DNA of 62,222 nucleotides from Actinomycetota bacterium (lineage in GTDB: Bacteria; Actinomycetota; Actinomycetes; S36-B12; UBA5976), in the NCBI GenBank assembly GCA_947448865.1, contig CANFOW010000004.1:1-62222 (forward strand). The letters run 5' to 3'. Positions 1-62,222 of this stretch are shown here, in pieces (the stretch's first letter is position 1; each line of letters starts with the position of its first letter). A program made the translations under genes and the position numbers. Below the pieces are notes generated by a model. It was given only the letters and a program-made list of their open reading frames with translations. It did no database searches and was not told where the DNA came from.

Positions 1-342
1 GGTTTGGAATTTGTTATAACTCTTGGAACTGGTGTTGGTGCTGCACTGTTTTGGGATGGCACGCTTTTGCCTCATCTCGAACTTGGACATGCGCCGTTTC
101 GCAAAGGTGACTCCTTTGAGGAGCAACTCGGAAACGCAGCTCGCAAAGAAGTTGGAAAAGATCGCTGGATAACCCGAGTACTGCGTGCAATCGAGGCATA
201 CGACTCGTTCTTATATGCCGATCGCATTTACATCGGCGGCGGTAATGCCCGGTTGCTCGAAGGCATCTCATTTCCCGAAAAGGTAACCATTGTCTCTAAC
301 ACCGCCGGCATCCTCGGTGGCATCAAAATTTGGGATAGGTAA
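1..342 (+). CDS. ppgK: Polyphosphate glucokinase, C-terminal part (runs off window start)
   Basis: This is the 3' part of a ROK-family sugar kinase; the frame is open at base 1, so the ORF-track start at base 4 is artificial. It would phosphorylate glucose with polyphosphate (and often ATP) at the entry to glycolysis. The phosphate-binding stretch ITLGTGVGAALF is followed by the ELGH motif typical of polyphosphate glucokinases, and the tail YIGGGN...NTAGILGG matches the family C-terminus. About 110 of the usual ~250-270 residues are present. A MarR regulator starts 10 bp downstream. The assignment to the family is firm; the preferred phosphoryl donor is inferred. Confidence 0.8.
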   Translation, partial: GLEFVITLGTGVGAALFWDGTLLPHLELGHAPFRKGDSFEEQLGNAARKEVGKDRWITRVLRAIEAYDSFLYADRIYIGGGNARLLEGISFPEKVTIVSNTAGILGGIKIWDR

Positions 343-352
343 GACTGTACCT

Positions 353-811
353 ATGACTAAGTGGCTATCGGAATCCCAGCAGACCAATTGGCGCGCTTGG
401 CTAGCTGCTTCAACACTTTTGCATGACCAGCTCAATCGAGATTTGCAGACTACCGAAAACTTAACAATGGCGGACTATGAAATCTTGGTTCGCCTTTCGG
501 ATGCTCCACAACGACGTATTCGCATGAGTGAACTTGCTGAAATTACACTGTCTTCTCGCAGCCGGCTCAGCCACCAGGTTGATCGTATGGAAAAAGCGGG
601 TTTAGTAACCCGCGAAGTATGTGATTCCGACCGCCGTGGCCAACACTGCATCATGACTGATCAGGGTTGGACCACGTTAGAAGCCGCAGCGCCATCCCAC
701 GTTGCGAGTGTGCGGGAACATTTTGTCGACATTTTGACTGATGAAGAATACAGGGCACTTGGAAAAGCGTGTCAGAAAATTGTCGCTCATCTTGAGTCGC
801 ACAATTCGTAA
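353..811 (+). CDS. MarR-family transcriptional regulator
   Basis: A 152-residue winged-helix regulator of MarR type. The ATG at 353 is preferred to the upstream ORF start because the longer form would overlap the kinase and MarR homology starts just after it. The core reads DYEILVRLSD, then MSELAE...SRSRLSHQVDRMEKAGLVTRE (recognition helix and wing) and the SDRRGQH turn, a typical MarR layout. It lies 10 bp after ppgK and may be co-transcribed with it. The target and ligand cannot be told from the sequence. Confidence 0.85.
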   Translation: MTKWLSESQQTNWRAWLAASTLLHDQLNRDLQTTENLTMADYEILVRLSDAPQRRIRMSELAEITLSSRSRLSHQVDRMEKAGLVTREVCDSDRRGQHCIMTDQGWTTLEAAAPSHVASVREHFVDILTDEEYRALGKACQKIVAHLESHNS

Positions 812-923
812 TTTCTTTCAATATTTAGCTGCGTGAATCATTCGCAGTTTTGATAAATATGTGTCACAATTTTTCTCATACAGGTAGTGGACTCCCTGCT
901 ACCTCACTTTTATAGGAGGAACT

Positions 924-1406
924 GTGGCTGCACGTAAAGCCCCAGCGAAGAAGGCAGCCGCCAAGAAGGCCGCTCCTGCAAAGAAGGCAGCTAAGAAAGC
1001 TGTCAAGAAGGCCACCGCTAAAAAGACCGTAGCCAAGAAGGCAGCAAAGAAGACTGTCAAGAAGGCTGCTGCTAAGAAGACCGTAGCCAAGAAGGCAGCA
1101 AAGAAAGCTGTCAAGAAGGCCACTGCAAAGAAGACTGCTGCAAAGAAGTCTGTCAAGAAAGTAGCTAAGAAAGCTGCTGCTAAGAAGACTGCTGCAAAGA
1201 AGTCAGTTAAGAAGGTTGCAAAGAAAGCTGTCAAGAAAGCTGCTGCTAAGAAGACCGTAGTCAAGAAAGCAGCGAAGAAGACTGTCAAGAAAGCTGCTGC
1301 TAAGAAGACTGCTGCTAAGAAGTCAGTGAAGAAGGCTTCAAACAAGGTTGCCGCAGTTGTTGCTTCAGCAAGTGATGCAGTAAGCGATGCGGTAAGCGAA
1401 AGCTAA
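924..1406 (+). CDS. Lysine-rich histone H1-like DNA-binding protein
   Basis: A 160-residue protein made almost wholly of Ala/Lys repeats of the kind KKAAAKKTAAKKSVKK, resembling the basic tails of eukaryotic H1 and of bacterial H1-like or Hup-type nucleoid proteins. It very probably binds DNA without sequence specificity and compacts the nucleoid. There is no N-terminal HU fold; the protein is all tail, ending in a short acidic/serine segment (SDAVSDAVSES). The GTG start at 924 is set by a consensus AGGAGGA four bases upstream. A very strong terminator follows, so it is a single-gene unit. The minus-strand ORF at 899-1345 is its shadow. Confidence 0.85.
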   Translation: MAARKAPAKKAAAKKAAPAKKAAKKAVKKATAKKTVAKKAAKKTVKKAAAKKTVAKKAAKKAVKKATAKKTAAKKSVKKVAKKAAAKKTAAKKSVKKVAKKAVKKAAAKKTVVKKAAKKTVKKAAAKKTAAKKSVKKASNKVAAVVASASDAVSDAVSES

Positions 1407-1423
1407 ACCCAGTAAAACCATCG

Positions 1424-1461
1424 ACGTGGAGTCTGTACTCAGTACAGACTCCACGTTTTTT
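1424..1461 (+). terminator. Strong rho-independent terminator of the H1-like gene
   Basis: A perfect 16-bp inverted repeat (arms ACGTGGAGTCTGTACT and its complement, single central base) is followed directly by six T residues. It starts 17 bp after the stop codon of the H1-like gene. Confidence 0.9.
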
Positions 1462-1579
1462 GTTGCGCTAATGCAATCCCCCAACAGAATCTGAACGCAT
1501 CAGTTTTCTCTGCGTCACCCCTAACCACATTTAGCGCCATCAAATCTACTTAGCGTCAAATACCTAGTAGATTGCTTGA

Positions 1580-2809
1580 GTGCCACAATTTGGATTCACT
1601 CAGCAACAGATTCTCGAACCTAAAGAATCAGGCGTTCGTGCTGTCGGTCGCGCTGGCACCATCAGTACGCCACACGGTGACATCCAAACACCTGCTTTTA
1701 TTCCAGTAGGTACGAAAGCAACTGTGAAATCCGTTCTACCAGAATCAATGAAAGATCTTGGCGCCCAAGCACTGTTAGCAAACGCGTACCATCTCTATTT
1801 GCAACCCGGCTGCGACATCATTGATTCTGCAGGTGGTGTTGGGAAATTTATGAATTGGTCGGGACCGACCTTCACTGACAGTGGCGGCTTCCAAGTTATG
1901 AGTCTTGGAGTTGGATTCAAAAAAGTACTAGCAATGCAGACCGACACGGTGCAACGCGACGACGTGATTGCTGATCATAAAGAACGACTGGCTCATGTCG
2001 ATGACGATGGAGTCACGTTTAAATCGCACCTTGATGGAAGTATGCACAGATTCTCTCCAGAAATTTCAATGCAGGTGCAACATCAAATTGGCGCAGACAT
2101 CATGTTTGCCTTTGACGAGCTCACGACTTTGATGAACACGCGCGAGTACCAGGAAATGTCGCTAGAACGCACGCGACTGTGGGCTATTCGGTGCGTGGAA
2201 GAACATAAGCGACTCACCATCGAACGAACAGATAAGCCATACCAAGCTCTGTTCGGCGTGATTCAAGGTGCCCAATATGAGGATTTGCGTCGCAAGGCCT
2301 CGAGAGACCTCGGAGCCATGGATTTTGATGGATATGGCATTGGTGGAGCGCTAGACAAGAATTCGCTGTCCACGATTGTGCGTTGGGTAAGTGAAGAGTT
2401 GCCCGCAGATCGTCCACGCCACTTACTCGGCATCGGAGAACCTGAAGACTTTTTTGCTGGAGTAGAAAGTGGCGCAGACACCTTCGATTGTGTTGCCGCG
2501 AGTCGAGCGGGCCGAAACGCAGCTGTGTACACGAAGTTTGGGCGATTCAATATCACGAATGCGAAATATCGCAGGTCGTTTGCACCTGTCACAGATGACT
2601 GCGCCTGCTACACCTGTACGCACTACACCCAGGCTTACCTGCATCACCTTGTTCATGCCAAGGAACTGCTCGCTGCTACCCTGCTGACAATTCACAACGA
2701 ATACTTTGTTGTCAATCTCGTCGCTCGAATTAGAGAAAGCATCTTGGACGGCACGTACTACGAACTTAAGGACGAGTTTTTAGGTACGTTCGCCGGGCGA
2801 TCGTTGTGA
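1580..2809 (+). CDS. tgt: tRNA-guanine transglycosylase
   Basis: A 409-residue Tgt that exchanges guanine-34 of GUN-anticodon tRNAs for a 7-deazaguanine base. Visible motifs: TDSGGFQVMSL with the catalytic Asp100, FAFDE with Asp179, the nucleophile Asp303 in TFDCVAASR, and the zinc site C341-x-C343-xx-C346 with H372. Compared with the proteobacterial enzyme there is a roughly 20-residue insertion after GGFQVMSL, and by hand alignment the base-pocket residues differ: the preQ1-type GGLAVGE loop reads GGALDKN and the Cys after FDE is Leu. The adjacent gene is a YhhQ-type precursor transporter on the opposite strand. The substrate (preQ1, queuine or another base) is therefore open. Start is GTG. 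Confidence 0.93.
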   Translation: MPQFGFTQQQILEPKESGVRAVGRAGTISTPHGDIQTPAFIPVGTKATVKSVLPESMKDLGAQALLANAYHLYLQPGCDIIDSAGGVGKFMNWSGPTFTDSGGFQVMSLGVGFKKVLAMQTDTVQRDDVIADHKERLAHVDDDGVTFKSHLDGSMHRFSPEISMQVQHQIGADIMFAFDELTTLMNTREYQEMSLERTRLWAIRCVEEHKRLTIERTDKPYQALFGVIQGAQYEDLRRKASRDLGAMDFDGYGIGGALDKNSLSTIVRWVSEELPADRPRHLLGIGEPEDFFAGVESGADTFDCVAASRAGRNAAVYTKFGRFNITNAKYRRSFAPVTDDCACYTCTHYTQAYLHHLVHAKELLAATLLTIHNEYFVVNLVARIRESILDGTYYELKDEFLGTFAGRSL

Positions 2810-2867
2810 TTCCCTAAGCCTGCGGACACACACTTAAAAGTGTGAGCAGTGGTTCATCTGCGATTCG

Positions 2868-3548
2868 CTAAACAATCGCCGTGTTCACTTCGTACGAAGG
2901 TTCATTAGCTTTGATCCAGGCAATGACTCGATAAGTTATCGGCAGCAGAACAACCTCAAGAAGAGTCTTGTAAACGTAACCAACGATGACATAGTTCAAG
3001 AAATCTTTTCCGGTCAAGATTCCGTAGAACGCAATTGTGCAAAAGGCAAGCGTGTCCGCGAATTCTCCGACGACGGTTGATCCGATGAGACGAAACCACA
3101 AAGCACTTTCTTGCGTTCGCTGTTTAATTTTTACCAACACATACGAGTTGAGAAGCTGGCCGACTAGGAACCCGCAGACGCTCGCTAAAACAATGCGTGG
3201 AACAAATCCCAGAATGGATTCGAATGCTGCCTGATTTTCCCAACCGGGAGCACTTGGTGAAAGTTGAATTGCATAGAAAGTCAGGGCCGAAAGAATAGCC
3301 ATGGCAAACCCAAGGAAAATTGTTCGACGAGCGGCTTTGAAACCGTAAACCTCGCTCAGTACGTCACCAGTGATGTACACAAGCGGAAAAAGGAATGCTC
3401 CACCGTCAACAATCAGGGGACCAAAAATTATTAATTTCGTTGCACCTACATTTGAAATGACTAGCAATGCGACAAACACGGCGCTGATGATTGGGTAAAT
3501 GCTGTTGGATGCTCGGGCGTAATGTGGCGCGCGTTCTGTTTGAGTCAT
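2868..3548 (-). CDS. Queuosine precursor transporter, YhhQ/VUT family
   Basis: A membrane protein of about 226 residues with six likely transmembrane segments. The family signatures DGGAFLFPLVYITGDVLSEVYGF and STVVGEFADTLAF mark it as COG1738 (YhhQ), whose E. coli member imports preQ0/preQ1. Placed beside tgt, it most likely brings in the 7-deazaguanine base that Tgt inserts; no queC/D/E/F biosynthesis gene is in the window. The ATG at 3548 is chosen over the TTG at 3560. The MFS gene diverges only about 23 bp away, so one or both transcripts probably have very short leaders. Confidence 0.88.
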   Translation of the reverse strand: MTQTERAPHYARASNSIYPIISAVFVALLVISNVGATKLIIFGPLIVDGGAFLFPLVYITGDVLSEVYGFKAARRTIFLGFAMAILSALTFYAIQLSPSAPGWENQAAFESILGFVPRIVLASVCGFLVGQLLNSYVLVKIKQRTQESALWFRLIGSTVVGEFADTLAFCTIAFYGILTGKDFLNYVIVGYVYKTLLEVVLLPITYRVIAWIKANEPSYEVNTAIV

Positions 3549-3571
3549 TGTGCTATTCAACCACCCCTACT

Positions 3572-4807
3572 ATGGGTCTTGTGAACAATGACGTCTTGCA
3601 AAAACACACTATTCGCACGCTGGCTATTACTCAGATTCTGACGGGAATTGGTGTTGTTTCTACAATTGCGGCCGGATCTTTGCTGGTGTCATCAATTTCC
3701 CACTCTGAATCGCTCGCGGGACTTGCCCAAACATTTAACGTTCTCGGCGCAGCCACTATGGCAATACCTCTTGCATCCCTGACTCACCGTGGTGGACGCC
3801 GCTTGGCGCTGTCCACTGGTTATGTCATTGCCACGATTGGTTCAATTAGCGCCATAATCGGCGGCAGTCACAGAATCTTATTTTTTATGCTGGCCGGGAC
3901 CTTCATGATCGGCGCTTCTTCAGCCGCTAACTACCAGTCACGGTTTGCCGCTGTTGATTTATCTCATCCTGAAAGTCGAGCACGAGACTTGTCGTTCGTT
4001 GTGTGGGCATCAACAATCGGCGCAGTGCTCGGCCCGAATCTCATGGCTCCTTTTGGAAGCATCGCGCCATACTTTGGCCTACCGCGCCTGACTGGGCCTT
4101 ACCTTTTGGCTGCAGTCATGCTTGGAATCGCCACTCTGAATGTCTGGTTTCGACTCAAGCCAGATCCCTATCTGACACACATCACACAAACGCACGGCGA
4201 GAATGTAAAGCCGCCTGCTCGACTGTCTGCACGAGTTGTATTAGCTCGAATGAAGAAATCTCCTCGTACCCTTTTGGGCTTAATGTCCATCGCTATTGGT
4301 CACCTGGCAATGGTGTCCATCATGGTGATGACACCAGTGCACATGTCACACGTTGATGTGAGTTTGAAAATTATTGGATTGGTCATCAGTGTTCACGTCG
4401 CTGGAATGTACGCCTTCTCGCCCATTGTCGGCAAGCTTGCTGATCGAATGGGACGCATTCGCGTTATCCAAATTGGAGCAGGCATCCTTTTATTGTCAGG
4501 ACTGATTGCCGGAACCGCAGATGCCGGAAATAGCGTGCAACTTGGCTGTGGGCTTTTCTTACTCGGTGTTGGATGGTCATGCACGTTGATTGCAGGCTCT
4601 ACCTTGCTCACTGAAACAATTGACGACGACATCCGAGCTAGTGCACAAGGAGCAACTGACTTAGTCATGAATCTGTGTGCAGCTGGTGGTGGTGCGCTCG
4701 CGGGATTAATTATCGCCACGCTGAGCTACGGATTCCTGTGTGCCTTCGTGTGTGTACCAGTAGCCTTCCTCGGCTATCGCGCTACGCGATTGGCTGCTGC
4801 TGCGTAA
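3572..4807 (+). CDS. MFS transporter
   Basis: A 411-residue major facilitator protein with about 12 hydrophobic segments. The inter-domain/loop motif GKLADRMGRIRVIQIG (the MFS A-type D-R-x-GR signature) is in the second half, and LTHRGGRRLALS is the equivalent in the first. The start at ATG 3572 avoids a long overlap with the divergent transporter gene; a GTG nine bases further in is possible. The substrate is unknown. Its 3' end overlaps the convergent agmatine deiminase gene by 26 bp. Confidence 0.85.
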   Translation: MGLVNNDVLQKHTIRTLAITQILTGIGVVSTIAAGSLLVSSISHSESLAGLAQTFNVLGAATMAIPLASLTHRGGRRLALSTGYVIATIGSISAIIGGSHRILFFMLAGTFMIGASSAANYQSRFAAVDLSHPESRARDLSFVVWASTIGAVLGPNLMAPFGSIAPYFGLPRLTGPYLLAAVMLGIATLNVWFRLKPDPYLTHITQTHGENVKPPARLSARVVLARMKKSPRTLLGLMSIAIGHLAMVSIMVMTPVHMSHVDVSLKIIGLVISVHVAGMYAFSPIVGKLADRMGRIRVIQIGAGILLLSGLIAGTADAGNSVQLGCGLFLLGVGWSCTLIAGSTLLTETIDDDIRASAQGATDLVMNLCAAGGGALAGLIIATLSYGFLCAFVCVPVAFLGYRATRLAAAA

Positions 4808-5798
4808 TGCAGTGAATGCCACCACCGCGAATAAAGATTGGTCGAGCATCAACAGGCACAATTTCGCGACCTGGATAAATCTCTTCGAATAGTTTCTTTG
4901 TACGTTCATCGGCTGGATCATCAAAAGTACACATAATCACTGCCCCATTACAGATGTAATGATTTATGTATCCGTAATCGACAAAGTCAATTTCGTCTCT
5001 GATTACATCAGGGGCTGGAATTGGAATTGCTCGAAACCCGGTTGATTCCACAACTGCGCGAAGTTCTTGTGACACAACGTAATCGGGATGATCAGGATTG
5101 CGTTGATCATGGTACAAAATTGTGTTTTCATCACTGAAGCACGCCAAAATATCTACGTGGCCACGGGTTCCGAAATCTTCATAGTCGCGTGTGAGCCCAC
5201 GTTTGAACCAAAAAACTTGTGATACACCCAGAGTGCGAGCGAACTCCGCTTCCAGGCTTTCCTTTGTGGCTTCCGGATTTCGGAATGGATCAAGCTGCAC
5301 AGTTTCAGTGACAAGTAGTGCCCCTGTCCCATTGACATGAATTCCACCGCCCTCATTAACAATCGGTGACTCTACAAGCGGAACACCAGCCCGATTAATA
5401 ATGAACGGTGCAATTTGGGAATCATGATCCCACTTGGCCCAATGTTGCGCTCCCCAACCGTTAAAAATCCAATCCACAGCACAGAGCGTGCCTGATTCGT
5501 CCCTGACAAATGTTGGACCCATGTCTCGCATCCACGAGTCATCTAATGCAGCGGTAACAATGTCCACACGTTCATCTAGCCATTCGCGAGCTATGTCTTC
5601 ATCGCGAGGATCTACCACCATTGTCACTGGCTCAAAACGAACAATCGCATTAGCGACCTGTGACCACGCGGTGTAGGCATCGTCCATTCCCGACTCAACA
5701 CCAGTGATGTTTTCCCCTGACATGTAACCGGCAGTCGGCCACGCCATCCAGGTGCGTTCGTGAGTTTCCCATTCGGCAGGCATTGTGTACGTCGTCAT
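4782..5798 (-). CDS. aguA: Agmatine deiminase
   Basis: A 338-residue member of the peptidyl-arginine deiminase-like family that hydrolyses agmatine to N-carbamoylputrescine and ammonia. Motifs: DDSWMRDMGPTFV, NEGGGIHVNG, a TRGHVD segment with the catalytic His/Asp, and the C-terminal GGGIHCITQQ with the nucleophilic Cys. Length is normal for the bacterial enzyme. AguB, the next enzyme, is not in the window. With the polyamine-type permease at 19.7 kb, the ureohydrolase at 13 kb and the HDAC-like enzyme at 35 kb it supports use of guanidino/polyamine nitrogen. It diverges from metF. Confidence 0.92.
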   Translation of the reverse strand: MTTYTMPAEWETHERTWMAWPTAGYMSGENITGVESGMDDAYTAWSQVANAIVRFEPVTMVVDPRDEDIAREWLDERVDIVTAALDDSWMRDMGPTFVRDESGTLCAVDWIFNGWGAQHWAKWDHDSQIAPFIINRAGVPLVESPIVNEGGGIHVNGTGALLVTETVQLDPFRNPEATKESLEAEFARTLGVSQVFWFKRGLTRDYEDFGTRGHVDILACFSDENTILYHDQRNPDHPDYVVSQELRAVVESTGFRAIPIPAPDVIRDEIDFVDYGYINHYICNGAVIMCTFDDPADERTKKLFEEIYPGREIVPVDARPIFIRGGGIHCITQQQPIA

Positions 5799-5886
5799 GA
5801 CACGAACTCTAGCGAACCGTGTCGGTACAATAAGGATTCACGGCAATGGCGCCTTCACTCAAGTAAGAAGCGTGGGAGGGATTAGC

Positions 5887-6777
5887 ATGCCAAGCACAGA
5901 TCTAAACACGCTGGTATCCGGCGACATTCCACCACAACCAACTATTTCTTTTGAGTTTTTTCCACCCAAAGATGACCCAGCAGCAGCCATCTTGAATAAC
6001 ACGCTGACCGAGTTAGCTAAACATCGACCTGCTTTTGTGTCAGTTACCTACGGCGCAGGCGGTTCCACGCAAGATCGCACATTCGCTGTTGCACAGTCAA
6101 TTCTCAACACTCTGAAGTGTCGTGTCATTGGACATCTCACCCTCGTGGGTTCCACCGAAGAGCAACTCAGTCATGTGCTTGAGGAATATCAGAAGATCGG
6201 ACTGTCGGGCGTTCTCGCATTGCGTGGTGATCCTGTTGGTGGTCCGACGGCGCCCTGGACAACAACGCCAGGTGGTTACGATTACGCCGATCAACTCGTT
6301 GACCTGATTTCTCGCACGACCACTCTCGAAGTCGGTGTGGCCGCTTTTCCAGACGTGCACCCTGCATCGCAAGGCAACTTCATGCAAGACATTCAAGTAC
6401 TGCTGCGCAAAGAAGAACTTGGCGCCACATTTGCGATTACGCAGTTCGTGTTTGACAGCGGCCGTTACGAAGCGCTGTGCGACGCGTTAGAAAGCCGAGG
6501 GTCACGGTTGCGCATTTATCCAGGAATTATGCCGGTCATGAACTACAACCAAATCGTGCGCATGCTCGAACTCAGTGGTGGCTACATGCCAAAAGCAACG
6601 CGACTTCGATTTGCTCGCTATCAAAACGACCCTGAATCGCTTAAGCAACTCGGCATCGACATTGCCGTGCAAATTTGCGAAGACGTTGTCGCACTCGGAG
6701 CTCCAGGACTGCATTTCTACACACTCAATCAATCGGGGCCGACTGACTCTGTTATTTCACAGCTGTCGTTTCAATAG
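5887..6777 (+). CDS. metF: 5,10-methylenetetrahydrofolate reductase
   Basis: A 296-residue flavoprotein that reduces methylene-THF to methyl-THF for methionine synthesis. Signatures: ISFEFFPPKDD with the conserved Glu, VSVTYGAGGSTQDRT, LALRGDP, FAITQFVFD and IYPGIMPV. The ATG at 5887 is chosen because GGGAGGG lies six bases upstream and because the homology begins just inside; the longer ORF-track start lies within the promoter region shared with aguA. A TACAAT box at 5826-5831 could be its -10, but the -35 is poor. The 3' end overlaps the convergent hydrolase gene by 26 bp. Confidence 0.93.
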   Translation: MPSTDLNTLVSGDIPPQPTISFEFFPPKDDPAAAILNNTLTELAKHRPAFVSVTYGAGGSTQDRTFAVAQSILNTLKCRVIGHLTLVGSTEEQLSHVLEEYQKIGLSGVLALRGDPVGGPTAPWTTTPGGYDYADQLVDLISRTTTLEVGVAAFPDVHPASQGNFMQDIQVLLRKEELGATFAITQFVFDSGRYEALCDALESRGSRLRIYPGIMPVMNYNQIVRMLELSGGYMPKATRLRFARYQNDPESLKQLGIDIAVQICEDVVALGAPGLHFYTLNQSGPTDSVISQLSFQ

Positions 6778-8122
6778 AGTGCCACTTCGGTTGACGACGC
6801 TTCAGAATTTTACGAAGAATCAATAGACAAATAAGTATCCCTATCGCTTTCCAAAAGCCAATCGGAAATGGACGATGAGCATCGGGGGCTGGGTCTACCT
6901 GAGTTGAATGAGGCATATTCAATGTGGCAACAACTCCCGCATGATCTGTCGGAGCACATATTTCGGCGCCACACTGCCACATGTCTGATCCAGTTGGCCA
7001 CGTATTACCCACGAGTCGAGAACCAGCACCTGGCTCTAATTTTCGCGTGAAGACATAATCCAATCGGTCTGTGAATCCTTGTGGGCGCGCTTTATCAAAC
7101 CCATTAAGTAAAGCGGTATATCCCCACGAAAAGTTTGACGTTTGTTGTGGGTCAGGACCGACATCTGTATAGCCAGCCTGAACCATAGACCAGTATGGGC
7201 TGCACTCAGAATGAGCGGAATCTTTTGAGGGATTTAATTTTTGAACGGGACAAGCCGCGCTTTCAAATGGTTGCTCGCCTAAATTGGGATCGCTTTGTGG
7301 TCGAGGATCTCGTGGATCACTGTTGAAGTCACCCATCACAACAAGTGGCATAGTGACGTTTTTCAAATCATTTATTAACTGATCTGCTTGGGCTTTTGCA
7401 GGTGGTACCTTGCCGGCGTCAAAGAGCGACTCCAGATGAGTTGCAACAAATCGCGTCGGTACACCATGAATCAAGATGTCTGCCCAGCTATAGCCCCGAT
7501 GCACAGTCATCAATGTAGGAATAATTGTGTACGACTTTTTATATTCAGTTGTTCCAACATTTAATACATCAGTCACATGATCGCTTCGAATCAAAATTGC
7601 ATCAGCAATCCTGAATCCACACGCTGCGTCGTCTTTGCCGAATAGCGGTTGGAATGTAGCTGGATCATGCGCCATTGTCACCATAGGGATGGGATTAATG
7701 GCAAAGCCTTCGTTATAGGCAGTTCGTCCATTCGCCGCAGCTAGAACGTATTCCGTACCCATAATCTGTGTTTGTTCAAGTAACTGCTTGACGAAGTCGT
7801 AAACCACTACTGGTCGTGAGAATGGGCCAGGTGTACAAATCCATGTGGTTGCTTCTTGAATTGCAACAACATCTGGATGCTCAGTCACAATTTCTGCGGC
7901 CAACTTCGGTGCCCGCATCGAGAAATCTGTTTTATGGACTTGATCCCACATAAATTGCGCAGCTGCTGAGAAGTTCGGCAAAAGCTTCATCGCTGGGCCG
8001 ACATCGGCACCGAGATAAATATTTCGTGTCATGACTGTGACGTCGTTGACATCCGCATGAACAGGAACTGCAGTTCCCAGGAAGCCCATAATCGTGAATA
8101 AACTGACCGCTAATTTCCGCAC
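6752..8122 (-). CDS. Secreted, membrane-anchored endonuclease/exonuclease/phosphatase-family hydrolase
   Basis: About 456 residues from the GTG at 8122. The N-terminus RKLAVSLFTIMGFLG...VHA is a signal peptide with an A-x-A-type cleavage site; the track's longer start (563 aa) adds about 107 residues that cover the divergent gene and is rejected. The EEP catalytic set is visible: MTRNIYLG, the metal-binding Glu in AIQEATTW, THLES, GDFNSDP and the terminal TDHAGV. After the catalytic domain there is a hydrophobic segment WKAIGILICLLILRKIL and a basic tail, so the enzyme is likely tethered outside the cell. Substrates of the family include nucleic acids, phosphoinositides and sphingomyelin; which one applies cannot be told. 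Confidence 0.8.
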   Translation of the reverse strand: MRKLAVSLFTIMGFLGTAVPVHADVNDVTVMTRNIYLGADVGPAMKLLPNFSAAAQFMWDQVHKTDFSMRAPKLAAEIVTEHPDVVAIQEATTWICTPGPFSRPVVVYDFVKQLLEQTQIMGTEYVLAAANGRTAYNEGFAINPIPMVTMAHDPATFQPLFGKDDAACGFRIADAILIRSDHVTDVLNVGTTEYKKSYTIIPTLMTVHRGYSWADILIHGVPTRFVATHLESLFDAGKVPPAKAQADQLINDLKNVTMPLVVMGDFNSDPRDPRPQSDPNLGEQPFESAACPVQKLNPSKDSAHSECSPYWSMVQAGYTDVGPDPQQTSNFSWGYTALLNGFDKARPQGFTDRLDYVFTRKLEPGAGSRLVGNTWPTGSDMWQCGAEICAPTDHAGVVATLNMPHSTQVDPAPDAHRPFPIGFWKAIGILICLLILRKILKRRQPKWHSIETTAVK

Positions 8123-8149
8123 AGCCCAAGTATGGTGCAGAGTAGACGG

Positions 8150-9949
8150 GTGGCAGGCCGTAATCTCATCAACGCTGAGAATGTGACGTTGAATTACGGC
8201 AAAGGTCCCGTGCTCGATTCCGTATCGCTTGGGCTCAATGAAGGCGACCGGATTGGTGTCGTCGGCAGAAACGGTGGCGGTAAATCCTCTCTCATTCGGA
8301 TTTTGACTGGTGTTGAAACTCCAAACTCTGGACGCGTTTCTCGAACAAACGACATTTTCGTGGGCAGCCTGAGCCAGGTCGACCACTACGACCCCGACAT
8401 GACCGTTCGTGAGGTTGTACTCGGCGCAGCCCATGATCACCAATGGGCAACAGATGCTGCAATCCGAGATGTACTGACTGGACTCTTTGGTGGATTTGAT
8501 GAAGAAATCCTGGAACGAAAAATGGGTCCCCTGTCAGGTGGAGAAAAACGACGCGTAGCCCTAGCAAAACTGCTCGTGTCACCACTTGATGTACTCCTGC
8601 TTGATGAGCCCACGAACCATCTCGATGTCGAGGCAGTTGCGTGGCTAGCTGCACACCTGAAGTCTCGTCGAGGACTCGCACTCGTTACCGTCACGCACGA
8701 TCGTTGGTTCCTGGACGAAGTCAGCGAATACACGTGGGAAGTCGTAGATGGAGCTGTCGAAGAATACGAAGGTGGCTACTCTGCTTTTGTCTTGGCAAAA
8801 GTCGAACGGCAAAGACAAGCATCCGTTGCTGACCAAAAGCGCAACATGCTGGTCCGCAAAGAGTTGGCGTGGCTTCGCCGTGGAGCTCCTGCACGTACCT
8901 CGAAACCCAAGTTTCGAATTGATGCGGCAAATGAATTAATCGAAAATGAGCCACCACCTCGAAACAATGTTGAACTACTTGCTTTTGCGAATGCTCGACT
9001 TGGCAAAATGGTGTTTGAACTCAATGACATCGATGTTCGCGTTGGCGAAAAAGAACTTTTCCGAAACGTCACATGGAATATCGGTCCTGGAGATCGCATT
9101 GGCGTTGTCGGCGTCAATGGTGCGGGCAAGACCACGATGCTTCGCATTTTGACCCAAGATCTAAAACCGGTAGCTGGAAAATTTGCCGCGGGTGTGACGG
9201 TAAAAATCGCGTTCTTGTCACAACACCTCGATGAACTCGATCGCACCTGGCGATTGCTCGAAGCTGTCGAGCGCGTGGCAACACATATTGAAATTGGAAA
9301 AGGCAAGAGCCTGAGTGCCGGCCAACTTCTCGAACGACTCGGGTTCCCGGCCTCTTCACATTGGACTCCAGTGGGAGATCTCTCCGGCGGTGAACGTCGC
9401 CGACTCCAGCTCACTCGCTTGTTGATGAGTGGACCAAATGTTCTCATCCTGGATGAACCAACCAATGACTTTGACGTCGAAACCCTGGCTTCGCTTGAAG
9501 ACCTGCTCGACAGTTTCGGCGGAACACTCATCGTGGTGTCTCACGATAGATACTTCATGGAACGCGCTTGCGATACTTTCGTTGGCATCATGGGTGATGG
9601 GCGCGTGACAGACCTACCGCGAGGCATTGAACAATACCTCGAGTTACGTGCGCGACAAATCAACGGCACTTACCCAACATCTTTTGGACAAGCATTTTCG
9701 GACAGCGCCATTTCGGATAAGCCACAACTCAGCGCAGCTCGCCGTCGCGAACTTGAAAAAGACCTTGCTCGCATCGAACGTCAACTAGTCAAAGTTGACG
9801 CCGCAATTGCTCAACTGCACACAGACCTCGGTGCGCATGCAACCGATTACGAAAAAGTTGCCGAGTTAAATACGCAACTGCGTGAATTAGACGCACGAAA
9901 AAACGAACTCGAAGAACAGTGGCTAGCAACTAGCGAGCCTCTGGCCTAA
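8150..9949 (+). CDS. ABC-F family ATP-binding protein
   Basis: A 599-residue soluble protein with two ABC ATPase domains and no membrane segments. Walker A GRNGGGKSS and GVNGAGKTT, signatures LSGGEKRRVALAKLL and LSGGERRRLQLTRLL, and Walker B LLLDEPTNHLD and LILDEPTNDFD are all present, with the linker PARTSKPKFRIDAAN seen in actinobacterial Uup-like ABC-F proteins and a C-terminal coiled coil. ABC-F proteins act on the ribosome; this subtype's exact job is not settled. The GTG at 8150 fits the usual short N-terminus (NLINAENV); the ATG at 8132 is the alternative. Start codons of this gene and the divergent hydrolase are under 30 bp apart. Confidence 0.88.
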   Translation: MAGRNLINAENVTLNYGKGPVLDSVSLGLNEGDRIGVVGRNGGGKSSLIRILTGVETPNSGRVSRTNDIFVGSLSQVDHYDPDMTVREVVLGAAHDHQWATDAAIRDVLTGLFGGFDEEILERKMGPLSGGEKRRVALAKLLVSPLDVLLLDEPTNHLDVEAVAWLAAHLKSRRGLALVTVTHDRWFLDEVSEYTWEVVDGAVEEYEGGYSAFVLAKVERQRQASVADQKRNMLVRKELAWLRRGAPARTSKPKFRIDAANELIENEPPPRNNVELLAFANARLGKMVFELNDIDVRVGEKELFRNVTWNIGPGDRIGVVGVNGAGKTTMLRILTQDLKPVAGKFAAGVTVKIAFLSQHLDELDRTWRLLEAVERVATHIEIGKGKSLSAGQLLERLGFPASSHWTPVGDLSGGERRRLQLTRLLMSGPNVLILDEPTNDFDVETLASLEDLLDSFGGTLIVVSHDRYFMERACDTFVGIMGDGRVTDLPRGIEQYLELRARQINGTYPTSFGQAFSDSAISDKPQLSAARRRELEKDLARIERQLVKVDAAIAQLHTDLGAHATDYEKVAELNTQLRELDARKNELEEQWLATSEPLA

Positions 9950-10803
9950 CTCTCGAGCGCAAACCGAATGCGTGTGCCCGGAGTGACCTGAGCAAGCGTT
10001 GACATGTCACGCGGATCCACAATGCCAATGACGGGATACCCGGCCGTTGTGGGATGGTCAGGACCGAAAATCAACGGAACTCCATCGACGGGCACTTGAA
10101 TCGAACCCATTGCAACGCCTTCACTAGCGAGTCTGCGAGTTGTATCCCATGTGAATGAGTGCCCGTCGAGTCGCACTCCCACCCGATTCAACTTGCTGGT
10201 CACAACGAAGTTTGCTGATGTGATGCTGGACGCATTGCCAAACCAATCCCACCGTGGTCCGCGCCACACTCTGAGCGTCACTGAGTCCGACAATGAGACG
10301 CCTCTGACTGGCCCGAGCGAATTCGGCAAGTCACTCACACTGTCGTTGCCTATCGGCAATGAATCTCCCTGGGCTAACGGTCTTGGTCCTAACCGTGCAA
10401 GTTCGTCGAAACTACGCGACCCCATCACAGGTTCGACATCAAATCCGCCTCGAATCGCGATGTACGTCCGCAAGGCCAATTGAGACGGTTGGATGGCTAC
10501 GACAACATCCTTGCGAACAAAGAGTGGCTCATTCATTGCTTGCTCGTATCCAGCCACCTGAATGCTCACAGGCGCTCCTGTCACGGCGATTTCGCAGTTC
10601 GTGTTGGCGACAAACACAAGCTGAGCCCGACAAGATTCCACAGCTGCTGCGCGTGGCGAGTTACCCAGAATCCGGTTTGCTAGCGAGAACGAGGCTCTGT
10701 CAAAAGCACCACCTGTAGGAACGGCTAGATGCGCGACTCCCCTGCGTCCTTCGTCTTGCAGGCTGGCAAATCCAACGCATGACACGACCTGAATTGATGT
10801 CAT
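9946..10803 (-). CDS. pxpC: 5-oxoprolinase subunit C (biotin-dependent carboxyltransferase/KipA family)
   Basis: A 285-residue member of the AHS2 family, often mislabelled allophanate hydrolase subunit 2. Motifs SLQDEGRRGVAHLAVPTGGAFD, then SLANRILGN, and GPDHPTTAGYPVIG near the end fit PxpC. With PxpA and PxpB it would hydrolyse 5-oxoproline to glutamate using ATP. The ATG at 10803 overlaps the pxpB stop as ATGA, so the two are translationally coupled; the track start six bases earlier is less likely. It is the last gene of a six-gene operon and its stop overlaps the convergent ABC-F gene by 4 bp. Confidence 0.85.
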   Translation of the reverse strand: MTSIQVVSCVGFASLQDEGRRGVAHLAVPTGGAFDRASFSLANRILGNSPRAAAVESCRAQLVFVANTNCEIAVTGAPVSIQVAGYEQAMNEPLFVRKDVVVAIQPSQLALRTYIAIRGGFDVEPVMGSRSFDELARLGPRPLAQGDSLPIGNDSVSDLPNSLGPVRGVSLSDSVTLRVWRGPRWDWFGNASSITSANFVVTSKLNRVGVRLDGHSFTWDTTRRLASEGVAMGSIQVPVDGVPLIFGPDHPTTAGYPVIGIVDPRDMSTLAQVTPGTRIRFALES

Positions 10804-11405
10804 GACCACACCTGCACGAACCGCACAGTGTCTCCGGGCGACAGGAACGACACGGGATTGCGCGCAATGTCGAACATCGGGACAGTCGTTGTACCTAGCA
10901 GGTGCCAGCCACCAGGCGACTCAATCGGATAAACCGCCGAATAAAGGTCTGCTATCGCCACAGAGCCCGCAGGAACCGCAACGCGCGGACTTGAACGTCT
11001 TGGCAGGACCAACTGGCTCGCAAGCCCTGTGCAGTACATAAAACCCGGAGCAAAGCCTGCAAACGCCGCGTAGAACGTCGTTGTTGTATGTAGTTCGATG
11101 ACCTGCGCAACGCTCAAACCAGTGGCTAATGCCACATCAGCTAAATCAGCGCCGTCATAACTCACAGGTATTTCGCAAAGACGACCTGAATCATTTGCCA
11201 GGTGCTCTGGTGCCGAGTGAGCTAGCTCGAGTATCTGCTGGTGAGTGATCGCAACTACGGGATCCCACGTCACGAGTACAGACAGTTCCGATGGAACCAC
11301 GTCCACAAAGTAACCCGATTCCCGCATCGTGTGAGCAACAGATAAAACAGATTCACTTGGGCAATCAATGAGACACGCTAGCGGCCCACACGGGCGAATG
11401 TTCAT
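10800..11405 (-). CDS. pxpB: 5-oxoprolinase subunit B (KipI/AHS1 family)
   Basis: A 201-residue protein of the AHS1/KipI family. The signatures GFAPGFMYCTGL, LPRRSSPRVAVPAGSVAIADLYSAVYPIESPGGWHLLG and a final SPGDTVRF are all present. It forms a complex with PxpC, and both are required with PxpA for ATP-dependent ring opening of 5-oxoproline. It begins three bases after the pxpA stop and overlaps pxpC by 4 bp. The AHS1/AHS2 domains also occur in urea amidolyase, so a role tied to urea or carboxylated guanidino compounds remains possible given the upstream DUF1989 gene. Confidence 0.85.
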   Translation of the reverse strand: MNIRPCGPLACLIDCPSESVLSVAHTMRESGYFVDVVPSELSVLVTWDPVVAITHQQILELAHSAPEHLANDSGRLCEIPVSYDGADLADVALATGLSVAQVIELHTTTTFYAAFAGFAPGFMYCTGLASQLVLPRRSSPRVAVPAGSVAIADLYSAVYPIESPGGWHLLGTTTVPMFDIARNPVSFLSPGDTVRFVQVWS

Positions 11406-11408
11406 GAC

Positions 11409-12161
11409 TTAATCGAGCCACGATTTCAAAGTAAATCCATGCGCAACTAAGTCATCGTGAATTGTGCGAGCGTTATCAACCGCGCCAGGAGTGTCTCCAT
11501 GTAAACAAATTGATTCAGCATCGATTGTCACAGTCGAGCCGTCCGTTGCCGTAATAGTTCCTGTTCGTAACCAATCCATAACGCGATTGGAAATGAATTC
11601 CGAATCATGAAGCACGGAGCCTTCCATGGAACGTGGCGCCAAAGTTCCACTCGGCAAATACGCGCGGTCAGCAAAAAATTCGTGCGCAACGTACAGTCCA
11701 CGTTTCATTGCGGCTTCGAGAATGACCGGTGTGTGCGGAACCAAAACCTGTAATGAACTATCGATGTCAGCAATTGCGTCTGTTACTGCTCGCGCTTGTT
11801 GCGCATCGCGTCCAATTCGGTGATACAGAGCACCGTGTGGTTTTACATATCGCAATGTTGCACCGAGTGGTTCCGCAATACTTTTCAATAACTCGATTTG
11901 TTTGCGCGTGAGAGCGTACAAATCCGAGTACGACATCTCAACATCGTCACGACCAAAATTTTCGCGATCTGCGTATCCCACGTGAGCACCAATACTGACA
12001 TTGTGCGCAAGTGCCGCACTTACTGCTTCACGCATTGCATCAGGTCCACCAGCATGTTCCCCACAGCACACGTTGGCACTTGTGAGAAACGGATACATGG
12101 CAGCGTCATCGCCGCATTCTTCAGCTAGATCCGCATTCAGATCTATTGCAGTTACTGCCAC
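11409..12161 (-). CDS. pxpA: 5-oxoprolinase subunit A (LamB/YcsF family)
   Basis: A 250-residue member of the YcsF family, which supplies the hydrolytic part of the PxpABC 5-oxoprolinase. DLNADLAEECGDD, IGAHVGYADRENFGR, RYVKPHGALYH, EFFADRAYLPSGTLAPRS and SICLHGD follow the family in order. Oddly, the motif normally reading NIACGFHAGD is NVCCGEHAGG here, with Phe replaced by Glu and Asp by Gly beside the conserved His. The GTG start lies within the end of the upstream DUF1989 gene (10-bp overlap). Confidence 0.85.
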   Translation of the reverse strand: MAVTAIDLNADLAEECGDDAAMYPFLTSANVCCGEHAGGPDAMREAVSAALAHNVSIGAHVGYADRENFGRDDVEMSYSDLYALTRKQIELLKSIAEPLGATLRYVKPHGALYHRIGRDAQQARAVTDAIADIDSSLQVLVPHTPVILEAAMKRGLYVAHEFFADRAYLPSGTLAPRSMEGSVLHDSEFISNRVMDWLRTGTITATDGSTVTIDAESICLHGDTPGAVDNARTIHDDLVAHGFTLKSWLD

Positions 12162-12988
12162 TGCGGGAATACCAATCCATGATTTCCAGCATATGCAGCA
12201 CGCGTAGGCTGCTTCCAGCCCTCAAGAAGGGCCTCGCTTGGCTTGTACACCTCAATGCCTAATGGTCGGCACACATCTAGTGGATCGCGCGCGTCAGGTC
12301 CCCACAACGGCACAGACAGATCTCCACCAGGACATGTTGACAAAGCTGCAAGTAAATCGATTTCCGCAAAGAATTCGAAGTAGTCACCCTTTTTGGCAGG
12401 GCAAGTTTTCATAAAGTACTGATCTTGGTCATTTAATCCCGTGCATTGGAAAACATTGAGCACATCATGCACATCGAATTCCGTTAACCCATGCGGTAAA
12501 ACTGCTCGCACAAGATTTGAATGACAGTGGTAATCAAAGTCTTCGCCTGTCAGCATGCGATTCACATATGGATCACAGCGAGTACCCAACAAGTCATGCA
12601 CGCGACCACCTTGTGCATCGCGACCATAGTCAGCCAAGCTATCGAAAGTGATGGTGGCCATCGGACGTAGGAACGGCAAAATTGACCACAGTCGGTTGAA
12701 CGTTGTCAGGTGGGCGGCATGAAGTTGCTTTGTGCGCGATGCCCAGAACCGTTCCCGGGGATCATTAAGGCTCCACAAATTTAAGTCAGCAACCTGCGGA
12801 CCTTCAATTGTGACAATCCGACACAAGTGACCCGCTGGAATTTTCCACGCGCGTCCGCTACGAATTGGCAGAACGAACGAGTCAACGAGTTCTCGACCGT
12901 CGTCCTGCGCTAACGCACCATAAAAGGCGCGATCAACATCGAGTGGTCCACCTGCGGTGGCTTGATAAGCAGCTGCTGTTAAGTCCAT
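12152..12988 (-). CDS. DUF1989 / urea carboxylase-associated family protein
   Basis: A 278-residue DUF1989 protein. Family marks: IPAGHLCRIVTIEGPQVADLNLW, LLGTRCDPY, DYHCHSNLVRAV, NVFQCTGLND and GDYFEFFAEIDLLAALSTCPGGD. Members accompany urea carboxylase, and paired members form carboxyguanidine deiminase in guanidine degradation; only one copy is present here and no biotin carboxylase is nearby. It sits between a ureohydrolase and pxpABC, so I infer an amidine- or urea-type substrate in the same pathway. Conserved Cys/His residues suggest a metal site. The specific reaction is unknown. Confidence 0.8.
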   Translation of the reverse strand: MDLTAAAYQATAGGPLDVDRAFYGALAQDDGRELVDSFVLPIRSGRAWKIPAGHLCRIVTIEGPQVADLNLWSLNDPRERFWASRTKQLHAAHLTTFNRLWSILPFLRPMATITFDSLADYGRDAQGGRVHDLLGTRCDPYVNRMLTGEDFDYHCHSNLVRAVLPHGLTEFDVHDVLNVFQCTGLNDQDQYFMKTCPAKKGDYFEFFAEIDLLAALSTCPGGDLSVPLWGPDARDPLDVCRPLGIEVYKPSEALLEGWKQPTRAAYAGNHGLVFPQWQ

Positions 12989-13027
12989 GCCTCGATAGTA
13001 CAGACGCGGACAAGAAATGCTTCGCTA

Positions 13028-13975
13028 TTACTTCGCAAGTGCCATGAGTGACATGATCTCGTAGGACAATGTCGCTGCAGCAAGTGATGTGATTTCCGCA
13101 TGGTCATAGGCAGGGCTGACTTCAACAATGTCAGCGCCGACCATTTGATCTCGCGGCAAGGCGCGCACCATGGACAGTAATTCACGGGACGTGAATCCAC
13201 CCATTTCTGGTGTACCCGTTCCTGGAGCAAACGCAGGGTCAAGAACGTCAATATCAATGGACAGGTAGTACGGCTGATCGCCCACGCGCTGTTTCGCAAG
13301 GCCGATGACTTCATCAACACCCATGCGATCAAAATCCGATGCACGCACTGTGGAGAATCCGAAGCGCTTATCGTCATCTAAATCGCTGCGGTCATAAAGC
13401 GGTCCACGGATGCCGACGTGAAGTGATGAATCTTCGATCAGTAGGCCTTCTTCGAATGCGCGGCGCATGAATGTGCCGTGTGTTCGTTCAGCACCAAAGT
13501 AGGTGTCCCACGTATCAAGGTGCGCATCAAAGTGAATCACTGCGATTGGTCCATGTACTGCGACCATTGAGCGCAAGATTCCCAATGTGATGGTGTGATC
13601 GCCACCAAGAGTGACTAGTTTGTGTGAATCGCTGATGTATTCCGCAGACACTTCATTGATTTGTTTCAGTGCACTATCAATATCAAATGGGTTACATGGG
13701 ACATCGCCCGCATCAACGGCTTGGATGGTGCGGAATGGAGCGATCTGCAAATCAGGATGATACGCAGGACGCAAGTGTCGCGATGCTTGTCTGATAGCCG
13801 TCGGCCCAAAGCGGGCACCGGGACGGAAAGAAACGCCGCCGTCAAAAGGGGCACCTAAAACTGCAACGTCATAATCCGATACCTGGTCGATGCGTGGAAG
13901 GCGCGCAAACGTAGATTCACCTGCGAATCGAGGGACTTTCGTACCGTCTACGGGACCAATAATGTTTTCGCTCAT
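13028..13975 (-). CDS. Ureohydrolase (agmatinase / guanidino-acid hydrolase family)
   Basis: A 315-residue arginase-superfamily enzyme with the two-manganese ligand set: GGDHTITLG, FDAHLDTWD with the following THGTF, and SIDIDVLDPAFAPGTGTPE, ending with a conserved Glu in VEVSPAYD. It would split a guanidino compound into urea and an amine. The sequence is closest in style to agmatinase (SpeB) and guanidinobutyrase, but family members act on many guanidino substrates, and the operon partners (a sarcosine/dimethylglycine-type dehydrogenase and DUF1989) do not specify agmatine. It starts nine bases after the dehydrogenase stop. Confidence 0.88.
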   Translation of the reverse strand: MSENIIGPVDGTKVPRFAGESTFARLPRIDQVSDYDVAVLGAPFDGGVSFRPGARFGPTAIRQASRHLRPAYHPDLQIAPFRTIQAVDAGDVPCNPFDIDSALKQINEVSAEYISDSHKLVTLGGDHTITLGILRSMVAVHGPIAVIHFDAHLDTWDTYFGAERTHGTFMRRAFEEGLLIEDSSLHVGIRGPLYDRSDLDDDKRFGFSTVRASDFDRMGVDEVIGLAKQRVGDQPYYLSIDIDVLDPAFAPGTGTPEMGGFTSRELLSMVRALPRDQMVGADIVEVSPAYDHAEITSLAAATLSYEIMSLMALAK

Positions 13976-13984
13976 GTAGATACT

Positions 13985-16462
13985 TTAGCCACGAAGTCGA
14001 GAATTACTGGGGTCATAAAATGCTTCGTCACTCACAGTGGCTTGGGTCATTTCCCCAGCGCAATCAACTATGTAGTTTGCGTCTGCTGGCAAATCCGCCT
14101 CAATAAACGCAACACCAACTGCAGAGCCAACGGTATGTCCAAAAGCCCCAGACGTAACGTGACCGACGATGCGACCGTCACGAAGCACAGACTCATCATG
14201 AATCAAAAGAAGCTTCGGATTTGCAAGTTTGATGTAAACCTGACGATGTGTACGGCTCCCCTTCTTGGCAGCGATCGCATCGCGACCTACGAAGCCACCG
14301 GGCTTATCTAACGCCACCGTGAATCCCAGTGACGCGCTGTACGGATCGTCAATTGGTCCGATGTCGTGGCCGAGATGGCGATAACCCTTTTCCACGCGCA
14401 AGCTGTCTAGTGCGTGATATCCCGCGCGCACAATCCCAAGGTCCGAGCCCGCCTCAATAACCGCGTCGTACACATTAACTGAGAGGTCAGGAGTGGGATA
14501 CAACTCGTATCCGAGTTCACCGACGAAACTCACGCGTAGGCACAACGCATACCCGTCAGCAACTTGAATAGTGCGTGCTGTGCCCCACGGCTGGGCGTCA
14601 TTCGAAAAATCATCTGGCGAAATGCGTTGCAGTAACTCGCGCGAACGTGGACCCATGATTGCGATCGTTGCAAGCGAAGTCGTGCAATCAATAACAGCAG
14701 CGGCAAAAGTGCGAGCCGCCCGGTTAAACATGGCCAACGTTTTTGTCAAAGCAGATGTTGGTGTGACAACAAGGAATCGGTCATGAGCCAATCGAGTGAC
14801 AGTACCGTCGAGTTCGATACCTCCACCTTTGTTGAGCATCAACGTGTACACAACTTTGCCAATGGGCACATCAAGATTTGCTGTGCACACAGATTGGACG
14901 ACCTGTAACGCATCCCAACCTTGGACTTCCACTTTGCTGAACGTTGACAGATCGAAAACCGCTACTGCTTCGCGAGCCGCTTTGTGTTCCCGAGCAGAAT
15001 GCTCAAACCAATTTTGGCGACCGTAGCTGTACTCGTACTCCCGAGCAACCCCCTGAGGTGCAAACCAATTAGCCCGCTCAAAACCCACTAGTTCCCCAAA
15101 GACGGCGCCAGCTGCATCAAGACGATCGTGTAGTGGTGTCCGTCGCACACCACGAGCAGTACGAGGCTGCAAATGTGGCCAATGCATCGCGTATAAACGA
15201 CCAAGGCCTTCGCGAGTGCGCTCGTTTAAGTAGCGTCGGTTTGCTTGTTGACCAGCAAAGCGTTGCACGTCAACAGCTGACACGTCTGATGTTGGCGACC
15301 CAGCAACTATCCACTCTGCGAGCGCACGACCAGCACCTGGTGCGTAAATAATTCCCTGACTGTTAAATCCGGCCGCGACCCATAGTCCGTTAACTTCTGC
15401 AGTTTCACCAAGGCAGAAATTCGCATCTGGCGTAAATGATTCAGGTGCATTCAAGAATCGTTCGTACTTCGTATCACGTAACACTGGAACAATCTCTTGT
15501 GCGTTGTGACGAATCTGAGCGAAGTGTTCCCAGTCTGGTTCAAATTCTCCGAATGAAAAGTTCGACGGGAGACTCTTGGGATCGACAGGAATGCCATCAG
15601 GTTCAAAAGCTCCCACGAGCAAGCCGCCTGCATTTTGCCGAATGTACAAATAGCCATCAAGATCGCGCAAAACCGGGAGTGGCTCCTGTGCGCCATCGAC
15701 TGCTTCAGTTCTCACATGCACATGTGCTGCTGGCCACAGCGGAACTTTGGCGCCACACATCTCAGCAAGATCGCGGGTCCACAAACCTGCTGCCAGAACT
15801 ACGTTCTCGGTTTCAATTTCACCGAGATCTGTTTCTACATGCGACACACGACCATTAACAGTTCTAATACCTGTGACGCAAACACCTTCGCGAAAAGTGA
15901 CACCTTGAGCGTGTGCACCAGTTGCTAAAGCAAGCGCCGTCAAGCCTGGGTTTACATGGCCATCAAGCGGGTGAAACATTCCGCCCAGTAACTTCTTTTT
16001 TGAAATAAGCGGATGCAATTCACTAATGCGCTTTGGTGAAACTAATTCACTCGGAAGACCAGCATGACGGGCAACCATGTCGGAGTAACGGACTTCATCC
16101 ATTCGACCTTTAGTACGACATAAAGTAATCGACCCAGGTTGACGAAGATTAATGTCAACACCGGTTTCTTTTTCCAAACGTGAATACAACTCAACGCCGT
16201 AACGAGATAACTTCGTTAATGCATGCGATCCGCGACCGTTCGCAATGAGTCCAGCAGCATGCCAGCTTGTACCTGATGCAATTGCACTGCGTTCAAGGAC
16301 AAGCACATCTTTGTGTCCCAATTGCGCCAAGTGGTACGCGATACTCGAGCCAATAATTCCCCCACCGACGACAACCGTAGTTGCTCGAGATGGCAACACG
16401 CGTGTTCGAGCCTCGGGGTCGAATTGTGTTGCTGATATGTCTCTTTCAAGCAGACGATCCAT
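13985..16462 (-). CDS. FAD-dependent oxidoreductase fused to GcvT-like domain (sarcosine/dimethylglycine dehydrogenase family)
   Basis: About 825 residues from the ATG at 16462, which follows a GGGGGG ribosome-binding run; the track start adds 44 spurious residues. Residues ~25-400 form a DAO-type FAD domain (VVVGGGIIGSSIAYHLAQLG) with GTSWHAAGL, where the His is the covalent FAD site in sarcosine and dimethylglycine dehydrogenases. Residues ~430-825 are an aminomethyltransferase-like folate domain (ALDSLRVEKGYRHLGHDIGP, VGELGYELYP). The enzyme would demethylate an N-methyl amino acid and pass the one-carbon unit to THF, which could feed nearby metF. It is the first gene of the pxp operon. 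Confidence 0.88.
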   Translation of the reverse strand: MDRLLERDISATQFDPEARTRVLPSRATTVVVGGGIIGSSIAYHLAQLGHKDVLVLERSAIASGTSWHAAGLIANGRGSHALTKLSRYGVELYSRLEKETGVDINLRQPGSITLCRTKGRMDEVRYSDMVARHAGLPSELVSPKRISELHPLISKKKLLGGMFHPLDGHVNPGLTALALATGAHAQGVTFREGVCVTGIRTVNGRVSHVETDLGEIETENVVLAAGLWTRDLAEMCGAKVPLWPAAHVHVRTEAVDGAQEPLPVLRDLDGYLYIRQNAGGLLVGAFEPDGIPVDPKSLPSNFSFGEFEPDWEHFAQIRHNAQEIVPVLRDTKYERFLNAPESFTPDANFCLGETAEVNGLWVAAGFNSQGIIYAPGAGRALAEWIVAGSPTSDVSAVDVQRFAGQQANRRYLNERTREGLGRLYAMHWPHLQPRTARGVRRTPLHDRLDAAGAVFGELVGFERANWFAPQGVAREYEYSYGRQNWFEHSAREHKAAREAVAVFDLSTFSKVEVQGWDALQVVQSVCTANLDVPIGKVVYTLMLNKGGGIELDGTVTRLAHDRFLVVTPTSALTKTLAMFNRAARTFAAAVIDCTTSLATIAIMGPRSRELLQRISPDDFSNDAQPWGTARTIQVADGYALCLRVSFVGELGYELYPTPDLSVNVYDAVIEAGSDLGIVRAGYHALDSLRVEKGYRHLGHDIGPIDDPYSASLGFTVALDKPGGFVGRDAIAAKKGSRTHRQVYIKLANPKLLLIHDESVLRDGRIVGHVTSGAFGHTVGSAVGVAFIEADLPADANYIVDCAGEMTQATVSDEAFYDPSNSRLRG

Positions 16463-16550
16463 ACCCCCCAATCTACCTAGTAATAGATTCGGGCAATAGT
16501 GAAATGAGTTTTTGTGAGATTGCTCAACACCAATAGGCGTCGTACATCCC

Positions 16551-17327
16551 TTAAGACAACGAAACTGGTCCTTCGTGTTTAGCAATCCGGCCATCGCCTG
16601 AGGACTTACCAGTCATACGACGCAGAGCCCAGGGTACGAGAAATGATGTGACCCAACGAATAGTTGAACCACAACGTGCCACCAATCCAGGTTCCGACAT
16701 CGGTCCGATGGGCACGTCCCAATCGGAATCATGAGGCATGCCCAAGTTTGCGAGAACTGCTGACGCAACTCGTCTATGACCATCCGCATTCAAGTGGAGT
16801 CGATCGGGCGCGATGAGTCGCTTATCGAAAAACACTTCATGCGTATTTCCATCAAGGAGCAATGCGCCGACTTCGTTGGCAGTTTTGCGCACCATGTTAT
16901 TGAATCCGCCAAACCGCGAGTTCCACAACCGCTGAGTGCGGGTCTGAGGGTCAGCTACTTCTTGAACCGTAAACAGCATGACTTGTGCACCAGTAGCCGC
17001 AAGCCGACGGACTGTTTCTTGATACATAGAGAAAATAACGTCGGGCTCGTAGCCAGGTCGAAGAATGTTATTGGCGCCGGCATGAAATGACACAAGAGTT
17101 TGTGATCCCTCGATGAACTCAATGCCGAGTGGAATTTGATCGGCAACTACTTGTTCAAGTCGCTTACCGCGCACCGCGAGATTGAAATACTCAAAACCAG
17201 TCTGCTCGTGCGCAAGTACATATGCGACACGATCAGCCCAGCCAACATATTGACCCGCGACGATGTCATCACACAGGCCTTCGGTAATCGAGTCTCCGAA
17301 GGCGATAAACCGAGTAAATCTACTCAC
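16551..17327 (-). CDS. SGNH/GDSL-type esterase
   Basis: About 258 residues from the GTG at 17327 (ATG 17345 is possible). Block I FIAFGDSITEG with the catalytic Ser, a FHAGANNILRPG segment corresponding to the GxND region, and the terminal DRLHLNADGH with catalytic Asp and His identify an SGNH hydrolase. No signal peptide is evident from this start, so it is probably cytoplasmic. The C-terminal ~50 residues are basic and hydrophobic (TIRWVTSFLVPWALRRM) and may touch the membrane. Substrate unknown; lysophospholipase or acyl-esterase roles are common in the family. Confidence 0.82.
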   Translation of the reverse strand: MSRFTRFIAFGDSITEGLCDDIVAGQYVGWADRVAYVLAHEQTGFEYFNLAVRGKRLEQVVADQIPLGIEFIEGSQTLVSFHAGANNILRPGYEPDVIFSMYQETVRRLAATGAQVMLFTVQEVADPQTRTQRLWNSRFGGFNNMVRKTANEVGALLLDGNTHEVFFDKRLIAPDRLHLNADGHRRVASAVLANLGMPHDSDWDVPIGPMSEPGLVARCGSTIRWVTSFLVPWALRRMTGKSSGDGRIAKHEGPVSLS

Positions 17328-17334
17328 GTGGCCA

Positions 17335-17363
17335 TTGTCTCGCATTGTCTGGGTAGATATAAA
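17335..17363 (+). promoter_or_regulatory. Putative promoter of the TipAS gene
   Basis: TTGTCT at 17335-17340, a 17-bp spacer and TATAAA at 17358-17363. The expected start of transcription is within a few bases of ATG 17373, which would give a nearly leaderless mRNA. Confidence 0.45.
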
Positions 17364-17366
17364 ATT

Positions 17367-17756
17367 ATGAGCATGACCCACGAACATTATGCCGAAGAAG
17401 CCGAACGGCAGTGGGGCACGACCGACGCATACGCTCAATCTCAGCAACGGCTATCTCGATATACGGATGAAGACATAGAGCTGTCTAAGAAACACCAACA
17501 AGAAGTCGTTGACCTATTTATTGGTGCAATGAACGACGGTCTTCCACCGGAAAGTGATCAGGCTCGCTACGCTGCAGAGTGCCATAGAACAGTTATCACG
17601 CAATGGTGGTACGACTGCTCGTACGACATACAAAGCAACCTGGCTGAAATGTACATTTCAGACTCACGATTCGCAGATCACTACAATTCACAACGCGAAG
17701 GGCTAGCCCAATACGTACACGATGCAATTATCGCCAACGCAATCGCAAGTCTCTAG
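17367..17756 (+). CDS. Stand-alone TipAS antibiotic-recognition domain protein
   Basis: A 129-residue protein that is just the TipAS fold: HYAEEAERQWGTTDAYAQSQQRLSRYTDEDI matches the start of the domain, and ISDSRFADHYNSQREGLAQYVHDAI the end. TipAS binds thiopeptides and other antibiotics, and usually follows a MerR DNA-binding domain (TipAL). Here there is no MerR part, so the protein would sequester ligand or act as a partner rather than regulate DNA directly. The ORF-track start at 17136 runs through the divergent SGNH gene and is rejected; ATG 17373 is an alternative start. Confidence 0.8.
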   Translation: MSMTHEHYAEEAERQWGTTDAYAQSQQRLSRYTDEDIELSKKHQQEVVDLFIGAMNDGLPPESDQARYAAECHRTVITQWWYDCSYDIQSNLAEMYISDSRFADHYNSQREGLAQYVHDAIIANAIASL

Positions 17757-17767
17757 GACTGAAAAAA

Positions 17768-18127
17768 CTATTTGCGTTTTGATTCAATTTCGAAAAGTCG
17801 CGCCTTAATTAATTTACGCACCAGAACTTTTGGCAACGGTTTATCAGCACGAAAGTGAAGAGCGCCTTTGGTTGTTGAGTATGCCGCAACGTCGTCGGCC
17901 AGAGTCTCCAATGTTGATCCACTAAACGGGTAATAGGAACAACCTTTTTTAGTGGGCAAGAATCCGGCAACAATTCCCTCGCCTACCTTGAAGGCAGGCA
18001 TGTTGTAACTGATGATTTGTTGCGCATCGGGAACAATGTCGAGAATTATTTCGCGCATCGCCAGCAGAGTGCCTAATTGCGGTTCAGGAGTTCCTTCCAG
18101 CCACTCATCAACGACAGTGCGTGCCAT
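17768..18127 (-). CDS. DUF1801 domain protein
   Basis: A 119-residue protein with the DUF1801 (YdhG-like) fold: LAMREIILDIVPDAQQIISYNMPAFKVGEGIVAGF, then KKGCSYYPFSG and a C-terminal GALHFRADKPLPKVLVRKLIKARL. One Bacillus relative has been described as an iron chaperone, but for most members the function is unknown. Its ATG follows the argG stop codon with no gap (TAA-ATG), so it is probably translated by re-initiation from argG mRNA. Confidence 0.8.
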   Translation of the reverse strand: MARTVVDEWLEGTPEPQLGTLLAMREIILDIVPDAQQIISYNMPAFKVGEGIVAGFLPTKKGCSYYPFSGSTLETLADDVAAYSTTKGALHFRADKPLPKVLVRKLIKARLFEIESKRK

Positions 18128-19552
<1,425 letters not shown>

Positions 19553-19699
19553 CTAATGAAAGGTCATGGCTCACTTAATCCAAGTAAGACCAGCAAAGTT
19601 ACAGCAGGCGTTGGATACAAGCTTTTTGAGTTACCACGAATCCGAATTCTTGCTAAAAGCCCACACTGGCAACGCACGCAGTTCTAAACTGACGTCATT

Positions 19700-21169
19700 A
19701 TGGCAAGCACACCTGGCGCAATAGCACGCAAGCAACTTCGCACACTTCCACTCGTTGCCTTGATTTATTTCAGCGTCTCTGGTGGCCCTTACGGTCTTGA
19801 AACTGCGATTTCAAGTTCGGGACCGGGCATGACAATGCTCATGCTCATTGTCATTCCATTAATTTTTAGCGTCCCATGTGCCCTGATGAATGCCGAACTT
19901 GGTTCTGCAATTCCACTACAAGGTGGCTACTACAACTGGGTGAAATTCGGCATGGGTCGCTTTTGGGGATTCATGGAAGGCGCATCAAGTTGGATTGCCT
20001 CATGGCTTGATACTGCCTTGTACCCTGTGTTGTTTATTGATTACTTAGCGGTCTGGTACCCAGCACTTGAGCGCGGAAACCATTCAGTTTTCTCACTGTG
20101 GGACGGCGCATTTTCCCTTGATCTGCACTGGGTCGCGGCAATTGTGTTCATGATTCCACTTGGATATCTCAATGCTCGAGGCTCTACGGCTGTAGGCAAC
20201 ACGTCCATAGGACTGTTCGTCGTCATAATCGCGCCGTTCATCATCGTGTCTATCTTGGGCCTTATTCAAGTAGCTCACACACCAGGACTAAATCCACTTC
20301 AGCCATTCACATTGCCAGACATGAGCAAGATGCAAGCAGCCGGAGCTGGTCTTGGTGTGATCATTTGGAACTACATCGGCTTTGATGCAGTGTCCACGGT
20401 TGGCGGTGAAACAGAAAAGCCAAGCCGCACATATCCTCTAGCGCTACTCATCTCTGTCCCACTCATTATGGTCACGTATTTATTCCCCATGTTCGCCTCC
20501 CTAGGTTCGGGGTTACACAATGAGGACGTCTCGCTGTGGGACAACGGAGACTTCGCTCTTGTCGGTGACTTACTCGGCGGACCATGGTTGAAAGGTGCAA
20601 TCGTTATCGGCGCACTTGTGTCACAAGTTGGTCTTTTTTCATCATTGCTGATGTCCGGATCGCGAGTGCCAGCGGTACTTGCAGCGGATCACTACCTTCC
20701 TGATGCTCTAGCCGAAGTGAATCCGAAAACTGGTACACCAGTGAAGTCCATCATCTTGAGCTGCGGAATCTTTGCAATCTTTACGGCTCTGAACTTTTCA
20801 ACTCTCATTGACGCAGACATCATGCTGAACATGTTCAGTATTTCGCTTGAGTTCATTGCGTTGATAGCCCTGAGGCGTAAATACCCACTCATGCGTAGAC
20901 CGTTTAAAGTACCCGGTGGAATGTTTGGGGCTGTTGCTATTTCGGTATTTCCAATCGCGCTGTGTTTGTGGATTATCCAAAGCGCATGGGTAGAAGAACC
21001 AGTTTCATTCTGGATTGGTGTCATCATGCTCGGTGGGTCAGCGTTGCTGTACCCAGTCCTAAATAAGTATGTGAAACGCGGACGACCAGATGATGTCCAT
21101 GTATCCGACACAATCGACTTTGGTCCAGGCATTGATACCGTAGCCATCTTGGCAGGGACTGTTAAGTAA
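19700..21169 (+). CDS. APC-family permease, polyamine/amino-acid type
   Basis: A 489-residue transporter with about 12 transmembrane segments. The first helix reads ALIYFSVSGGPYGLETAI; the SGGPYG motif is characteristic of the polyamine:cation symporter (PUT/PHS) branch of the APC superfamily, and ELGSAIPLQGGYYNWVKFGMGRFWGF is the usual second region. Polyamine or agmatine uptake is inferred from this and from the agmatine/guanidino genes nearby. An 8-bp palindrome TGACGTCA lies just before the ATG, with TAAACT as a possible -10. Confidence 0.82.
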   Translation: MASTPGAIARKQLRTLPLVALIYFSVSGGPYGLETAISSSGPGMTMLMLIVIPLIFSVPCALMNAELGSAIPLQGGYYNWVKFGMGRFWGFMEGASSWIASWLDTALYPVLFIDYLAVWYPALERGNHSVFSLWDGAFSLDLHWVAAIVFMIPLGYLNARGSTAVGNTSIGLFVVIIAPFIIVSILGLIQVAHTPGLNPLQPFTLPDMSKMQAAGAGLGVIIWNYIGFDAVSTVGGETEKPSRTYPLALLISVPLIMVTYLFPMFASLGSGLHNEDVSLWDNGDFALVGDLLGGPWLKGAIVIGALVSQVGLFSSLLMSGSRVPAVLAADHYLPDALAEVNPKTGTPVKSIILSCGIFAIFTALNFSTLIDADIMLNMFSISLEFIALIALRRKYPLMRRPFKVPGGMFGAVAISVFPIALCLWIIQSAWVEEPVSFWIGVIMLGGSALLYPVLNKYVKRGRPDDVHVSDTIDFGPGIDTVAILAGTVK

Positions 21170-21225
21170 TAACAGAGTTGGATGCGCTGGACTGTACGGC
21201 AATCTAAATTGCTTAGACAAGCAAC

Positions 21226-21852
21226 TTATCGCGCAAGCGCAGTGTGCAAAGTTTGGTTAAACACTTCCTGCGGTTGAGCACCCGAGATTCCGTACTTCAT
21301 ATCTACGACATAGAACGGCACACCGTTTGCACCAAGTTGATGTGCGAGTGCCTGATCCTGTTCAACAACATCTTCGAAGTCGTTAGATTTAAATATCTGA
21401 CGGATTGCTGGTTCATCGAGCCCTACGGAAACTCCGACTGCAACTAAGTCATCGTCTGAAAAAAGCGCGCCACTTTTTTCAAAATATGTTGAGTACATCG
21501 CTTCAAGTAGTTCGTCTTGCTTGCCGACAGATTCTGCATGAAGCAGGAGGCGATGCGCATTTCGAGTATTTCCCGACAGAGTGTCGGACAGGTCGTAACA
21601 CAATCCTTCGCCATCGGCTATGGCACACACATTGGCCTGCATCTCATCAACTTGCTCTTTGCCTAACCGATATTTTGTTGCCAATAATTCTGATGTTGGT
21701 TCCACACCCACAGCGGCAGGATTGAGTTGAAATGCGCGATGGCGAACAACTACTTCAGTGCCTTCGGGTAGCGACGCAATAGCTTTTTGTAATCGGCGGC
21801 GACCAATAAAGCACCATGGACACACAACATCCGACCACACATCGATAATCAT
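21226..21852 (-). CDS. FrnE-like DsbA-family oxidoreductase
   Basis: A 208-residue thioredoxin-fold protein with DVVCPWCFIGRRRLQKAI at the N-terminus (CPWC active site) and GVPFYVVDMKYGISGAQPQEVF at the C-terminus, the layout of FrnE/2-hydroxychromene-2-carboxylate isomerase-like proteins. It is cytoplasmic (no signal peptide). A dithiol-disulfide role is likely. Its ATG overlaps the upstream MFS stop (ATGA), so it belongs to the EamA-MFS-FrnE operon. Confidence 0.87.
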   Translation of the reverse strand: MIIDVWSDVVCPWCFIGRRRLQKAIASLPEGTEVVVRHRAFQLNPAAVGVEPTSELLATKYRLGKEQVDEMQANVCAIADGEGLCYDLSDTLSGNTRNAHRLLLHAESVGKQDELLEAMYSTYFEKSGALFSDDDLVAVGVSVGLDEPAIRQIFKSNDFEDVVEQDQALAHQLGANGVPFYVVDMKYGISGAQPQEVFNQTLHTALAR

Positions 21853-23084
21853 GGTTTCACCATATCTTGTGACGAACTGACCGACTCAGACGCAAGTACC
21901 TTCATCGCCAGCAACCCCACAATCCCTAACAAGATTGGGGGTAACAAGATTGCGCGATCCAGACCAAATGTTTGGGCAAACGACCCCATGATGCCTGGCC
22001 CAAATACAAAAGCTGCAACAACCAAACTGAACAAGCGAGCCAGAACCAGCGGTTTAGGAACGCCCGGTAGTACTACGGCATTCATTAATGCTGGATACAC
22101 GGGTCCAATACCTAGGCCAGCCGCGAAAAATCCAATTGTTGCAAGAACTAGCGCACCATGGCCATTAGGGATGTGTGATGCCGCAAAAATACAGAAAGCC
22201 CAAATCAATGCCATCGATCCTGCAAATAATTGAACGAAACGGCCAACGCCTAATGTGCCCGACAGTCGATTTGCCGCGAAACGAATCAACACAATTCCAA
22301 TTTGAAAGAAAACAAAGGGAATCAAGTACTGAGGTGCACCCACCCCAAGTTCGTCACGAGTGAAAATTGCACTCCAGTCATTCGCCGAGAATTCGGCGAC
22401 AGTGCTGCACATCATTGCGCCAGTTAGCACGTACATCGGCACTACCGCGCGTGAAAACCATGGCAATGTCACGCCCGCATTTTCACTGTTTTCATGATAG
22501 TCCCATGTCAAGAGACCCCGTCGGGCGATCATAAAACCAATAGCTAACAACACATTCATTCCAATGATGTATTGAGCACGTGTGAGATGCGTCAAGAGAC
22601 CAGAGCCAATCACAACTGCTGACAATGAACCGATGTTCGACACAGCTGTCAGATTATTTAGAGAGTTCGACGATGTTATGTGGCTAAACGTATTTGCTTG
22701 AGTCGTGACAGCAGTAAAAATAATTATTCCGGCAAAACTTCCCACGATAAGACCAATAATCAGGGTTATCAAATTTGTCGCCGAACCTATAAGTAGAGCA
22801 GAAGTAAATGCGATTGGGATGTACCACGTGAACGTGCGAAATGAACCATGTTTCACAACAAGAGTGCCGATACGACCAGAAAAGAATAATGCCGCAGAAC
22901 CGCCAGTCATTAATGTGCGCCCGAGCTGCCCATTTGATAATGCGAGTGCATCCTTGATTTCTGGGATCCGCGGCACCCAGACTAACGACGCCAATGTGAC
23001 AAGAAAATACGATGCGCGAAGCGATGCAACAGTACCTGCGGAAATTACTCCAGATTGCGGTTCATCTGTGTCGTTAGTGGCCAT
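21849..23084 (-). CDS. MFS transporter
   Basis: A 411-residue major facilitator protein with about 12 hydrophobic helices. WVPRIPEIKDALALSNGQLGRTLM before the second helix is typical of a YbjJ-like subfamily of small-molecule exporters. It overlaps the EamA gene upstream by 11 bp and the FrnE gene downstream by 4 bp. The substrate is unknown. Confidence 0.85.
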   Translation of the reverse strand: MATNDTDEPQSGVISAGTVASLRASYFLVTLASLVWVPRIPEIKDALALSNGQLGRTLMTGGSAALFFSGRIGTLVVKHGSFRTFTWYIPIAFTSALLIGSATNLITLIIGLIVGSFAGIIIFTAVTTQANTFSHITSSNSLNNLTAVSNIGSLSAVVIGSGLLTHLTRAQYIIGMNVLLAIGFMIARRGLLTWDYHENSENAGVTLPWFSRAVVPMYVLTGAMMCSTVAEFSANDWSAIFTRDELGVGAPQYLIPFVFFQIGIVLIRFAANRLSGTLGVGRFVQLFAGSMALIWAFCIFAASHIPNGHGALVLATIGFFAAGLGIGPVYPALMNAVVLPGVPKPLVLARLFSLVVAAFVFGPGIMGSFAQTFGLDRAILLPPILLGIVGLLAMKVLASESVSSSQDMVKP

Positions 23085-23976
23085 CTGACCCTGTTGCCCG
23101 CATCACCAACATGACACCAAGTCCTGCTAATGCCATTCCAACCAAGCCTAAAAATGAGATTCGTTCACCAAACAAGAAATAAGCCTGAATTGCAGCGCAC
23201 GGAGGAACCAAATAATACAAACTCGAAACGCTTCCGGCGCTTCCCTGGCGCAGGAGTGAATAAAGCAAAAATATCGAGCCAATCGACATCATCAAAACAA
23301 TCCACGCTAAGCCGGCAACAAACTGCGGGGTCCACTGCACTGAATTGTCTTCCATTGTCAAAGACAAAACAATAAATATGATTGAGGACACTCCGTATTG
23401 CACTGCAGTTCCTGGTACGAATGCAATACCACCACCCGTTTTCTTCTGGAGTATGTAGCCGATAGTCGTTCCAAAAAGCGCGACGATACAAGAAACAATT
23501 CCAGCAGTAGTGAATTGAGAATTGAAATTACCTTGAAACAATTTGGGTAGCAGCAACAAAGCGACGCCGACGATACCCAGGAACAAGCCCAGCGCTTCGA
23601 TTGGCTTAAACCGATCACCGAGCATCGGGATTGCTAAGAGTGCGACGAACACTGGTTGCAAACTCACGATTACAGCGGAGATACCAGAGGTCACACCTTC
23701 ATGAATGGCGAAGAAAACGCCGCCTATATAGATAGCGTGTAAAAAAACAGCTACTAGAGCTGAGTGCCACACTTGAGTGCGCGTTAACGTCCATGTTCCG
23801 CGCTGAAAGTATGCGACAACGGCCAGGATTGCACACGCTAGGACGTAACGAATCGCCAGGAATGTAAAGGGTCCTGCGTAAGGATGAACATACTTTGCGG
23901 CAACAAAGCCCGAACTCCACAAGAACACAAATATCCACGGTGCAAGTTTCGCTGACAGTCGTGGCTTGACGCTCAT
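23074..23976 (-). CDS. EamA/DMT-family transporter
   Basis: A 300-residue protein with ten predicted membrane segments in two EamA repeats: WIFVFLWSSGFVAAKY opens the first and TTIGYILQKKTGG the second. Members export metabolites such as amino acids or move nucleotide sugars. GGAG lies six bases before the ATG. It is the first gene of a three-gene minus operon with an MFS transporter and a FrnE-like protein. Confidence 0.87.
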   Translation of the reverse strand: MSVKPRLSAKLAPWIFVFLWSSGFVAAKYVHPYAGPFTFLAIRYVLACAILAVVAYFQRGTWTLTRTQVWHSALVAVFLHAIYIGGVFFAIHEGVTSGISAVIVSLQPVFVALLAIPMLGDRFKPIEALGLFLGIVGVALLLLPKLFQGNFNSQFTTAGIVSCIVALFGTTIGYILQKKTGGGIAFVPGTAVQYGVSSIIFIVLSLTMEDNSVQWTPQFVAGLAWIVLMMSIGSIFLLYSLLRQGSAGSVSSLYYLVPPCAAIQAYFLFGERISFLGLVGMALAGLGVMLVMRATGSDGH

Positions 23977-24052
23977 GAATCTCCTTGGAGTATGTGCCTA
24001 TGCGGCTCAGGTAAGTATCTCGCAAAGTAGCAAGGCGACCGAATCCAGTCCC

Positions 24053-24550
24053 CTATCGAGTCTGACGAATCATTCGTTGATAGAACTTACCTGGCTGTCG
24101 TGAACTCGGCATTGGTTCACCACGGTTCGCGAAGCCGAGCTGCTCATAGGCTGCGATTGCAGCGACATTGTCTTCCCATACGCCTAGCCCTTGCACTGAC
24201 CAGTCTCGAGAGGTTGCCTGACTGTCCAGGTATTCAAACAACGTGCGTAGTACTCCACGGTTGCGGTATTCAGGCCGTACCCAACATCCACCGATCCAAC
24301 ACGTTGCACCAAAATCCCCACTCAGGTTTTCCACGCTCATCATGGCAACGTCTAAAGATCCTTGAGACGCTACGACAGGTGCAAAAACTGAGACCTTACT
24401 CATCCAGTCTTCGTTGGTCCATGAGGCTTCCAATTCGTAATTCGACCCGAATGCATGGGCGTCAAACTCAAGTGAGGCAAGACGCAAGTCTCGCCAACGC
24501 GTCCATTCGTGAGGACTTAGGACTTGCACGAGAAACTCAGTGGAATTCAC
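24053..24550 (-). CDS. GNAT-family N-acetyltransferase
   Basis: A protein of 165 residues from the GTG at 24550. The acetyl-CoA site is in GGCWVRPEYRNRGVLRTLFEYL (V-x-x-x-x-R-x-x-G), followed by LGVWEDNVAAIAAYEQLGF, the usual GNAT end. The track start (TTG 24571) would leave only 16 bp to the divergent cupin. The acceptor substrate is unknown. Confidence 0.85.
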   Translation of the reverse strand: MNSTEFLVQVLSPHEWTRWRDLRLASLEFDAHAFGSNYELEASWTNEDWMSKVSVFAPVVASQGSLDVAMMSVENLSGDFGATCWIGGCWVRPEYRNRGVLRTLFEYLDSQATSRDWSVQGLGVWEDNVAAIAAYEQLGFANRGEPMPSSRQPGKFYQRMIRQTR

Positions 24551-24587
24551 AACACATATTGTGGCAAGCAATCTAGACTCGCTGACT

Positions 24588-24974
24588 ATGGACCCTATTG
24601 TGAGACGCCTTGATGATTACGAGTGGGCTGGTTGGCCCCAAGATCAAGTAAAGGCACGAGGTGAAGTCACCTGGAAAGCACTGCAAGGCGATCCGACCGA
24701 TGAAACCGACATGGTCCTAGGCGTAGCCCGAGTACTCAAGGGTCAATCGCTCGAGGCACATCGGCACGAACCACCCGAGACCTACTACGTACTCAGCGGA
24801 AGTGGCATTGTGACTATTGAACACAAGGAATATCCCGTGGACCCCGACACAATGCTTTACATTCCAGGGGATGCGTTACACCAAATCAACAATTACGAGG
24901 ACGAACCGCTGCGCATTCTCTATCTTTTTGCAACAAATGATTTTGGGAAAGTTATCTATCGCTTCCCTGAATAA
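24588..24974 (+). CDS. Cupin domain protein
   Basis: A 128-residue single cupin. The two metal-binding motifs are visible: EAHRHEPPETYYVLSGSG (H-x-H...E...G) and DALHQINNY (second His). The start at ATG 24588 avoids extending into the divergent GNAT gene. Such small cupins can be isomerases, dioxygenases or metal-bound sensors; no specific role can be given. Confidence 0.82.
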   Translation: MDPIVRRLDDYEWAGWPQDQVKARGEVTWKALQGDPTDETDMVLGVARVLKGQSLEAHRHEPPETYYVLSGSGIVTIEHKEYPVDPDTMLYIPGDALHQINNYEDEPLRILYLFATNDFGKVIYRFPE

Positions 24975-25020
24975 TTTCGAACGCGTGACGCGTTGATTGA
25001 TTGAACGGGATAAGTGACTC

Positions 25021-25701
25021 ATGGGTTATGCCGAGTACGTAGTTAAGGAACTTCGTCGCACATTGGCACCGCTTGCAGATACAGACGTTGCCGATGGCGC
25101 ACGTGCGTACATGAAAAATATTGCACCGTTTCTAGGAGTTCGCACTCCGCAACGACGAGCAACAGCCAAATCTCTTTTTAAGACTCTCGATCCTCCAGAC
25201 TCTGACACATTGGGACACACAGCCCGCCTGCTTTACGCCCAACAGCATCGCGAATTTGCCTACTGTGCGAATGACATGATCGCGTTCTTTATTAAGTGTG
25301 CAGATCAGGATTTTCTAGAAAAGCATGTTCAGGATTTACTTGTGACAAAACCATGGTGGGATACCGTCGATGGTTTAGGTTCCTCAGCTATTAGTCCGCT
25401 CACGATTAAGTTTCCAAATATGCGATTGATCGAAACGTGGAATTCCAGCGACAACATGTGGCTTGCTCGCGCCGCCATCCAGCATCAACGAGGTCGTCGA
25501 TCAGAAACCGATGTCGATTATGTTCTCGAGATTTGTGCTCGCCACAGTGAAAGCCGTGAGTTCTTCATTACCAAGGCAGTTGGTTGGGCACTACGCGACA
25601 TAGCGGCGTTCAACAAACCAGCGGTGCGACGTTATGTGAAAGAGCATCCCGAGTTACATCGCGTCACAACCCGCGAAGCCGAACGTGGACTCAATCGCTG
25701 A
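25021..25701 (+). CDS. AlkD-like DNA alkylation repair protein (HEAT-like repeats)
   Basis: A 226-residue all-helical protein of the AlkC/AlkD superfamily. PFLGVRTPQRR near the start, KPWWDTVDGLGSSAI in the middle, LARAAIQHQRG and EFFITKAVGWALRDIAAFNKPAVRRYV match AlkD, including the aromatic/Asp residues of the active cleft (WWDTVD). These enzymes excise positively charged alkylated bases without base flipping. It is a single gene between two cupin genes. Confidence 0.87.
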   Translation: MGYAEYVVKELRRTLAPLADTDVADGARAYMKNIAPFLGVRTPQRRATAKSLFKTLDPPDSDTLGHTARLLYAQQHREFAYCANDMIAFFIKCADQDFLEKHVQDLLVTKPWWDTVDGLGSSAISPLTIKFPNMRLIETWNSSDNMWLARAAIQHQRGRRSETDVDYVLEICARHSESREFFITKAVGWALRDIAAFNKPAVRRYVKEHPELHRVTTREAERGLNR

Positions 25702-25799
25702 GAGTTACTTGACTTTCGTCCCTCGTCTACTCCACATGTGCATTACATTGAGAGTGAATAACCAAACATTACCCACGACACCTGAACGAGGCCGAGCTC

Positions 25800-26126
25800 A
25801 TGTCTAACATTGTGCGCATAGATTCCACAGTTGAATTGCCTTCAGATCCGAACGCACCTGGTGAATATTGCGTCACACCATTTTCCGGGACAGATACCAA
25901 TCTGATTGCTGGCGTGTGGTCCGCTGACCCTCATACCCAACACTTTGATGCATATCCTGTTGATGAGGTGTGCGTCGTCCTGACCGGATCAATTACCTTG
26001 ACCGAACTGAACGCGGAACCTCAAATATTCAGTGCTGGTGACGCGTTCGGACTACGTAAAGGTACTAACCTGACATGGACACAAGCTCCAGAAACCCGAA
26101 AGATTTTCGTCATTCTGGAAAGCTAA
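25800..26126 (+). CDS. Cupin domain protein, EutQ/DUF861-like
   Basis: A 108-residue cupin of the Cupin_3 type. GVWSADPHTQHFDAYPVDEVCVVLTGSITLTE and FSAGDAFGLRKGTNLTWTQAPETRKIFVILES fit the family that includes EutQ and ureidoglycine aminohydrolase domains. The metal ligands are weaker than in classical cupins, and many members lack known activity. It stands alone ahead of a convergent membrane-protein gene. Confidence 0.78.
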   Translation: MSNIVRIDSTVELPSDPNAPGEYCVTPFSGTDTNLIAGVWSADPHTQHFDAYPVDEVCVVLTGSITLTELNAEPQIFSAGDAFGLRKGTNLTWTQAPETRKIFVILES

Positions 26127-26135
26127 AACGAGTAC

Positions 26136-26897
26136 TTAAGACTTTGCGGCGCGCCCTTGCTTGCGCCGTTCAATCCAGTTTGACAGTCTCGATGTGAAAG
26201 ATTCCACAGCACCACTGTCACCAAGTAGCGATGTCGCTAATTCACGGATCTGACGCGAAATAACGGGCACAAGTGCCCAGCTCAACGCAATGAAACCCAA
26301 TGCAATTGCGATTGTGGCACGCGATGTGTAGTTCCATGAAAGATGATCAATAACTTGTGCTTGGCCGCGATCTAAATGAGTAAACACAAGATTCACTGCA
26401 CCATTTCCGACGTGGGCGTCTACGTGACCGGTCATGTCTGGATCTGATACCGAAAAAGTTTGAGACCAATCACCTGGTGTGAACACCTTGGTAGCGAAAA
26501 GCAACACCACGAATGCAATCCACGCGCACACCATCAGACCAATGCCAAGGGATGAGAAGAATGCGGCAGCAGCGACGTAAATAAAAACGAACCATGATCG
26601 CACAGAAGTGATTCGCTCTTTTGCGCCATCCCATGTCCAGAAACCCGAGACAAACCAAGGACGCGCTGGTGGTGCAATGGAACTTTTGAGAGCCCAATTA
26701 ACACGTCGGATTTCAAACGCGTTGAAAATTTCTGCAAAGGTCAATAGCGCAAGAAGCAACAACACCATAAGCGGCAAGAATCCCCCACCGAAGAGCACGC
26801 TTCGTACTACCGAAAATGCAAACGCAGCAATAGGAAACGTTGTAACAATCAAAACGCGTTCGCGAAATCTCATACCTATAAATGATGGCTTGCTCAT
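26136..26897 (-). CDS. Membrane protein resembling an actinobacterial histidine-kinase sensor domain
   Basis: A 253-residue membrane protein with four to five transmembrane helices. The arrangement FEIRRVNWAL...PARPWFVSGFWTWDGAKERITSVRSWFVFIYVAAAAFFSS resembles the putative sensor domain found at the N-terminus of actinobacterial two-component kinases, but no kinase domain follows; the protein ends with a basic tail. GGGGAG precedes the ATG. Function unknown; it may be a free-standing sensor part or simply a membrane protein of similar fold. Confidence 0.6.
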   Translation of the reverse strand: MSKPSFIGMRFRERVLIVTTFPIAAFAFSVVRSVLFGGGFLPLMVLLLLALLTFAEIFNAFEIRRVNWALKSSIAPPARPWFVSGFWTWDGAKERITSVRSWFVFIYVAAAAFFSSLGIGLMVCAWIAFVVLLFATKVFTPGDWSQTFSVSDPDMTGHVDAHVGNGAVNLVFTHLDRGQAQVIDHLSWNYTSRATIAIALGFIALSWALVPVISRQIRELATSLLGDSGAVESFTSRLSNWIERRKQGRAAKS

Positions 26898-27025
26898 TGC
26901 TACTCCCCTATGAATTCGATTACTCCATGCTTACACAGCATCGGGCAAGCCCTGATTCACTTCTGATGTGATTCGCCTGACGTTTGCAGTCTTAACTTGA
27001 CTGACTTGCAGACTGTGGAAACTTG

Positions 27026-27304
27026 TTACGAAGATGCTGGGCCAGCAGGCGGAGTTGTCTCAAAGTATTCAATGTCCCAAATGGCCGCCATCGGCAAAGA
27101 TTCAATCGTTTGCATAACATCGTCTACATTGTCGCCAAAGGCTTCCAAGAAAACCGTACGTCGCGGCATTGCGATCTTTATGAAGCCAAGCGCTCCACGT
27201 TCTTCAAGAAGTTTTGCTTGAGCTTGCTCTGCCGGAATCAGCGGCTGAATGTCTTCCATTGTGATTCCAGACTTGAATGTGGCAACAACCATGAAGGATT
27301 TCAT
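27026..27304 (-). CDS. Small dimeric alpha/beta-barrel protein (muconolactone-isomerase-like)
   Basis: A 92-residue protein: MKSFMVVATFKSG...LIPAEQAQAKLLEERGAL...SLPMAAIWDIEYFE is the pattern of the muconolactone delta-isomerase/YCII-like ferredoxin folds. It is divergent from a marR-doxX operon through a shared operator and is therefore a likely target of that MarR protein. A good AGGAGA site precedes the ATG. An enzymatic role on a small aromatic or reactive compound is plausible but not shown. Confidence 0.7.
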   Translation of the reverse strand: MKSFMVVATFKSGITMEDIQPLIPAEQAQAKLLEERGALGFIKIAMPRRTVFLEAFGDNVDDVMQTIESLPMAAIWDIEYFETTPPAGPASS

Positions 27305-27344
27305 AGGTTCTCCTTAGAAGCGCGGCACACCGTTATCCCGACGC

Positions 27345-27380
27345 ATTATTCAGTCTAGCTCGATTTACTTGACGTATCAA
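27345..27380 (-). promoter_or_regulatory. Promoter of the small barrel-protein gene
   Basis: On the minus strand TTGATA (27380-27375) and TAGACT (27357-27352) are separated by exactly 17 bp. Transcription would start near 27345, giving a ~40-base leader with an AGGAGA site. The operator palindrome overlaps the -35 and spacer. Confidence 0.7.
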
Positions 27381-27389
27381 GTAAATCGA
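27360..27389. promoter_or_regulatory. Operator palindrome for the divergent MarR regulator
   Basis: A perfect 13-bp inverted repeat, TCGATTTACTTGA / TCAAGTAAATCGA, with a 4-bp spacer, lies between the two divergent genes and overlaps the core elements of both promoters. Binding of the adjacent MarR would block both; autoregulation is inferred. Confidence 0.75.
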
Positions 27390-27402
27390 ATACAGTGAAC
27401 GT
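27369..27402 (+). promoter_or_regulatory. Promoter of marR-doxX, leaderless
   Basis: TTGACG (27369-27374), a 16-bp spacer and TACAGT (27391-27396). The expected start of transcription falls on the GTG start codon at 27403, so the mRNA would be leaderless. Confidence 0.65.
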
Positions 27403-27882
27403 GTGGCTCAAATCGGAATGAAAGAACTGGACTCTCGCGCCTGGCGGGCATTCCATAGAATTAGTTCTCGTTTACTCCCACACCTTGGACGCCAGGTAAC
27501 AGCGCACTCGGGAATTTCGAGTGCCGAATATGTCGTGTTGGTCGCCTTGTACGAGGCTCCTTTCCCGTCGATCAATGTCAACAAACTCGCCGTAAGCCTT
27601 GGCTGGGAAATAAGTCGAATGTCCCATCAAATCTCGCGCATGCAAGAACACGGTCTCGTTTTTAAGGAACAAAACGAACGTGATGCTCGATGCTTTGATG
27701 TCTGGATTACAGATAAAGGCAAGCAGATTGCGGAATCAGCAATTCCACTCCAGTCGCTGGAAATCAATCACTGCTTCAGCAATGTATTAACACCAGAACA
27801 AATGAAAAGTCTGATTGAAATCTCTGATGCGATTTCGTCTCACATGAAAGAACACCATCCCACAACAAAGAAGGAACAATAA
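27403..27882 (+). CDS. MarR-family transcriptional regulator
   Basis: A 159-residue winged-helix protein. INVNKLAVSLGWEISRMSHQISRMQEHGLVFKEQNERDARCFDVWITDKG is the DNA-binding core with the conserved D-x-R wing. The GTG at 27403 is supported by a promoter that would start transcription at that base. It lies upstream of doxX (gap of 2 bp) and divergent from the small barrel protein, with a palindromic operator in between; a local stress or aromatic-compound regulator is the likely role. Confidence 0.88.
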   Translation: MAQIGMKELDSRAWRAFHRISSRLLPHLGRQVTAHSGISSAEYVVLVALYEAPFPSINVNKLAVSLGWEISRMSHQISRMQEHGLVFKEQNERDARCFDVWITDKGKQIAESAIPLQSLEINHCFSNVLTPEQMKSLIEISDAISSHMKEHHPTTKKEQ

Positions 27883-27884
27883 CA

Positions 27885-28235
27885 ATGCATATTGCGCTCA
27901 TCATTTTTGGAGCACTACTCGCCTTTGCCGCTATCGGTTCAGCATCGTCGAAACTCTTGAAAGTGCCAGACGTCATGACAGCCATGGCCGCTGTTGGCGT
28001 TAAGCCAAATCAGATCCCGTTGCTTGCATACATTGAAATCGCAGGCGGACTTGGAATCATTGTTGGAATCTGGAATCAGCAACTCGGATTGCTTGCGACG
28101 ATTGGGCTTACCTTGTATTTCGGAATTGCGCTCATCGTGCATTTCTCACGTCGTCACAAAGTGTCGGACTATGGAGCTGCAATGGGTATTTTCATCATTA
28201 CTCTAGTGACGCTGTACTTGCAGCAAAGACGCTAA
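27885..28235 (+). CDS. DoxX-like membrane protein
   Basis: A 116-residue protein with four transmembrane helices of DoxX-like type (SASSKLLKVPDVMTAMAAVGV, then YIEIAGGLGIIVGIW). GAAGGAA precedes the ATG, two bases after the marR stop, so it is the second gene of that operon. DoxX proteins are linked to thiol and redox stress in several bacteria; the role here is inferred only. Confidence 0.8.
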   Translation: MHIALIIFGALLAFAAIGSASSKLLKVPDVMTAMAAVGVKPNQIPLLAYIEIAGGLGIIVGIWNQQLGLLATIGLTLYFGIALIVHFSRRHKVSDYGAAMGIFIITLVTLYLQQRR

Positions 28236-28250
28236 GTTTTACTTGATTTT

Positions 28251-28297
28251 CAGTGGTGTTGTGTTGGTCTTTCGATCAGCACAACACCACTGTGGTT
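28251..28297. terminator. Hairpin between convergent doxX and SDR genes
   Basis: A 13-bp perfect stem (CAGTGGTGTTGTG and its complement at 28280-28292) continues inward through six further pairs (two wobble) to a TTTC loop. TGGTTTTAA follows on the plus strand, so it works best as the terminator of doxX; the minus side lacks a T run. Confidence 0.65.
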
Positions 28298-29806
28298 TTA
28301 ACCCCGTTCGAGAATGGGTGCTGGCGAAACAACTCCGTGAGAATTGTGTGCCGCTTTTTCGATGTTTTTGATCATGGTTGGGAATACCAAAAAGTGAAAT
28401 GGCGCGATTGAATACCAGTACAAGCGCCCCCACAAGCCGCGGGGAACGAAAGTCGCAGTCTGTTTGATGCGTGTGCCGCCGGCAATCTCACCTGGAAGTA
28501 ACTCGAACTCCAACCATGCTTCTCCAGGCAATTTCATTTCAGCAAATAACTGGAGATAGCGACCATGATCAATAGCCTCAACCCGCCAGAAATCCAGGCT
28601 TTCGCCAACCCGAAGCTTTAATGGGTCACGTCGACCGCGACGCAATCCAACGCCACCTACTAGCGTGTCGAGAAGTCCTCGGATGGACCACAAAATATCT
28701 GCGCCATACCAACCTGTTTCGCCACCAATTGATTCGATGGGTGGCCAGATCTGTTCCATCGAAAGCGGTGATTCAATTTCACGCAAGTCTTTGTAAGACG
28801 TCACTCCAGCCCAGGCTGGGTCAGTGGCTGAACTGTTCCACGGCGAATTCGGATCTTTTGCATCAGACCATCGAGTGTCTACTTGAGCACTATTGACGCG
28901 CTCAAGTGCCAAGTCGATTGCGGCACGAACTGAAAGCGTTCCTCCAGGTGGTGGCGGAATCAGAGCGGAAATATCTTTTTCTTGGTCGACGACCACTTCT
29001 GAAATCAATGATTGAACTAAGTTCTTTGCCAGTGACGTGGGCAACGGTGTCACAAGTCCAATCCAATGACTTGCCAACGTTGGAGTGAGAACTGGAATAG
29101 TAATAATGATGCGTTCGGGCAACTTCGATGCCCGTGCAAATTCCTGCATCAGTTCTGCATAGGTCAATGTGTCAGGTCCACCTATGTCAAAAATTCCAGA
29201 AGTCGGTTTTTCCAGAAGCGCGCATTTCGTGAGGTACCACAACACGTCACGCACTGCGATTGGGTGGGTTCGATTGTTTATCCACTTTGGAGTCGTCATG
29301 ATTGGTAAACGGTGTGTGAGGTGACGCAACATTTCGAACGACGCTGACCCGGAACCTAAAACCATTCCGGCACGCAATTCAATAATCGGAATACCAGAAG
29401 CGCGTAGTGACTCGCCGACTTGGGTTCGTGATTTCAAATGCTTACTGATTGCAGTGTCATTATTAATTCCGCCGAGATAAATAATCTGCTTAACCTTGGC
29501 AAACTCACAGGCACGAGCAAATGTCACAGCCATGTTGTTTTCAATTTCTTGAAAATTCGATCCAGTATTTAGCGAATGCAACAGGTAATAGCAAGTGTCC
29601 ACATCTTTGAGTGCTGCTGCGACATCATCAAACGATGATGCATCGCCAACGGCAATTTCGACGTCGTTTTCCCAGCTGTGACCCTTTGTCTTTGCCGAAT
29701 CACGCACTAGGACGCGAACCTGTAATCCTTCATCAAGTAGTTCACGCACTAAACGTCCACCGATATATCCAGTGGCTCCCGTTACAAGTACACGTTTTGT
29801 AGGCAC
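28298..29806 (-). CDS. NAD(P)-binding SDR protein with C-terminal DUF2867 domain
   Basis: A 502-residue protein. Residues 1-~290 are an atypical SDR of the NmrA/epimerase group with VLVTGATGYIGGRLVRELL and FDIGGPDTLTYAELMQ; residues ~330-500 form a DUF2867 domain (WGRLYWYSIAPFHFLVFPTMIKNIEKAA at its end). This two-domain arrangement is known in many bacteria, with function undetermined. The start is GTG. It is a single gene converging on doxX. Confidence 0.85.
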   Translation of the reverse strand: MPTKRVLVTGATGYIGGRLVRELLDEGLQVRVLVRDSAKTKGHSWENDVEIAVGDASSFDDVAAALKDVDTCYYLLHSLNTGSNFQEIENNMAVTFARACEFAKVKQIIYLGGINNDTAISKHLKSRTQVGESLRASGIPIIELRAGMVLGSGSASFEMLRHLTHRLPIMTTPKWINNRTHPIAVRDVLWYLTKCALLEKPTSGIFDIGGPDTLTYAELMQEFARASKLPERIIITIPVLTPTLASHWIGLVTPLPTSLAKNLVQSLISEVVVDQEKDISALIPPPPGGTLSVRAAIDLALERVNSAQVDTRWSDAKDPNSPWNSSATDPAWAGVTSYKDLREIESPLSMEQIWPPIESIGGETGWYGADILWSIRGLLDTLVGGVGLRRGRRDPLKLRVGESLDFWRVEAIDHGRYLQLFAEMKLPGEAWLEFELLPGEIAGGTRIKQTATFVPRGLWGRLYWYSIAPFHFLVFPTMIKNIEKAAHNSHGVVSPAPILERG

Positions 29807-29942
29807 AGGCTAAACGTATGCCAGGAATGGCCATCGCGCTGAGTGACGGACTCAGAAAACGCCTAAACCATTGAACACAGGGCCAGAATCGGAATCTTCA
29901 TTAGTTAGCACATGTTGATTGAAGGATAACTAAAATGCTTAC

Positions 29943-30047
29943 ATGCCTATAGAAGCGTTGCTCTTTGCTGCGGATTTCGAAAAGATAGCTTTTCACACGG
30001 CAGATCCTGAGGGCACTATTTTCAGCGTAACGAGTCAAGGTGCATGA
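29943..30047 (+). other. Possible tiny ORF or remnant in the livH upstream gap
   Basis: The 289-bp gap 29807-30095 holds no recognisable gene. One 34-codon frame from ATG 29943 (MPIEALLFAADFEKIAFHTAD...) is open, but the nearest GAAGGA is about 17 bases upstream and I recognise no family. It may be chance or a decayed gene. Confidence 0.2.
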
Positions 30048-30095
30048 CCTATTAGAAAGTCACTGACCAGTAAAGCTGGATTCTCCAGACTTGCA

Positions 30096-31073
30096 GTGCT
30101 GTCTAATGTCATTCCACTTTTTCTTGGGGTATGGACCATTTATAGTGCGACCAAATACCGATCACTGTTTGCACTCTCAATTACAACTGGACTCAAGAAC
30201 GGAGCGATTTACGCACTAATTGCTTTCGGCTTCGGACTGATTTACCACACCACTCAAAATCTTGACCTGGCTCATGGCGATGTGTTTATGTTGGGCACTG
30301 TCTCAACAGCCGTCATTCTTATTAACCATCTGAAGGCCGACAGCAACACACCGAGAAATTGGTTTCTACTTTCTTTGACGCTCATTCTCGTCGCAGGTAT
30401 CGGTGCAATCTTGAGTGCATCTACTGATCTGATTGTGTTTCGTCGCCTGCGCAAAGCAAATCGCATTGCCCCGCTGATTGCCTCGTTAGGCGTATCTCTA
30501 ATTTTGCAAGACATAGGAATAAAGGCAAACGGTTCTGGACCCAAGCGCTTTCATTCCATCATTCCTGAGGCACCGCCTTATGTCTCCATGAGTTCAGGAC
30601 TAGTTCACGCCGCGATAATTCTCAGTGTCGCTATCCCCAGTCTTGCAATGTGTTCCTACCTTGCAACACGTTCACACAACGGATTAGCGATTCAAGCTGT
30701 TGCTTACGACTACGAGACTTCACAACTCATGGGAATTAATGTGAATCGAACTATCACCAGAACATTCGTCATAGCCGGAGTGGCTGCAGGCATTGCGGGC
30801 GTGATTTACGCACAAGAGTTCCGAGTGTCTACTTATGCACTTGGAATGCATGTCGGACTGTTGGCATATGCAGGAGCAATCATTGGTGGCGTCAATCGAA
30901 TTTTGGGAACTGTTCTCGGTGGCTTTCTGATTGGTCTTATCGAAGCCCTCAGCGCAGGCGTGCCATCTGGCCTAGGCGGGCGCTGGAGTGAAACAGCAAT
31001 CTATTCCGTTTTCATCATGATGCTGGTGTATCGACCACACGGACTCTTTGGCTACAAAGACATCAATGAGTGA
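30096..31073 (+). CDS. Orphan LivH-type branched-chain amino-acid/urea ABC permease
   Basis: A 325-residue inner-membrane permease of the LivH family: TGLKNGAIYALIAFGFGLIYHTTQNLDLAHGDVFMLG is the typical first part, and GVAAGIAGVIYAQE and YAGAIIGGVNRILGTVLGGFLIGLIEALSAG the EAA-like and last regions. The partner genes livM, livG, livF and a binding protein are absent on either side, so it cannot form a transporter from local genes. The N-terminus is ~25 residues longer than usual. It may use partners encoded elsewhere or be the survivor of a deleted operon. Confidence 0.82.
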   Translation: MLSNVIPLFLGVWTIYSATKYRSLFALSITTGLKNGAIYALIAFGFGLIYHTTQNLDLAHGDVFMLGTVSTAVILINHLKADSNTPRNWFLLSLTLILVAGIGAILSASTDLIVFRRLRKANRIAPLIASLGVSLILQDIGIKANGSGPKRFHSIIPEAPPYVSMSSGLVHAAIILSVAIPSLAMCSYLATRSHNGLAIQAVAYDYETSQLMGINVNRTITRTFVIAGVAAGIAGVIYAQEFRVSTYALGMHVGLLAYAGAIIGGVNRILGTVLGGFLIGLIEALSAGVPSGLGGRWSETAIYSVFIMMLVYRPHGLFGYKDINE

Positions 31074-31125
31074 AGTCTGGACAACTGCTCATTGCTTGTA
31101 CATCTCTTAAAAAGTTTCCTCGAGA

Positions 31126-31178
31126 AAGACAATTGCCCCGACCAAAACTGGCCGGGGCAATTGTCTTAGTGAGTTTTT
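31126..31178. terminator. Bidirectional terminator between livH and the rhodopsin remnant
   Basis: A perfect 15-bp stem, AAGACAATTGCCCCG (31126-31140) and its complement (31153-31167). T-runs lie a few bases beyond on each side (GAGTTTTTA on plus; CTTTTT on minus), so it can end both convergent transcripts. Confidence 0.75.
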
Positions 31179-31761
31179 AGTGCATGCCCTCAGCAGCGGC
31201 GTATGCAGAATCATCTGCTGCGCTCTTGAGGCGGGCGATCTTGTAAATAGTCAGACCGAATAGACACTTAGCAAGCACGTCGGCAACGGTGTAGCCAACT
31301 TGGCGTCCAACGAATGCTGATGCACCATCAAGGCCTAGAACTGGCATGAGGTACGAGATTGGGTAAACGCCCCATGTTGCAATAAGAAGCAGACGCAAAC
31401 GCTTAACGGTTGCGGATACTGCTGCTGGCTGCTTTTCTAGGGACTTGGTGAGCTCTACGAAAAGAATGTAGAGAATGAAGAGGAATGGGATTGTTGAAAG
31501 TGCACCCCACAGCATCTTCGGACCATTTTCAGACGCAACTTCACCTGGGTAACCGAGGATGATCATAAGCGCTGACGCTGGAACGAGGCGAGAAATGAGC
31601 GACTTACGCTCTGCGCCTGGAAGTGCAAGTACTGCGATTGTTTCAAGCAGCAACAGTGGAACAGTAAGTAACCAGTCAACATAACGGTATGCCTCGTTGA
31701 ATGATCCATCGCCACCATGTGCAGCAACAAATGAATCAAAGACATTTATTGTCAATCTCAA
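31177..31761 (-). pseudogene. 5'-truncated actinorhodopsin (light-driven proton pump)
   Basis: A 194-codon frame coding for helices C to G of a microbial rhodopsin. RYVDWLLTVPLLLLE gives the proton acceptor Asp29 (Asp97 in proteorhodopsin), Leu at the spectral-tuning site (green type) and donor Glu40; GYPGE follows, and ADVLAKCLFGLTIY holds the retinal Lys165. Helices A and B, about 70 residues, are missing: homology begins at VFDSFVAA (end of helix B) and an in-frame TGA lies just before the TTG. The other two frames in the AT-rich 100 bp upstream show no rhodopsin sequence, so this is not a simple frameshift. The remainder is intact, implying a recent break. Confidence 0.8.
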
Positions 31762-31858
31762 TCAAATATTCAAAACAAAATTTGTATCCAATCCTGAAAT
31801 TGCTTTGAGGCATGGATGTTTCCCCATATATTGAGAGGAATTCTGCAATTCAAATAAG

Positions 31859-32209
31859 TTATTTGACTTCGACTCGCAATATTTTTTCCATGGGACGACC
31901 TTTAGCAAGTTCATCAACCAATTTGTCGAGATATCGAATCTTGAGCATAAGTGGATCTTCAATTTCCTGAATTTTCACACCACAAATCGTTCCTGTGATT
32001 AACGATGCATTGGGATTGAGAGTTGCTGCTTTGAAGAAGTCAGTGAAATTCGTGTGGTTCTTAATATGTTGCAGTAATGACTTTTCGGAAAAGCCAGTAA
32101 GCCACTTAATCACGTCGTGAAGTTCACTGACGGTACGTCCCTTTTTCTCAACTTTCCTTACATAATGCGGATATACATCACTAAAAGGCATACTGAAAAT
32201 CTTGTGCAT
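31859..32209 (-). CDS. DUF2200 family protein
   Basis: A 116-residue protein from ATG 32209: HKIFSMPFSDVYPHYVRKVEKKGRT, DVIKWLTGF, LITGTICGVKIQEIEDPLMLKIRYLDKLVDELAKGRPMEKILR. This matches DUF2200 along its full length. ATG 32221 is an alternative that overlaps the YCII gene. Function unknown. It sits just outside the break that truncates the rhodopsin. Confidence 0.83.
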   Translation of the reverse strand: MHKIFSMPFSDVYPHYVRKVEKKGRTVSELHDVIKWLTGFSEKSLLQHIKNHTNFTDFFKAATLNPNASLITGTICGVKIQEIEDPLMLKIRYLDKLVDELAKGRPMEKILRVEVK

Positions 32210-32213
32210 GGTT

Positions 32214-32552
32214 CTAAGCATTTCCTTTGAACTTGCGAATTTCTTGTGGCCAACCGCATGCCATGCCTACCTTGGCGCCCCACATCTTCGCTTCATCATC
32301 TGTGTCCACATTGATAATGGTTAGACCGCCAAGGAACTCCCCTGTTGATGTAATCGGCCCACCGATTACTCCATTTTCATCTGAACCGAAAGCATGTTCA
32401 ATTTCTTCTTCAAGTCCACCGGCAAAAACGACTATGCCAGCTTCCTGCATTTCCTTAACAACTGCTCGAGCAAGTGGCCCTCGTGACTCAAACCATTCAG
32501 CACTGTGATCGCCGACCCATTGCTGGTTGAAATAAATAATGTAATTCGGCAC
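32214..32552 (-). CDS. YCII-related domain protein
   Basis: A 112-residue protein of the YCII/DGPF ferredoxin-like fold: NYIIYFNQQWVGDHSAEWFESRGP and TSTGEFLGGLTIINVDTDDEAKMWGAKVG. The GTG at 32552 follows GAGGAG at a good distance and is preferred to the track's ATG 32582. YCII proteins are small, often redundant enzymes or sigma-factor-associated proteins of unknown substrate. It is upstream of, and probably co-transcribed with, DUF2200. Confidence 0.75.
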   Translation of the reverse strand: MPNYIIYFNQQWVGDHSAEWFESRGPLARAVVKEMQEAGIVVFAGGLEEEIEHAFGSDENGVIGGPITSTGEFLGGLTIINVDTDDEAKMWGAKVGMACGWPQEIRKFKGNA

Positions 32553-32641
32553 GGGCGCTCCTCGTGAAATAAGTTTTATCAACTTTAAGGCTACATATGC
32601 GACATGTGTAACTTCGAAACTCGCAACGGCTAAATTGAGTT

Positions 32642-32926
32642 GTGGAGATTTGCGTCAAAGGAGAAGTTTGGCACTGGCGAGGTCCCTCACCTTTTCACTT
32701 CATCCGCACATCGCCAGCTGAAAGCGAAGAAATAAAGTTTCTCGCTGGACATCTGACTTACGGCTGGGGATGCATTCCGGCAACCGTTCGAATTGGTGAA
32801 ACGACTTTTACGACAGCGCTCATACCTAAGGACGGGATTTACCTCATCCCACTCAAAGCAGTCGTTCGCAATTCCGAAAATCTTGAAATTGGAACGCATA
32901 TCACTGCCACATTAAGTTTCACTTAA
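32642..32926 (+). CDS. DUF1905 domain protein
   Basis: A 94-residue protein with KGEVWHWRGPSPFHFIRTS, LTYGWGCIPATVRIG and YLIPLKAVVRNSENLEIG, matching DUF1905 from end to end. Start GTG 32642. Function unknown. Its stop codon is formed by bases directly abutting the outermost rnpB-end repeat (32925), so an integration event may have fixed its 3' end. Confidence 0.75.
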   Translation: MEICVKGEVWHWRGPSPFHFIRTSPAESEEIKFLAGHLTYGWGCIPATVRIGETTFTTALIPKDGIYLIPLKAVVRNSENLEIGTHITATLSFT

Positions 32927-32955
32927 GTAGACGAGTCGTTCTGTAAGCCGGATTC
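32925..32955. repeat. Direct repeat copy A of the rnpB 3' end
   Basis: 31 bp matching the 3' end of rnpB (37702-37732) with one mismatch (G to T at 32939), in the same orientation. It is the outermost and most diverged of the three copies. The 95 bp that follow (to 33050) hold nothing recognisable. Confidence 0.85.
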
Positions 32956-33050
32956 CGAGTGGCGCTCAAGAAAACCATATCTCAAAGATGAAGTTATAAC
33001 TCTGCCCACGTTGTTGCCCATGAAGTCGTGCTTATTTTGCTACCAAGCAA

Positions 33051-33479
33051 CTAATCACGCACTTCCAGTTCCACAACCTCAATCCCCGAAATCACATCAG
33101 CTAACCTCTTGCCATCTTCTCTGCGCACTATCCCTGAAATGTCCGACAAGTGAAAGCAAACCAGCATAGTTATCCCGAGAGCAAGCAAGATTCCATTCGG
33201 ATTAATCGCATATGCAATGTTTGAAACTGCAAAATATCCAAACCAATAAGCCGTGAAAATCAAGAAGTAGAGGATAAACATTTGAGGACACTTTGCTGGA
33301 GCGTTCGTGGTGTCATTGATCGTAACTATGCGTAACAAGTTTTGAGCAGGCGTTTGTCCTCTCCCCCAGGTAATCAAACTCCAAACCAGCCAACCGATGT
33401 AGGCAGTTCCAATAACCAAAACTATTTCCAAAACCCAAGCCGTGAATCGCCTTGTGGGTTGCACTGGTGTCATGCTCAT
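33051..33479 (-). CDS. RDD-family membrane protein
   Basis: A 142-residue protein from ATG 33479, which overlaps the stop of the upstream gene fragment as ATGA. TRRFTAWVLEIVLV is the RDD-type N-terminus, LITWGRGQTPAQNLLRIVTIND the loop that defines the family, and LVCFHLSDISGIVRREDGKRLADVISG the C-terminal end. Three to four transmembrane helices are apparent. RDD proteins are thought to be transport-related; the substrate is unknown. The gene looks complete but its upstream partner is not. Confidence 0.75.
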   Translation of the reverse strand: MSMTPVQPTRRFTAWVLEIVLVIGTAYIGWLVWSLITWGRGQTPAQNLLRIVTINDTTNAPAKCPQMFILYFLIFTAYWFGYFAVSNIAYAINPNGILLALGITMLVCFHLSDISGIVRREDGKRLADVISGIEVVELEVRD

Positions 33480-33988
33480 TTCTTCAGACTCGCTTTCGTT
33501 TCTGTGACAACTTCGTTGAGAATTTGGTTCCATGGGGTTGGCTGCATTCCAAACGTTTGTCGCGCAGCGCTGTCATCCAAAATGTAAGGGCGCTGCATTT
33601 GATATGCCGTTTCCTTGAGTGCGCGCATCAGAGGATTAAACAACGCAATCAAATTCCAAATAACGGTTGGAACACTCGAGAGCTTTGGATTTGAAACACC
33701 AGCTGTGGATGCTAGTTCACTTACAACTTCATTTTGAGTTTTTGCTTCATTGCTTGGGACATGCCAAGCCTTACCCCAAGCCCTTGAATCCGAAGCAACG
33801 ATCTTCATAAGTCGAGCAACATCTAGCGGATACGTCCACGTGTGCTTTAGATCAATCGCTCCCAGAACTTGCGCCGGTTTACCTGCGAGCACCTTTGGCA
33901 TAACGCGCGCACCAACACGACTTTGATCGCCAGCGCATACATAATCGGATCCTCGAACTTCAGTGGCCTTAATGATTCCGGCATTCAT
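33476..33988 (-). pseudogene. C-terminal fragment of an NAD-dependent epimerase (SDR)
   Basis: About 170 codons correspond to the second half of an extended/atypical SDR: TEVRGSDYVCAGDQSRVGARVMPKVLAGKPAQVLGAIDLKHTWTYPLDVARLM...WHVPSNEAKTQ. The Rossmann glycine motif and catalytic Tyr/Lys region, roughly the first 120-140 residues, are absent. Homology stops near 34000-34025, where a TetR fragment begins on the other strand, also without its 5' half. It cannot bind NAD as it stands and is best read as a remnant. Confidence 0.65.
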
Positions 33989-34030
33989 TTGTTTTGATTC
34001 TCCCGAACTCGAACCCGACTTCCCTAACCC

Positions 34031-34246
34031 GTGGAATTGTTGATGGACTCGCTTACAGAGTTGAATGAACTCGGCTGCCTTTCAGATAAGAACGTCAAAA
34101 CTGCTCCAATGATTGCTTGGAGCATGGTTCATGGCTTTGCAGGATTAGCCGCACAAGGTGCAACTGGTAACTCAAACGAAACTCTTGCTTCGAAAAAGGA
34201 TGTTCTTGCCGCAGTGCTGAAGTCGCTAGACATTAGAAACAACTAG
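34031..34246 (+). pseudogene. C-terminal fragment of a TetR-type regulator
   Basis: A 71-codon frame whose KTAPMIAWSMVHGFAGLAAQGATG resembles the WHG-type ligand-binding C-terminus of TetR/AcrR proteins (A-W-S-x-V-H-G). The DNA-binding half is missing and an in-frame TAA lies two codons before the GTG. It faces the SDR fragment; such regulator/SDR pairs are normally divergent around an intact promoter, so a single deletion may have removed both 5' ends. Confidence 0.5.
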
Positions 34247-34590
34247 GAAAGATCTAGCCTTATGTCAAAGGCAACCATTGCGATTGCGATTCCAGCAGAC
34301 CAAAGCAACGTGCTAGCAATAATGAGCTTCGATGCTCGAAATGGCTTAACTCCTGCCGCAACAGATGCCATCGCGGCAATCTGAGTACCAATTAAAGCTG
34401 GAGCGGCTATCGCCATGCCATAGATCCCATACTTATCGAACATGCGAACGGCTTTTTCAAACTTAGGCGATTCACCAGTTTTACCTTTTGCTGCACGTCG
34501 CTTGATGATTCGATTGCGCATAGTCGAACTCAGATACGCGAAAACTACAATCGCAATTGCATCACCAATTACTGCAGCAATCACAGCCAA
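34243..34590 (-). pseudogene. Fragment of a small multidrug-export/DedA-like membrane protein
   Basis: About 115 codons from a TTG: two hydrophobic regions (AVIAAVIGDAIAIVVFAYL and TQIAAMASVAAG...LIIASTLLWSAGIAIAM) around RMFDKYGIYGMAIAAPALIG, like the later part of the Sm_multidrug_ex family. The usual first helix with its conserved Glu is missing, and homology ends at about 34590 where another truncated gene begins on the opposite strand. It overlaps the TetR fragment by 4 bp at their 3' ends. Confidence 0.5.
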
Positions 34591-34816
34591 CGCTGATCTT
34601 GAATTACGGTCAGCACCTAACTGTGGCGTGCTCTGTTGGCGTCACAAGAGCGTAAGCGTTGACGACATTAAGCGGCATCTTCCTGACGATGTAATGGTGT
34701 CAAGCACAACTATTAACGGCGAACCATGGCTCAGATCAGTTGCCGCAAACCCAAACGCAAACCCTGCCAAGGTTGTTGCGGGAGTAATACGAGCGGCTGA
34801 AAGAGCTCAGCGTTGA
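34591..34816 (+). pseudogene. C-terminal fragment of a PLP-dependent (group II) decarboxylase
   Basis: Within the track ORF 34442-34816 only the last ~75 codons look like protein: PNCGVLCWRHKS, then a helix and INGEPWLRSVAANPNANPAKVVAGVIRAAE, which is the tail of group II amino-acid decarboxylases (aromatic, diaminobutyrate or glutamate type). The PLP lysine region and everything before it are gone. It converges on the HDAC-like gene, leaving 32 bp between stops. Confidence 0.55.
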
Positions 34817-34848
34817 GTTGGTCGGTAATACTTGCCATGAATTGACGA

Positions 34849-35949
34849 TTAGAGCCCGTGGATCCCAGCAGCCCGAGTAATGAGTCTGGCTTGAACCTCA
34901 GTCAAGGCCTGCTCTGGCAGGCGTTCGCGGTCTGGGCCATACGGGTCGTCGATATGTGTTTTAACGCCAGACATAGTCTCCAAAACTGCCAAGCCACAAT
35001 ATGGAACGTAAGTCGGTGAATAGCCACCTTCATGAGTCATCATGACCTTGCCGTCACACACTTCATCGGCCACCGCGAGCAGCAATTCAGTGAGCTGTCG
35101 ATAGCCAGATGCCGTCAGCAACATTCGACCAAGCGGATCAAAAGCACTTGCATCAAAACCCGATGGCACCACAATCACATCGGGATTAAACCTGCGGATA
35201 GCTGGCACGACAACTTTGATGAATGCCTCAACGTAGCCACCATTGCCCGAGGCGGCTGGCAATGGAATGTTTATAACTGAACCAGTCGCTGATTCATCAC
35301 CAACGTCGTCAATTAAGCCACTATTCATTGGATACAAGTTGTCTTGGTGAAGCGAAATGCATAACACGTTTGGATCCGAGTAGTAAATCTCTTGGGTGCC
35401 ATTGCCATGGTGTACATCCCAGTCGACAACTGCTACTCGCTTGACGCCCATAGTTGCTCGGACATTTTCAATCGCGATGGCAGCATTGGCAAAAATGCAA
35501 AATCCCATTCCGGTCGATGGTATGGAGTGATGGCCAGGTGGTCGCACTAACGCATACGCATTGTTAACGCTGCCGCCTACTACTGCACGCAATGCCTCAA
35601 TGGCGCCACCGGCTGCCAATGCTGCGATTTCGTAGCCACCATAACCAAACGGTGACTCTCCGTCGCCGGCGTCGCCACCTTTTGGATTGAGACTCTCAGC
35701 CTTGATGCGAGCAATGTGCGCGGCAGAGTGAACTCGCAAAATATCTTCTTCAGTTGCTGGCACGGCAGGAATGCGAACCAAGTCTTTAGCTAGTCCTGAC
35801 ACTTCAACTAATGACGCAAAACGAACTTTTGTTTCTGCGCTTTCAAAGTGTTGATACGGCTGCACTGTCGTACTTGGAAACACATGCCCCGCAAATGTTC
35901 CAGTGTCGTGCCAGCCATAAAGTTCTTCCCACACGTAACCAGTTGTCAT
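34849..35949 (-). CDS. HDAC-like / acetylpolyamine amidohydrolase-family deacetylase
   Basis: A 366-residue class II-type deacetylase. The zinc and catalytic residues are visible: RPPGHHSIPSTGMGFCIFANAAIA, VVDWDVHHGNGTQ, PSGFDASAFDPLGRM and a THEGGYS near the end. Bacterial members remove acyl groups from polyamines, small amides or lysines; the enzyme fits the polyamine/guanidino theme of the window but this is inference. It appears complete, unlike its neighbours, and is the gene nearest to repeat copy B. Confidence 0.85.
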   Translation of the reverse strand: MTTGYVWEELYGWHDTGTFAGHVFPSTTVQPYQHFESAETKVRFASLVEVSGLAKDLVRIPAVPATEEDILRVHSAAHIARIKAESLNPKGGDAGDGESPFGYGGYEIAALAAGGAIEALRAVVGGSVNNAYALVRPPGHHSIPSTGMGFCIFANAAIAIENVRATMGVKRVAVVDWDVHHGNGTQEIYYSDPNVLCISLHQDNLYPMNSGLIDDVGDESATGSVINIPLPAASGNGGYVEAFIKVVVPAIRRFNPDVIVVPSGFDASAFDPLGRMLLTASGYRQLTELLLAVADEVCDGKVMMTHEGGYSPTYVPYCGLAVLETMSGVKTHIDDPYGPDRERLPEQALTEVQARLITRAAGIHGL

Positions 35950-36021
35950 GAGTGTGACTTTACAACTCTTAGCGGCGCTTAACCCTCCCCTTGAAAGGTT
36001 TGATCAACACGTCTTGAGCAG

Positions 36022-36050
36022 AAAGTAGACGAGTCGGTCTGTAAGCCGGA
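36022..36050. repeat. Direct repeat copy B of the rnpB 3' end
   Basis: 29 bp identical to 37701-37729, the end of rnpB, in the same orientation. It separates the surface-protein segment from the HDAC segment. Identity suggests it is younger than copy A. Confidence 0.9.
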
Positions 36051-36100
36051 GACCTCAACAGCTGCTGTGTTGGCTCCCGCCGCCACACTTGTTGACGTTG

Positions 36101-37609
36101 CTATGGCGTTGGTTCGAGTCCGCGATCGCTAATTTTCCAGCCCTTATTATTTATCAGCGCATCGCGAGCGGCTTGTGCCCCAGAGCTGTAATAAGTAACT
36201 GGCGCATCTAACCGCACATCACTTTGCAGATTCGACACATTGCTATATAAAGCATTTAACAATGCGGAATAATTTGCAGTGGAAAAGGCTGAGGCACCAG
36301 TGAACATGCTGTCCATGAAAGTGACTTTAGATGTGTCCCAAGTACTGATGTTTTGGTTGAAGGCTGTCGCGCCGTTGAACATGTAGCCCATCCTGATTAC
36401 TTTAGACGTATTCCACGAACCGATGTTCTGATTAAAGACTGAGGCGCCGTTGAACATGCTGTTCATATTCTCGACCTTTGAGGTATTCCACGAACCGATG
36501 TTCTGGTTAAAGACTAAGGCGCTGTCGAACATGCTGTCCATATTCTCGACCTTTGACGTATTCCACGAACCGATGTTCTGATTAAAGCTTGGGGCGCCGA
36601 GGAACATGACGGCCATGTTGGTGACCTTAGATGTGTCCCACGCACTGATGTTCTGGTTAAAGACAGAGGCATATTGGAACATGCCGCGCATGTTGGTGAC
36701 CTTAGAAGTGTTCCATGGACTTATGTTCTGGTTAAAACGTGAGGCGAAGCTGAACATGTACGACATGTCGGTGACCTGAGACGTATTCCACGAACTGATA
36801 TCCTGATTAAACAATTCCGCGCCATCGAACATGTCCGACATGTTGGTAACTGAATTTGGAACTGTTGTCGGCACACTCGTTAGCGATGTAGCGCCGTAAA
36901 ATGCAGCCGAAAAGCTTGTCCAGTTTCCAAACCAGCTCGAAACGGATGTCAACTGCGAGACTCCCGCGAAGCTATAGGAATCGCCAAAAGTAAGACCGTC
37001 CGTACCCGAGAGGTAAGAAAAGATCACCGTCATGGGTACCGGTGAGGATTCAGAGTTTGTAAAATCACACGTCAGCACATTGGGGCATTTTGCGGGATCG
37101 TTATTCCACAGGACACTCGGCGTACCAGTCACACCAGAAATAGGCAAAGTCACCTTAGTTGTCGCAGATGCTGGAAGAGAAAAATTGAGAGTCATCGAGG
37201 TAACAATGTAAGGGGCCGCTCCAGCGACATACGTCACCTTTGCACTAGCCGGACCAAATCCTTTTTTGTTTTTCGATTTTGCGAACACGGAAACAGTCTT
37301 GCCATTCCTAATTGACTTAACTGTGCACGACGTTTTGGTTTTCTTAATCGTGCACGACTTACCACCCGCAGTTACCGTGCTGCCAGTAATCGTTGAGCCA
37401 CCGTTATTTGTAGGCAACACGACAGTCACTGTGAGGTTGACTTTCCCCTTTTTAGGAGTCGAAGAAACAATCGACACCACGGTTGGCGCCGACGGCTTTG
37501 CAATCTTTACTTTTGTGGGAAGACTAGTTACTGAAAGAGCCCTAGAGGGAGCAGCTGCAACGCCAGCAGCAAGCAACAACATGGTCACAAGAATAAGAAA
37601 TTTACGCAC
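36101..37609 (-). CDS. BspA-like surface protein with DUF285 repeats
   Basis: A 502-residue secreted protein. Residues 1-24 are a signal peptide ([22 protein letters not shown]); ~40-130 form a fibronectin-III-like domain with a Cys-containing segment; ~260-450 hold seven full and one partial 25-residue repeats of the type [22 protein letters not shown] (BspA-like leucine-rich family). The C-terminus has no LPXTG or membrane anchor that I can see. A role in adhesion or cell-surface interaction is inferred. It is the only gene between repeat copies B and C, so it looks like a single-gene cassette. Confidence 0.85.
36280..36843 (-). repeat. 75-bp tandem repeats in the BspA-like gene
   Basis: Seven full 25-codon units and a partial one, all in frame, with closely similar DNA (for example runs of ATGTTCTGGTTAAA-like sequence on the plus strand). 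Similarity is highest between the central units, consistent with unit gain or loss by recombination. Confidence 0.85.
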
Positions 37610-37700
37610 GGTCGGGACTCCTCAAAAATCACAATGTTTAACAGTACTGAAAATGCTCCAAGAAATGGTTCGTTTCGTGATTTACCGTTGCTTAATAGGC

Positions 37701-37732
37701 AAAGTAGACGAGTCGGTCTGTAAGCCGGATTC
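37701..37732. repeat. Repeat copy C (authentic rnpB 3' end)
   Basis: The genuine 3' terminus of rnpB, shared over 29 bp with copy B and over 31 bp (one mismatch) with copy A. It would be the target site if these are attachment-site repeats. Confidence 0.85.
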
Positions 37733-38083
37733 TGTACGCTTGCGCGTGATGATCATCCATCTGCGATTGCTGTTGCCAGCAACCTGTTGCAACCTACCCG
37801 CAGGCTGATAGCGGGCCGCTACCTGCGTCAGACCCGAAGGTCCTCTTGGTCTTGCTCCGAGTGGGGTTTACCTAGCCGCTCATGTCACCATGTGCGCTGG
37901 TGGTCTCTTACACCACCGTTTCACCCTGACCTAGCTACGCTTGCGCGAAACTAGGCGGTCTACTTTCTGTTGCACTTTCCCGTGGGTCACCCCAGGTGGA
38001 CGTTATCCACCACTCTTGCCCTATGGAGTCCGGACTTTCCTCGAACATTGCTGCCCGCGATCATCCGACCGACTCGTCTGTTT
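37701..38083 (-). ncRNA. rnpB: RNase P RNA
   Basis: Read on the minus strand, the sequence contains the bacterial type A core: GAGGAAAGTCCGGACTCCA near the 5' end, AACAGAAAGTAGACCGCC, GGTAAACCCC, and ACAGAATCCGGCTTA near the 3' end. The ends pair as the P1 stem (GACGAGTCGG with CCGACTCGTC), which fixes the gene limits to within a few bases. No good terminator follows. Its last ~30 bp are the source of the direct repeats at 36022 and 32925. Small plus-strand ORFs drawn across it (37941-38123) are not real. Confidence 0.96.
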
Positions 38084-38115
38084 CAAGGATAAGGGTGTTT
38101 CGTTAGTGTGGAAAA

Positions 38116-39726
38116 GTGATTGATGTAGTTCTACGCGGTGGCTTGGTCCACACGGTTGATTCGCCTTTCCCAAGCGCCGTATCTGTTGGAATCACTGGGA
38201 ACCACATCAGTTATATAGGACCTCCTCACGACGAACCTGCAGCACGAAATGTTATTCAACTTGAAGGCCAGCTGATCACTCCGGGAATCATCGACAGCCA
38301 CAATCACCTCCTGTTGGGATTTGATAGCGATGCTGTGAATCTGCAAGATCTTCATACTGTGGAGCACGTGCGAGACCGCCTATCCACTTTTGCCCAAAGT
38401 CGGTCGGACCTGACGTGGGTGTGTGGAGAAAATGCAAACTACACAGTGGTTGAAGGTCGTCGACCGAGTGCGCAAGACCTAATGGGTGTCACGGATCGAC
38501 CAGTTTTTATTACAACCTACGACCAACATTCCGTGTGGCTTAATGATGTTGCGATTCAGGTACTCGACATTACTAAGACCAGTGAGTTTGCTTGGGGTAA
38601 CCCAGAATTCGACGACCGCACTGGTGAGCCAACTGGATGGATTACAGACTTCTATACAAGCGCCATGACCAGTCGCGGCATTGAAGCGTTGCGTCGCGAT
38701 ATTCCGATGTATTCACCGGATCGTCGCTATCGCAAATTACTGTCGAGTTTGAGCATGGCTACCAAGTTTGGAATCACCACTGCCGTTGAACCGCAAGTTC
38801 CCCTCGCGGAACTTGATCTGCTTGAGCGTGCTCGCGATGAAGGCAAACTGTCCTCACGAGTCATCGCAGCACTGTTCCATCCCGTTGATGAAGGCCGCGA
38901 GTTTCGAGCGACACTTCGCAGTACCGTTGACAACTTCGCCGCTCACGACAGAATCGAACTCGGGCCTATCAAGCTGTACGCAGATGATGTCATCGAGCCA
39001 CACACTGCATGGATGCTCGATGACTATGCGAATCGTCCAGGACTTCGAGGACATCCCAGCACAGACGTTCTAGATTTCTACGCGTTATTCAACGACTTAG
39101 ACAAACTTGGTTTTCAAACTCATACGCACGCCACCGGTGATGCGGGAGTGCGTCTCATACTCGATGCAATTGAACGCGCAGCTCACACGAATTCCACCAA
39201 AGATCGGCGCCATGGAATTGTGCACGTGGAATGCATTCACCCTGACGACTTGCCTCGACTAAATCAACTCGGTGTCACTGCAGCTATGCAACCTCGACAT
39301 TGTTCACCTGACCTCATCGACGGAACGTGGATGGACAATGTTGGCCAAGACCGTTGGGATCGCGCATGGCGAATTCAATCGCTCATGAACAGCGGCGCAA
39401 ATGTTGCGTTCTCAAGTGACTGGCAAGTCGGTGAAATGGATCCGCTGGTTGGAATGTACTCAGCAATGACTCGCGCATCACTCGATGGAACTCGTTCGTG
39501 GACTCCAGATGAACGCACATCTCTTCATCAGGCAATCAATGCGTACACAATCAATGGTTCCTATGCATGGCATCACGAATCCACCCGAGGTGAATTGCGG
39601 GTTGGAGCTTTAGCTGACGTGGTCGTGTGGACATCAAACTTATATGAGCTCACACCTGATGAATTACTTGACCAGAAAGCGCTCATCACAATGGTTGACG
39701 GAGTTATCGAACACGACGCTCGCTAG
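38116..39726 (+). CDS. Amidohydrolase, YtcJ-like (amidohydrolase family 3)
   Basis: A 536-residue metal-dependent hydrolase. The H-x-H motif is in PGIIDSHNHLLLG, THATGDAGV and HVECIHPDD hold further metal-site histidines, and SSDWQV gives the conserved Asp. YtcJ-like enzymes cleave amide or formamide bonds in varied substrates; none is assigned. The start is GTG. A TAGTGT box ends exactly seven bases before it, so the transcript may be leaderless. It diverges from rnpB with about 32 bp between. Confidence 0.87.
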   Translation: MIDVVLRGGLVHTVDSPFPSAVSVGITGNHISYIGPPHDEPAARNVIQLEGQLITPGIIDSHNHLLLGFDSDAVNLQDLHTVEHVRDRLSTFAQSRSDLTWVCGENANYTVVEGRRPSAQDLMGVTDRPVFITTYDQHSVWLNDVAIQVLDITKTSEFAWGNPEFDDRTGEPTGWITDFYTSAMTSRGIEALRRDIPMYSPDRRYRKLLSSLSMATKFGITTAVEPQVPLAELDLLERARDEGKLSSRVIAALFHPVDEGREFRATLRSTVDNFAAHDRIELGPIKLYADDVIEPHTAWMLDDYANRPGLRGHPSTDVLDFYALFNDLDKLGFQTHTHATGDAGVRLILDAIERAAHTNSTKDRRHGIVHVECIHPDDLPRLNQLGVTAAMQPRHCSPDLIDGTWMDNVGQDRWDRAWRIQSLMNSGANVAFSSDWQVGEMDPLVGMYSAMTRASLDGTRSWTPDERTSLHQAINAYTINGSYAWHHESTRGELRVGALADVVVWTSNLYELTPDELLDQKALITMVDGVIEHDAR

Positions 39727-39743
39727 TTAAACCGCTTGAAAAA

Positions 39744-39785
39744 GAACCTGAAAACAAAACCTAAAAGCGAACCTGAAAACAAAAC
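39744..39785. repeat. Two copies of a 17-bp direct repeat
   Basis: GAACCTGAAAACAAAAC occurs at 39744-39760 and 39769-39785, just after the amidohydrolase stop. The 334-bp gap 39727-40060 has no gene; besides this repeat it holds one hairpin. Confidence 0.75.
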
Positions 39786-39796
39786 ACAATATGGTT

Positions 39797-39835
39797 GAAG
39801 CCCTTGTGAGAGGTATGAGTTCTCGCAAGGGCTTC
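39797..39835. terminator. Hairpin after the amidohydrolase gene
   Basis: GAAGCCCTTG and its complement, extended by four further pairs, form a 14-bp stem with an 11-base loop. There is no T run on either side, so it may be a weak terminator or mRNA end-stabilising structure. Confidence 0.4.
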
Positions 39836-40060
39836 CTTGCGCCAGAGTGACTGAGTTTGCGCCCTGCGGTGACACTGTCGCGCGTATGTGCGATGCACTC
39901 CACGCGATGATCGAACCGGGACATCCCAATCATCACTGACTAATCTCGTTCTACGCCTCGCCTATCGATACCGCAACCTATTTAGCCAATTTGTAGAAGT
40001 CCCTTATACAAAAACCAATTGAATGAGGCAGTTAGAACAGTAAAGGCATGTACAACCTTG

Positions 40061-41476
40061 CTATTGCGCCTCGAAAGTCACGGAACGGGTCGAAATATCC
40101 ACGGCTTTCAAAGTCACAGCAATTTGTTCGCCCACGGGAAATTCACCTAGACAACTTGCCTGTATGGCTGGCTGAGCAATAACAATTGTTGATTTTCCTC
40201 GACCTGACTCGGTTACCAGGGCGTTAAACACTTTCCCTACTTGATCCTGCAAGACAAATGCCTCGGCAGCATCTGTGCAACCGCGTTCTACGGAATTTGC
40301 GACATGGTGGGCGCCGCTCATGATGTCAGGTATTTGATCTAACGCACTTATTACCCAGCTCGGTACTTCGACTCCACTACTTAGACTCAGACACACTTCA
40401 AGTGCATACCTATCGACAAGTCGTCGCAGAGGCGCTGTGACATGCGCATACGCAGCGGCAACACCTGAGTGTGTGAGTAATTGCGGAAGTTCACCATTAA
40501 ACGCCTGGTATCCCGCGCCACGCATAAGCAATGTGCAATTTGCGATGAACGTTGCATGGGAATCACATGAAGGATCTAGCGTGCGCAGCAGCTCTGCATA
40601 CGTTCGCGTTTGTTCCCACTCGATTCCGAGATGCTGTGCAAGTTTTCGCAAAATTGCAACATCATGGTCATCTGCCGGTGGCATTGTGCGCAGGATCCCT
40701 ACCTTTGCAGAGATCATCATGTCGGCAGCTGCCATCCCGGTCATAAGTGAAATTTGCGCATTCCAGCGTTCAACGTTGTTTGGCGCACGATAGGTCAATT
40801 CACATGTTTGCTCAGTGACAAATACCTCTTGAGTGGGCAACGGAAGGTCTACTCCACCGCGCGCAATTTCCTGTTCGATTCGCAACGTCCCAACACGTTC
40901 GAGTAATGCAATCATTGGGTCCGCCGAGTGACTATCAATTTGTTTTTGCAGGCTGACGTAATCAAGTTTTGCCCGACTCTTAACTAAGGCTTTTTCAACT
41001 CGAGTGTCGGTCACCGCGCCATCCGCATCCAAGTCCATGGTCCATACATAGGCTCGACGTATTTCATTAGGCAACAAACTTGCGATGTTTTCACTGATGC
41101 TCAACGGATGAAGAGGCGCTTTAGTGTCGGGGCAATACATTGTCACACCGCGTTGATGAGTCGCTCGATCAATCGCACCACCCGGAGATACACAGGCGGC
41201 TACATCTGCAATTGCATAACGCACCCGAAATCCTGAACTGATACTTTCAATGTGTAACGCTTGATCGAGATCCTGTGCAGAAGCAGGGTCAATCGTGACA
41301 AACGGCAGTGACGTCAAGTCAGTTCGTGCACCGGAGGGTGTGGGCGATACAGCTTGTGCCTCTGCCAGCACATCAGGCTCAAACTCAATGGCCACCTTAA
41401 ACTCTTTGCGCACGTCCTCAAATGCTCGAATGAGGACATCGTTTCGGCCTTTGAGTTCTATGTATTTATGTGTCAT
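40061..41476 (-). CDS. RNB-domain exoribonuclease (RNase II/R family)
   Basis: A 471-residue 3'-5' exoribonuclease. FVTIDPASAQDLDQALHIE holds the magnesium-binding aspartates, CPDTKAPLHPLSISENIASLLP is the usual core, and AYAHVTAPLRRLVDRYALEV the conserved end of the RNB domain. Cold-shock and S1 domains of classical RNase R are short or absent, as in many actinobacterial members. It starts two bases after the yaaA stop and is the last gene of a four-gene operon. Confidence 0.9.
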   Translation of the reverse strand: MTHKYIELKGRNDVLIRAFEDVRKEFKVAIEFEPDVLAEAQAVSPTPSGARTDLTSLPFVTIDPASAQDLDQALHIESISSGFRVRYAIADVAACVSPGGAIDRATHQRGVTMYCPDTKAPLHPLSISENIASLLPNEIRRAYVWTMDLDADGAVTDTRVEKALVKSRAKLDYVSLQKQIDSHSADPMIALLERVGTLRIEQEIARGGVDLPLPTQEVFVTEQTCELTYRAPNNVERWNAQISLMTGMAAADMMISAKVGILRTMPPADDHDVAILRKLAQHLGIEWEQTRTYAELLRTLDPSCDSHATFIANCTLLMRGAGYQAFNGELPQLLTHSGVAAAYAHVTAPLRRLVDRYALEVCLSLSSGVEVPSWVISALDQIPDIMSGAHHVANSVERGCTDAAEAFVLQDQVGKVFNALVTESGRGKSTIVIAQPAIQASCLGEFPVGEQIAVTLKAVDISTRSVTFEAQ

Positions 41477-41478
41477 GA

Positions 41479-42249
41479 CTAAATTGCCGCAACAACAACA
41501 TTAAGAATCACCGTGTTCCTTGACCGAAGGATGTCAACATCGGCACCCATGCCGCTGACGAGTTCAGCTAACTTGTCTACCGAATCAACTGGGCGTGGAT
41601 ATGAAACGATAGCTCGCACTATTCGTCCTTTAGTTGCTTTGTTGTGATGCGTGATGACTTTCGGTGGACCTGATGGCATTTTCTGTAAAATCTTGGGAGT
41701 CACGCAGTTCACAGAATCACTCACAGGACCCAGTGACACGTATGTTCCAGAACGCATATCAATGATGAAGTCGTCACATGCTTCAAATATTTCTCTAATT
41801 GATGGTGCCCAATGTTTTACAAGTGAGCCCACCTTGGGCAGAGCGCAGTTCCCTGATAATCGATAAGCAGCTATCTCGTCGGTAATGCGAATCAGCCCAT
41901 ACAGAGCTGACATTACATACGTTGAGTCCGCGAGACGCGTCATGTGCTTCGTGGTCAAAGTCGACATTCCGATGGCGTCATACAGCACACCTGAATAAAT
42001 CTCGTGGGCGGGAGCTGTGGGATTTGTCAGTAGCCCTTTATTCCGCTCAATTTCATCATCTTGGTTTTTCGTCAAACCTAATGCTTCACGCGCTTTTGCT
42101 TTCGATCCATTTGATAACGAAACCAAACCTCGAATTGCTTGTTCACGTTTGGCAGTTAATTCGGGATACGTCAGTGAATCAAGTCTTAAAGATGACGTCA
42201 TGGTTCCAGTGGTCTTACCTTCGGATGGCGGTAACACAATCATGGTCAT
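41479..42249 (-). CDS. yaaA: Peroxide stress protein YaaA (DUF328)
   Basis: A 256-residue protein with IVLPPSEGKT at the start, ALYGLIRITDEIAAYRL, and HHNKATKGRIVRAI near the end, the marks of YaaA, which in E. coli limits free iron during peroxide stress. Its ATG overlaps the RNase H stop by one base (TGATG); a second ATG six bases in is possible. Confidence 0.88.
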   Translation of the reverse strand: MTMIVLPPSEGKTTGTMTSSLRLDSLTYPELTAKREQAIRGLVSLSNGSKAKAREALGLTKNQDDEIERNKGLLTNPTAPAHEIYSGVLYDAIGMSTLTTKHMTRLADSTYVMSALYGLIRITDEIAAYRLSGNCALPKVGSLVKHWAPSIREIFEACDDFIIDMRSGTYVSLGPVSDSVNCVTPKILQKMPSGPPKVITHHNKATKGRIVRAIVSYPRPVDSVDKLAELVSGMGADVDILRSRNTVILNVVVAAI

Positions 42250-42686
42250 CAGGGACGCTCGATAATTCCTGACCCACCAGCAAGATGTCCATCGAGAGCT
42301 TCATTGGCTAGTGCATCGGCATGCTTGTTATCTTCGCGTGGAATCCACGTGTAAGTGACGTTGCCGAATGGCAAAATATCGCGAGCTTGCATCGCTAACG
42401 CACGCATGTCGGGGCTTTTAATCTTCCAGCGTCCGCTCATTTGCTCGACAACTAATTTGCTATCCATGCGTACTTCGACAATCGCATCAGGATCTATCTC
42501 GGACACCGCAGTTAAACCGGCAATGAGTCCGTTGTATTCAGCAAAGTTATTTGTTGCATGACCTAGGACTGCAGCTCGTTCGGCCACTACTTCACCGGTT
42601 TCTCCATGCAGTACAACGGCTCCATAGGATGCGTGACCTGGATTACCGCGCGATGCTCCATCGGCCTCGATAACGAAGCGTGTCAC
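42249..42686 (-). CDS. rnhA: Ribonuclease H
   Basis: A 145-residue RNase HI that degrades RNA in RNA-DNA hybrids. The acidic triad is in VIEADGASRGNPG, EYNGLIAGL and MDSKLVVEQMSGRWKIK, with HADALANEAL at the end. The GTG at 42686 overlaps the upstream stop as GTGA; the track's longer start is inside the zinc-ribbon gene. The usual actinobacterial fusion to a CobC phosphatase domain is absent. Confidence 0.9.
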   Translation of the reverse strand: MTRFVIEADGASRGNPGHASYGAVVLHGETGEVVAERAAVLGHATNNFAEYNGLIAGLTAVSEIDPDAIVEVRMDSKLVVEQMSGRWKIKSPDMRALAMQARDILPFGNVTYTWIPREDNKHADALANEALDGHLAGGSGIIERP

Positions 42687-43432
42687 AGACCAGACTCCGC
42701 AGTACGTACCAAAATGCGACGACACTCTTCGCACCGAACAACAACTTGTGGATCAATATTCCGAATGCGTTGCAACTCTGTTGCATCAACTGCGATGCGG
42801 CATCCCTGACATGCTCCGCGATGAAGCATCGCTGCTCCAACGCCACCTGAATCTGCACGCACTTTGTCATAAAACGCTAAAAGATCTGCTGGAACATCCG
42901 CCGCTAAACCTGCTCGATCACTGTCCAGCGCTGACTTTTGACCATCGAGGTCCGCCATAATCGCAGTTAACTCAGCTCGAACAGTGCCTAGTTGAGTTTC
43001 GATTTCGGTTCGCTCATTAGTTAAGCGTTCTAACACCTGTTGCGATTCTTCAACTTGCTGCATCACTTCAAGCTCAACGTCTTCAAGTTCGGCTTGTCGT
43101 CGTGATAAAGACACAATCTCGTGTTGCAGACTTTCGAGTTCCTTCACGGCATTGACTGCACCGGAATCGAGGCGTTCCTGATCGCGTTTTGCGCGATTAC
43201 GCACTTGCTCAACGTCTGACTCGGCTTTCGATTGGCTAAGCGAGAGATCTGCTAGGTGCGTACGAGCTGCGACTAACTGCATGTCTAGCGAACCGAGTGC
43301 GACTTCGAGGTCTTGGACAAGTTTGACTTGCTCCACGGTGGCGCGTTTGTGAGCGAGTTGCAGCAACTTTGTGTCGAGCGCCTGCACATCAAGCAACAGA
43401 CGTTGCTGTTCAGGACTTGCGGTGACTGCCAC
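42683..43432 (-). CDS. C4-type zinc-ribbon coiled-coil protein (CdsZ/CT398-like)
   Basis: A 249-residue protein: a long antiparallel coiled coil (residues ~5-175, rich in Glu/Gln/Arg heptads) and a C-terminal zinc ribbon with GACQGCR...VVRCEECRRILV. This layout, and the position before RNase H, are typical of actinobacteria. Relatives have been linked to protein-export regulation and to RNA or ribosome binding. GTG start with GAGGAG upstream. First gene of the operon leading to rnhA, yaaA and the RNB nuclease. Confidence 0.87.
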   Translation of the reverse strand: MAVTASPEQQRLLLDVQALDTKLLQLAHKRATVEQVKLVQDLEVALGSLDMQLVAARTHLADLSLSQSKAESDVEQVRNRAKRDQERLDSGAVNAVKELESLQHEIVSLSRRQAELEDVELEVMQQVEESQQVLERLTNERTEIETQLGTVRAELTAIMADLDGQKSALDSDRAGLAADVPADLLAFYDKVRADSGGVGAAMLHRGACQGCRIAVDATELQRIRNIDPQVVVRCEECRRILVRTAESGL

Positions 43433-43488
43433 TGGTGACTCCTCGATACTTTGTGGTTACACCTTACCCGCGAGCCATTGACTCGTGA

Positions 43489-44280
43489 TTAAGCAACCTG
43501 AATCGACGTCTTAGCAAGCCCCATCCAATAGCCATCAATGACGACATCAGCAGGTACATTCACATCGCTCGACGCACCTAATGTGACAAAAAGTGGCGAC
43601 AAATGTTCCACTGTCGGATGCGCATACGGCATTCCCGGAGCAAGCTCGCGATAGTTCATCAACGTGTCGATATCCGCTCTGGCCATCGCTTCTTGCGCCC
43701 ATAAATTGAAGTCAACACTCCAACCAGGTGCTTGCGCCTCAATGCGGAAGTCGCGTAAGTAAGGCAGCCCATGTGTCAGGAATCCACTTCCCACTATGAG
43801 CACGCCTTCATCGCGAAGTGGTGCCAAACGTTGCCCGAGTGTAAACAGTTCCTCGGGGTTATGGCTGGGGATCGACATTTGCAAAACCGGAATGTCAGCA
43901 TCGGGATACATCACCATCAGCGGCACGTAAGCACCATGGTCCAATCCACGACGCTTATTGTCGGTGATTGATTGAGTATCAGACATGACGGCATGAACTT
44001 TGGTAGCCAAGTTTTGTGAGTCAGGTGTTGTGTACGTGATGTTGTAATACTTTGGATCAAATCCGCCAAAGTCATAAATAAGCGGTGTGCCTGTGTCAGT
44101 TGCACCCAGCATGAGCGGCGCGGCTTCCCAATGCGCCGACACAATCAGAATGGCTTTGGGTTGAGCAATCGTTGCAGCTAAATCCGCAAGTTGACCGCAC
44201 CAGACTGGATCATCGAGCAATAGCGGGGCGCCGTGACCAATATAAAGCGCTGGCATCTTCGTGCTGATTTCCAGACTCAT
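43489..44280 (-). CDS. LigB-type extradiol aromatic dioxygenase (YgiD/DODA family)
   Basis: A 263-residue class III dioxygenase: PALYIGHGAPLLLD, VSAHWEAAPLML, LDHGAYVPLMVMYPDADIPVLQMS and a late HPTVEHLSPLFV hold the metal-binding histidines. Relatives open the ring of DOPA or similar catechols. The ATG at 44280 lies five bases after AGGTGG and is preferred to 44289. No aromatic pathway genes are adjacent, so the substrate is open. Confidence 0.88.
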   Translation of the reverse strand: MSLEISTKMPALYIGHGAPLLLDDPVWCGQLADLAATIAQPKAILIVSAHWEAAPLMLGATDTGTPLIYDFGGFDPKYYNITYTTPDSQNLATKVHAVMSDTQSITDNKRRGLDHGAYVPLMVMYPDADIPVLQMSIPSHNPEELFTLGQRLAPLRDEGVLIVGSGFLTHGLPYLRDFRIEAQAPGWSVDFNLWAQEAMARADIDTLMNYRELAPGMPYAHPTVEHLSPLFVTLGASSDVNVPADVVIDGYWMGLAKTSIQVA

Positions 44281-44450
44281 CGCATCCACCTAAGTAATTG
44301 AACTTTCAACTAAATCTACTTCAGCAATGCGCTCTCGTCAAGGATCTCGAGGTTCTGCAGGGCACCATGGAGAAAATGGAAAGACCCCCATTTCTGAGGG
44401 CCCTTCCTGACGAGACTTTGCCTTTCGGCAGTCAGTACTCAGTTAGTGAG

Positions 44451-45590
44451 TTAGTGATCACCACGTGAGCGGAATCGCACAATCGAGCCAGTTCCGGCCA
44501 GTGTGCTATCCGACATGTTCGACACATACACAGTGCCTTCTTCGTCAACAGCAACACCATTAGGAAGATCGAGCTGGCCACTGCCAATGACAGAACGTCC
44601 GCTGGCAGGATGCGCGAATGGCACCTTAACAACATCGCCGGTAAACATTTCAACAGCGTAGAAATTGCCACGCTTGTCGAAGGTACATCCCGTGATGGTG
44701 CTAAATCCTGTTGCCCACACAGTTGCCACACTCAGGATTGTGGAGATGTCGTTGGGAACAGTTGCCTTCGGGTCAACGCGATAAACCTTGGCGGTCCCTG
44801 GTCCTGCAACAAAGAAGTCAGCCAGAGCTAACGTTCCAACATAGAGTGCGCCATCAGGACCTTGTGCAACACATGTTGGTACGGAATCGCTGTATTCAGT
44901 GTGTGGAAAGTGCGCGAGAACGTTGACGTCTCCAGAGGCAAGCACTTCATCAAGAGTGTTTGTTGCTGCATCGACAACGTACGTGTGACCCTTTGTGACG
45001 AGAACGCCATAGGGGTCAGAATCTGGGAATTGAGGCGACGCCCATGATTCGCCTACGTACTGAGCACTCCACGCAAGTCCAGCCGCACCAACGTCGGCAA
45101 TCGTGACGGGAGCATGTGTTCCTGTTGCCGTGACGAGTTCACCAAGCCCAGGTTCACCGGCAGCACCAATAATCGCGACATAACCAGACTTAGACCCACG
45201 TCCCCATGCTGAAATACCGTCTGGTCCAAGAGCTTCAAGTGATCCGCCCTCAATAGCTGCAGAAGACGCTAGGCCGCTAACGATGCGCGAAGCGCTCGGA
45301 TGCGACGACCCTGGACGCGAAATCGAAGTGATGGAACCAGTAGGACCCACTCCGAGCTGGACACCGTCAACCGAGTTACCTGAACCTAAGCCGGCTTCAG
45401 TGACGTAAAGCACTGGCGTATTGCCTTCGCCTAGCGCAATGCCGCGCGGATTATTCAGACCTGTAGCAATGACCTGCCCTTGTAAACGGCGTTCGCTTGA
45501 TGCCTGAGCTACGCTCGAAAGCCCCAACGATGCGACGATCGACGCCACAGCAGCAGATGAAGCAATGATTACTTTCGGGAGTCGTGACAT
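44451..45590 (-). CDS. Secreted ScyD/ScyE-family beta-propeller protein
   Basis: A 379-residue secreted protein. SRLPKVIIASSAAVASIVASLGLSSVAQA is a signal peptide. The mature part has repeated propeller blades of NHL type (NNPRGIALGEGNTPVLYVTEAG, LPNGVAVDEEGTVYVSNMS) and matches the ScyD/ScyE family. Those names come from scytonemin clusters in cyanobacteria, but actinobacterial members are widespread and of unknown function. AGGAA precedes ATG 45590. Confidence 0.83.
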   Translation of the reverse strand: MSRLPKVIIASSAAVASIVASLGLSSVAQASSERRLQGQVIATGLNNPRGIALGEGNTPVLYVTEAGLGSGNSVDGVQLGVGPTGSITSISRPGSSHPSASRIVSGLASSAAIEGGSLEALGPDGISAWGRGSKSGYVAIIGAAGEPGLGELVTATGTHAPVTIADVGAAGLAWSAQYVGESWASPQFPDSDPYGVLVTKGHTYVVDAATNTLDEVLASGDVNVLAHFPHTEYSDSVPTCVAQGPDGALYVGTLALADFFVAGPGTAKVYRVDPKATVPNDISTILSVATVWATGFSTITGCTFDKRGNFYAVEMFTGDVVKVPFAHPASGRSVIGSGQLDLPNGVAVDEEGTVYVSNMSDSTLAGTGSIVRFRSRGDH

Positions 45591-45732
45591 AAACAATTCC
45601 TAGCTGACTTGTGTGAATTCGCAGCACAATTATTGAGAGCGATTAGCACCGAAGGTCGACGCTATGAATTAGTAAGTGTACGGACACAAGCCGCTTGAAT
45701 TCAGGTTCATGACTAAACCTGACAATCGTGTG

Positions 45733-45806
45733 TGGGCGCTAAGGGACTTGAACCCCTGACCCTCTCGGTGTAAACGAGATGCTCTAGCCAACTGAGCTAA
45801 GCGCCC
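45733..45806 (-). tRNA. tRNA-Val (anticodon UAC)
   Basis: On the minus strand GGGCGCT pairs with AGCGCCC; the D arm GCTCAGTTGGCTAGAGC, anticodon stem-loop CTCGTTTACACCGAG with anticodon TAC, and T arm with GGTTCAAGTCC are all in place. Discriminator is A; the CCA end is not encoded. Confidence 0.95.
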
Positions 45807-45868
45807 TTTCAGGTGCACTGGCAAACTGTGCGGTCACTAACTTACCTAGCCTGAGCCAGAAAGTGAAA

Positions 45869-45964
45869 TCACGCACCAGGAAGTCTCGGGTCTACCCTGG
45901 TGCGTGACTTTCCCATTTCACACCACAACTCTCAAACTCGCATCTTGAGAGCGGCGCTGTGGTG
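45869..45964. terminator. Two hairpins downstream of the peroxiredoxin gene
   Basis: 45921-45964 forms a two-part stem (CACCACA/TGTGGTG and CTCTCAA/TTGAGAG) just after the peroxiredoxin stop; 45869-45907 forms a 12-bp stem (TCACGCACCAGG). Neither has a clear T run. They probably mark the end of the peroxiredoxin transcript or the leader of tRNA-Val. Confidence 0.4.
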
Positions 45965-45971
45965 GTAAAAA

Positions 45972-46433
45972 TTAGAGAATTGCGGCCAGGGCTTCTGTGT
46001 AGTCTGCGTGGTTACGCGCATCGCCAGGAGCATTAACGACTGACCAGCGCAGAATTCCCTCTTTATCAATAATGAAGGTGCCTCGAAGCGAGAATCCGCG
46101 AGCTTCAAAGAAGGCGCCGTACTTTTGCGAAATCTCGCCATGTGGCCAAAAATCGCTCAGGATTGGGAAGTTCAAATTCTCTTTCTCCGCGAATGCATGC
46201 AAGGCCGCTGATGAGTCGCACGAGATTCCAAGCACCTGAACATCATCTGTAACGAAGTGCTCTTTATTGTCGCGGATTGTGCACAGTTCTTCTGTACAGA
46301 TGTTTGTGAATGCCATGGGGTAAAAAATCAATACGACAACCTTGTCGCCGCGAAATTGTGACAAAACCACTTCTTCGCCAAATTGATTCTTCAACATGAA
46401 ATCCGGTGCCAACTGACCAATCTCGAGTGTCAT
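45972..46433 (-). CDS. Peroxiredoxin (AhpE/BCP type)
   Basis: A 153-residue thiol peroxidase. The active site FYPMAFTNICTEELC has the peroxidatic Cys after the T-x-x-C pattern of the AhpE group (1-Cys, or with the nearby Cys as partner), and GTFIIDKEGILRWSVVN is the usual later strand. It reduces hydrogen and organic peroxides in the cytoplasm. AGGACAG precedes the ATG. Confidence 0.9.
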   Translation of the reverse strand: MTLEIGQLAPDFMLKNQFGEEVVLSQFRGDKVVVLIFYPMAFTNICTEELCTIRDNKEHFVTDDVQVLGISCDSSAALHAFAEKENLNFPILSDFWPHGEISQKYGAFFEARGFSLRGTFIIDKEGILRWSVVNAPGDARNHADYTEALAAIL

Positions 46434-46518
46434 ACTGTCCTGCCTTTAGTGAGTGCCGATCACGAGCATGGATCGCTCGAGTATTTTTCTTTCGAACTTT
46501 AAGACTATTAGCGCGGTC

Positions 46519-46926
46519 TTAACGACGCGACTTCGGTGCAACAAGTCGCGTACCTTGCCAGGCTGGTGCGGCGCTTATTGTGCTCGTCGCTTGCAAGCCA
46601 GCTGTTGGCGCAGCATCGGAAATGTCGCTTGGTTCTACATGCCCAGGTCGCCCAGGCTTTGGTGTCATCAACCAGACAACACCTGAATCCGCTAGCGGGG
46701 CAAGGGCATCCACGAGAGCATCCACGAGATCGCCATCATCGTCGCGCCACCACAACAACACGACATCGACGACATCTTCAAAATCTTCATCAACGAGCTC
46801 GGCGACAGATTCAATTGCTTGCGTGATTGTGTCATCGCAGTCTTCTGCGTATCCCACTTCTTGCACTATCTGGCCGGCAGATATACCTAGCTTTCCTGCT
46901 AGTCCCGCAGGGGCGTTCTCAGTCAC
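46519..46926 (-). CDS. DUF3052 family protein
   Basis: A 135-residue protein from GTG 46926. LGISAGQIVQEVGYAEDCDD, ELVDEDFEDVVDVVLLWWRDDDGDLVDALVDALAPLADSG and PGRPGHVEPSDISDAAPTAGLQATSTIS match DUF3052, a family confined to actinobacteria and usually placed divergently from aceE as here. Function unknown; conserved linkage suggests a role near pyruvate dehydrogenase or acyl metabolism. Confidence 0.88.
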   Translation of the reverse strand: MTENAPAGLAGKLGISAGQIVQEVGYAEDCDDTITQAIESVAELVDEDFEDVVDVVLLWWRDDDGDLVDALVDALAPLADSGVVWLMTPKPGRPGHVEPSDISDAAPTAGLQATSTISAAPAWQGTRLVAPKSRR

Positions 46927-47078
46927 AATCCATAGTCCACCTGACAATTGCAGAATTAGCAACCGCCACGCAGAAATCGGCTAATGATTTTTCGCCCATA
47001 TCGTGGACTCACTTGGCGAATGCAGGCCCTCATGCGAGACAATATGTTGACACAACCTTGAAGCAGAGTGGGAAATAG

Positions 47079-49808
47079 ATGAGCGTGGAACGGGAATCGC
47101 TACTTGCGGGCGGACTACCAACCCAATATGTCGACGTCAATCCAGAGGAAACCCGCGAGTGGCTTGAATCCTTGGATGCCTTAATTGCTGCCGAAGGTGA
47201 GCAACGCGCTCGACACATTATGTTGTCACTTTTGCGCCATTCGTCCGAACGCAATGTGGGCTTACCAAGTCTTCGCTCCACTGATTACATCAACACAATT
47301 CCACCGGAACGTGAACCCGTTTTCCCAGGCGATGAAGCAATTGAACGACGCATCCGTTCTTACATTCGCTGGAACGCTGCCATCATGGTTCACCGTGCAC
47401 AGCGCCCTGGCGTAGGTGTTGGTGGACACATCTCAACGTATGCATCGAGCGCCTCACTGTATGAAGTGGGATTCAACCATTTCTTTAGAGGCCCAGACCA
47501 TCCCGGTGGTGGCGATCAGATTTTTATGCAAGGACATGCCTCACCTGGTGCCTACGCTCGCGCCTTTCTTGAGGGTCGTCTTTCCGAAGAGCGCCTTGAT
47601 GGTTTCCGCCAAGAACTTTCGGCTGCCCCTCATGGATTGCCGAGCTATCCTCACCCGCGCCTGATGCCAGATTTCTGGCAATTCCCCACCGTCTCTATGG
47701 GTCTTGGCCCGATGAATGCGATTTACCAAGCTCGATTTAATCGCTACCTGCATCACCGTGGCATTAAAGACACATCACAACAACATGTGTGGGCTTTCCT
47801 TGGTGACGGTGAAATGGACGAGCCTGAATCACTCGGCGCGATTGGTATTGCAGCTCGCGAGGAACTCGACAATCTCACGTTTGTCATCAACTGCAATCTG
47901 CAACGTCTCGATGGACCTGTGCGCGGAAACGGCAAAATCATTCAAGAACTCGAATCACATTTCCGTGGTGCTGGATGGAATGTCATCAAGGTCATCTGGG
48001 GACGCGAGTGGGATGAACTTTTGGCAATGGACAACGAAGGTGCGCTTATCAATTTGATGAACCGCACACCTGATGGTGACTTCCAAACGTACAAGAGTGA
48101 AAGTGGCGGATTTGTTCGCGACAACTTCTTTGGTCGTGATCCACGCACAAAAGCAATGGTCGAAGACTGGTCTGACGATCGCGTGTGGAATCTCAAGCGC
48201 GGTGGCCATGACTACGCCAAGCTGTATGCCGCATATGCAGCGGCTCAGGCACACACTGGCCAACCGACTGTGATCTTGGCGAAAACTATCAAGGGTTGGA
48301 CACTGGGTTCACACTTCGAAGGTCGCAACGCAACTCACCAGATGAAGAAACTGACGCTGGAAGATTTGTTGCATTTCCGTGACACTCTGCAAATTCCTTT
48401 GGCTGACAATCAAATCGACGCCAAGCTTCCTCCTTATTTCCATCCAGGCGAAGATCACGCGCATATCCAGTACCTCAAAGAACGTCGCCAGCAACTAGGT
48501 GGCAATCTTCCAGCACGTCGCAAGGTGTCCCGCCCACTGCAATTGCCTGGCGATGAAGCATACGCAGACATGAAATCTGGATCGGGCAATCAATACGTCG
48601 CAACAACAATGGCGTTTGTTCGCCTGCTGCGTGATCTGTTGCGCGATAAGAACATCGGTCATCGCATCGTGCCTATCATTCCTGATGAAGCCCGCACTTT
48701 TGGCATGGATAGCTTCTTCCCCACTCTCAAGATTTATTCACCACATGGACAGCAGTACATGTCGGTGGATCGCGACTTGATGTTGTCCTACAAAGAATCG
48801 GAAATCGGTCAGATTCTGCACGAAGGAATCAACGAAGCAGGATCCGTTGCATCGTGGACAGCCGTTGCAACGTCGTATTCAACACATGACGAACCAATGA
48901 TTCCCGTTTACATCTTTTATTCGATGTTTGGCTTCCAACGCACGGGCGATTCATTCTGGCTCGCTGGTGACCAGATGGCCCGCGGCTTCGTACTCGGAGC
49001 AACTGCAGGTCGTACGACACTAAACGGTGAAGGTCTCCAGCACGAAGACGGTCACTCGCATTTGTTGGCGTCAACGAACCCAGCTGTTATCGCATATGAC
49101 CCGGCATTTGCTTTCGAAATTGGTCACATTATTCGCGATGGTCTTCGCCGCATGTACGGTGAAGATTCTGAGAACGTGTACTACTACATCACGGTCTACA
49201 ACGAACCAATTATTCAGCCTGCAGAGCCTGAGTCCGTTGATGTTGACGGCATCATTCGCGGAATGCACTTGTACTCACGTGCTGCAGAACGCAAGTCGCT
49301 CCATGCACAGATTCTTGCCTCAGGTGTTTCCGTTCCTTGGGCATTGGAAGCACAGCGCAAACTTCACGAAGAGTGGGGTGTCAGTTCTGATGTGTGGTCC
49401 GTGACCTCATGGAACGAACTACGCCGCGATGGTCTTGAGGCAGATCGTCACAACCTGCTCAATCCATTAGGCGAAACCAAGCAGGCATATGTCACGCAAC
49501 GTCTGGCTGGCACAGACGGTCCTGTTATTGCAGTGTCTGACTACATGCGCGCAGTACAAGATCAGATTCGCGATTGGGTTCCTGGCGATTTCGTTTCCTT
49601 GGGAACTGATGGCTGGGGCATGTCAGATACTCGCGGTGCATTGCGACGCCACTTCCTAGTCGATGCCGAAAGTATTGTCGTGCAAACCTTGGCAATGCTG
49701 GCAAAGCGCGGCGAATTCGATGCACATCGAGTTCAAGAAGCCATTGATCGCTACCAACTCCACGACCCGAAGGCAGCCGGAGCAGGCAACACCGAGGGTG
49801 GCGGCTGA
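47079..49808 (+). CDS. aceE: Pyruvate dehydrogenase E1 component, homodimeric type
   Basis: A 909-residue thiamine-diphosphate enzyme that decarboxylates pyruvate and passes the acetyl group to E2. The ThDP/Mg motif [10 protein letters not shown]...NCNLQRLDG lies at ~residues 242-275; [21 protein letters not shown] and the C-terminal domain ([21 protein letters not shown]) complete it. E2 and E3 are not in the window. It supplies acetyl-CoA for the adjoining accD and fab genes. The aldo/keto reductase starts two bases after its stop. Confidence 0.96.
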
Positions 49809-49810
49809 TC

Positions 49811-50737
49811 GTGAACCGTTTGCACCTTGGAAAAACAACGCTGAGCGTTCATCCGTTGTGTCTAGGTGGCAATGTGTTCGGGTGGAGTGCCAACGAAGTT
49901 GAGTCGACTGCGGTATTGAATCGCTATTTCGATATGGGTGGCAACTTCATTGACACCGCAGACATGTACAGCGAATGGCACGACGGAAATGTTGGTGGAG
50001 AAAGCGAATCCATCATTGGTAACTGGATGGCTGCACGCGGAAACCGTGACGACGTTGTTATTGCAACCAAAGTTGCAAAGTCTTCTCGTCGACAAGGTTT
50101 AAGTGCCGACAACATTCGCCTTGCGGTTGATGAATCACTTGCTCGACTGAAAACCGACTACATCGATATTTATTACGCTCATCACGATGACAACGACGTA
50201 CCGCTTACAGAAACCTTGACCGCTTTTCACGAACTGGTCGTTGCAGGCAAAGTGCGTTATCTCGGAGCATCGAACTACACAGGTGAACGTCTCGCCGAGG
50301 CACTTCGCATTTCACGTGAACTTGGAATAAGCGAGTACGTCGTCGTACAACCGCTGTTCAACGTGATTGAAAGAAGCGAATACGAAGGTACTTTGCAAAA
50401 CCTATGTGTCTCCGAAAATATTTCTTGCCTTCCCTACTATTCGGTAGCGCGCGGATTACTGACCGGAAAGTACACACGTGATCATTTCGCAGACAGCGTT
50501 CGTGCAGAAGATATTGAAGAAACTGTCGATGAGCGTTCGTGGGCCATTGTGGATCAGGTTGCAGAAATTGCTCAAGAGCTCAACGTATCTATGTCCGCTG
50601 TAGCTTTAGCGTGGCTTCGGGCACAAGGCGCAGTCGCAAGTCCGATTGCGAGTGCACGTGTTGAGTCACAGCTTTCTGATCTGATGGAACTTGTCACCCT
50701 CACTGACGCGCAACGTGCAACACTGTCTGAACTTTAA
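49811..50737 (+). CDS. Aldo/keto reductase
   Basis: A 308-residue TIM-barrel NADPH oxidoreductase. The catalytic tetrad is visible as Asp and Tyr in FIDTADMYSEW, Lys in IATKVAKS and His in YYAHHDDND, and the cofactor-binding part near PIASARVESQL. It starts with GTG two bases after aceE and is probably co-transcribed. The substrate is unknown; members of this group reduce aldehydes and sugars. Confidence 0.9.
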   Translation: MNRLHLGKTTLSVHPLCLGGNVFGWSANEVESTAVLNRYFDMGGNFIDTADMYSEWHDGNVGGESESIIGNWMAARGNRDDVVIATKVAKSSRRQGLSADNIRLAVDESLARLKTDYIDIYYAHHDDNDVPLTETLTAFHELVVAGKVRYLGASNYTGERLAEALRISRELGISEYVVVQPLFNVIERSEYEGTLQNLCVSENISCLPYYSVARGLLTGKYTRDHFADSVRAEDIEETVDERSWAIVDQVAEIAQELNVSMSAVALAWLRAQGAVASPIASARVESQLSDLMELVTLTDAQRATLSEL

Positions 50738-50755
50738 GTACGTCATGGTTGCAGC

Positions 50756-51952
50756 ATGAGTTCGGATTCCAACACTTCTGACGACCTGGCCGCAGAGCAT
50801 GCCGTTCTCGTGCGTCGACTGCAAAGTGAACTTGGCGATCTCACGACAAACGTGACTAAGCGCATGGACGATGTTTTGGCTTGGTTTAGTGCTCTGTCTG
50901 CCCGAGATCGCGCATCTGTTTCAGCTCTTGCGCATCTCGGCGTGAGGACATTCGTCGAATGGTTTGAGCATGGGGTGAACTCCGCAACAATTACCGACCG
51001 AATTTTCACCAGTGCACCTCGCGAACTCGCAGACACACTCAGCCTCGAACAAACCGTTGAACTCGTTCGCACGACAATTGCTGTTGTTGAAGAATCCATC
51101 AACGACATTGCAGGCGACAACCCGCTGCGTCAGGCAACTCTGCGCGAATCACTTTTGAGATACTCAAGTGAAGTTGCCTTCGCTGCAGCGAATTCCTATG
51201 CCCAGTTCGCAGAAACTCGTGGCGCCTGGGATGCCCGCCTTCAGGCACAAGTTCTCGATGCCATTCTGAGCGGAACTCAAGATGACACTTTGGAATCTCG
51301 CGCGAATGCCGCTGGCTGGAAAATGGATAACGGAATTTTCGTTTTGATTGGCCCTGCCCCGAGCAATCGAGTTGCTGCCGAAGTGCACGTTGCTCAAATT
51401 CAACGCACGGCAAAGACAACCAAACTTGATGCGCTCGTAGGTGTACAAAGCGACTTACTTGTTGCCATCATCGGCGGTGTTCCTACCGACATGTCAGTAC
51501 AACAAGCTGCTAGGCCTTTCATCGGTCACTTTGGTGCAGGAGCAGTTGTAGCCGGACCGCTGGTCGATGGGCTTTTGCAAGCTCATGACTCAGCCCAGGC
51601 TGCCCTATCCGGTTTCCGAGCACTGCCTCTCACATCGTTTACAACTCGACTTGTTACACATGAGCAACTGATAGCCGCGAGAGTTCTTAACGGAGACCTT
51701 GAAGCCCTCGATGCAATCGCACAGGTGATTGCCACAAAATTACGCGAAGATACCCGACACACGTTGGGTACTTTCCTAGAACGAGCAACGAGTATCGAGT
51801 CCTGCGCTCGGCTTGATTTTGTGCACGTCAACACTGTGCGTTATCGCCTCAAGCAGGTTGAAGAACTGATTGGCCTAGATCCCTTTGAGCCGCAGGACGC
51901 ATTAGTGCTCACATTAGGCCTCATGAAGGCCCGCACAATCACTTCTTTGTAG
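50756..51952 (+). CDS. fasR: PucR/CdaR-type regulator of fatty-acid synthesis (FasR-like)
   Basis: A 398-residue regulator with a C-terminal PucR-type helix-turn-helix, FVHVNTVRYRLKQVEELIGLDPF, and a preceding degenerate GGDEF-like domain. Its place directly before fabD matches streptomycete FasR, which activates the fabD-fabH-acpP-fabF operon. The name is given on this synteny and domain layout. The 78-bp gap to fabD should hold its binding site. Confidence 0.85.
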   Translation: MSSDSNTSDDLAAEHAVLVRRLQSELGDLTTNVTKRMDDVLAWFSALSARDRASVSALAHLGVRTFVEWFEHGVNSATITDRIFTSAPRELADTLSLEQTVELVRTTIAVVEESINDIAGDNPLRQATLRESLLRYSSEVAFAAANSYAQFAETRGAWDARLQAQVLDAILSGTQDDTLESRANAAGWKMDNGIFVLIGPAPSNRVAAEVHVAQIQRTAKTTKLDALVGVQSDLLVAIIGGVPTDMSVQQAARPFIGHFGAGAVVAGPLVDGLLQAHDSAQAALSGFRALPLTSFTTRLVTHEQLIAARVLNGDLEALDAIAQVIATKLREDTRHTLGTFLERATSIESCARLDFVHVNTVRYRLKQVEELIGLDPFEPQDALVLTLGLMKARTITSL

Positions 51953-52030
51953 GCTTCCTACAATAAAATGCCTTAGAATTTAGCCACACGATAGCCTAGT
52001 TGCAGGGTATCTATACGGAAGGCTGAACGC

Positions 52031-53215
52031 GTGCTTGCAATCGTAGCCCCAGGTCAAGGTTCTCAGGTCCCAGGTTTTCTGACTCCATGGTTAGAACTGC
52101 CCAATTTTGAAGACCGTATGCGTTGGATGGGAACCGTTGCCGGCATCGACCTCGTCGCTCATGGCACAACCTCCGACGAAGACACCATCCGCGACACTGC
52201 GATTGCGCAACCACTAATCGTTGGCGCCGGAATGGTCTCGCTACTGAGCCTGTTCCCACATCCAGGTGAAGCATTTGCCAAAGTTGGCATGGGTGCCGGT
52301 CATAGTGTCGGTGAAATTACTGCAGCAGCTGCCTCGCATGTGATCTCGGCTGAGCAAGCCATGGTTTTTGTGCGCGAACGCGGTAAGGCGATGGCACAAG
52401 CCGCTGCCATGACTGCAACAAGCATGTCGGCCGTCCTTGGTGGGGACCGCGATGAAGTACTTGCATGTATTGCAAAGCATGGTTTAACTGCTGCAAATGA
52501 AAACGGCGCTGGCCAGATTGTTGCCGCCGGAACTGTTGAGCAACTTGAAGCGTTTGCTCAAGAGCCTCCTGCAGGAGCACGCATTCGTCCGCTGTCTGTT
52601 GCAGGCGCATTCCACACTTCGCACATGGCTCCCGCAGTCGGCGTCCTGGCTCAACATGCAAAAGCGATTTCAACACACGACACCAGAATTCAACTGCTGA
52701 GTAATGCTGATGGAACAGTTGTGCGCAATGGTCGAGATGTCCTGAAGCGCTTGGTCACCCAAGTCAGCAATCCGGTTCGCTGGGATTTATGTATGCAGAC
52801 CATGCTCGACCTCGGTGTGACTGGTCTAATCGAACTTCCACCAGCAGGCACACTTGTCGGTCTTGCCAAACGTGCAATGCCCGACGTGGAAGCACTTGCT
52901 TTGAAGACACCTGATGACATCCCTGCAGCACTGGACTTAATTGCTCGCCATGCGGCTTCCCAAGATCACAGCGACTCTCCAACGTGGAGACTCGTCGTTG
53001 CACCATTCAAGGGAATCATTGAATTCAATGTCAGTGAAGATCCTGGAACTGTTTTGAACCATAACGCGCAAGTAGCAACAATTCGCACCTTGCGTGATGA
53101 ATATAAGGTCATGGCTCCACACGGCGGAACAATTGTCGAATGGCTCGTAACTGATGGCGATCCTGTCAATCCGGGCCAGCCGCTGCTTCGCCTCCATCCG
53201 CAGGCTGGCGCATGA
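52031..53215 (+). CDS. fabD: Malonyl-CoA:ACP transacylase with extra biotinyl-like C-terminal domain
   Basis: A 394-residue protein. Residues 1-~308 are FabD: APGQGSQ, GAGHSVGE with Ser92, RGKAM with Arg117, and AFHTSHM with His195. Standard FabD ends near there. Residues ~318-390 form an added domain, WRLVVAPFKGIIEF...APHGGTIVEWLVTDGDPVNPGQPLLRL, which follows a biotin/lipoyl-attachment fold; but where biotinyl domains have M-K-M, this one has L-R-D (Arg355), so it should not be biotinylated. It could bind a carboxylase partner or be structural. GTG start; ATGA overlap with fabH. Confidence 0.92.
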   Translation: MLAIVAPGQGSQVPGFLTPWLELPNFEDRMRWMGTVAGIDLVAHGTTSDEDTIRDTAIAQPLIVGAGMVSLLSLFPHPGEAFAKVGMGAGHSVGEITAAAASHVISAEQAMVFVRERGKAMAQAAAMTATSMSAVLGGDRDEVLACIAKHGLTAANENGAGQIVAAGTVEQLEAFAQEPPAGARIRPLSVAGAFHTSHMAPAVGVLAQHAKAISTHDTRIQLLSNADGTVVRNGRDVLKRLVTQVSNPVRWDLCMQTMLDLGVTGLIELPPAGTLVGLAKRAMPDVEALALKTPDDIPAALDLIARHAASQDHSDSPTWRLVVAPFKGIIEFNVSEDPGTVLNHNAQVATIRTLRDEYKVMAPHGGTIVEWLVTDGDPVNPGQPLLRLHPQAGA

Positions 53216-54207
53216 GCACACTGAAAAGCCCCACGACGCATTCAGCGGCGGGGCTCATTGGTCTTGGTGCATATCGCCCTGAACGCGTTGTCACCAATGA
53301 TGAAGTCGCTGCACGCATTGACTCGTCGGATGAATGGATTCGGGAACGTTCTGGAATTATCGAACGTCGCTACGCCGGTGCGGATGAAACCGCAGCCTCA
53401 ATGGGCGCTGCCGCCGCAGCTCGAGCTATTGCCGATGCAGGTTTGCAACCCACAGACATCGACGTTGTCATGGTCGCTACCTTCACGCACAGATTCCAAA
53501 CACCGTCAGCTGCTGCGGAAGTCAGCCATCTCATCGGAGCGACGAATGCGTCTGCTTTTGATATCTCAGCAGCCTGCGCAGGATTTTGTTACGGCCTTGG
53601 AATTGCCGACAGTTTGATTCGTTCGGGTACTGCAAAGAACATTGTTCTCGTCGGTACCGAAAAGCTCAGCGACTTTTTGAATCCTGATGATCGAGGCACT
53701 GCGTTTATTTTTGCTGACGGAGCGGGTGCGGTTGTTATCTCAGCAACCACGACGCAGGGAATCAGCCCAACCGTGTGGGGCGCTGATGGCTCTGCAATGG
53801 ATGCCATCATCATGGAACCAGACTCCGTGCAAGCTGGAATCACACACGAACCATCGCACATCACCATGCAAGGTCAACGAGTCTTTCGATGGGCAGTTGG
53901 CAGCATGGGCGACGTATGCAAAGACGCCCTCGCGCAATCTGGCATTCAAGCAACAGACCTTGTTGCATTTGTGCCACACCAAGCGAACCTGCGCATTACC
54001 AACGCCATTGTGAAGCACCTTGATTTACCTGAATCTGTCATCGTTGCTAAAGACATCGAATACACAGGCAACACCTCCGCTGCATCAATACCGCTCGCTT
54101 TGGACGCATTACGTTCAAGTGGCCAGATCAAGACCGGCGATCCTGTCTTGCTCGTTGGATTTGGTGCCGGCCTTGCCTACGCTGCGCAAGTAGCACTCAC
54201 CCCATAA
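53212..54207 (+). CDS. fabH: 3-oxoacyl-ACP synthase III
   Basis: A 331-residue KAS III that condenses an acyl-CoA primer with malonyl-ACP to start fatty-acid synthesis. The catalytic triad is Cys in ISAACAGFCYG, His in VPHQANLRI and Asn in YTGNTSAASIP. SSDEWIRERSGIIERR is the usual N-terminal motif. The ATG overlaps the fabD stop (ATGA). Confidence 0.95.
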   Translation: MSTLKSPTTHSAAGLIGLGAYRPERVVTNDEVAARIDSSDEWIRERSGIIERRYAGADETAASMGAAAAARAIADAGLQPTDIDVVMVATFTHRFQTPSAAAEVSHLIGATNASAFDISAACAGFCYGLGIADSLIRSGTAKNIVLVGTEKLSDFLNPDDRGTAFIFADGAGAVVISATTTQGISPTVWGADGSAMDAIIMEPDSVQAGITHEPSHITMQGQRVFRWAVGSMGDVCKDALAQSGIQATDLVAFVPHQANLRITNAIVKHLDLPESVIVAKDIEYTGNTSAASIPLALDALRSSGQIKTGDPVLLVGFGAGLAYAAQVALTP

Positions 54208-54282
54208 GTTCCGGCTGACAACCCCAGTCGGTAAAACAACCCGCTTAACCTGCGGGAAGTCCTACAAGAAGGAGAACGAACA

Positions 54283-54522
54283 ATGTCACATGAGGACATC
54301 CTCGCGGGCCTAGCCGCGATCGTGAACGAAGTAGCTGGAATTCCAGCAGAAACCGTTCAAATGGAAAAGTCATTCGTAGACGACCTAGACGTTGACTCAT
54401 TGTCAATGGTTGAAGTTGTTATGGCATGCGAAGACAAGTTTGGCGTCACCATTCCTGACACAGAGGTCAAGAACCTCAACACCGTCGCGGATGCTGTCAA
54501 CTACATCGCAGCACACAAGTAA
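54283..54522 (+). CDS. acpP: Acyl carrier protein
   Basis: A 79-residue ACP with the phosphopantetheine serine in DDLDVDSLSMVEVV. GAAGGAGAACGAACA gives a strong ribosome-binding site. A hairpin without T run lies between it and fabF, which could raise acpP mRNA over its neighbours, as ACP is needed in excess. Confidence 0.95.
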   Translation: MSHEDILAGLAAIVNEVAGIPAETVQMEKSFVDDLDVDSLSMVEVVMACEDKFGVTIPDTEVKNLNTVADAVNYIAAHK

Positions 54523-54544
54523 GAAACGATCGACACAGTCTTTA

Positions 54545-54575
54545 ACGTGGTGGATGGTTCTGCCATCCACCACGT
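54545..54575 (+). promoter_or_regulatory. Intra-operon hairpin between acpP and fabF
   Basis: A perfect 13-bp stem (ACGTGGTGGATGG and its complement) with a TTCTG loop, 22 bases after the acpP stop. No T run follows, so it is more likely an mRNA-stabilising or processing element, or a leaky terminator, than a full stop. Confidence 0.65.
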
Positions 54576-54618
54576 GACGACACGCTAAGCCCATTCAACA
54601 TAATCGGAAGGATCGACA

Positions 54619-55851
54619 ATGAGTCGCACAGTTGTCGTAACAGGCCTTGGTGCCACTACGCCACTTGGCGGAGACGTTGCATCAACCTGGCAAGGACTAC
54701 TTGCCGGTGAATCAGGCATCACCATCCTCGAAGACCCTAAGTTTGCAGAACTCCCCGTTCGCATCGCTGCTCCAGTCAAAGTCGACCCGAGCAACATTCT
54801 TGAACCGCATGAAATCCGTCGCATGGACCGCTCACAACAACTTGCACTTATTGCAGCGCGTGAAGCATGGGCCGATGCGGCCATTGATTCAGTTGACCCT
54901 GAACGCCTCGGAGTTGCCATTGCAACCGGTGTTGGCGGCGCTATCTCGCTCATGGAGCAATACGACATTTTGAAAGAACGCGGCGCATCACGAGTATCGC
55001 CGATGACAGTGCCTATGTTGATGCCAAATGGACCAGCAGCTGTTGTTGGTCTCGAAGTCGGTGCCATGGCCGGCGTGCACACGCCAGTGTCCGCATGTGC
55101 CTCAGGCGCAGAAGCGATTGGCTACGGCGCTGAAATGATTCGCACGGGACGCGCAGACGTAGTTGTCTGTGGCGGCACCGAAGGCTGCATCCACCCTTTG
55201 ACCATCGCAGCCTTCGCAGCAATGCGCGCGCTATCAACACGTCACGATAATGCGGCTGCTGCATCGCGTCCGTTCGATCGCGATCGCGATGGATTCGTCA
55301 TGGCTGAAGGTTCTGCAATCGTCGTTCTTGAATCAGAAGAATTTGCAAAGGCTCGTGGCGCAAAGATTTATGGCGTCTACGGTGGTCAAGGTCTAGCTGC
55401 TGATGCACACCACATTGCACAGCCAGAACCCGAAGGTCGCGGTGTGATGCTTGCTATCAATCGCGCACTCAAAGATGCCGATTTGTCGACGAAAGATATT
55501 TTCCACGTGAACGCTCATGCGACGAGCACACCGGCTGGTGACGTGGCCGAGGCTAAAGCGATTCGTAAGGTGCTCGGTGCTGATGCCGATCACGCTCCTG
55601 TGACTGCGGTCAAGGGTGCGACGGGACACTTACTTGGTGGCGCTGGTTCACTCGCAGCTATTGCTTCGATCTTGGCGTTGCGTGATCGTAAGGTCCCACC
55701 AGTAGCAAACACAATCAACCTTGATGAAGGTGTCGATGTGGATGTTGTTATTGGATCGCCACGTGATCTTCCCAGTGGTGACCTCGCAGCACTCAGTAAC
55801 TCATTTGGCTTTGGTGGACACGACGTCGTCTTGGCATTCCGGAGCGTCTGA
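54619..55851 (+). CDS. fabF: 3-oxoacyl-ACP synthase II
   Basis: A 410-residue KAS II elongation enzyme. Catalytic residues: Cys in VSACASGAEAIGYG, His in NAHATSTPAGD and His in KGATGHLLGGAG. TGLGATTPLGGD opens the protein. Its stop overlaps the accD start by one base (TGATG). Confidence 0.95.
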   Translation: MSRTVVVTGLGATTPLGGDVASTWQGLLAGESGITILEDPKFAELPVRIAAPVKVDPSNILEPHEIRRMDRSQQLALIAAREAWADAAIDSVDPERLGVAIATGVGGAISLMEQYDILKERGASRVSPMTVPMLMPNGPAAVVGLEVGAMAGVHTPVSACASGAEAIGYGAEMIRTGRADVVVCGGTEGCIHPLTIAAFAAMRALSTRHDNAAAASRPFDRDRDGFVMAEGSAIVVLESEEFAKARGAKIYGVYGGQGLAADAHHIAQPEPEGRGVMLAINRALKDADLSTKDIFHVNAHATSTPAGDVAEAKAIRKVLGADADHAPVTAVKGATGHLLGGAGSLAAIASILALRDRKVPPVANTINLDEGVDVDVVIGSPRDLPSGDLAALSNSFGFGGHDVVLAFRSV

Positions 55852-57266
55852 TGACTGTGACCACGCCTGAAGACAAGAAGTTAATGGCACCACGCCGTTT
55901 AACTTCGCTTCTGGATCCCGGTTCTTTGGAGTTCGTTGCCGTACAAACCGAAGGCATCGGTGCAGTATCTGCAACGGGAACCATCAATGGTCGTGAAGTT
56001 GTTGCGTTCGCTAACGATCCGTCTTTCCAAGGTGGCGCATTAGGCGGCGCCGAAGGTCAGGTGATCGTGGATGCATACGCCTTGGCTATGGCCAAGCAAT
56101 GCCCCATCATTGGCATTTGGCACTCAGGTGGAGCACGACTTCAAGAGGGTATTCAGTCCCTCAAAGCATTTGGTGACATCTTCCGTGTCATGACTCATGC
56201 TTCGGGCAAGATTCCTCAAGTATCTGTTGTCCTTGGCCCAGCCGCAGGTGGTGGCGCCTACGGACCTGCACTCACAGACATCGTGATCCTCGGTCCCGAA
56301 GGTCGCGTGTTTGTCACGGGTCCTGAAGTTGTGCGCAGTGTGACTGGCGAAGATGTCGACATGCTTCGACTTGGTGGTCCAGAGCCGCACGGTCGTCGTT
56401 CCGGCGTAGTTCACGTCGTCAGCGAAACAGAAGAACAAGCAATCCTTGACACCCGCAACATTGCTGATTTGCTCGGCAACAAGGGTTCACTGAACGTTGC
56501 CGCAGTTACAGACATTGACCTTGGTGCGTTTATGCCCGAGTCTGCAAGTCGTGCGTACGATGTACATCCGATTGTGGATTCAATCTTGGACCCAGGAACT
56601 GGCATTGAACTTCATCCGCGTTGGGCACCAAACCTCATCACAGCGCTTGGCCGTTTTGGTGGACAAAGCGTTGGACTGATTGCAAATAACCCACTGCGTC
56701 TAGGTGGTTGTCTCGATTCCACATCCGCGGAAAAGGGCGCGCGTTTCGTGCGCATGTGTGATGCGTTTGGTATTCCACTACTGGTCATTGTTGATGTCCC
56801 TGGCTACCTGCCTGGTGTTGGTCAGGAATGGGACGGCGTAGTACGCCGTGGAGCAAAACTGCTGCACGCATTCGCTGAATGCGTCGTGCCTCGAATTACC
56901 TGTGTCACTCGCAAGTCATACGGTGGCGCATACATCGCAATGAACAGTCGCTCACTTGGCGCAACACATGTCATGGCGTGGAAAGATGCCGAAGTTGCTG
57001 TGATGGGTCCCGTTGCAGCAATTCGCATTCTGCATCGTCGGCGCCTTGCTGAAGTTCCACCCGAAAATAAAGATGCGGTCGAAAAGGAACTTGCCGAGGA
57101 ACACAAAATCACAGCTGGTGGCTTAGCTAAATGCATGGAGCTCGGAGCTGTTGATGAGATTGTTGAGCCGAGCACTACTCGAAGTTCTCTCGCGCGAGCA
57201 TTAGCTGCTGCAGCACTGCCCGATGGAACTTTTGCGCGCGGTAACCACGGAAACATTCCGTTGTAA
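55851..57266 (+). CDS. accD: Acyl-CoA carboxylase carboxyltransferase (beta) subunit
   Basis: A 471-residue carboxyltransferase that moves a carboxyl group from biotin to acetyl- or propionyl-CoA, making malonyl-CoA for the fab enzymes. GPAAGGGAYGPALTD, PGYLPGVGQEWDGVVRRGAKLLHAFAE and TRKSYGGAYIAMNSRSLGA mark the two crotonase-like halves. It lacks the zinc finger of E. coli AccD, as actinobacterial subunits do. No biotinylated alpha subunit is nearby. Ends in a strong terminator. Confidence 0.93.
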   Translation: MTVTTPEDKKLMAPRRLTSLLDPGSLEFVAVQTEGIGAVSATGTINGREVVAFANDPSFQGGALGGAEGQVIVDAYALAMAKQCPIIGIWHSGGARLQEGIQSLKAFGDIFRVMTHASGKIPQVSVVLGPAAGGGAYGPALTDIVILGPEGRVFVTGPEVVRSVTGEDVDMLRLGGPEPHGRRSGVVHVVSETEEQAILDTRNIADLLGNKGSLNVAAVTDIDLGAFMPESASRAYDVHPIVDSILDPGTGIELHPRWAPNLITALGRFGGQSVGLIANNPLRLGGCLDSTSAEKGARFVRMCDAFGIPLLVIVDVPGYLPGVGQEWDGVVRRGAKLLHAFAECVVPRITCVTRKSYGGAYIAMNSRSLGATHVMAWKDAEVAVMGPVAAIRILHRRRLAEVPPENKDAVEKELAEEHKITAGGLAKCMELGAVDEIVEPSTTRSSLARALAAAALPDGTFARGNHGNIPL

Positions 57267-57306
57267 TAATTCCGAACTCATCGTGGCTACATGGTGACTT
57301 CACAAC

Positions 57307-57341
57307 AAAAAGAGGCGACCCGTTTGGGATCGCCTCTTTTT
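57307..57341. terminator. Bidirectional terminator between accD and DUF3145
   Basis: AAAAAGAGGCGA and TCGCCTCTTTTT form a 12-bp stem, extended by CCC/GGG, with A and T tracts in the outer stem, so it works on both strands and ends the fab operon and the convergent DUF3145 gene. Confidence 0.88.
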
Positions 57342-57351
57342 CTTCCTCGTG

Positions 57352-57858
57352 TTATCCGACTTGATGAAGCCAGCGAACTGGAACTCCATCTCCGGCATAT
57401 CTAAATGGCTCAAGTTCGCGATCCCATGGACCACCTAAAATTTCATCAATCACATCAACCAGCGAACGCCCAGTTGTTGTGGCATTCGCAACAGCACTGC
57501 GCAGACGTTCTTCACCGATGTACGCCTCACCAAATGCGCCCATCGGGCTACGCCACAATCCCAAGGACGGCGTGGATACAAAGCGTTGTCCATCATGACC
57601 TGCGCTTGGCTCTTCAGTGACTTCAAAACGTAAGTGCGGAAACCCGCGCAATGTTGACCCAATAGTTGCAGACAGACCAGAAGCACCCACCCATGACAAC
57701 TCAGTACGCATCGTTCCAGGTGTCACTGGTTGCTCAACCCAATCAAGGTTGACTGTGGTGCCTAACAGGCCACCGAGTGCCCATTCAACATGTGCACATA
57801 ATGCACGTGGAGTGCTGTGAATGAACACAACACCTCGTGCTTGGGATGACGTCGTCAT
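57352..57858 (-). CDS. DUF3145 family protein
   Basis: A 168-residue actinobacterial protein: GVVFIHSTPRALCAHVEWALGGLLG, LRFEVTEEPSAGHDGQRF and DRELEPFRYAGDGVPVRWLHQV follow DUF3145 along its length. ATG 57858 lies six bases after GGAGG; the track start is 27 codons too early. It is usually next to the fab/accD block as here, but its function is unknown. Confidence 0.88.
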   Translation of the reverse strand: MTTSSQARGVVFIHSTPRALCAHVEWALGGLLGTTVNLDWVEQPVTPGTMRTELSWVGASGLSATIGSTLRGFPHLRFEVTEEPSAGHDGQRFVSTPSLGLWRSPMGAFGEAYIGEERLRSAVANATTTGRSLVDVIDEILGGPWDRELEPFRYAGDGVPVRWLHQVG

Positions 57859-58013
57859 ACCCATCCTCCGTTCGATTCGAATGCTGGCTTCCCCACCATG
57901 ATTCGTTTCGATTTGGAGTTCTTCGATTGAGGTTCTCACCTAAACAACCAGATGACATGAGAATAACCCCAAGACCGCACTTTTGACTAGTGCAGGGTGA
58001 AAATCCTCAAAAA

Positions 58014-58946
58014 TCAAGCGCTGACAGGCTCATTTTCGATGGCAATGTCCTTGGCGCGTTTGCGGCGCTCCCAAAGCCTGCAACCTGCTTCCACAATTAC
58101 TGCGTAGACCGCACCGAGCACAGCATCAAAAATGTAGTGTTCCCCGCCGTACACCAGTGAGAACACCATGAAGCAAACGTAGAAAACAAAAAATACCCGA
58201 AGCCATGGTCGAGCCTTTGGCCAGAAAAAGAGCGAAATAGTTACTGTCATACCGGCGTGAAGCGAAGGCAACGCGGCCACTTGGTTAACCACACCTTGCC
58301 CTAAAGAAATAATCTGTCCAGCAACAGGCAATCCGACGATTCCCCACCCTCGAGTCACAATCCGCACCAACGGATCACATAACCCATGCTTAGCTGCATA
58401 CCACGGTGGTGCAGCTGGTACCAGAATGTAGGTCGCCAAAGCAGCAAACGACATCGTCAGAATACGGCGAGCAAACATTGCCCACCGTTCACGGTTACGC
58501 ACATACAGTGTGCCCACAATCGCCCATGGCACAACGAAATGCGAGCAGTACATCAGCGCAACGCCTGCTTCCCACCACGCAATGTGATGAGGCTGATACA
58601 GATGGTGTTGCAAATACACCGATGGAATCTGACCATCAAAGAATCGACCAAACCACGATAATTCGATGTCATAAATCTCTTTGACACGTACTGGGAAGCC
58701 AAATGTGTCTGCGGCACCGCGGGAATAGTCATAGCCGTACAGCAAAGCAAAGAATGGTAGCCAGTCAGCAAAAATGCGCCAGGTTTTCTGCGATGTGCCA
58801 ACTGAGAAGGCCACAGCAGCTGCAATGATGAACAGCAACTGGGTTGCTCGATCAAAGGGAATCCCGCGTTTGCCTACGTACATTGCAAATATTGCAGCCC
58901 ACACAGCCACTGCTACCTTGCGTTCTTGCGGCCAATCAAGTGCCAT
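58014..58946 (-). CDS. PAP2-superfamily membrane protein (inositolphosphotransferase/AUR1-like)
   Basis: A 310-residue protein with about six transmembrane helices. The PAP2 active-site motifs are AALPSLHAGMT and YGGEHYIFDAVLG (His/Asp). This subgroup resembles AUR1-type phosphotransferases that move headgroups between lipids. A lipid phosphatase or phosphoinositol transferase role is inferred. AAGGAA precedes the ATG. Confidence 0.83.
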   Translation of the reverse strand: MALDWPQERKVAVAVWAAIFAMYVGKRGIPFDRATQLLFIIAAAVAFSVGTSQKTWRIFADWLPFFALLYGYDYSRGAADTFGFPVRVKEIYDIELSWFGRFFDGQIPSVYLQHHLYQPHHIAWWEAGVALMYCSHFVVPWAIVGTLYVRNRERWAMFARRILTMSFAALATYILVPAAPPWYAAKHGLCDPLVRIVTRGWGIVGLPVAGQIISLGQGVVNQVAALPSLHAGMTVTISLFFWPKARPWLRVFFVFYVCFMVFSLVYGGEHYIFDAVLGAVYAVIVEAGCRLWERRKRAKDIAIENEPVSA

Positions 58947-59022
58947 GGGTTCATTCCTTGTCAGTGGTCAGACTCAAATCCTATTGGTCTCGCTACGAAC
59001 AATCGTTAGGCAGAATGGGGAC

Positions 59023-59784
59023 ATGAATGACAGCCTTCACATTGCCCTGTGCACCTCACTTGATGAGGTTCAGAAAGCATGTGACCTGTTCCAGCAAGTG
59101 TGGTCTGGCGGACCCACTGTTGTTCCCATGGACCTAGGGGTCGCGATGGTTCATGCCGGCGGCTATTGCGCGCTGGCTACCTATCAAGGTCGAGTTGTTG
59201 GAGCATCACTCGGGTTTCTTGGTCAACGTGGAACTCAACAAGTACTGCATTCGCATGTCACCGCGTCAACAATCGCAGGGACAGGCTTTGCGATGAAACA
59301 ACACCAGAAAGCATGGGCTCTCGAACACGGGCTATCTGGGATTACCTGGACCTTTGATCCGCTGGTGCGCAGAAACTCGTACTTCAACCTTGTGAAACTT
59401 GCTGCCACAGGTATCGAGTTTCTCCCTGAGTTTTATGGACCCATGACAGATGACATAAACGCGGGAGATCTGTCAGATCGTGTGTTGTGTTTGTGGGACA
59501 TTACGAAACCCGATGAGTCCACGACTTCAGATAGCCTTCGGCACACTGCCCTCGCCCAGCACGACGGAAACCCGGTCGTACATGGAATCCAACCTGGAAT
59601 CGAAAACGTCATTGAACTACCTGCAGACTTTGAAGCATTACGAGCGCTAAATCACCCAAGCGTTCCGAAGTGGCGACTCGCCATGCGCGAATGTTTAGAT
59701 CCGTATTTAAATCAAGGCTGGACACTGACTGGCATGATGAAAAAGGAAGCACTTATCTTGTCGCCACCACAGGAGTCCGCATGA
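59023..59784 (+). CDS. GNAT-family acyltransferase (COG3375-like)
   Basis: A 253-residue protein from ATG 59023 (GGGGAC upstream); the track start is inside the divergent gene. GGYCALATYQGRVVGASLGFLG, then HVTAS and AMKQHQKAWALEHGLSGITWTFDPLVRRNSYFNLVKL are typical of the COG3375 acetyl/succinyltransferases. These are regularly paired with MenC/NSAR enolases, as here (ATGA overlap). In Geobacillus such a pair N-succinylates and racemises amino acids. The acceptor here is not known. Confidence 0.83.
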   Translation: MNDSLHIALCTSLDEVQKACDLFQQVWSGGPTVVPMDLGVAMVHAGGYCALATYQGRVVGASLGFLGQRGTQQVLHSHVTASTIAGTGFAMKQHQKAWALEHGLSGITWTFDPLVRRNSYFNLVKLAATGIEFLPEFYGPMTDDINAGDLSDRVLCLWDITKPDESTTSDSLRHTALAQHDGNPVVHGIQPGIENVIELPADFEALRALNHPSVPKWRLAMRECLDPYLNQGWTLTGMMKKEALILSPPQESA

Positions 59785-60890
59785 AACTTGAGGCAGTAGA
59801 ACTCATCCGACTCAATGTTCCTCTCAAGTCTGCGTTTCGCACCTCAGAAGGATCCGTCAGTATTCATGAAGTTGTTTGGACTCATGTCATTACCGACGTC
59901 GGCGAAGGCTGGGCTGAATGCGCGGCAAACGGACTGCCCGACTATTCCAGCGAGTATCACGATGCTGCGGCTGACGTCCTCAAGCGATTTTTTATTCCTG
60001 AACTCATGAAGCTCGGCGATGATTTAACTGCCGAGCTCGTTGGACCGACTTTGCATTGGGCCAAAGGTCATCGCATGGCAAAAGCCGCCATGGAAACAGC
60101 ATTACTCGATGCCCAATTACGTCACGCGAATCAATCATTTGCTTCGTATCTCGGTGCCACTCGACAACGTGTTCCAGCTGGTGTGTCGGTTGGCATCATG
60201 GATTCAATCGAAGAGTTGTTGAGTTTCGTTTCTGGTTATCTTGCCGATGGTTATCTGCGCATCAAACTAAAGATAGAACCAGGTTGGGACTACGAACCCG
60301 TGAAACTTGTGCGCGACACATTTGGTGACGACCTACTTCTACAAGTTGACGCCAACACGGCTTACACCCGAGATGATTTCGATTTACTCAAACGCCTAGA
60401 TGAATTCAATTTGCTTTTAATCGAACAACCGCTTAACGAAGAAGACATTCTGGGACACGTCAAACTGTCGCAGTATGTGTCAACACCGATTTGTCTTGAC
60501 GAAAGCATCGTGTCGGCCGAGAGTGCACGCGATGCCATCGAACTTGGCGCCACATCGATCATCAACATCAAACCATCACGGGTTGGTGGGTACCTTGAAG
60601 CAGTCAAGATTCACGATGTTGCCCAGAAATGTGGAATACCAGTGTGGTGTGGCGGCATGCTTGAAACAGGCATTGGCCGAGCCGCGAATCTGGCACTGGC
60701 AGCACTCCCGAACTTCACATTGCCCGGTGACACTTCAGCATCGGCTCGTTATTTTTCAGCAGATACCACCGAACCATTTGTGCTTCGTGACGGACACATT
60801 GATGTTCCCACCGGCCCTGGAATTGGCGTCGACCCGATTCCTGAGGTCGTCGACCGGTTCGCTGTATCCCGCGAATGGATCAAGCGATAA
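59781..60890 (+). CDS. MenC/N-succinylamino-acid racemase-type enolase-superfamily enzyme
   Basis: A 369-residue enolase-superfamily protein. The catalytic K-x-K is in YLRIKLKIEPG, metal ligands in DANTAY, EQPL and DES, the second base Lys in NIKPSRVGG, and GMLETGIGRAANLA is the signature of the o-succinylbenzoate synthase/NSAR group. No other menaquinone gene is near, and the GNAT partner upstream favours the racemase role, but OSBS activity cannot be excluded. The ATG at 59781 overlaps the GNAT stop (ATGA). Confidence 0.88.
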   Translation: MKLEAVELIRLNVPLKSAFRTSEGSVSIHEVVWTHVITDVGEGWAECAANGLPDYSSEYHDAAADVLKRFFIPELMKLGDDLTAELVGPTLHWAKGHRMAKAAMETALLDAQLRHANQSFASYLGATRQRVPAGVSVGIMDSIEELLSFVSGYLADGYLRIKLKIEPGWDYEPVKLVRDTFGDDLLLQVDANTAYTRDDFDLLKRLDEFNLLLIEQPLNEEDILGHVKLSQYVSTPICLDESIVSAESARDAIELGATSIINIKPSRVGGYLEAVKIHDVAQKCGIPVWCGGMLETGIGRAANLALAALPNFTLPGDTSASARYFSADTTEPFVLRDGHIDVPTGPGIGVDPIPEVVDRFAVSREWIKR

Positions 60891-60926
60891 GTTCGTCCTC
60901 AGGCACTCACGAGAAAAGAGTTAGAC

Positions 60927-61694
60927 ATGGCAAATCCCACTCATCGTTTCGCAGACAAAGTAGTTGTTGTGACAGGAGCTGGTGGCGGTATCGGCACAGC
61001 AATTAGTCAACGCTTCGCATCCGAAGGCGCTCAAGTCATCGTCACAGACTCACACCTCGAGAACGCCAATGCCACCGTTGCGTTGATTCATGCGGATGGA
61101 GATCGCGCAGTAGCAATCGGCGCAGACATTTCTCAGGGCGACGAGTGTCGCACCTTGATAGACACAGTCATGGCAGACTTTGGCCGTATAGATGTGCTCG
61201 TGAACAATGCAGGCATTAATCGACGTGGACCGCTTCTTGAACTATCTGAAGACGACTGGCACACAACAATGGCCGTGAATGTTGATTCCATGTTTTATCT
61301 GTGTCGTGCTGCAATTCCACACATGATGACCCAAGGTGGCGGCGCAATTGTGAATACTGCTTCGCAGTGGGGTTTGCATCCCGCTCCAGGACACATTGCA
61401 TACAACGTGTCAAAAGCGGCTGTCGCAGCCTTCACACAAAATCTTGCACGTGATTACGCGCCTCATAACATTCGCGTTAACGCAGTGTGCCCTGGCGAAA
61501 TCGGAACTCCAATGTTACAAAAAGCTGCCGAACGTAAAGGACTCACTTTTGCGGACTTCGACAAAATGGTTCCATTCGGTCGAATTGGAAAACCAAGTGA
61601 AGTCGCTGCACTCGTTGCTTTTCTCGCGTCAGATGAAGCAGCCTTCATGTGTGGGTCACTCGTTGAGATTACGGGAGCACAACCGGTCGCGTAG
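60927..61694 (+). CDS. Short-chain dehydrogenase/reductase
   Basis: A 255-residue classical SDR: VVVVTGAGGGIGTAI, VLVNNAGINRRGP, NTASQWGLHPAPGHIAYNVSKAA (Ser/Tyr/Lys triad) and VNAVCPGEIGTPM. It sits 36 bp after the racemase-type enzyme and is probably in the same operon. The substrate is unknown; it may oxidise a hydroxy or acyl product of the same pathway. Confidence 0.9.
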   Translation: MANPTHRFADKVVVVTGAGGGIGTAISQRFASEGAQVIVTDSHLENANATVALIHADGDRAVAIGADISQGDECRTLIDTVMADFGRIDVLVNNAGINRRGPLLELSEDDWHTTMAVNVDSMFYLCRAAIPHMMTQGGGAIVNTASQWGLHPAPGHIAYNVSKAAVAAFTQNLARDYAPHNIRVNAVCPGEIGTPMLQKAAERKGLTFADFDKMVPFGRIGKPSEVAALVAFLASDEAAFMCGSLVEITGAQPVA

Positions 61695-61710
61695 TGACTA
61701 GTACTCACTC

Positions 61711-62222
61711 ATGACCATGAACATTGTCATTGTCTTCGTCACTGGAATTGTCGTTGGTGTTATCAACGGTCTTGCTGGTGGTTCGTCGATTATTTCTTAC
61801 CCTGTGCTCATGGCTGTGGGCCTAAATCCGCTGAGCGCTGTGGTCACAAATGCTGTTGGAGTAACGTCAGCGAATTTTTTTGCTCTTCGTGCTCACAAAA
61901 TTCCTTTTAAGAAATTGGTTCGCGATAATTCGACGCTCATTATCGTGTCAATCATTGGCACAATTGCCGGTGCACTCACACTCTTGAGTCAACCCATGAC
62001 TGTGCTAGAAAAAGTCATTCCGTTTCTCCTCTTGCTCGCATCGGCTACGTTGTTAATACCAATACCTGACCATGCAACAGGATTAAGTTCTCGAAATGAG
62101 CACGTTGCAATTTTTGGAACTGGACTGTACTGCGGATACTTTGGACCAGGACAAGGCTTGATGGTCCTCGCCACACTTGCTCGAGACGCACGTCGATCAC
62201 CGGCCACGTTAAACGTCACGAA
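61711..62222 (+). CDS. TSUP (TauE/SafE) family transporter, N-terminal part (runs off window end)
   Basis: Not in the ORF track because it has no stop in the window. Frame from ATG 61711 (or ATG 61717) codes for MNIVIVFVTGIVVGVINGLAGGSS, then NPLSAVVTNAVGV and LYCGYFGPGQGLM, the repeated glycine-rich motifs of the TauE/SafE sulfite/organic-anion exporters. About 170 of ~250 residues are present, with four to five membrane helices. Confidence 0.85.
   Translation, partial: MTMNIVIVFVTGIVVGVINGLAGGSSIISYPVLMAVGLNPLSAVVTNAVGVTSANFFALRAHKIPFKKLVRDNSTLIIVSIIGTIAGALTLLSQPMTVLEKVIPFLLLLASATLLIPIPDHATGLSSRNEHVAIFGTGLYCGYFGPGQGLMVLATLARDARRSPATLNVT

Follow-up and report, generated by a model that had tools for sequence, protein, structure and literature searches.

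The 3′ end of rnpB, the RNase P RNA gene, appears to be a site of serial site-specific integration in a genus of freshwater Candidatus Nanopelagicales, and this reading is well supported by sequence comparison. The units found there most likely moved as cassettes lacking an integrase, with the recombinase acting in trans. Serial integration of such integrase-less cassettes at rnpB, probably by way of an integrase in trans, is considered the probable explanation of the arrays described below.

Core repeats at the rnpB locus

The locus was analysed in a window comprising the whole 62,222-nt stretch of contig CANFOW010000004.1. An earlier note on this DNA had reported the 3′ end of rnpB in three direct copies, and these were found. 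The shared sequence, TAGACGAGTCGGTCTGTAAGCCGGA (the core), starts on the plus strand at 37705 (0 mismatches), 36026 (0) and 32928 (1), always in the same direction. In the whole 1.75-Mb assembly it occurs in exactly three places, all at the rnpB locus. A search of the window's own genome recovered the two extra copies with E = 1.4e-8 and 2.7e-8, and a core PSSM gave the three copies 43–48 bits, while its best score over 60 random sequences of 20 kb was no higher than 4.5 bits. The three-copy repeat is real and lies far above chance expectation. The features of the locus, read outward from rnpB, are as follows.

37705–38076, minus strand: rnpB, RNase P RNA class A (RF00010, 301.6 bits); its 3′ end is the putative integration site (attB)
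37701–37732, plus strand: core copy 3, 0 mismatches; forms the 3′ end of the working rnpB
36101–37609, minus strand: DUF285 repeat surface-type protein (PF03382, E = 4.2e-91), sole gene of the apparently newest cassette (36051–37704)
36022–36050, plus strand: core copy 2, between the DUF285 cassette and the HDAC cassette; 29 identical bp, E = 1.4e-8
34849–35949, minus strand: histone-deacetylase-family (HDAC) gene (PF00850, E = 1.9e-83), probably its own single-gene cassette
34815–34830, plus strand: possible decayed core, uncertain, where the HDAC gene and the eroded block meet; 12/14 bases, p = 0.0125
32956–34813, no strand assigned: eroded multigene block, an RDD-like gene and four gene fragments
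32925–32955, plus strand: core copy 1, apparently the displaced original end, 1 mismatch; its homologous flank lies directly at rnpB in genome G031 (alignment)
32642–32926, plus strand: DUF1905 gene (PF08922), apparently older cargo just outside core 1; in G031 it immediately adjoins rnpB
32214–32582, minus strand: YCII-type gene; forms a cassette between cores in G038 (L048 5212–5621), its cores in the window no longer recognisable
31859–32221, minus strand: DUF2200 gene (PF09966, E = 1.5e-49); a cassette between cores in G039 (L049 12851–13232), where its place in the array differs

The contents that the earlier note gave for the two segments between the cores (a surface protein, an HDAC-like gene and gene fragments) are present, with an RDD-like gene beside the fragments, and a possible fourth core is added here. 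A signal peptide was predicted by eye in the DUF285 protein. The four fragments of the eroded block correspond to an NAD-binding protein, a TetR C-terminus, a VTT-type membrane protein and the C-terminus of a PLP decarboxylase. Their counterparts are found as whole genes or longer pieces in five genomes: RDD and NAD-binding in G039, TetR in G039 and G028, VTT in G021, G028 and G030, and PLP decarboxylase in G021 and G022. By this comparison the window's 3.1-kb segment consists of an eroded copy of a larger multigene block and what is probably an HDAC cassette. The possible decayed core between the two, GAGTTGGTCGGTAA at approximately 34815–34830, is weak alone (p = 0.0125), and its position matches that of the intact core of G021, which there lies beside the homologous decarboxylase end. 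Since a core-like sequence, if a weak one, separates the eroded block from the HDAC gene, the latter probably forms a 1.2-kb cassette of its own.

Arrays in related genomes

The comparison set consisted of 21 genomes of the same genus, a group with small genomes, in which rnpB was found. Extra cores are present in 13 of the 21, with one to seven in each. The largest array is that of G039 (seven), followed by G030 (three). Two extra cores occur in each of G000 (the window's genome), G024, G033 and G034, and one in each of G020, G021, G022, G025, G032, G038 and G041 (in the last on another contig). All share one direction and, except for two on separate contigs (that of G041 and a further one in G032), lie downstream of rnpB. 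A search of 439 kb of rnpB-downstream sequence from 60 genomes outside the genus, allowing up to 6 mismatches, detected only two further copies, in G105 and G077. G106, which belongs to the same genus as G105, likewise has a cassette.

The earlier note had proposed comparing the rnpB 3′ flank across relatives, where a fixed gene order would have spoken against insertion. The comparison instead uncovered differing segments bounded by the core, which vary in number (0 to 7 extra copies among genomes of the genus) and in content. Two candidates were discarded along the way. G041 at first resembled the empty site corresponding to G033, until its actual rnpB proved to lie on a different contig. A second whole-length rnpB match in G025 turned out to be a 165-bp decayed 3′ fragment and no second gene.

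Anatomy of the cassettes

The core copies have 23–25 bp in common and both flanks diverge immediately; in nearly all of them the end falls on one and the same base (CCGGA). The 18 units bounded by cores, with a cassette shared by several genomes counted once per genome, have a median length of 707 bp, are 91% coding and mostly contain one gene. The gene runs in the direction of rnpB in 12 of the 18, and both orientations occur. Cassette genes include an aminotransferase, DUF418, DinB, ASCH, AHSA1, DUF2200, YCII and DUF1989. The ORFs listed for cassettes of the genus include no integrase. Unlike in lambda-type attP sites, no general arm motif was found in the cassette ends, where shared stretches of approximately 35–65 bp are limited to four pairs of seemingly distinct cassettes. 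No whole tRNA genes were found at the tRNA-like cassette ends.

In a few outer copies the rnpB stretch is 48–165 bp long instead of 25, which counts against the preferred explanation. Partial tandem duplication of rnpB, the alternative raised in the earlier note, or an assembly artefact would account for decayed 3′ fragments of this kind (165 bp in G025, 83 bp in G041), and rnpB does stand at the end of many contigs. However, these longer stretches of rnpB are confined to a few outer copies: most copies have only the 23–25 bp in common, stop at the same base and are separated by unrelated DNA. Bins that were assembled independently have cassette junctions in common, the G039 array sits inside a 71.8-kb contig, and the variable cassette content contradicts both duplication and artefact, to which hardly any credence can be given.

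Order of insertion

Two pre-insertion states were identified. The DUF1905 gene lies directly at rnpB in G031; in the window the same flank is followed by core 1 and then 4.8 kb. The YCII gene lies directly at rnpB in G038, and in G039 the same flank is followed by a core and then 9.4 kb. Cassettes are also stacked: the DinB cassette adjoins rnpB in G024 and is second in G039, behind the aminotransferase cassette, which itself adjoins rnpB in G021 and G022. Outer cores tend toward more decay, as in G030, whose cores have 1, 2, 3 and 6 mismatches from rnpB outward. Taken together, the pre-insertion states, the stacking and the outward decay support the entry of incoming DNA next to rnpB, with which the earlier note had found the perfect nearest copy and the diverged outer one consistent.

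A model of array growth would then be the following. The attachment site for site-specific recombination would be the last 23–25 bp of rnpB. Small DNA circles bearing the core, most of them with a single complete gene and hardly any sequence besides, would integrate at the rnpB end. Each integration would restore the 3′ end of rnpB and push the earlier end, now a displaced core, outward with everything beyond it, so that repeated rounds would leave an array ordered from newest to oldest from rnpB outward. With age, cores would mutate and cassettes would shrink by deletion. The recombinase would most likely be a phage-type tyrosine integrase supplied in trans by an infecting element. The circular intermediates, the action in trans and the identity of the helper are the parts of this model that we infer.

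Recurrence and transfer between species

Several cassettes recur in more than one genome with cores at both ends: DinB (G024, G039), ASCH (G030, G034) and the aminotransferase (G021, G022, G039). Some are far more alike between species than chromosomal genes are, which points to transfer. The VTT piece of the window is 98.8% identical to that of G028 and 97.6% to that of G021; the rnpB of G000 is 87–89% identical to those of the same two genomes, and its XerC/XerD regions are 70–74% identical to those of G039 and G029. Across the aminotransferase cassette and rnpB together, G021 and G039 are 95% identical (rpoB: 90%). DinB is 86% identical between G024 and G039 (rpoB: 90%) and could have descended vertically. 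Replacement of rnpB along with the cassettes was also considered; since rnpB identities broadly track those of rpoB, there is no sign of it.

The similarity of some flanking chromosomal DNA (92% between G021 and G039 beside the array) is unusual and could be taken to favour homologous recombination only, in which incoming DNA carrying a cassette and rnpB, acquired by transformation or transduction, is exchanged via rnpB and the 25-bp core with no site-specific recombinase involved. Once core-bounded cassettes exist, such exchange yields the observed structure. However, a match of 25 bp is very short for exchange by RecA, the rnpB identities follow rpoB as described, and both the origin of core-bounded cassettes and the identical core edges of phages (see below) are left unexplained. 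Exchange of this kind as the only process is quite improbable.

The order of cassettes is not constant either. DUF2200 is located outside YCII in the window and in G031, and inside YCII, with a core on either side, in G039. Deletion alone could not produce such a difference. This bears on a history in which integrase-bearing islands or prophages entered rnpB serially and lost the integrase and most of their genes, the survivors being spread by homologous recombination of the flanks. Several observations agree with it: integrase-bearing elements at rnpB are known in the order, the outer segment of the window seems to be the eroded form of a larger block in G021, G028 and G039, large segments without visible internal cores occur in G021 and G028, and the divergence of DinB is compatible with vertical descent. 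However, random deletion would rarely leave bounded cassettes that are mostly complete single genes, densely coding and core-ended, some of them only 307–524 bp long, and there is no integrase remnant among the listed cassette ORFs. Together with the differing order of DUF2200 and YCII, this makes such a history, although the main rival to cassette movement in trans, rather unlikely.

Recombinases and elements using the same core

In most genomes of the genus the only tyrosine recombinases are XerC and XerD, an assignment on which the family models agree in G000 and G039. One additional integrase each was found in G030 (beside a tRNA-Lys gene) and G020 (unlinked to the arrays). No core-specific integrase was found within the genus and none is linked to the arrays. 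The serine recombinase domain PF00239 is absent from 23 genomes of the genus. A weak PF00589 match in the window's own genome (C66) was rejected, as the ORF mainly matches UvrD and PD-(D/E)XK domains.

The XerCD/dif and integron systems were considered in this context, with host XerC/XerD or an integron integrase as the mover. Single-gene cassettes without an integrase and without a shared arm motif do resemble integron cassettes and pdif modules, and XerC and XerD are the recombinases at hand. However, the core has no integron R box, the recombinases of G000 and G039 score as XerC/XerD (110–126 bits with the integron integrase model TIGR02249, whose cut-off is 265), and the dif-like site of the genus, GATAAGATACATTATGTCAA, is single-copy and unlike the core. 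The chance that either system moves the cassettes is very small.

Elements that do combine the core with an integrase are found outside the genus; the earlier note had suggested looking for tyrosine recombinases of islands that end in the repeat. In G159 a 2,960-bp element lies between two cores, with its integrase 31 bp from rnpB. The IMG/VR prophage 2867425335 (38.8 kb) has GACGAGTCGGCCTGTAAGCCGGA at both ends and an integrase adjoining one of them, and in the phage contig 3300038701_002080 GACGAGTCGGCCTGTAAGCCGGA is located near the integrase. In a further viral contig, 3300044812_000037, a related integrase adjoins an apparent rnpB 3′ end. All four integrases belong to PF00589 / phrog_1. 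The first three elements share with the cassettes the 23-bp core, its edges and, in the integrated cases, rnpB as the site; unlike the cassettes they carry their own integrase, the prophage is far larger, and both viral cores have C where the genus core has T. The core edges in the prophage and the phage contig equal those of the cassettes, and this is the main link between cassettes and tyrosine integrases. These elements indicate that phage-type tyrosine integrases recognise the 3′ end of rnpB as a true attachment site. No IMG/VR contig contained the exact 24-mer of the genus, and blastn of the site against GenBank phages returned marginal matches only. Neither circular forms nor excision junctions turned up in the material, which consists of metagenome bins. 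These negatives, together with the lack of a core-specific integrase in the genus, of the exact 24-mer in IMG/VR and of a general arm motif, count against the preferred explanation.

Comparison with known systems

Islands at tRNA and tmRNA genes (Islander type) integrate at the 3′ end and restore the RNA gene, a displaced fragment marks the far end, and they can accrete in tandem (PMC4383910). The arrays are alike in the intact rnpB of the window, the displaced cores at the far end and the tandem accretion. They are unlike in the target, in the size of the units (approximately 0.3–1.7 kb, mostly one gene) and in having no internal integrase. CALIN are arrays of integron cassettes without an integrase (PMC11389934). 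Here too the cassettes are short, mostly single-gene and without their own recombinase, with a recombination site between them and entry at one fixed end. In contrast to CALIN, the anchor is rnpB, genes occur in both orientations, and neither attC-type boxes nor an integron integrase is present: no attC R box (GTTRRRY / RYYYAAC) was detected in the core with three flanking bases on each side, and no IntI was found, the tyrosine recombinases of G000 and G039 being XerC/XerD. As they lack both what defines an integron array (attC, IntI) and what defines an RNA-gene island (internal integrase), the rnpB arrays would represent a new variant that belongs to neither.

The pdif (XerCD) modules are likewise small gene modules that carry no recombinase and are bounded by a short site of approximately 25–28 bp. 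The rnpB core, however, is not dif-like, and its copies are all direct and at one locus. Tycheposons insert at tRNA genes and bring a tyrosine recombinase of their own. They occur in Prochlorococcus and relatives, and in Methylophilaceae (PMC10872708). The cassettes resemble them as cargo islands at RNA genes in streamlined plankton, and differ in using rnpB and in containing no recombinase.

In the literature searched, rnpB was not found described as an attachment site, and papers pairing it with integration terms mentioned it for other reasons; subscription papers lay mostly outside the search, so earlier mentions are possible.

The variable arrays, the pre-insertion states and the integrase-bearing elements all favour the earlier note's view that rnpB is used as a cassette site much as islands use tRNA genes. 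A broader and more tentative proposal is a form of integron-like gene capture, in which rnpB might be a fixed docking site with its 25-bp 3′ end as the whole recombination site, and a recombinase acting in trans might carry single-gene cassettes, as free units, from one species of streamlined freshwater actinobacteria to another. With rnpB, a single-copy essential RNA gene would join the genes that serve as integration ports. The 25-bp core can be used to search metagenomes for more such cassettes, and the source of the recombinase becomes a directly testable question. An array read outward from rnpB would give the relative order of gene gains, and streamlined plankton could acquire metabolic genes one at a time with no recombinase of their own.

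The core as coding sequence and DUF418 cargo

Read on the plus strand, the core (the roughly 25-bp copy of the rnpB 3' end that bounds the cassettes) reads AGA CGA GTC GGT CTG TAA in one frame and provides a stop codon. The DUF418 cassette ORF of genome G034 (stretch L045, 1656-2834) terminates within it. DUF418 membrane proteins are repeated cargo in the arrays of five same-genus genomes (G024, G034, G022, G030 and G025). Compared with G021, genome G022 carries an extra DUF418-like gene, flanked by direct repeats that differ from the rnpB core:

L035 (G022), 406-461 and 1660-1715, oriented coordinates: 55-bp direct repeats

Variant boundaries

Two cassette right ends have sequence resembling a tRNA 3' half immediately ahead of the core, and ARAGORN found no whole tRNA at either:

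L044, ~3862-3908, oriented coordinates: tRNA 3'-half-like right end
L053 (G032), ~2485-2529, oriented coordinates: tRNA 3'-half-like right end

The core itself also varies. At one cassette boundary of G021 (L034, ~9790) half a core, AAGTAGACGAGTC, is followed by unrelated sequence, a junction that may mark the crossover side. One further core copy is longer, and another lies on a contig other than that of rnpB:

L121 (G025), 10099-10265, oriented coordinates: outer core copy, a decayed rnpB 3' end of ~165 bp
L053 (G032 contig C5), 2530, oriented coordinates: core copy; this contig lacks rnpB

The G025 segment holding the ~165-bp copy also contains a Fic/Doc-type gene, and a DUF418-like gene lies on the opposite side of the rnpB array region. 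The L053 core, which adjoins a BspA-type leucine-rich-repeat gene, is either an unassembled part of the array or a second site.

An apparent rnpB 3' region is also present in a large viral contig of 190,723 bp (IMG/VR 3300028920_000026); it may be either host flank or a phage-borne rnpB.

A possible cut at the outer end of the array

In the window, a rhodopsin gene lies beside the DUF2200 gene:

31177-31761, minus strand: rhodopsin gene, PF01036 match at profile positions 62-220

The first ~60 profile positions are absent. Since the missing 5' part would be expected where the DUF2200 gene now lies, the rhodopsin gene may have been truncated by the outer end of the array.
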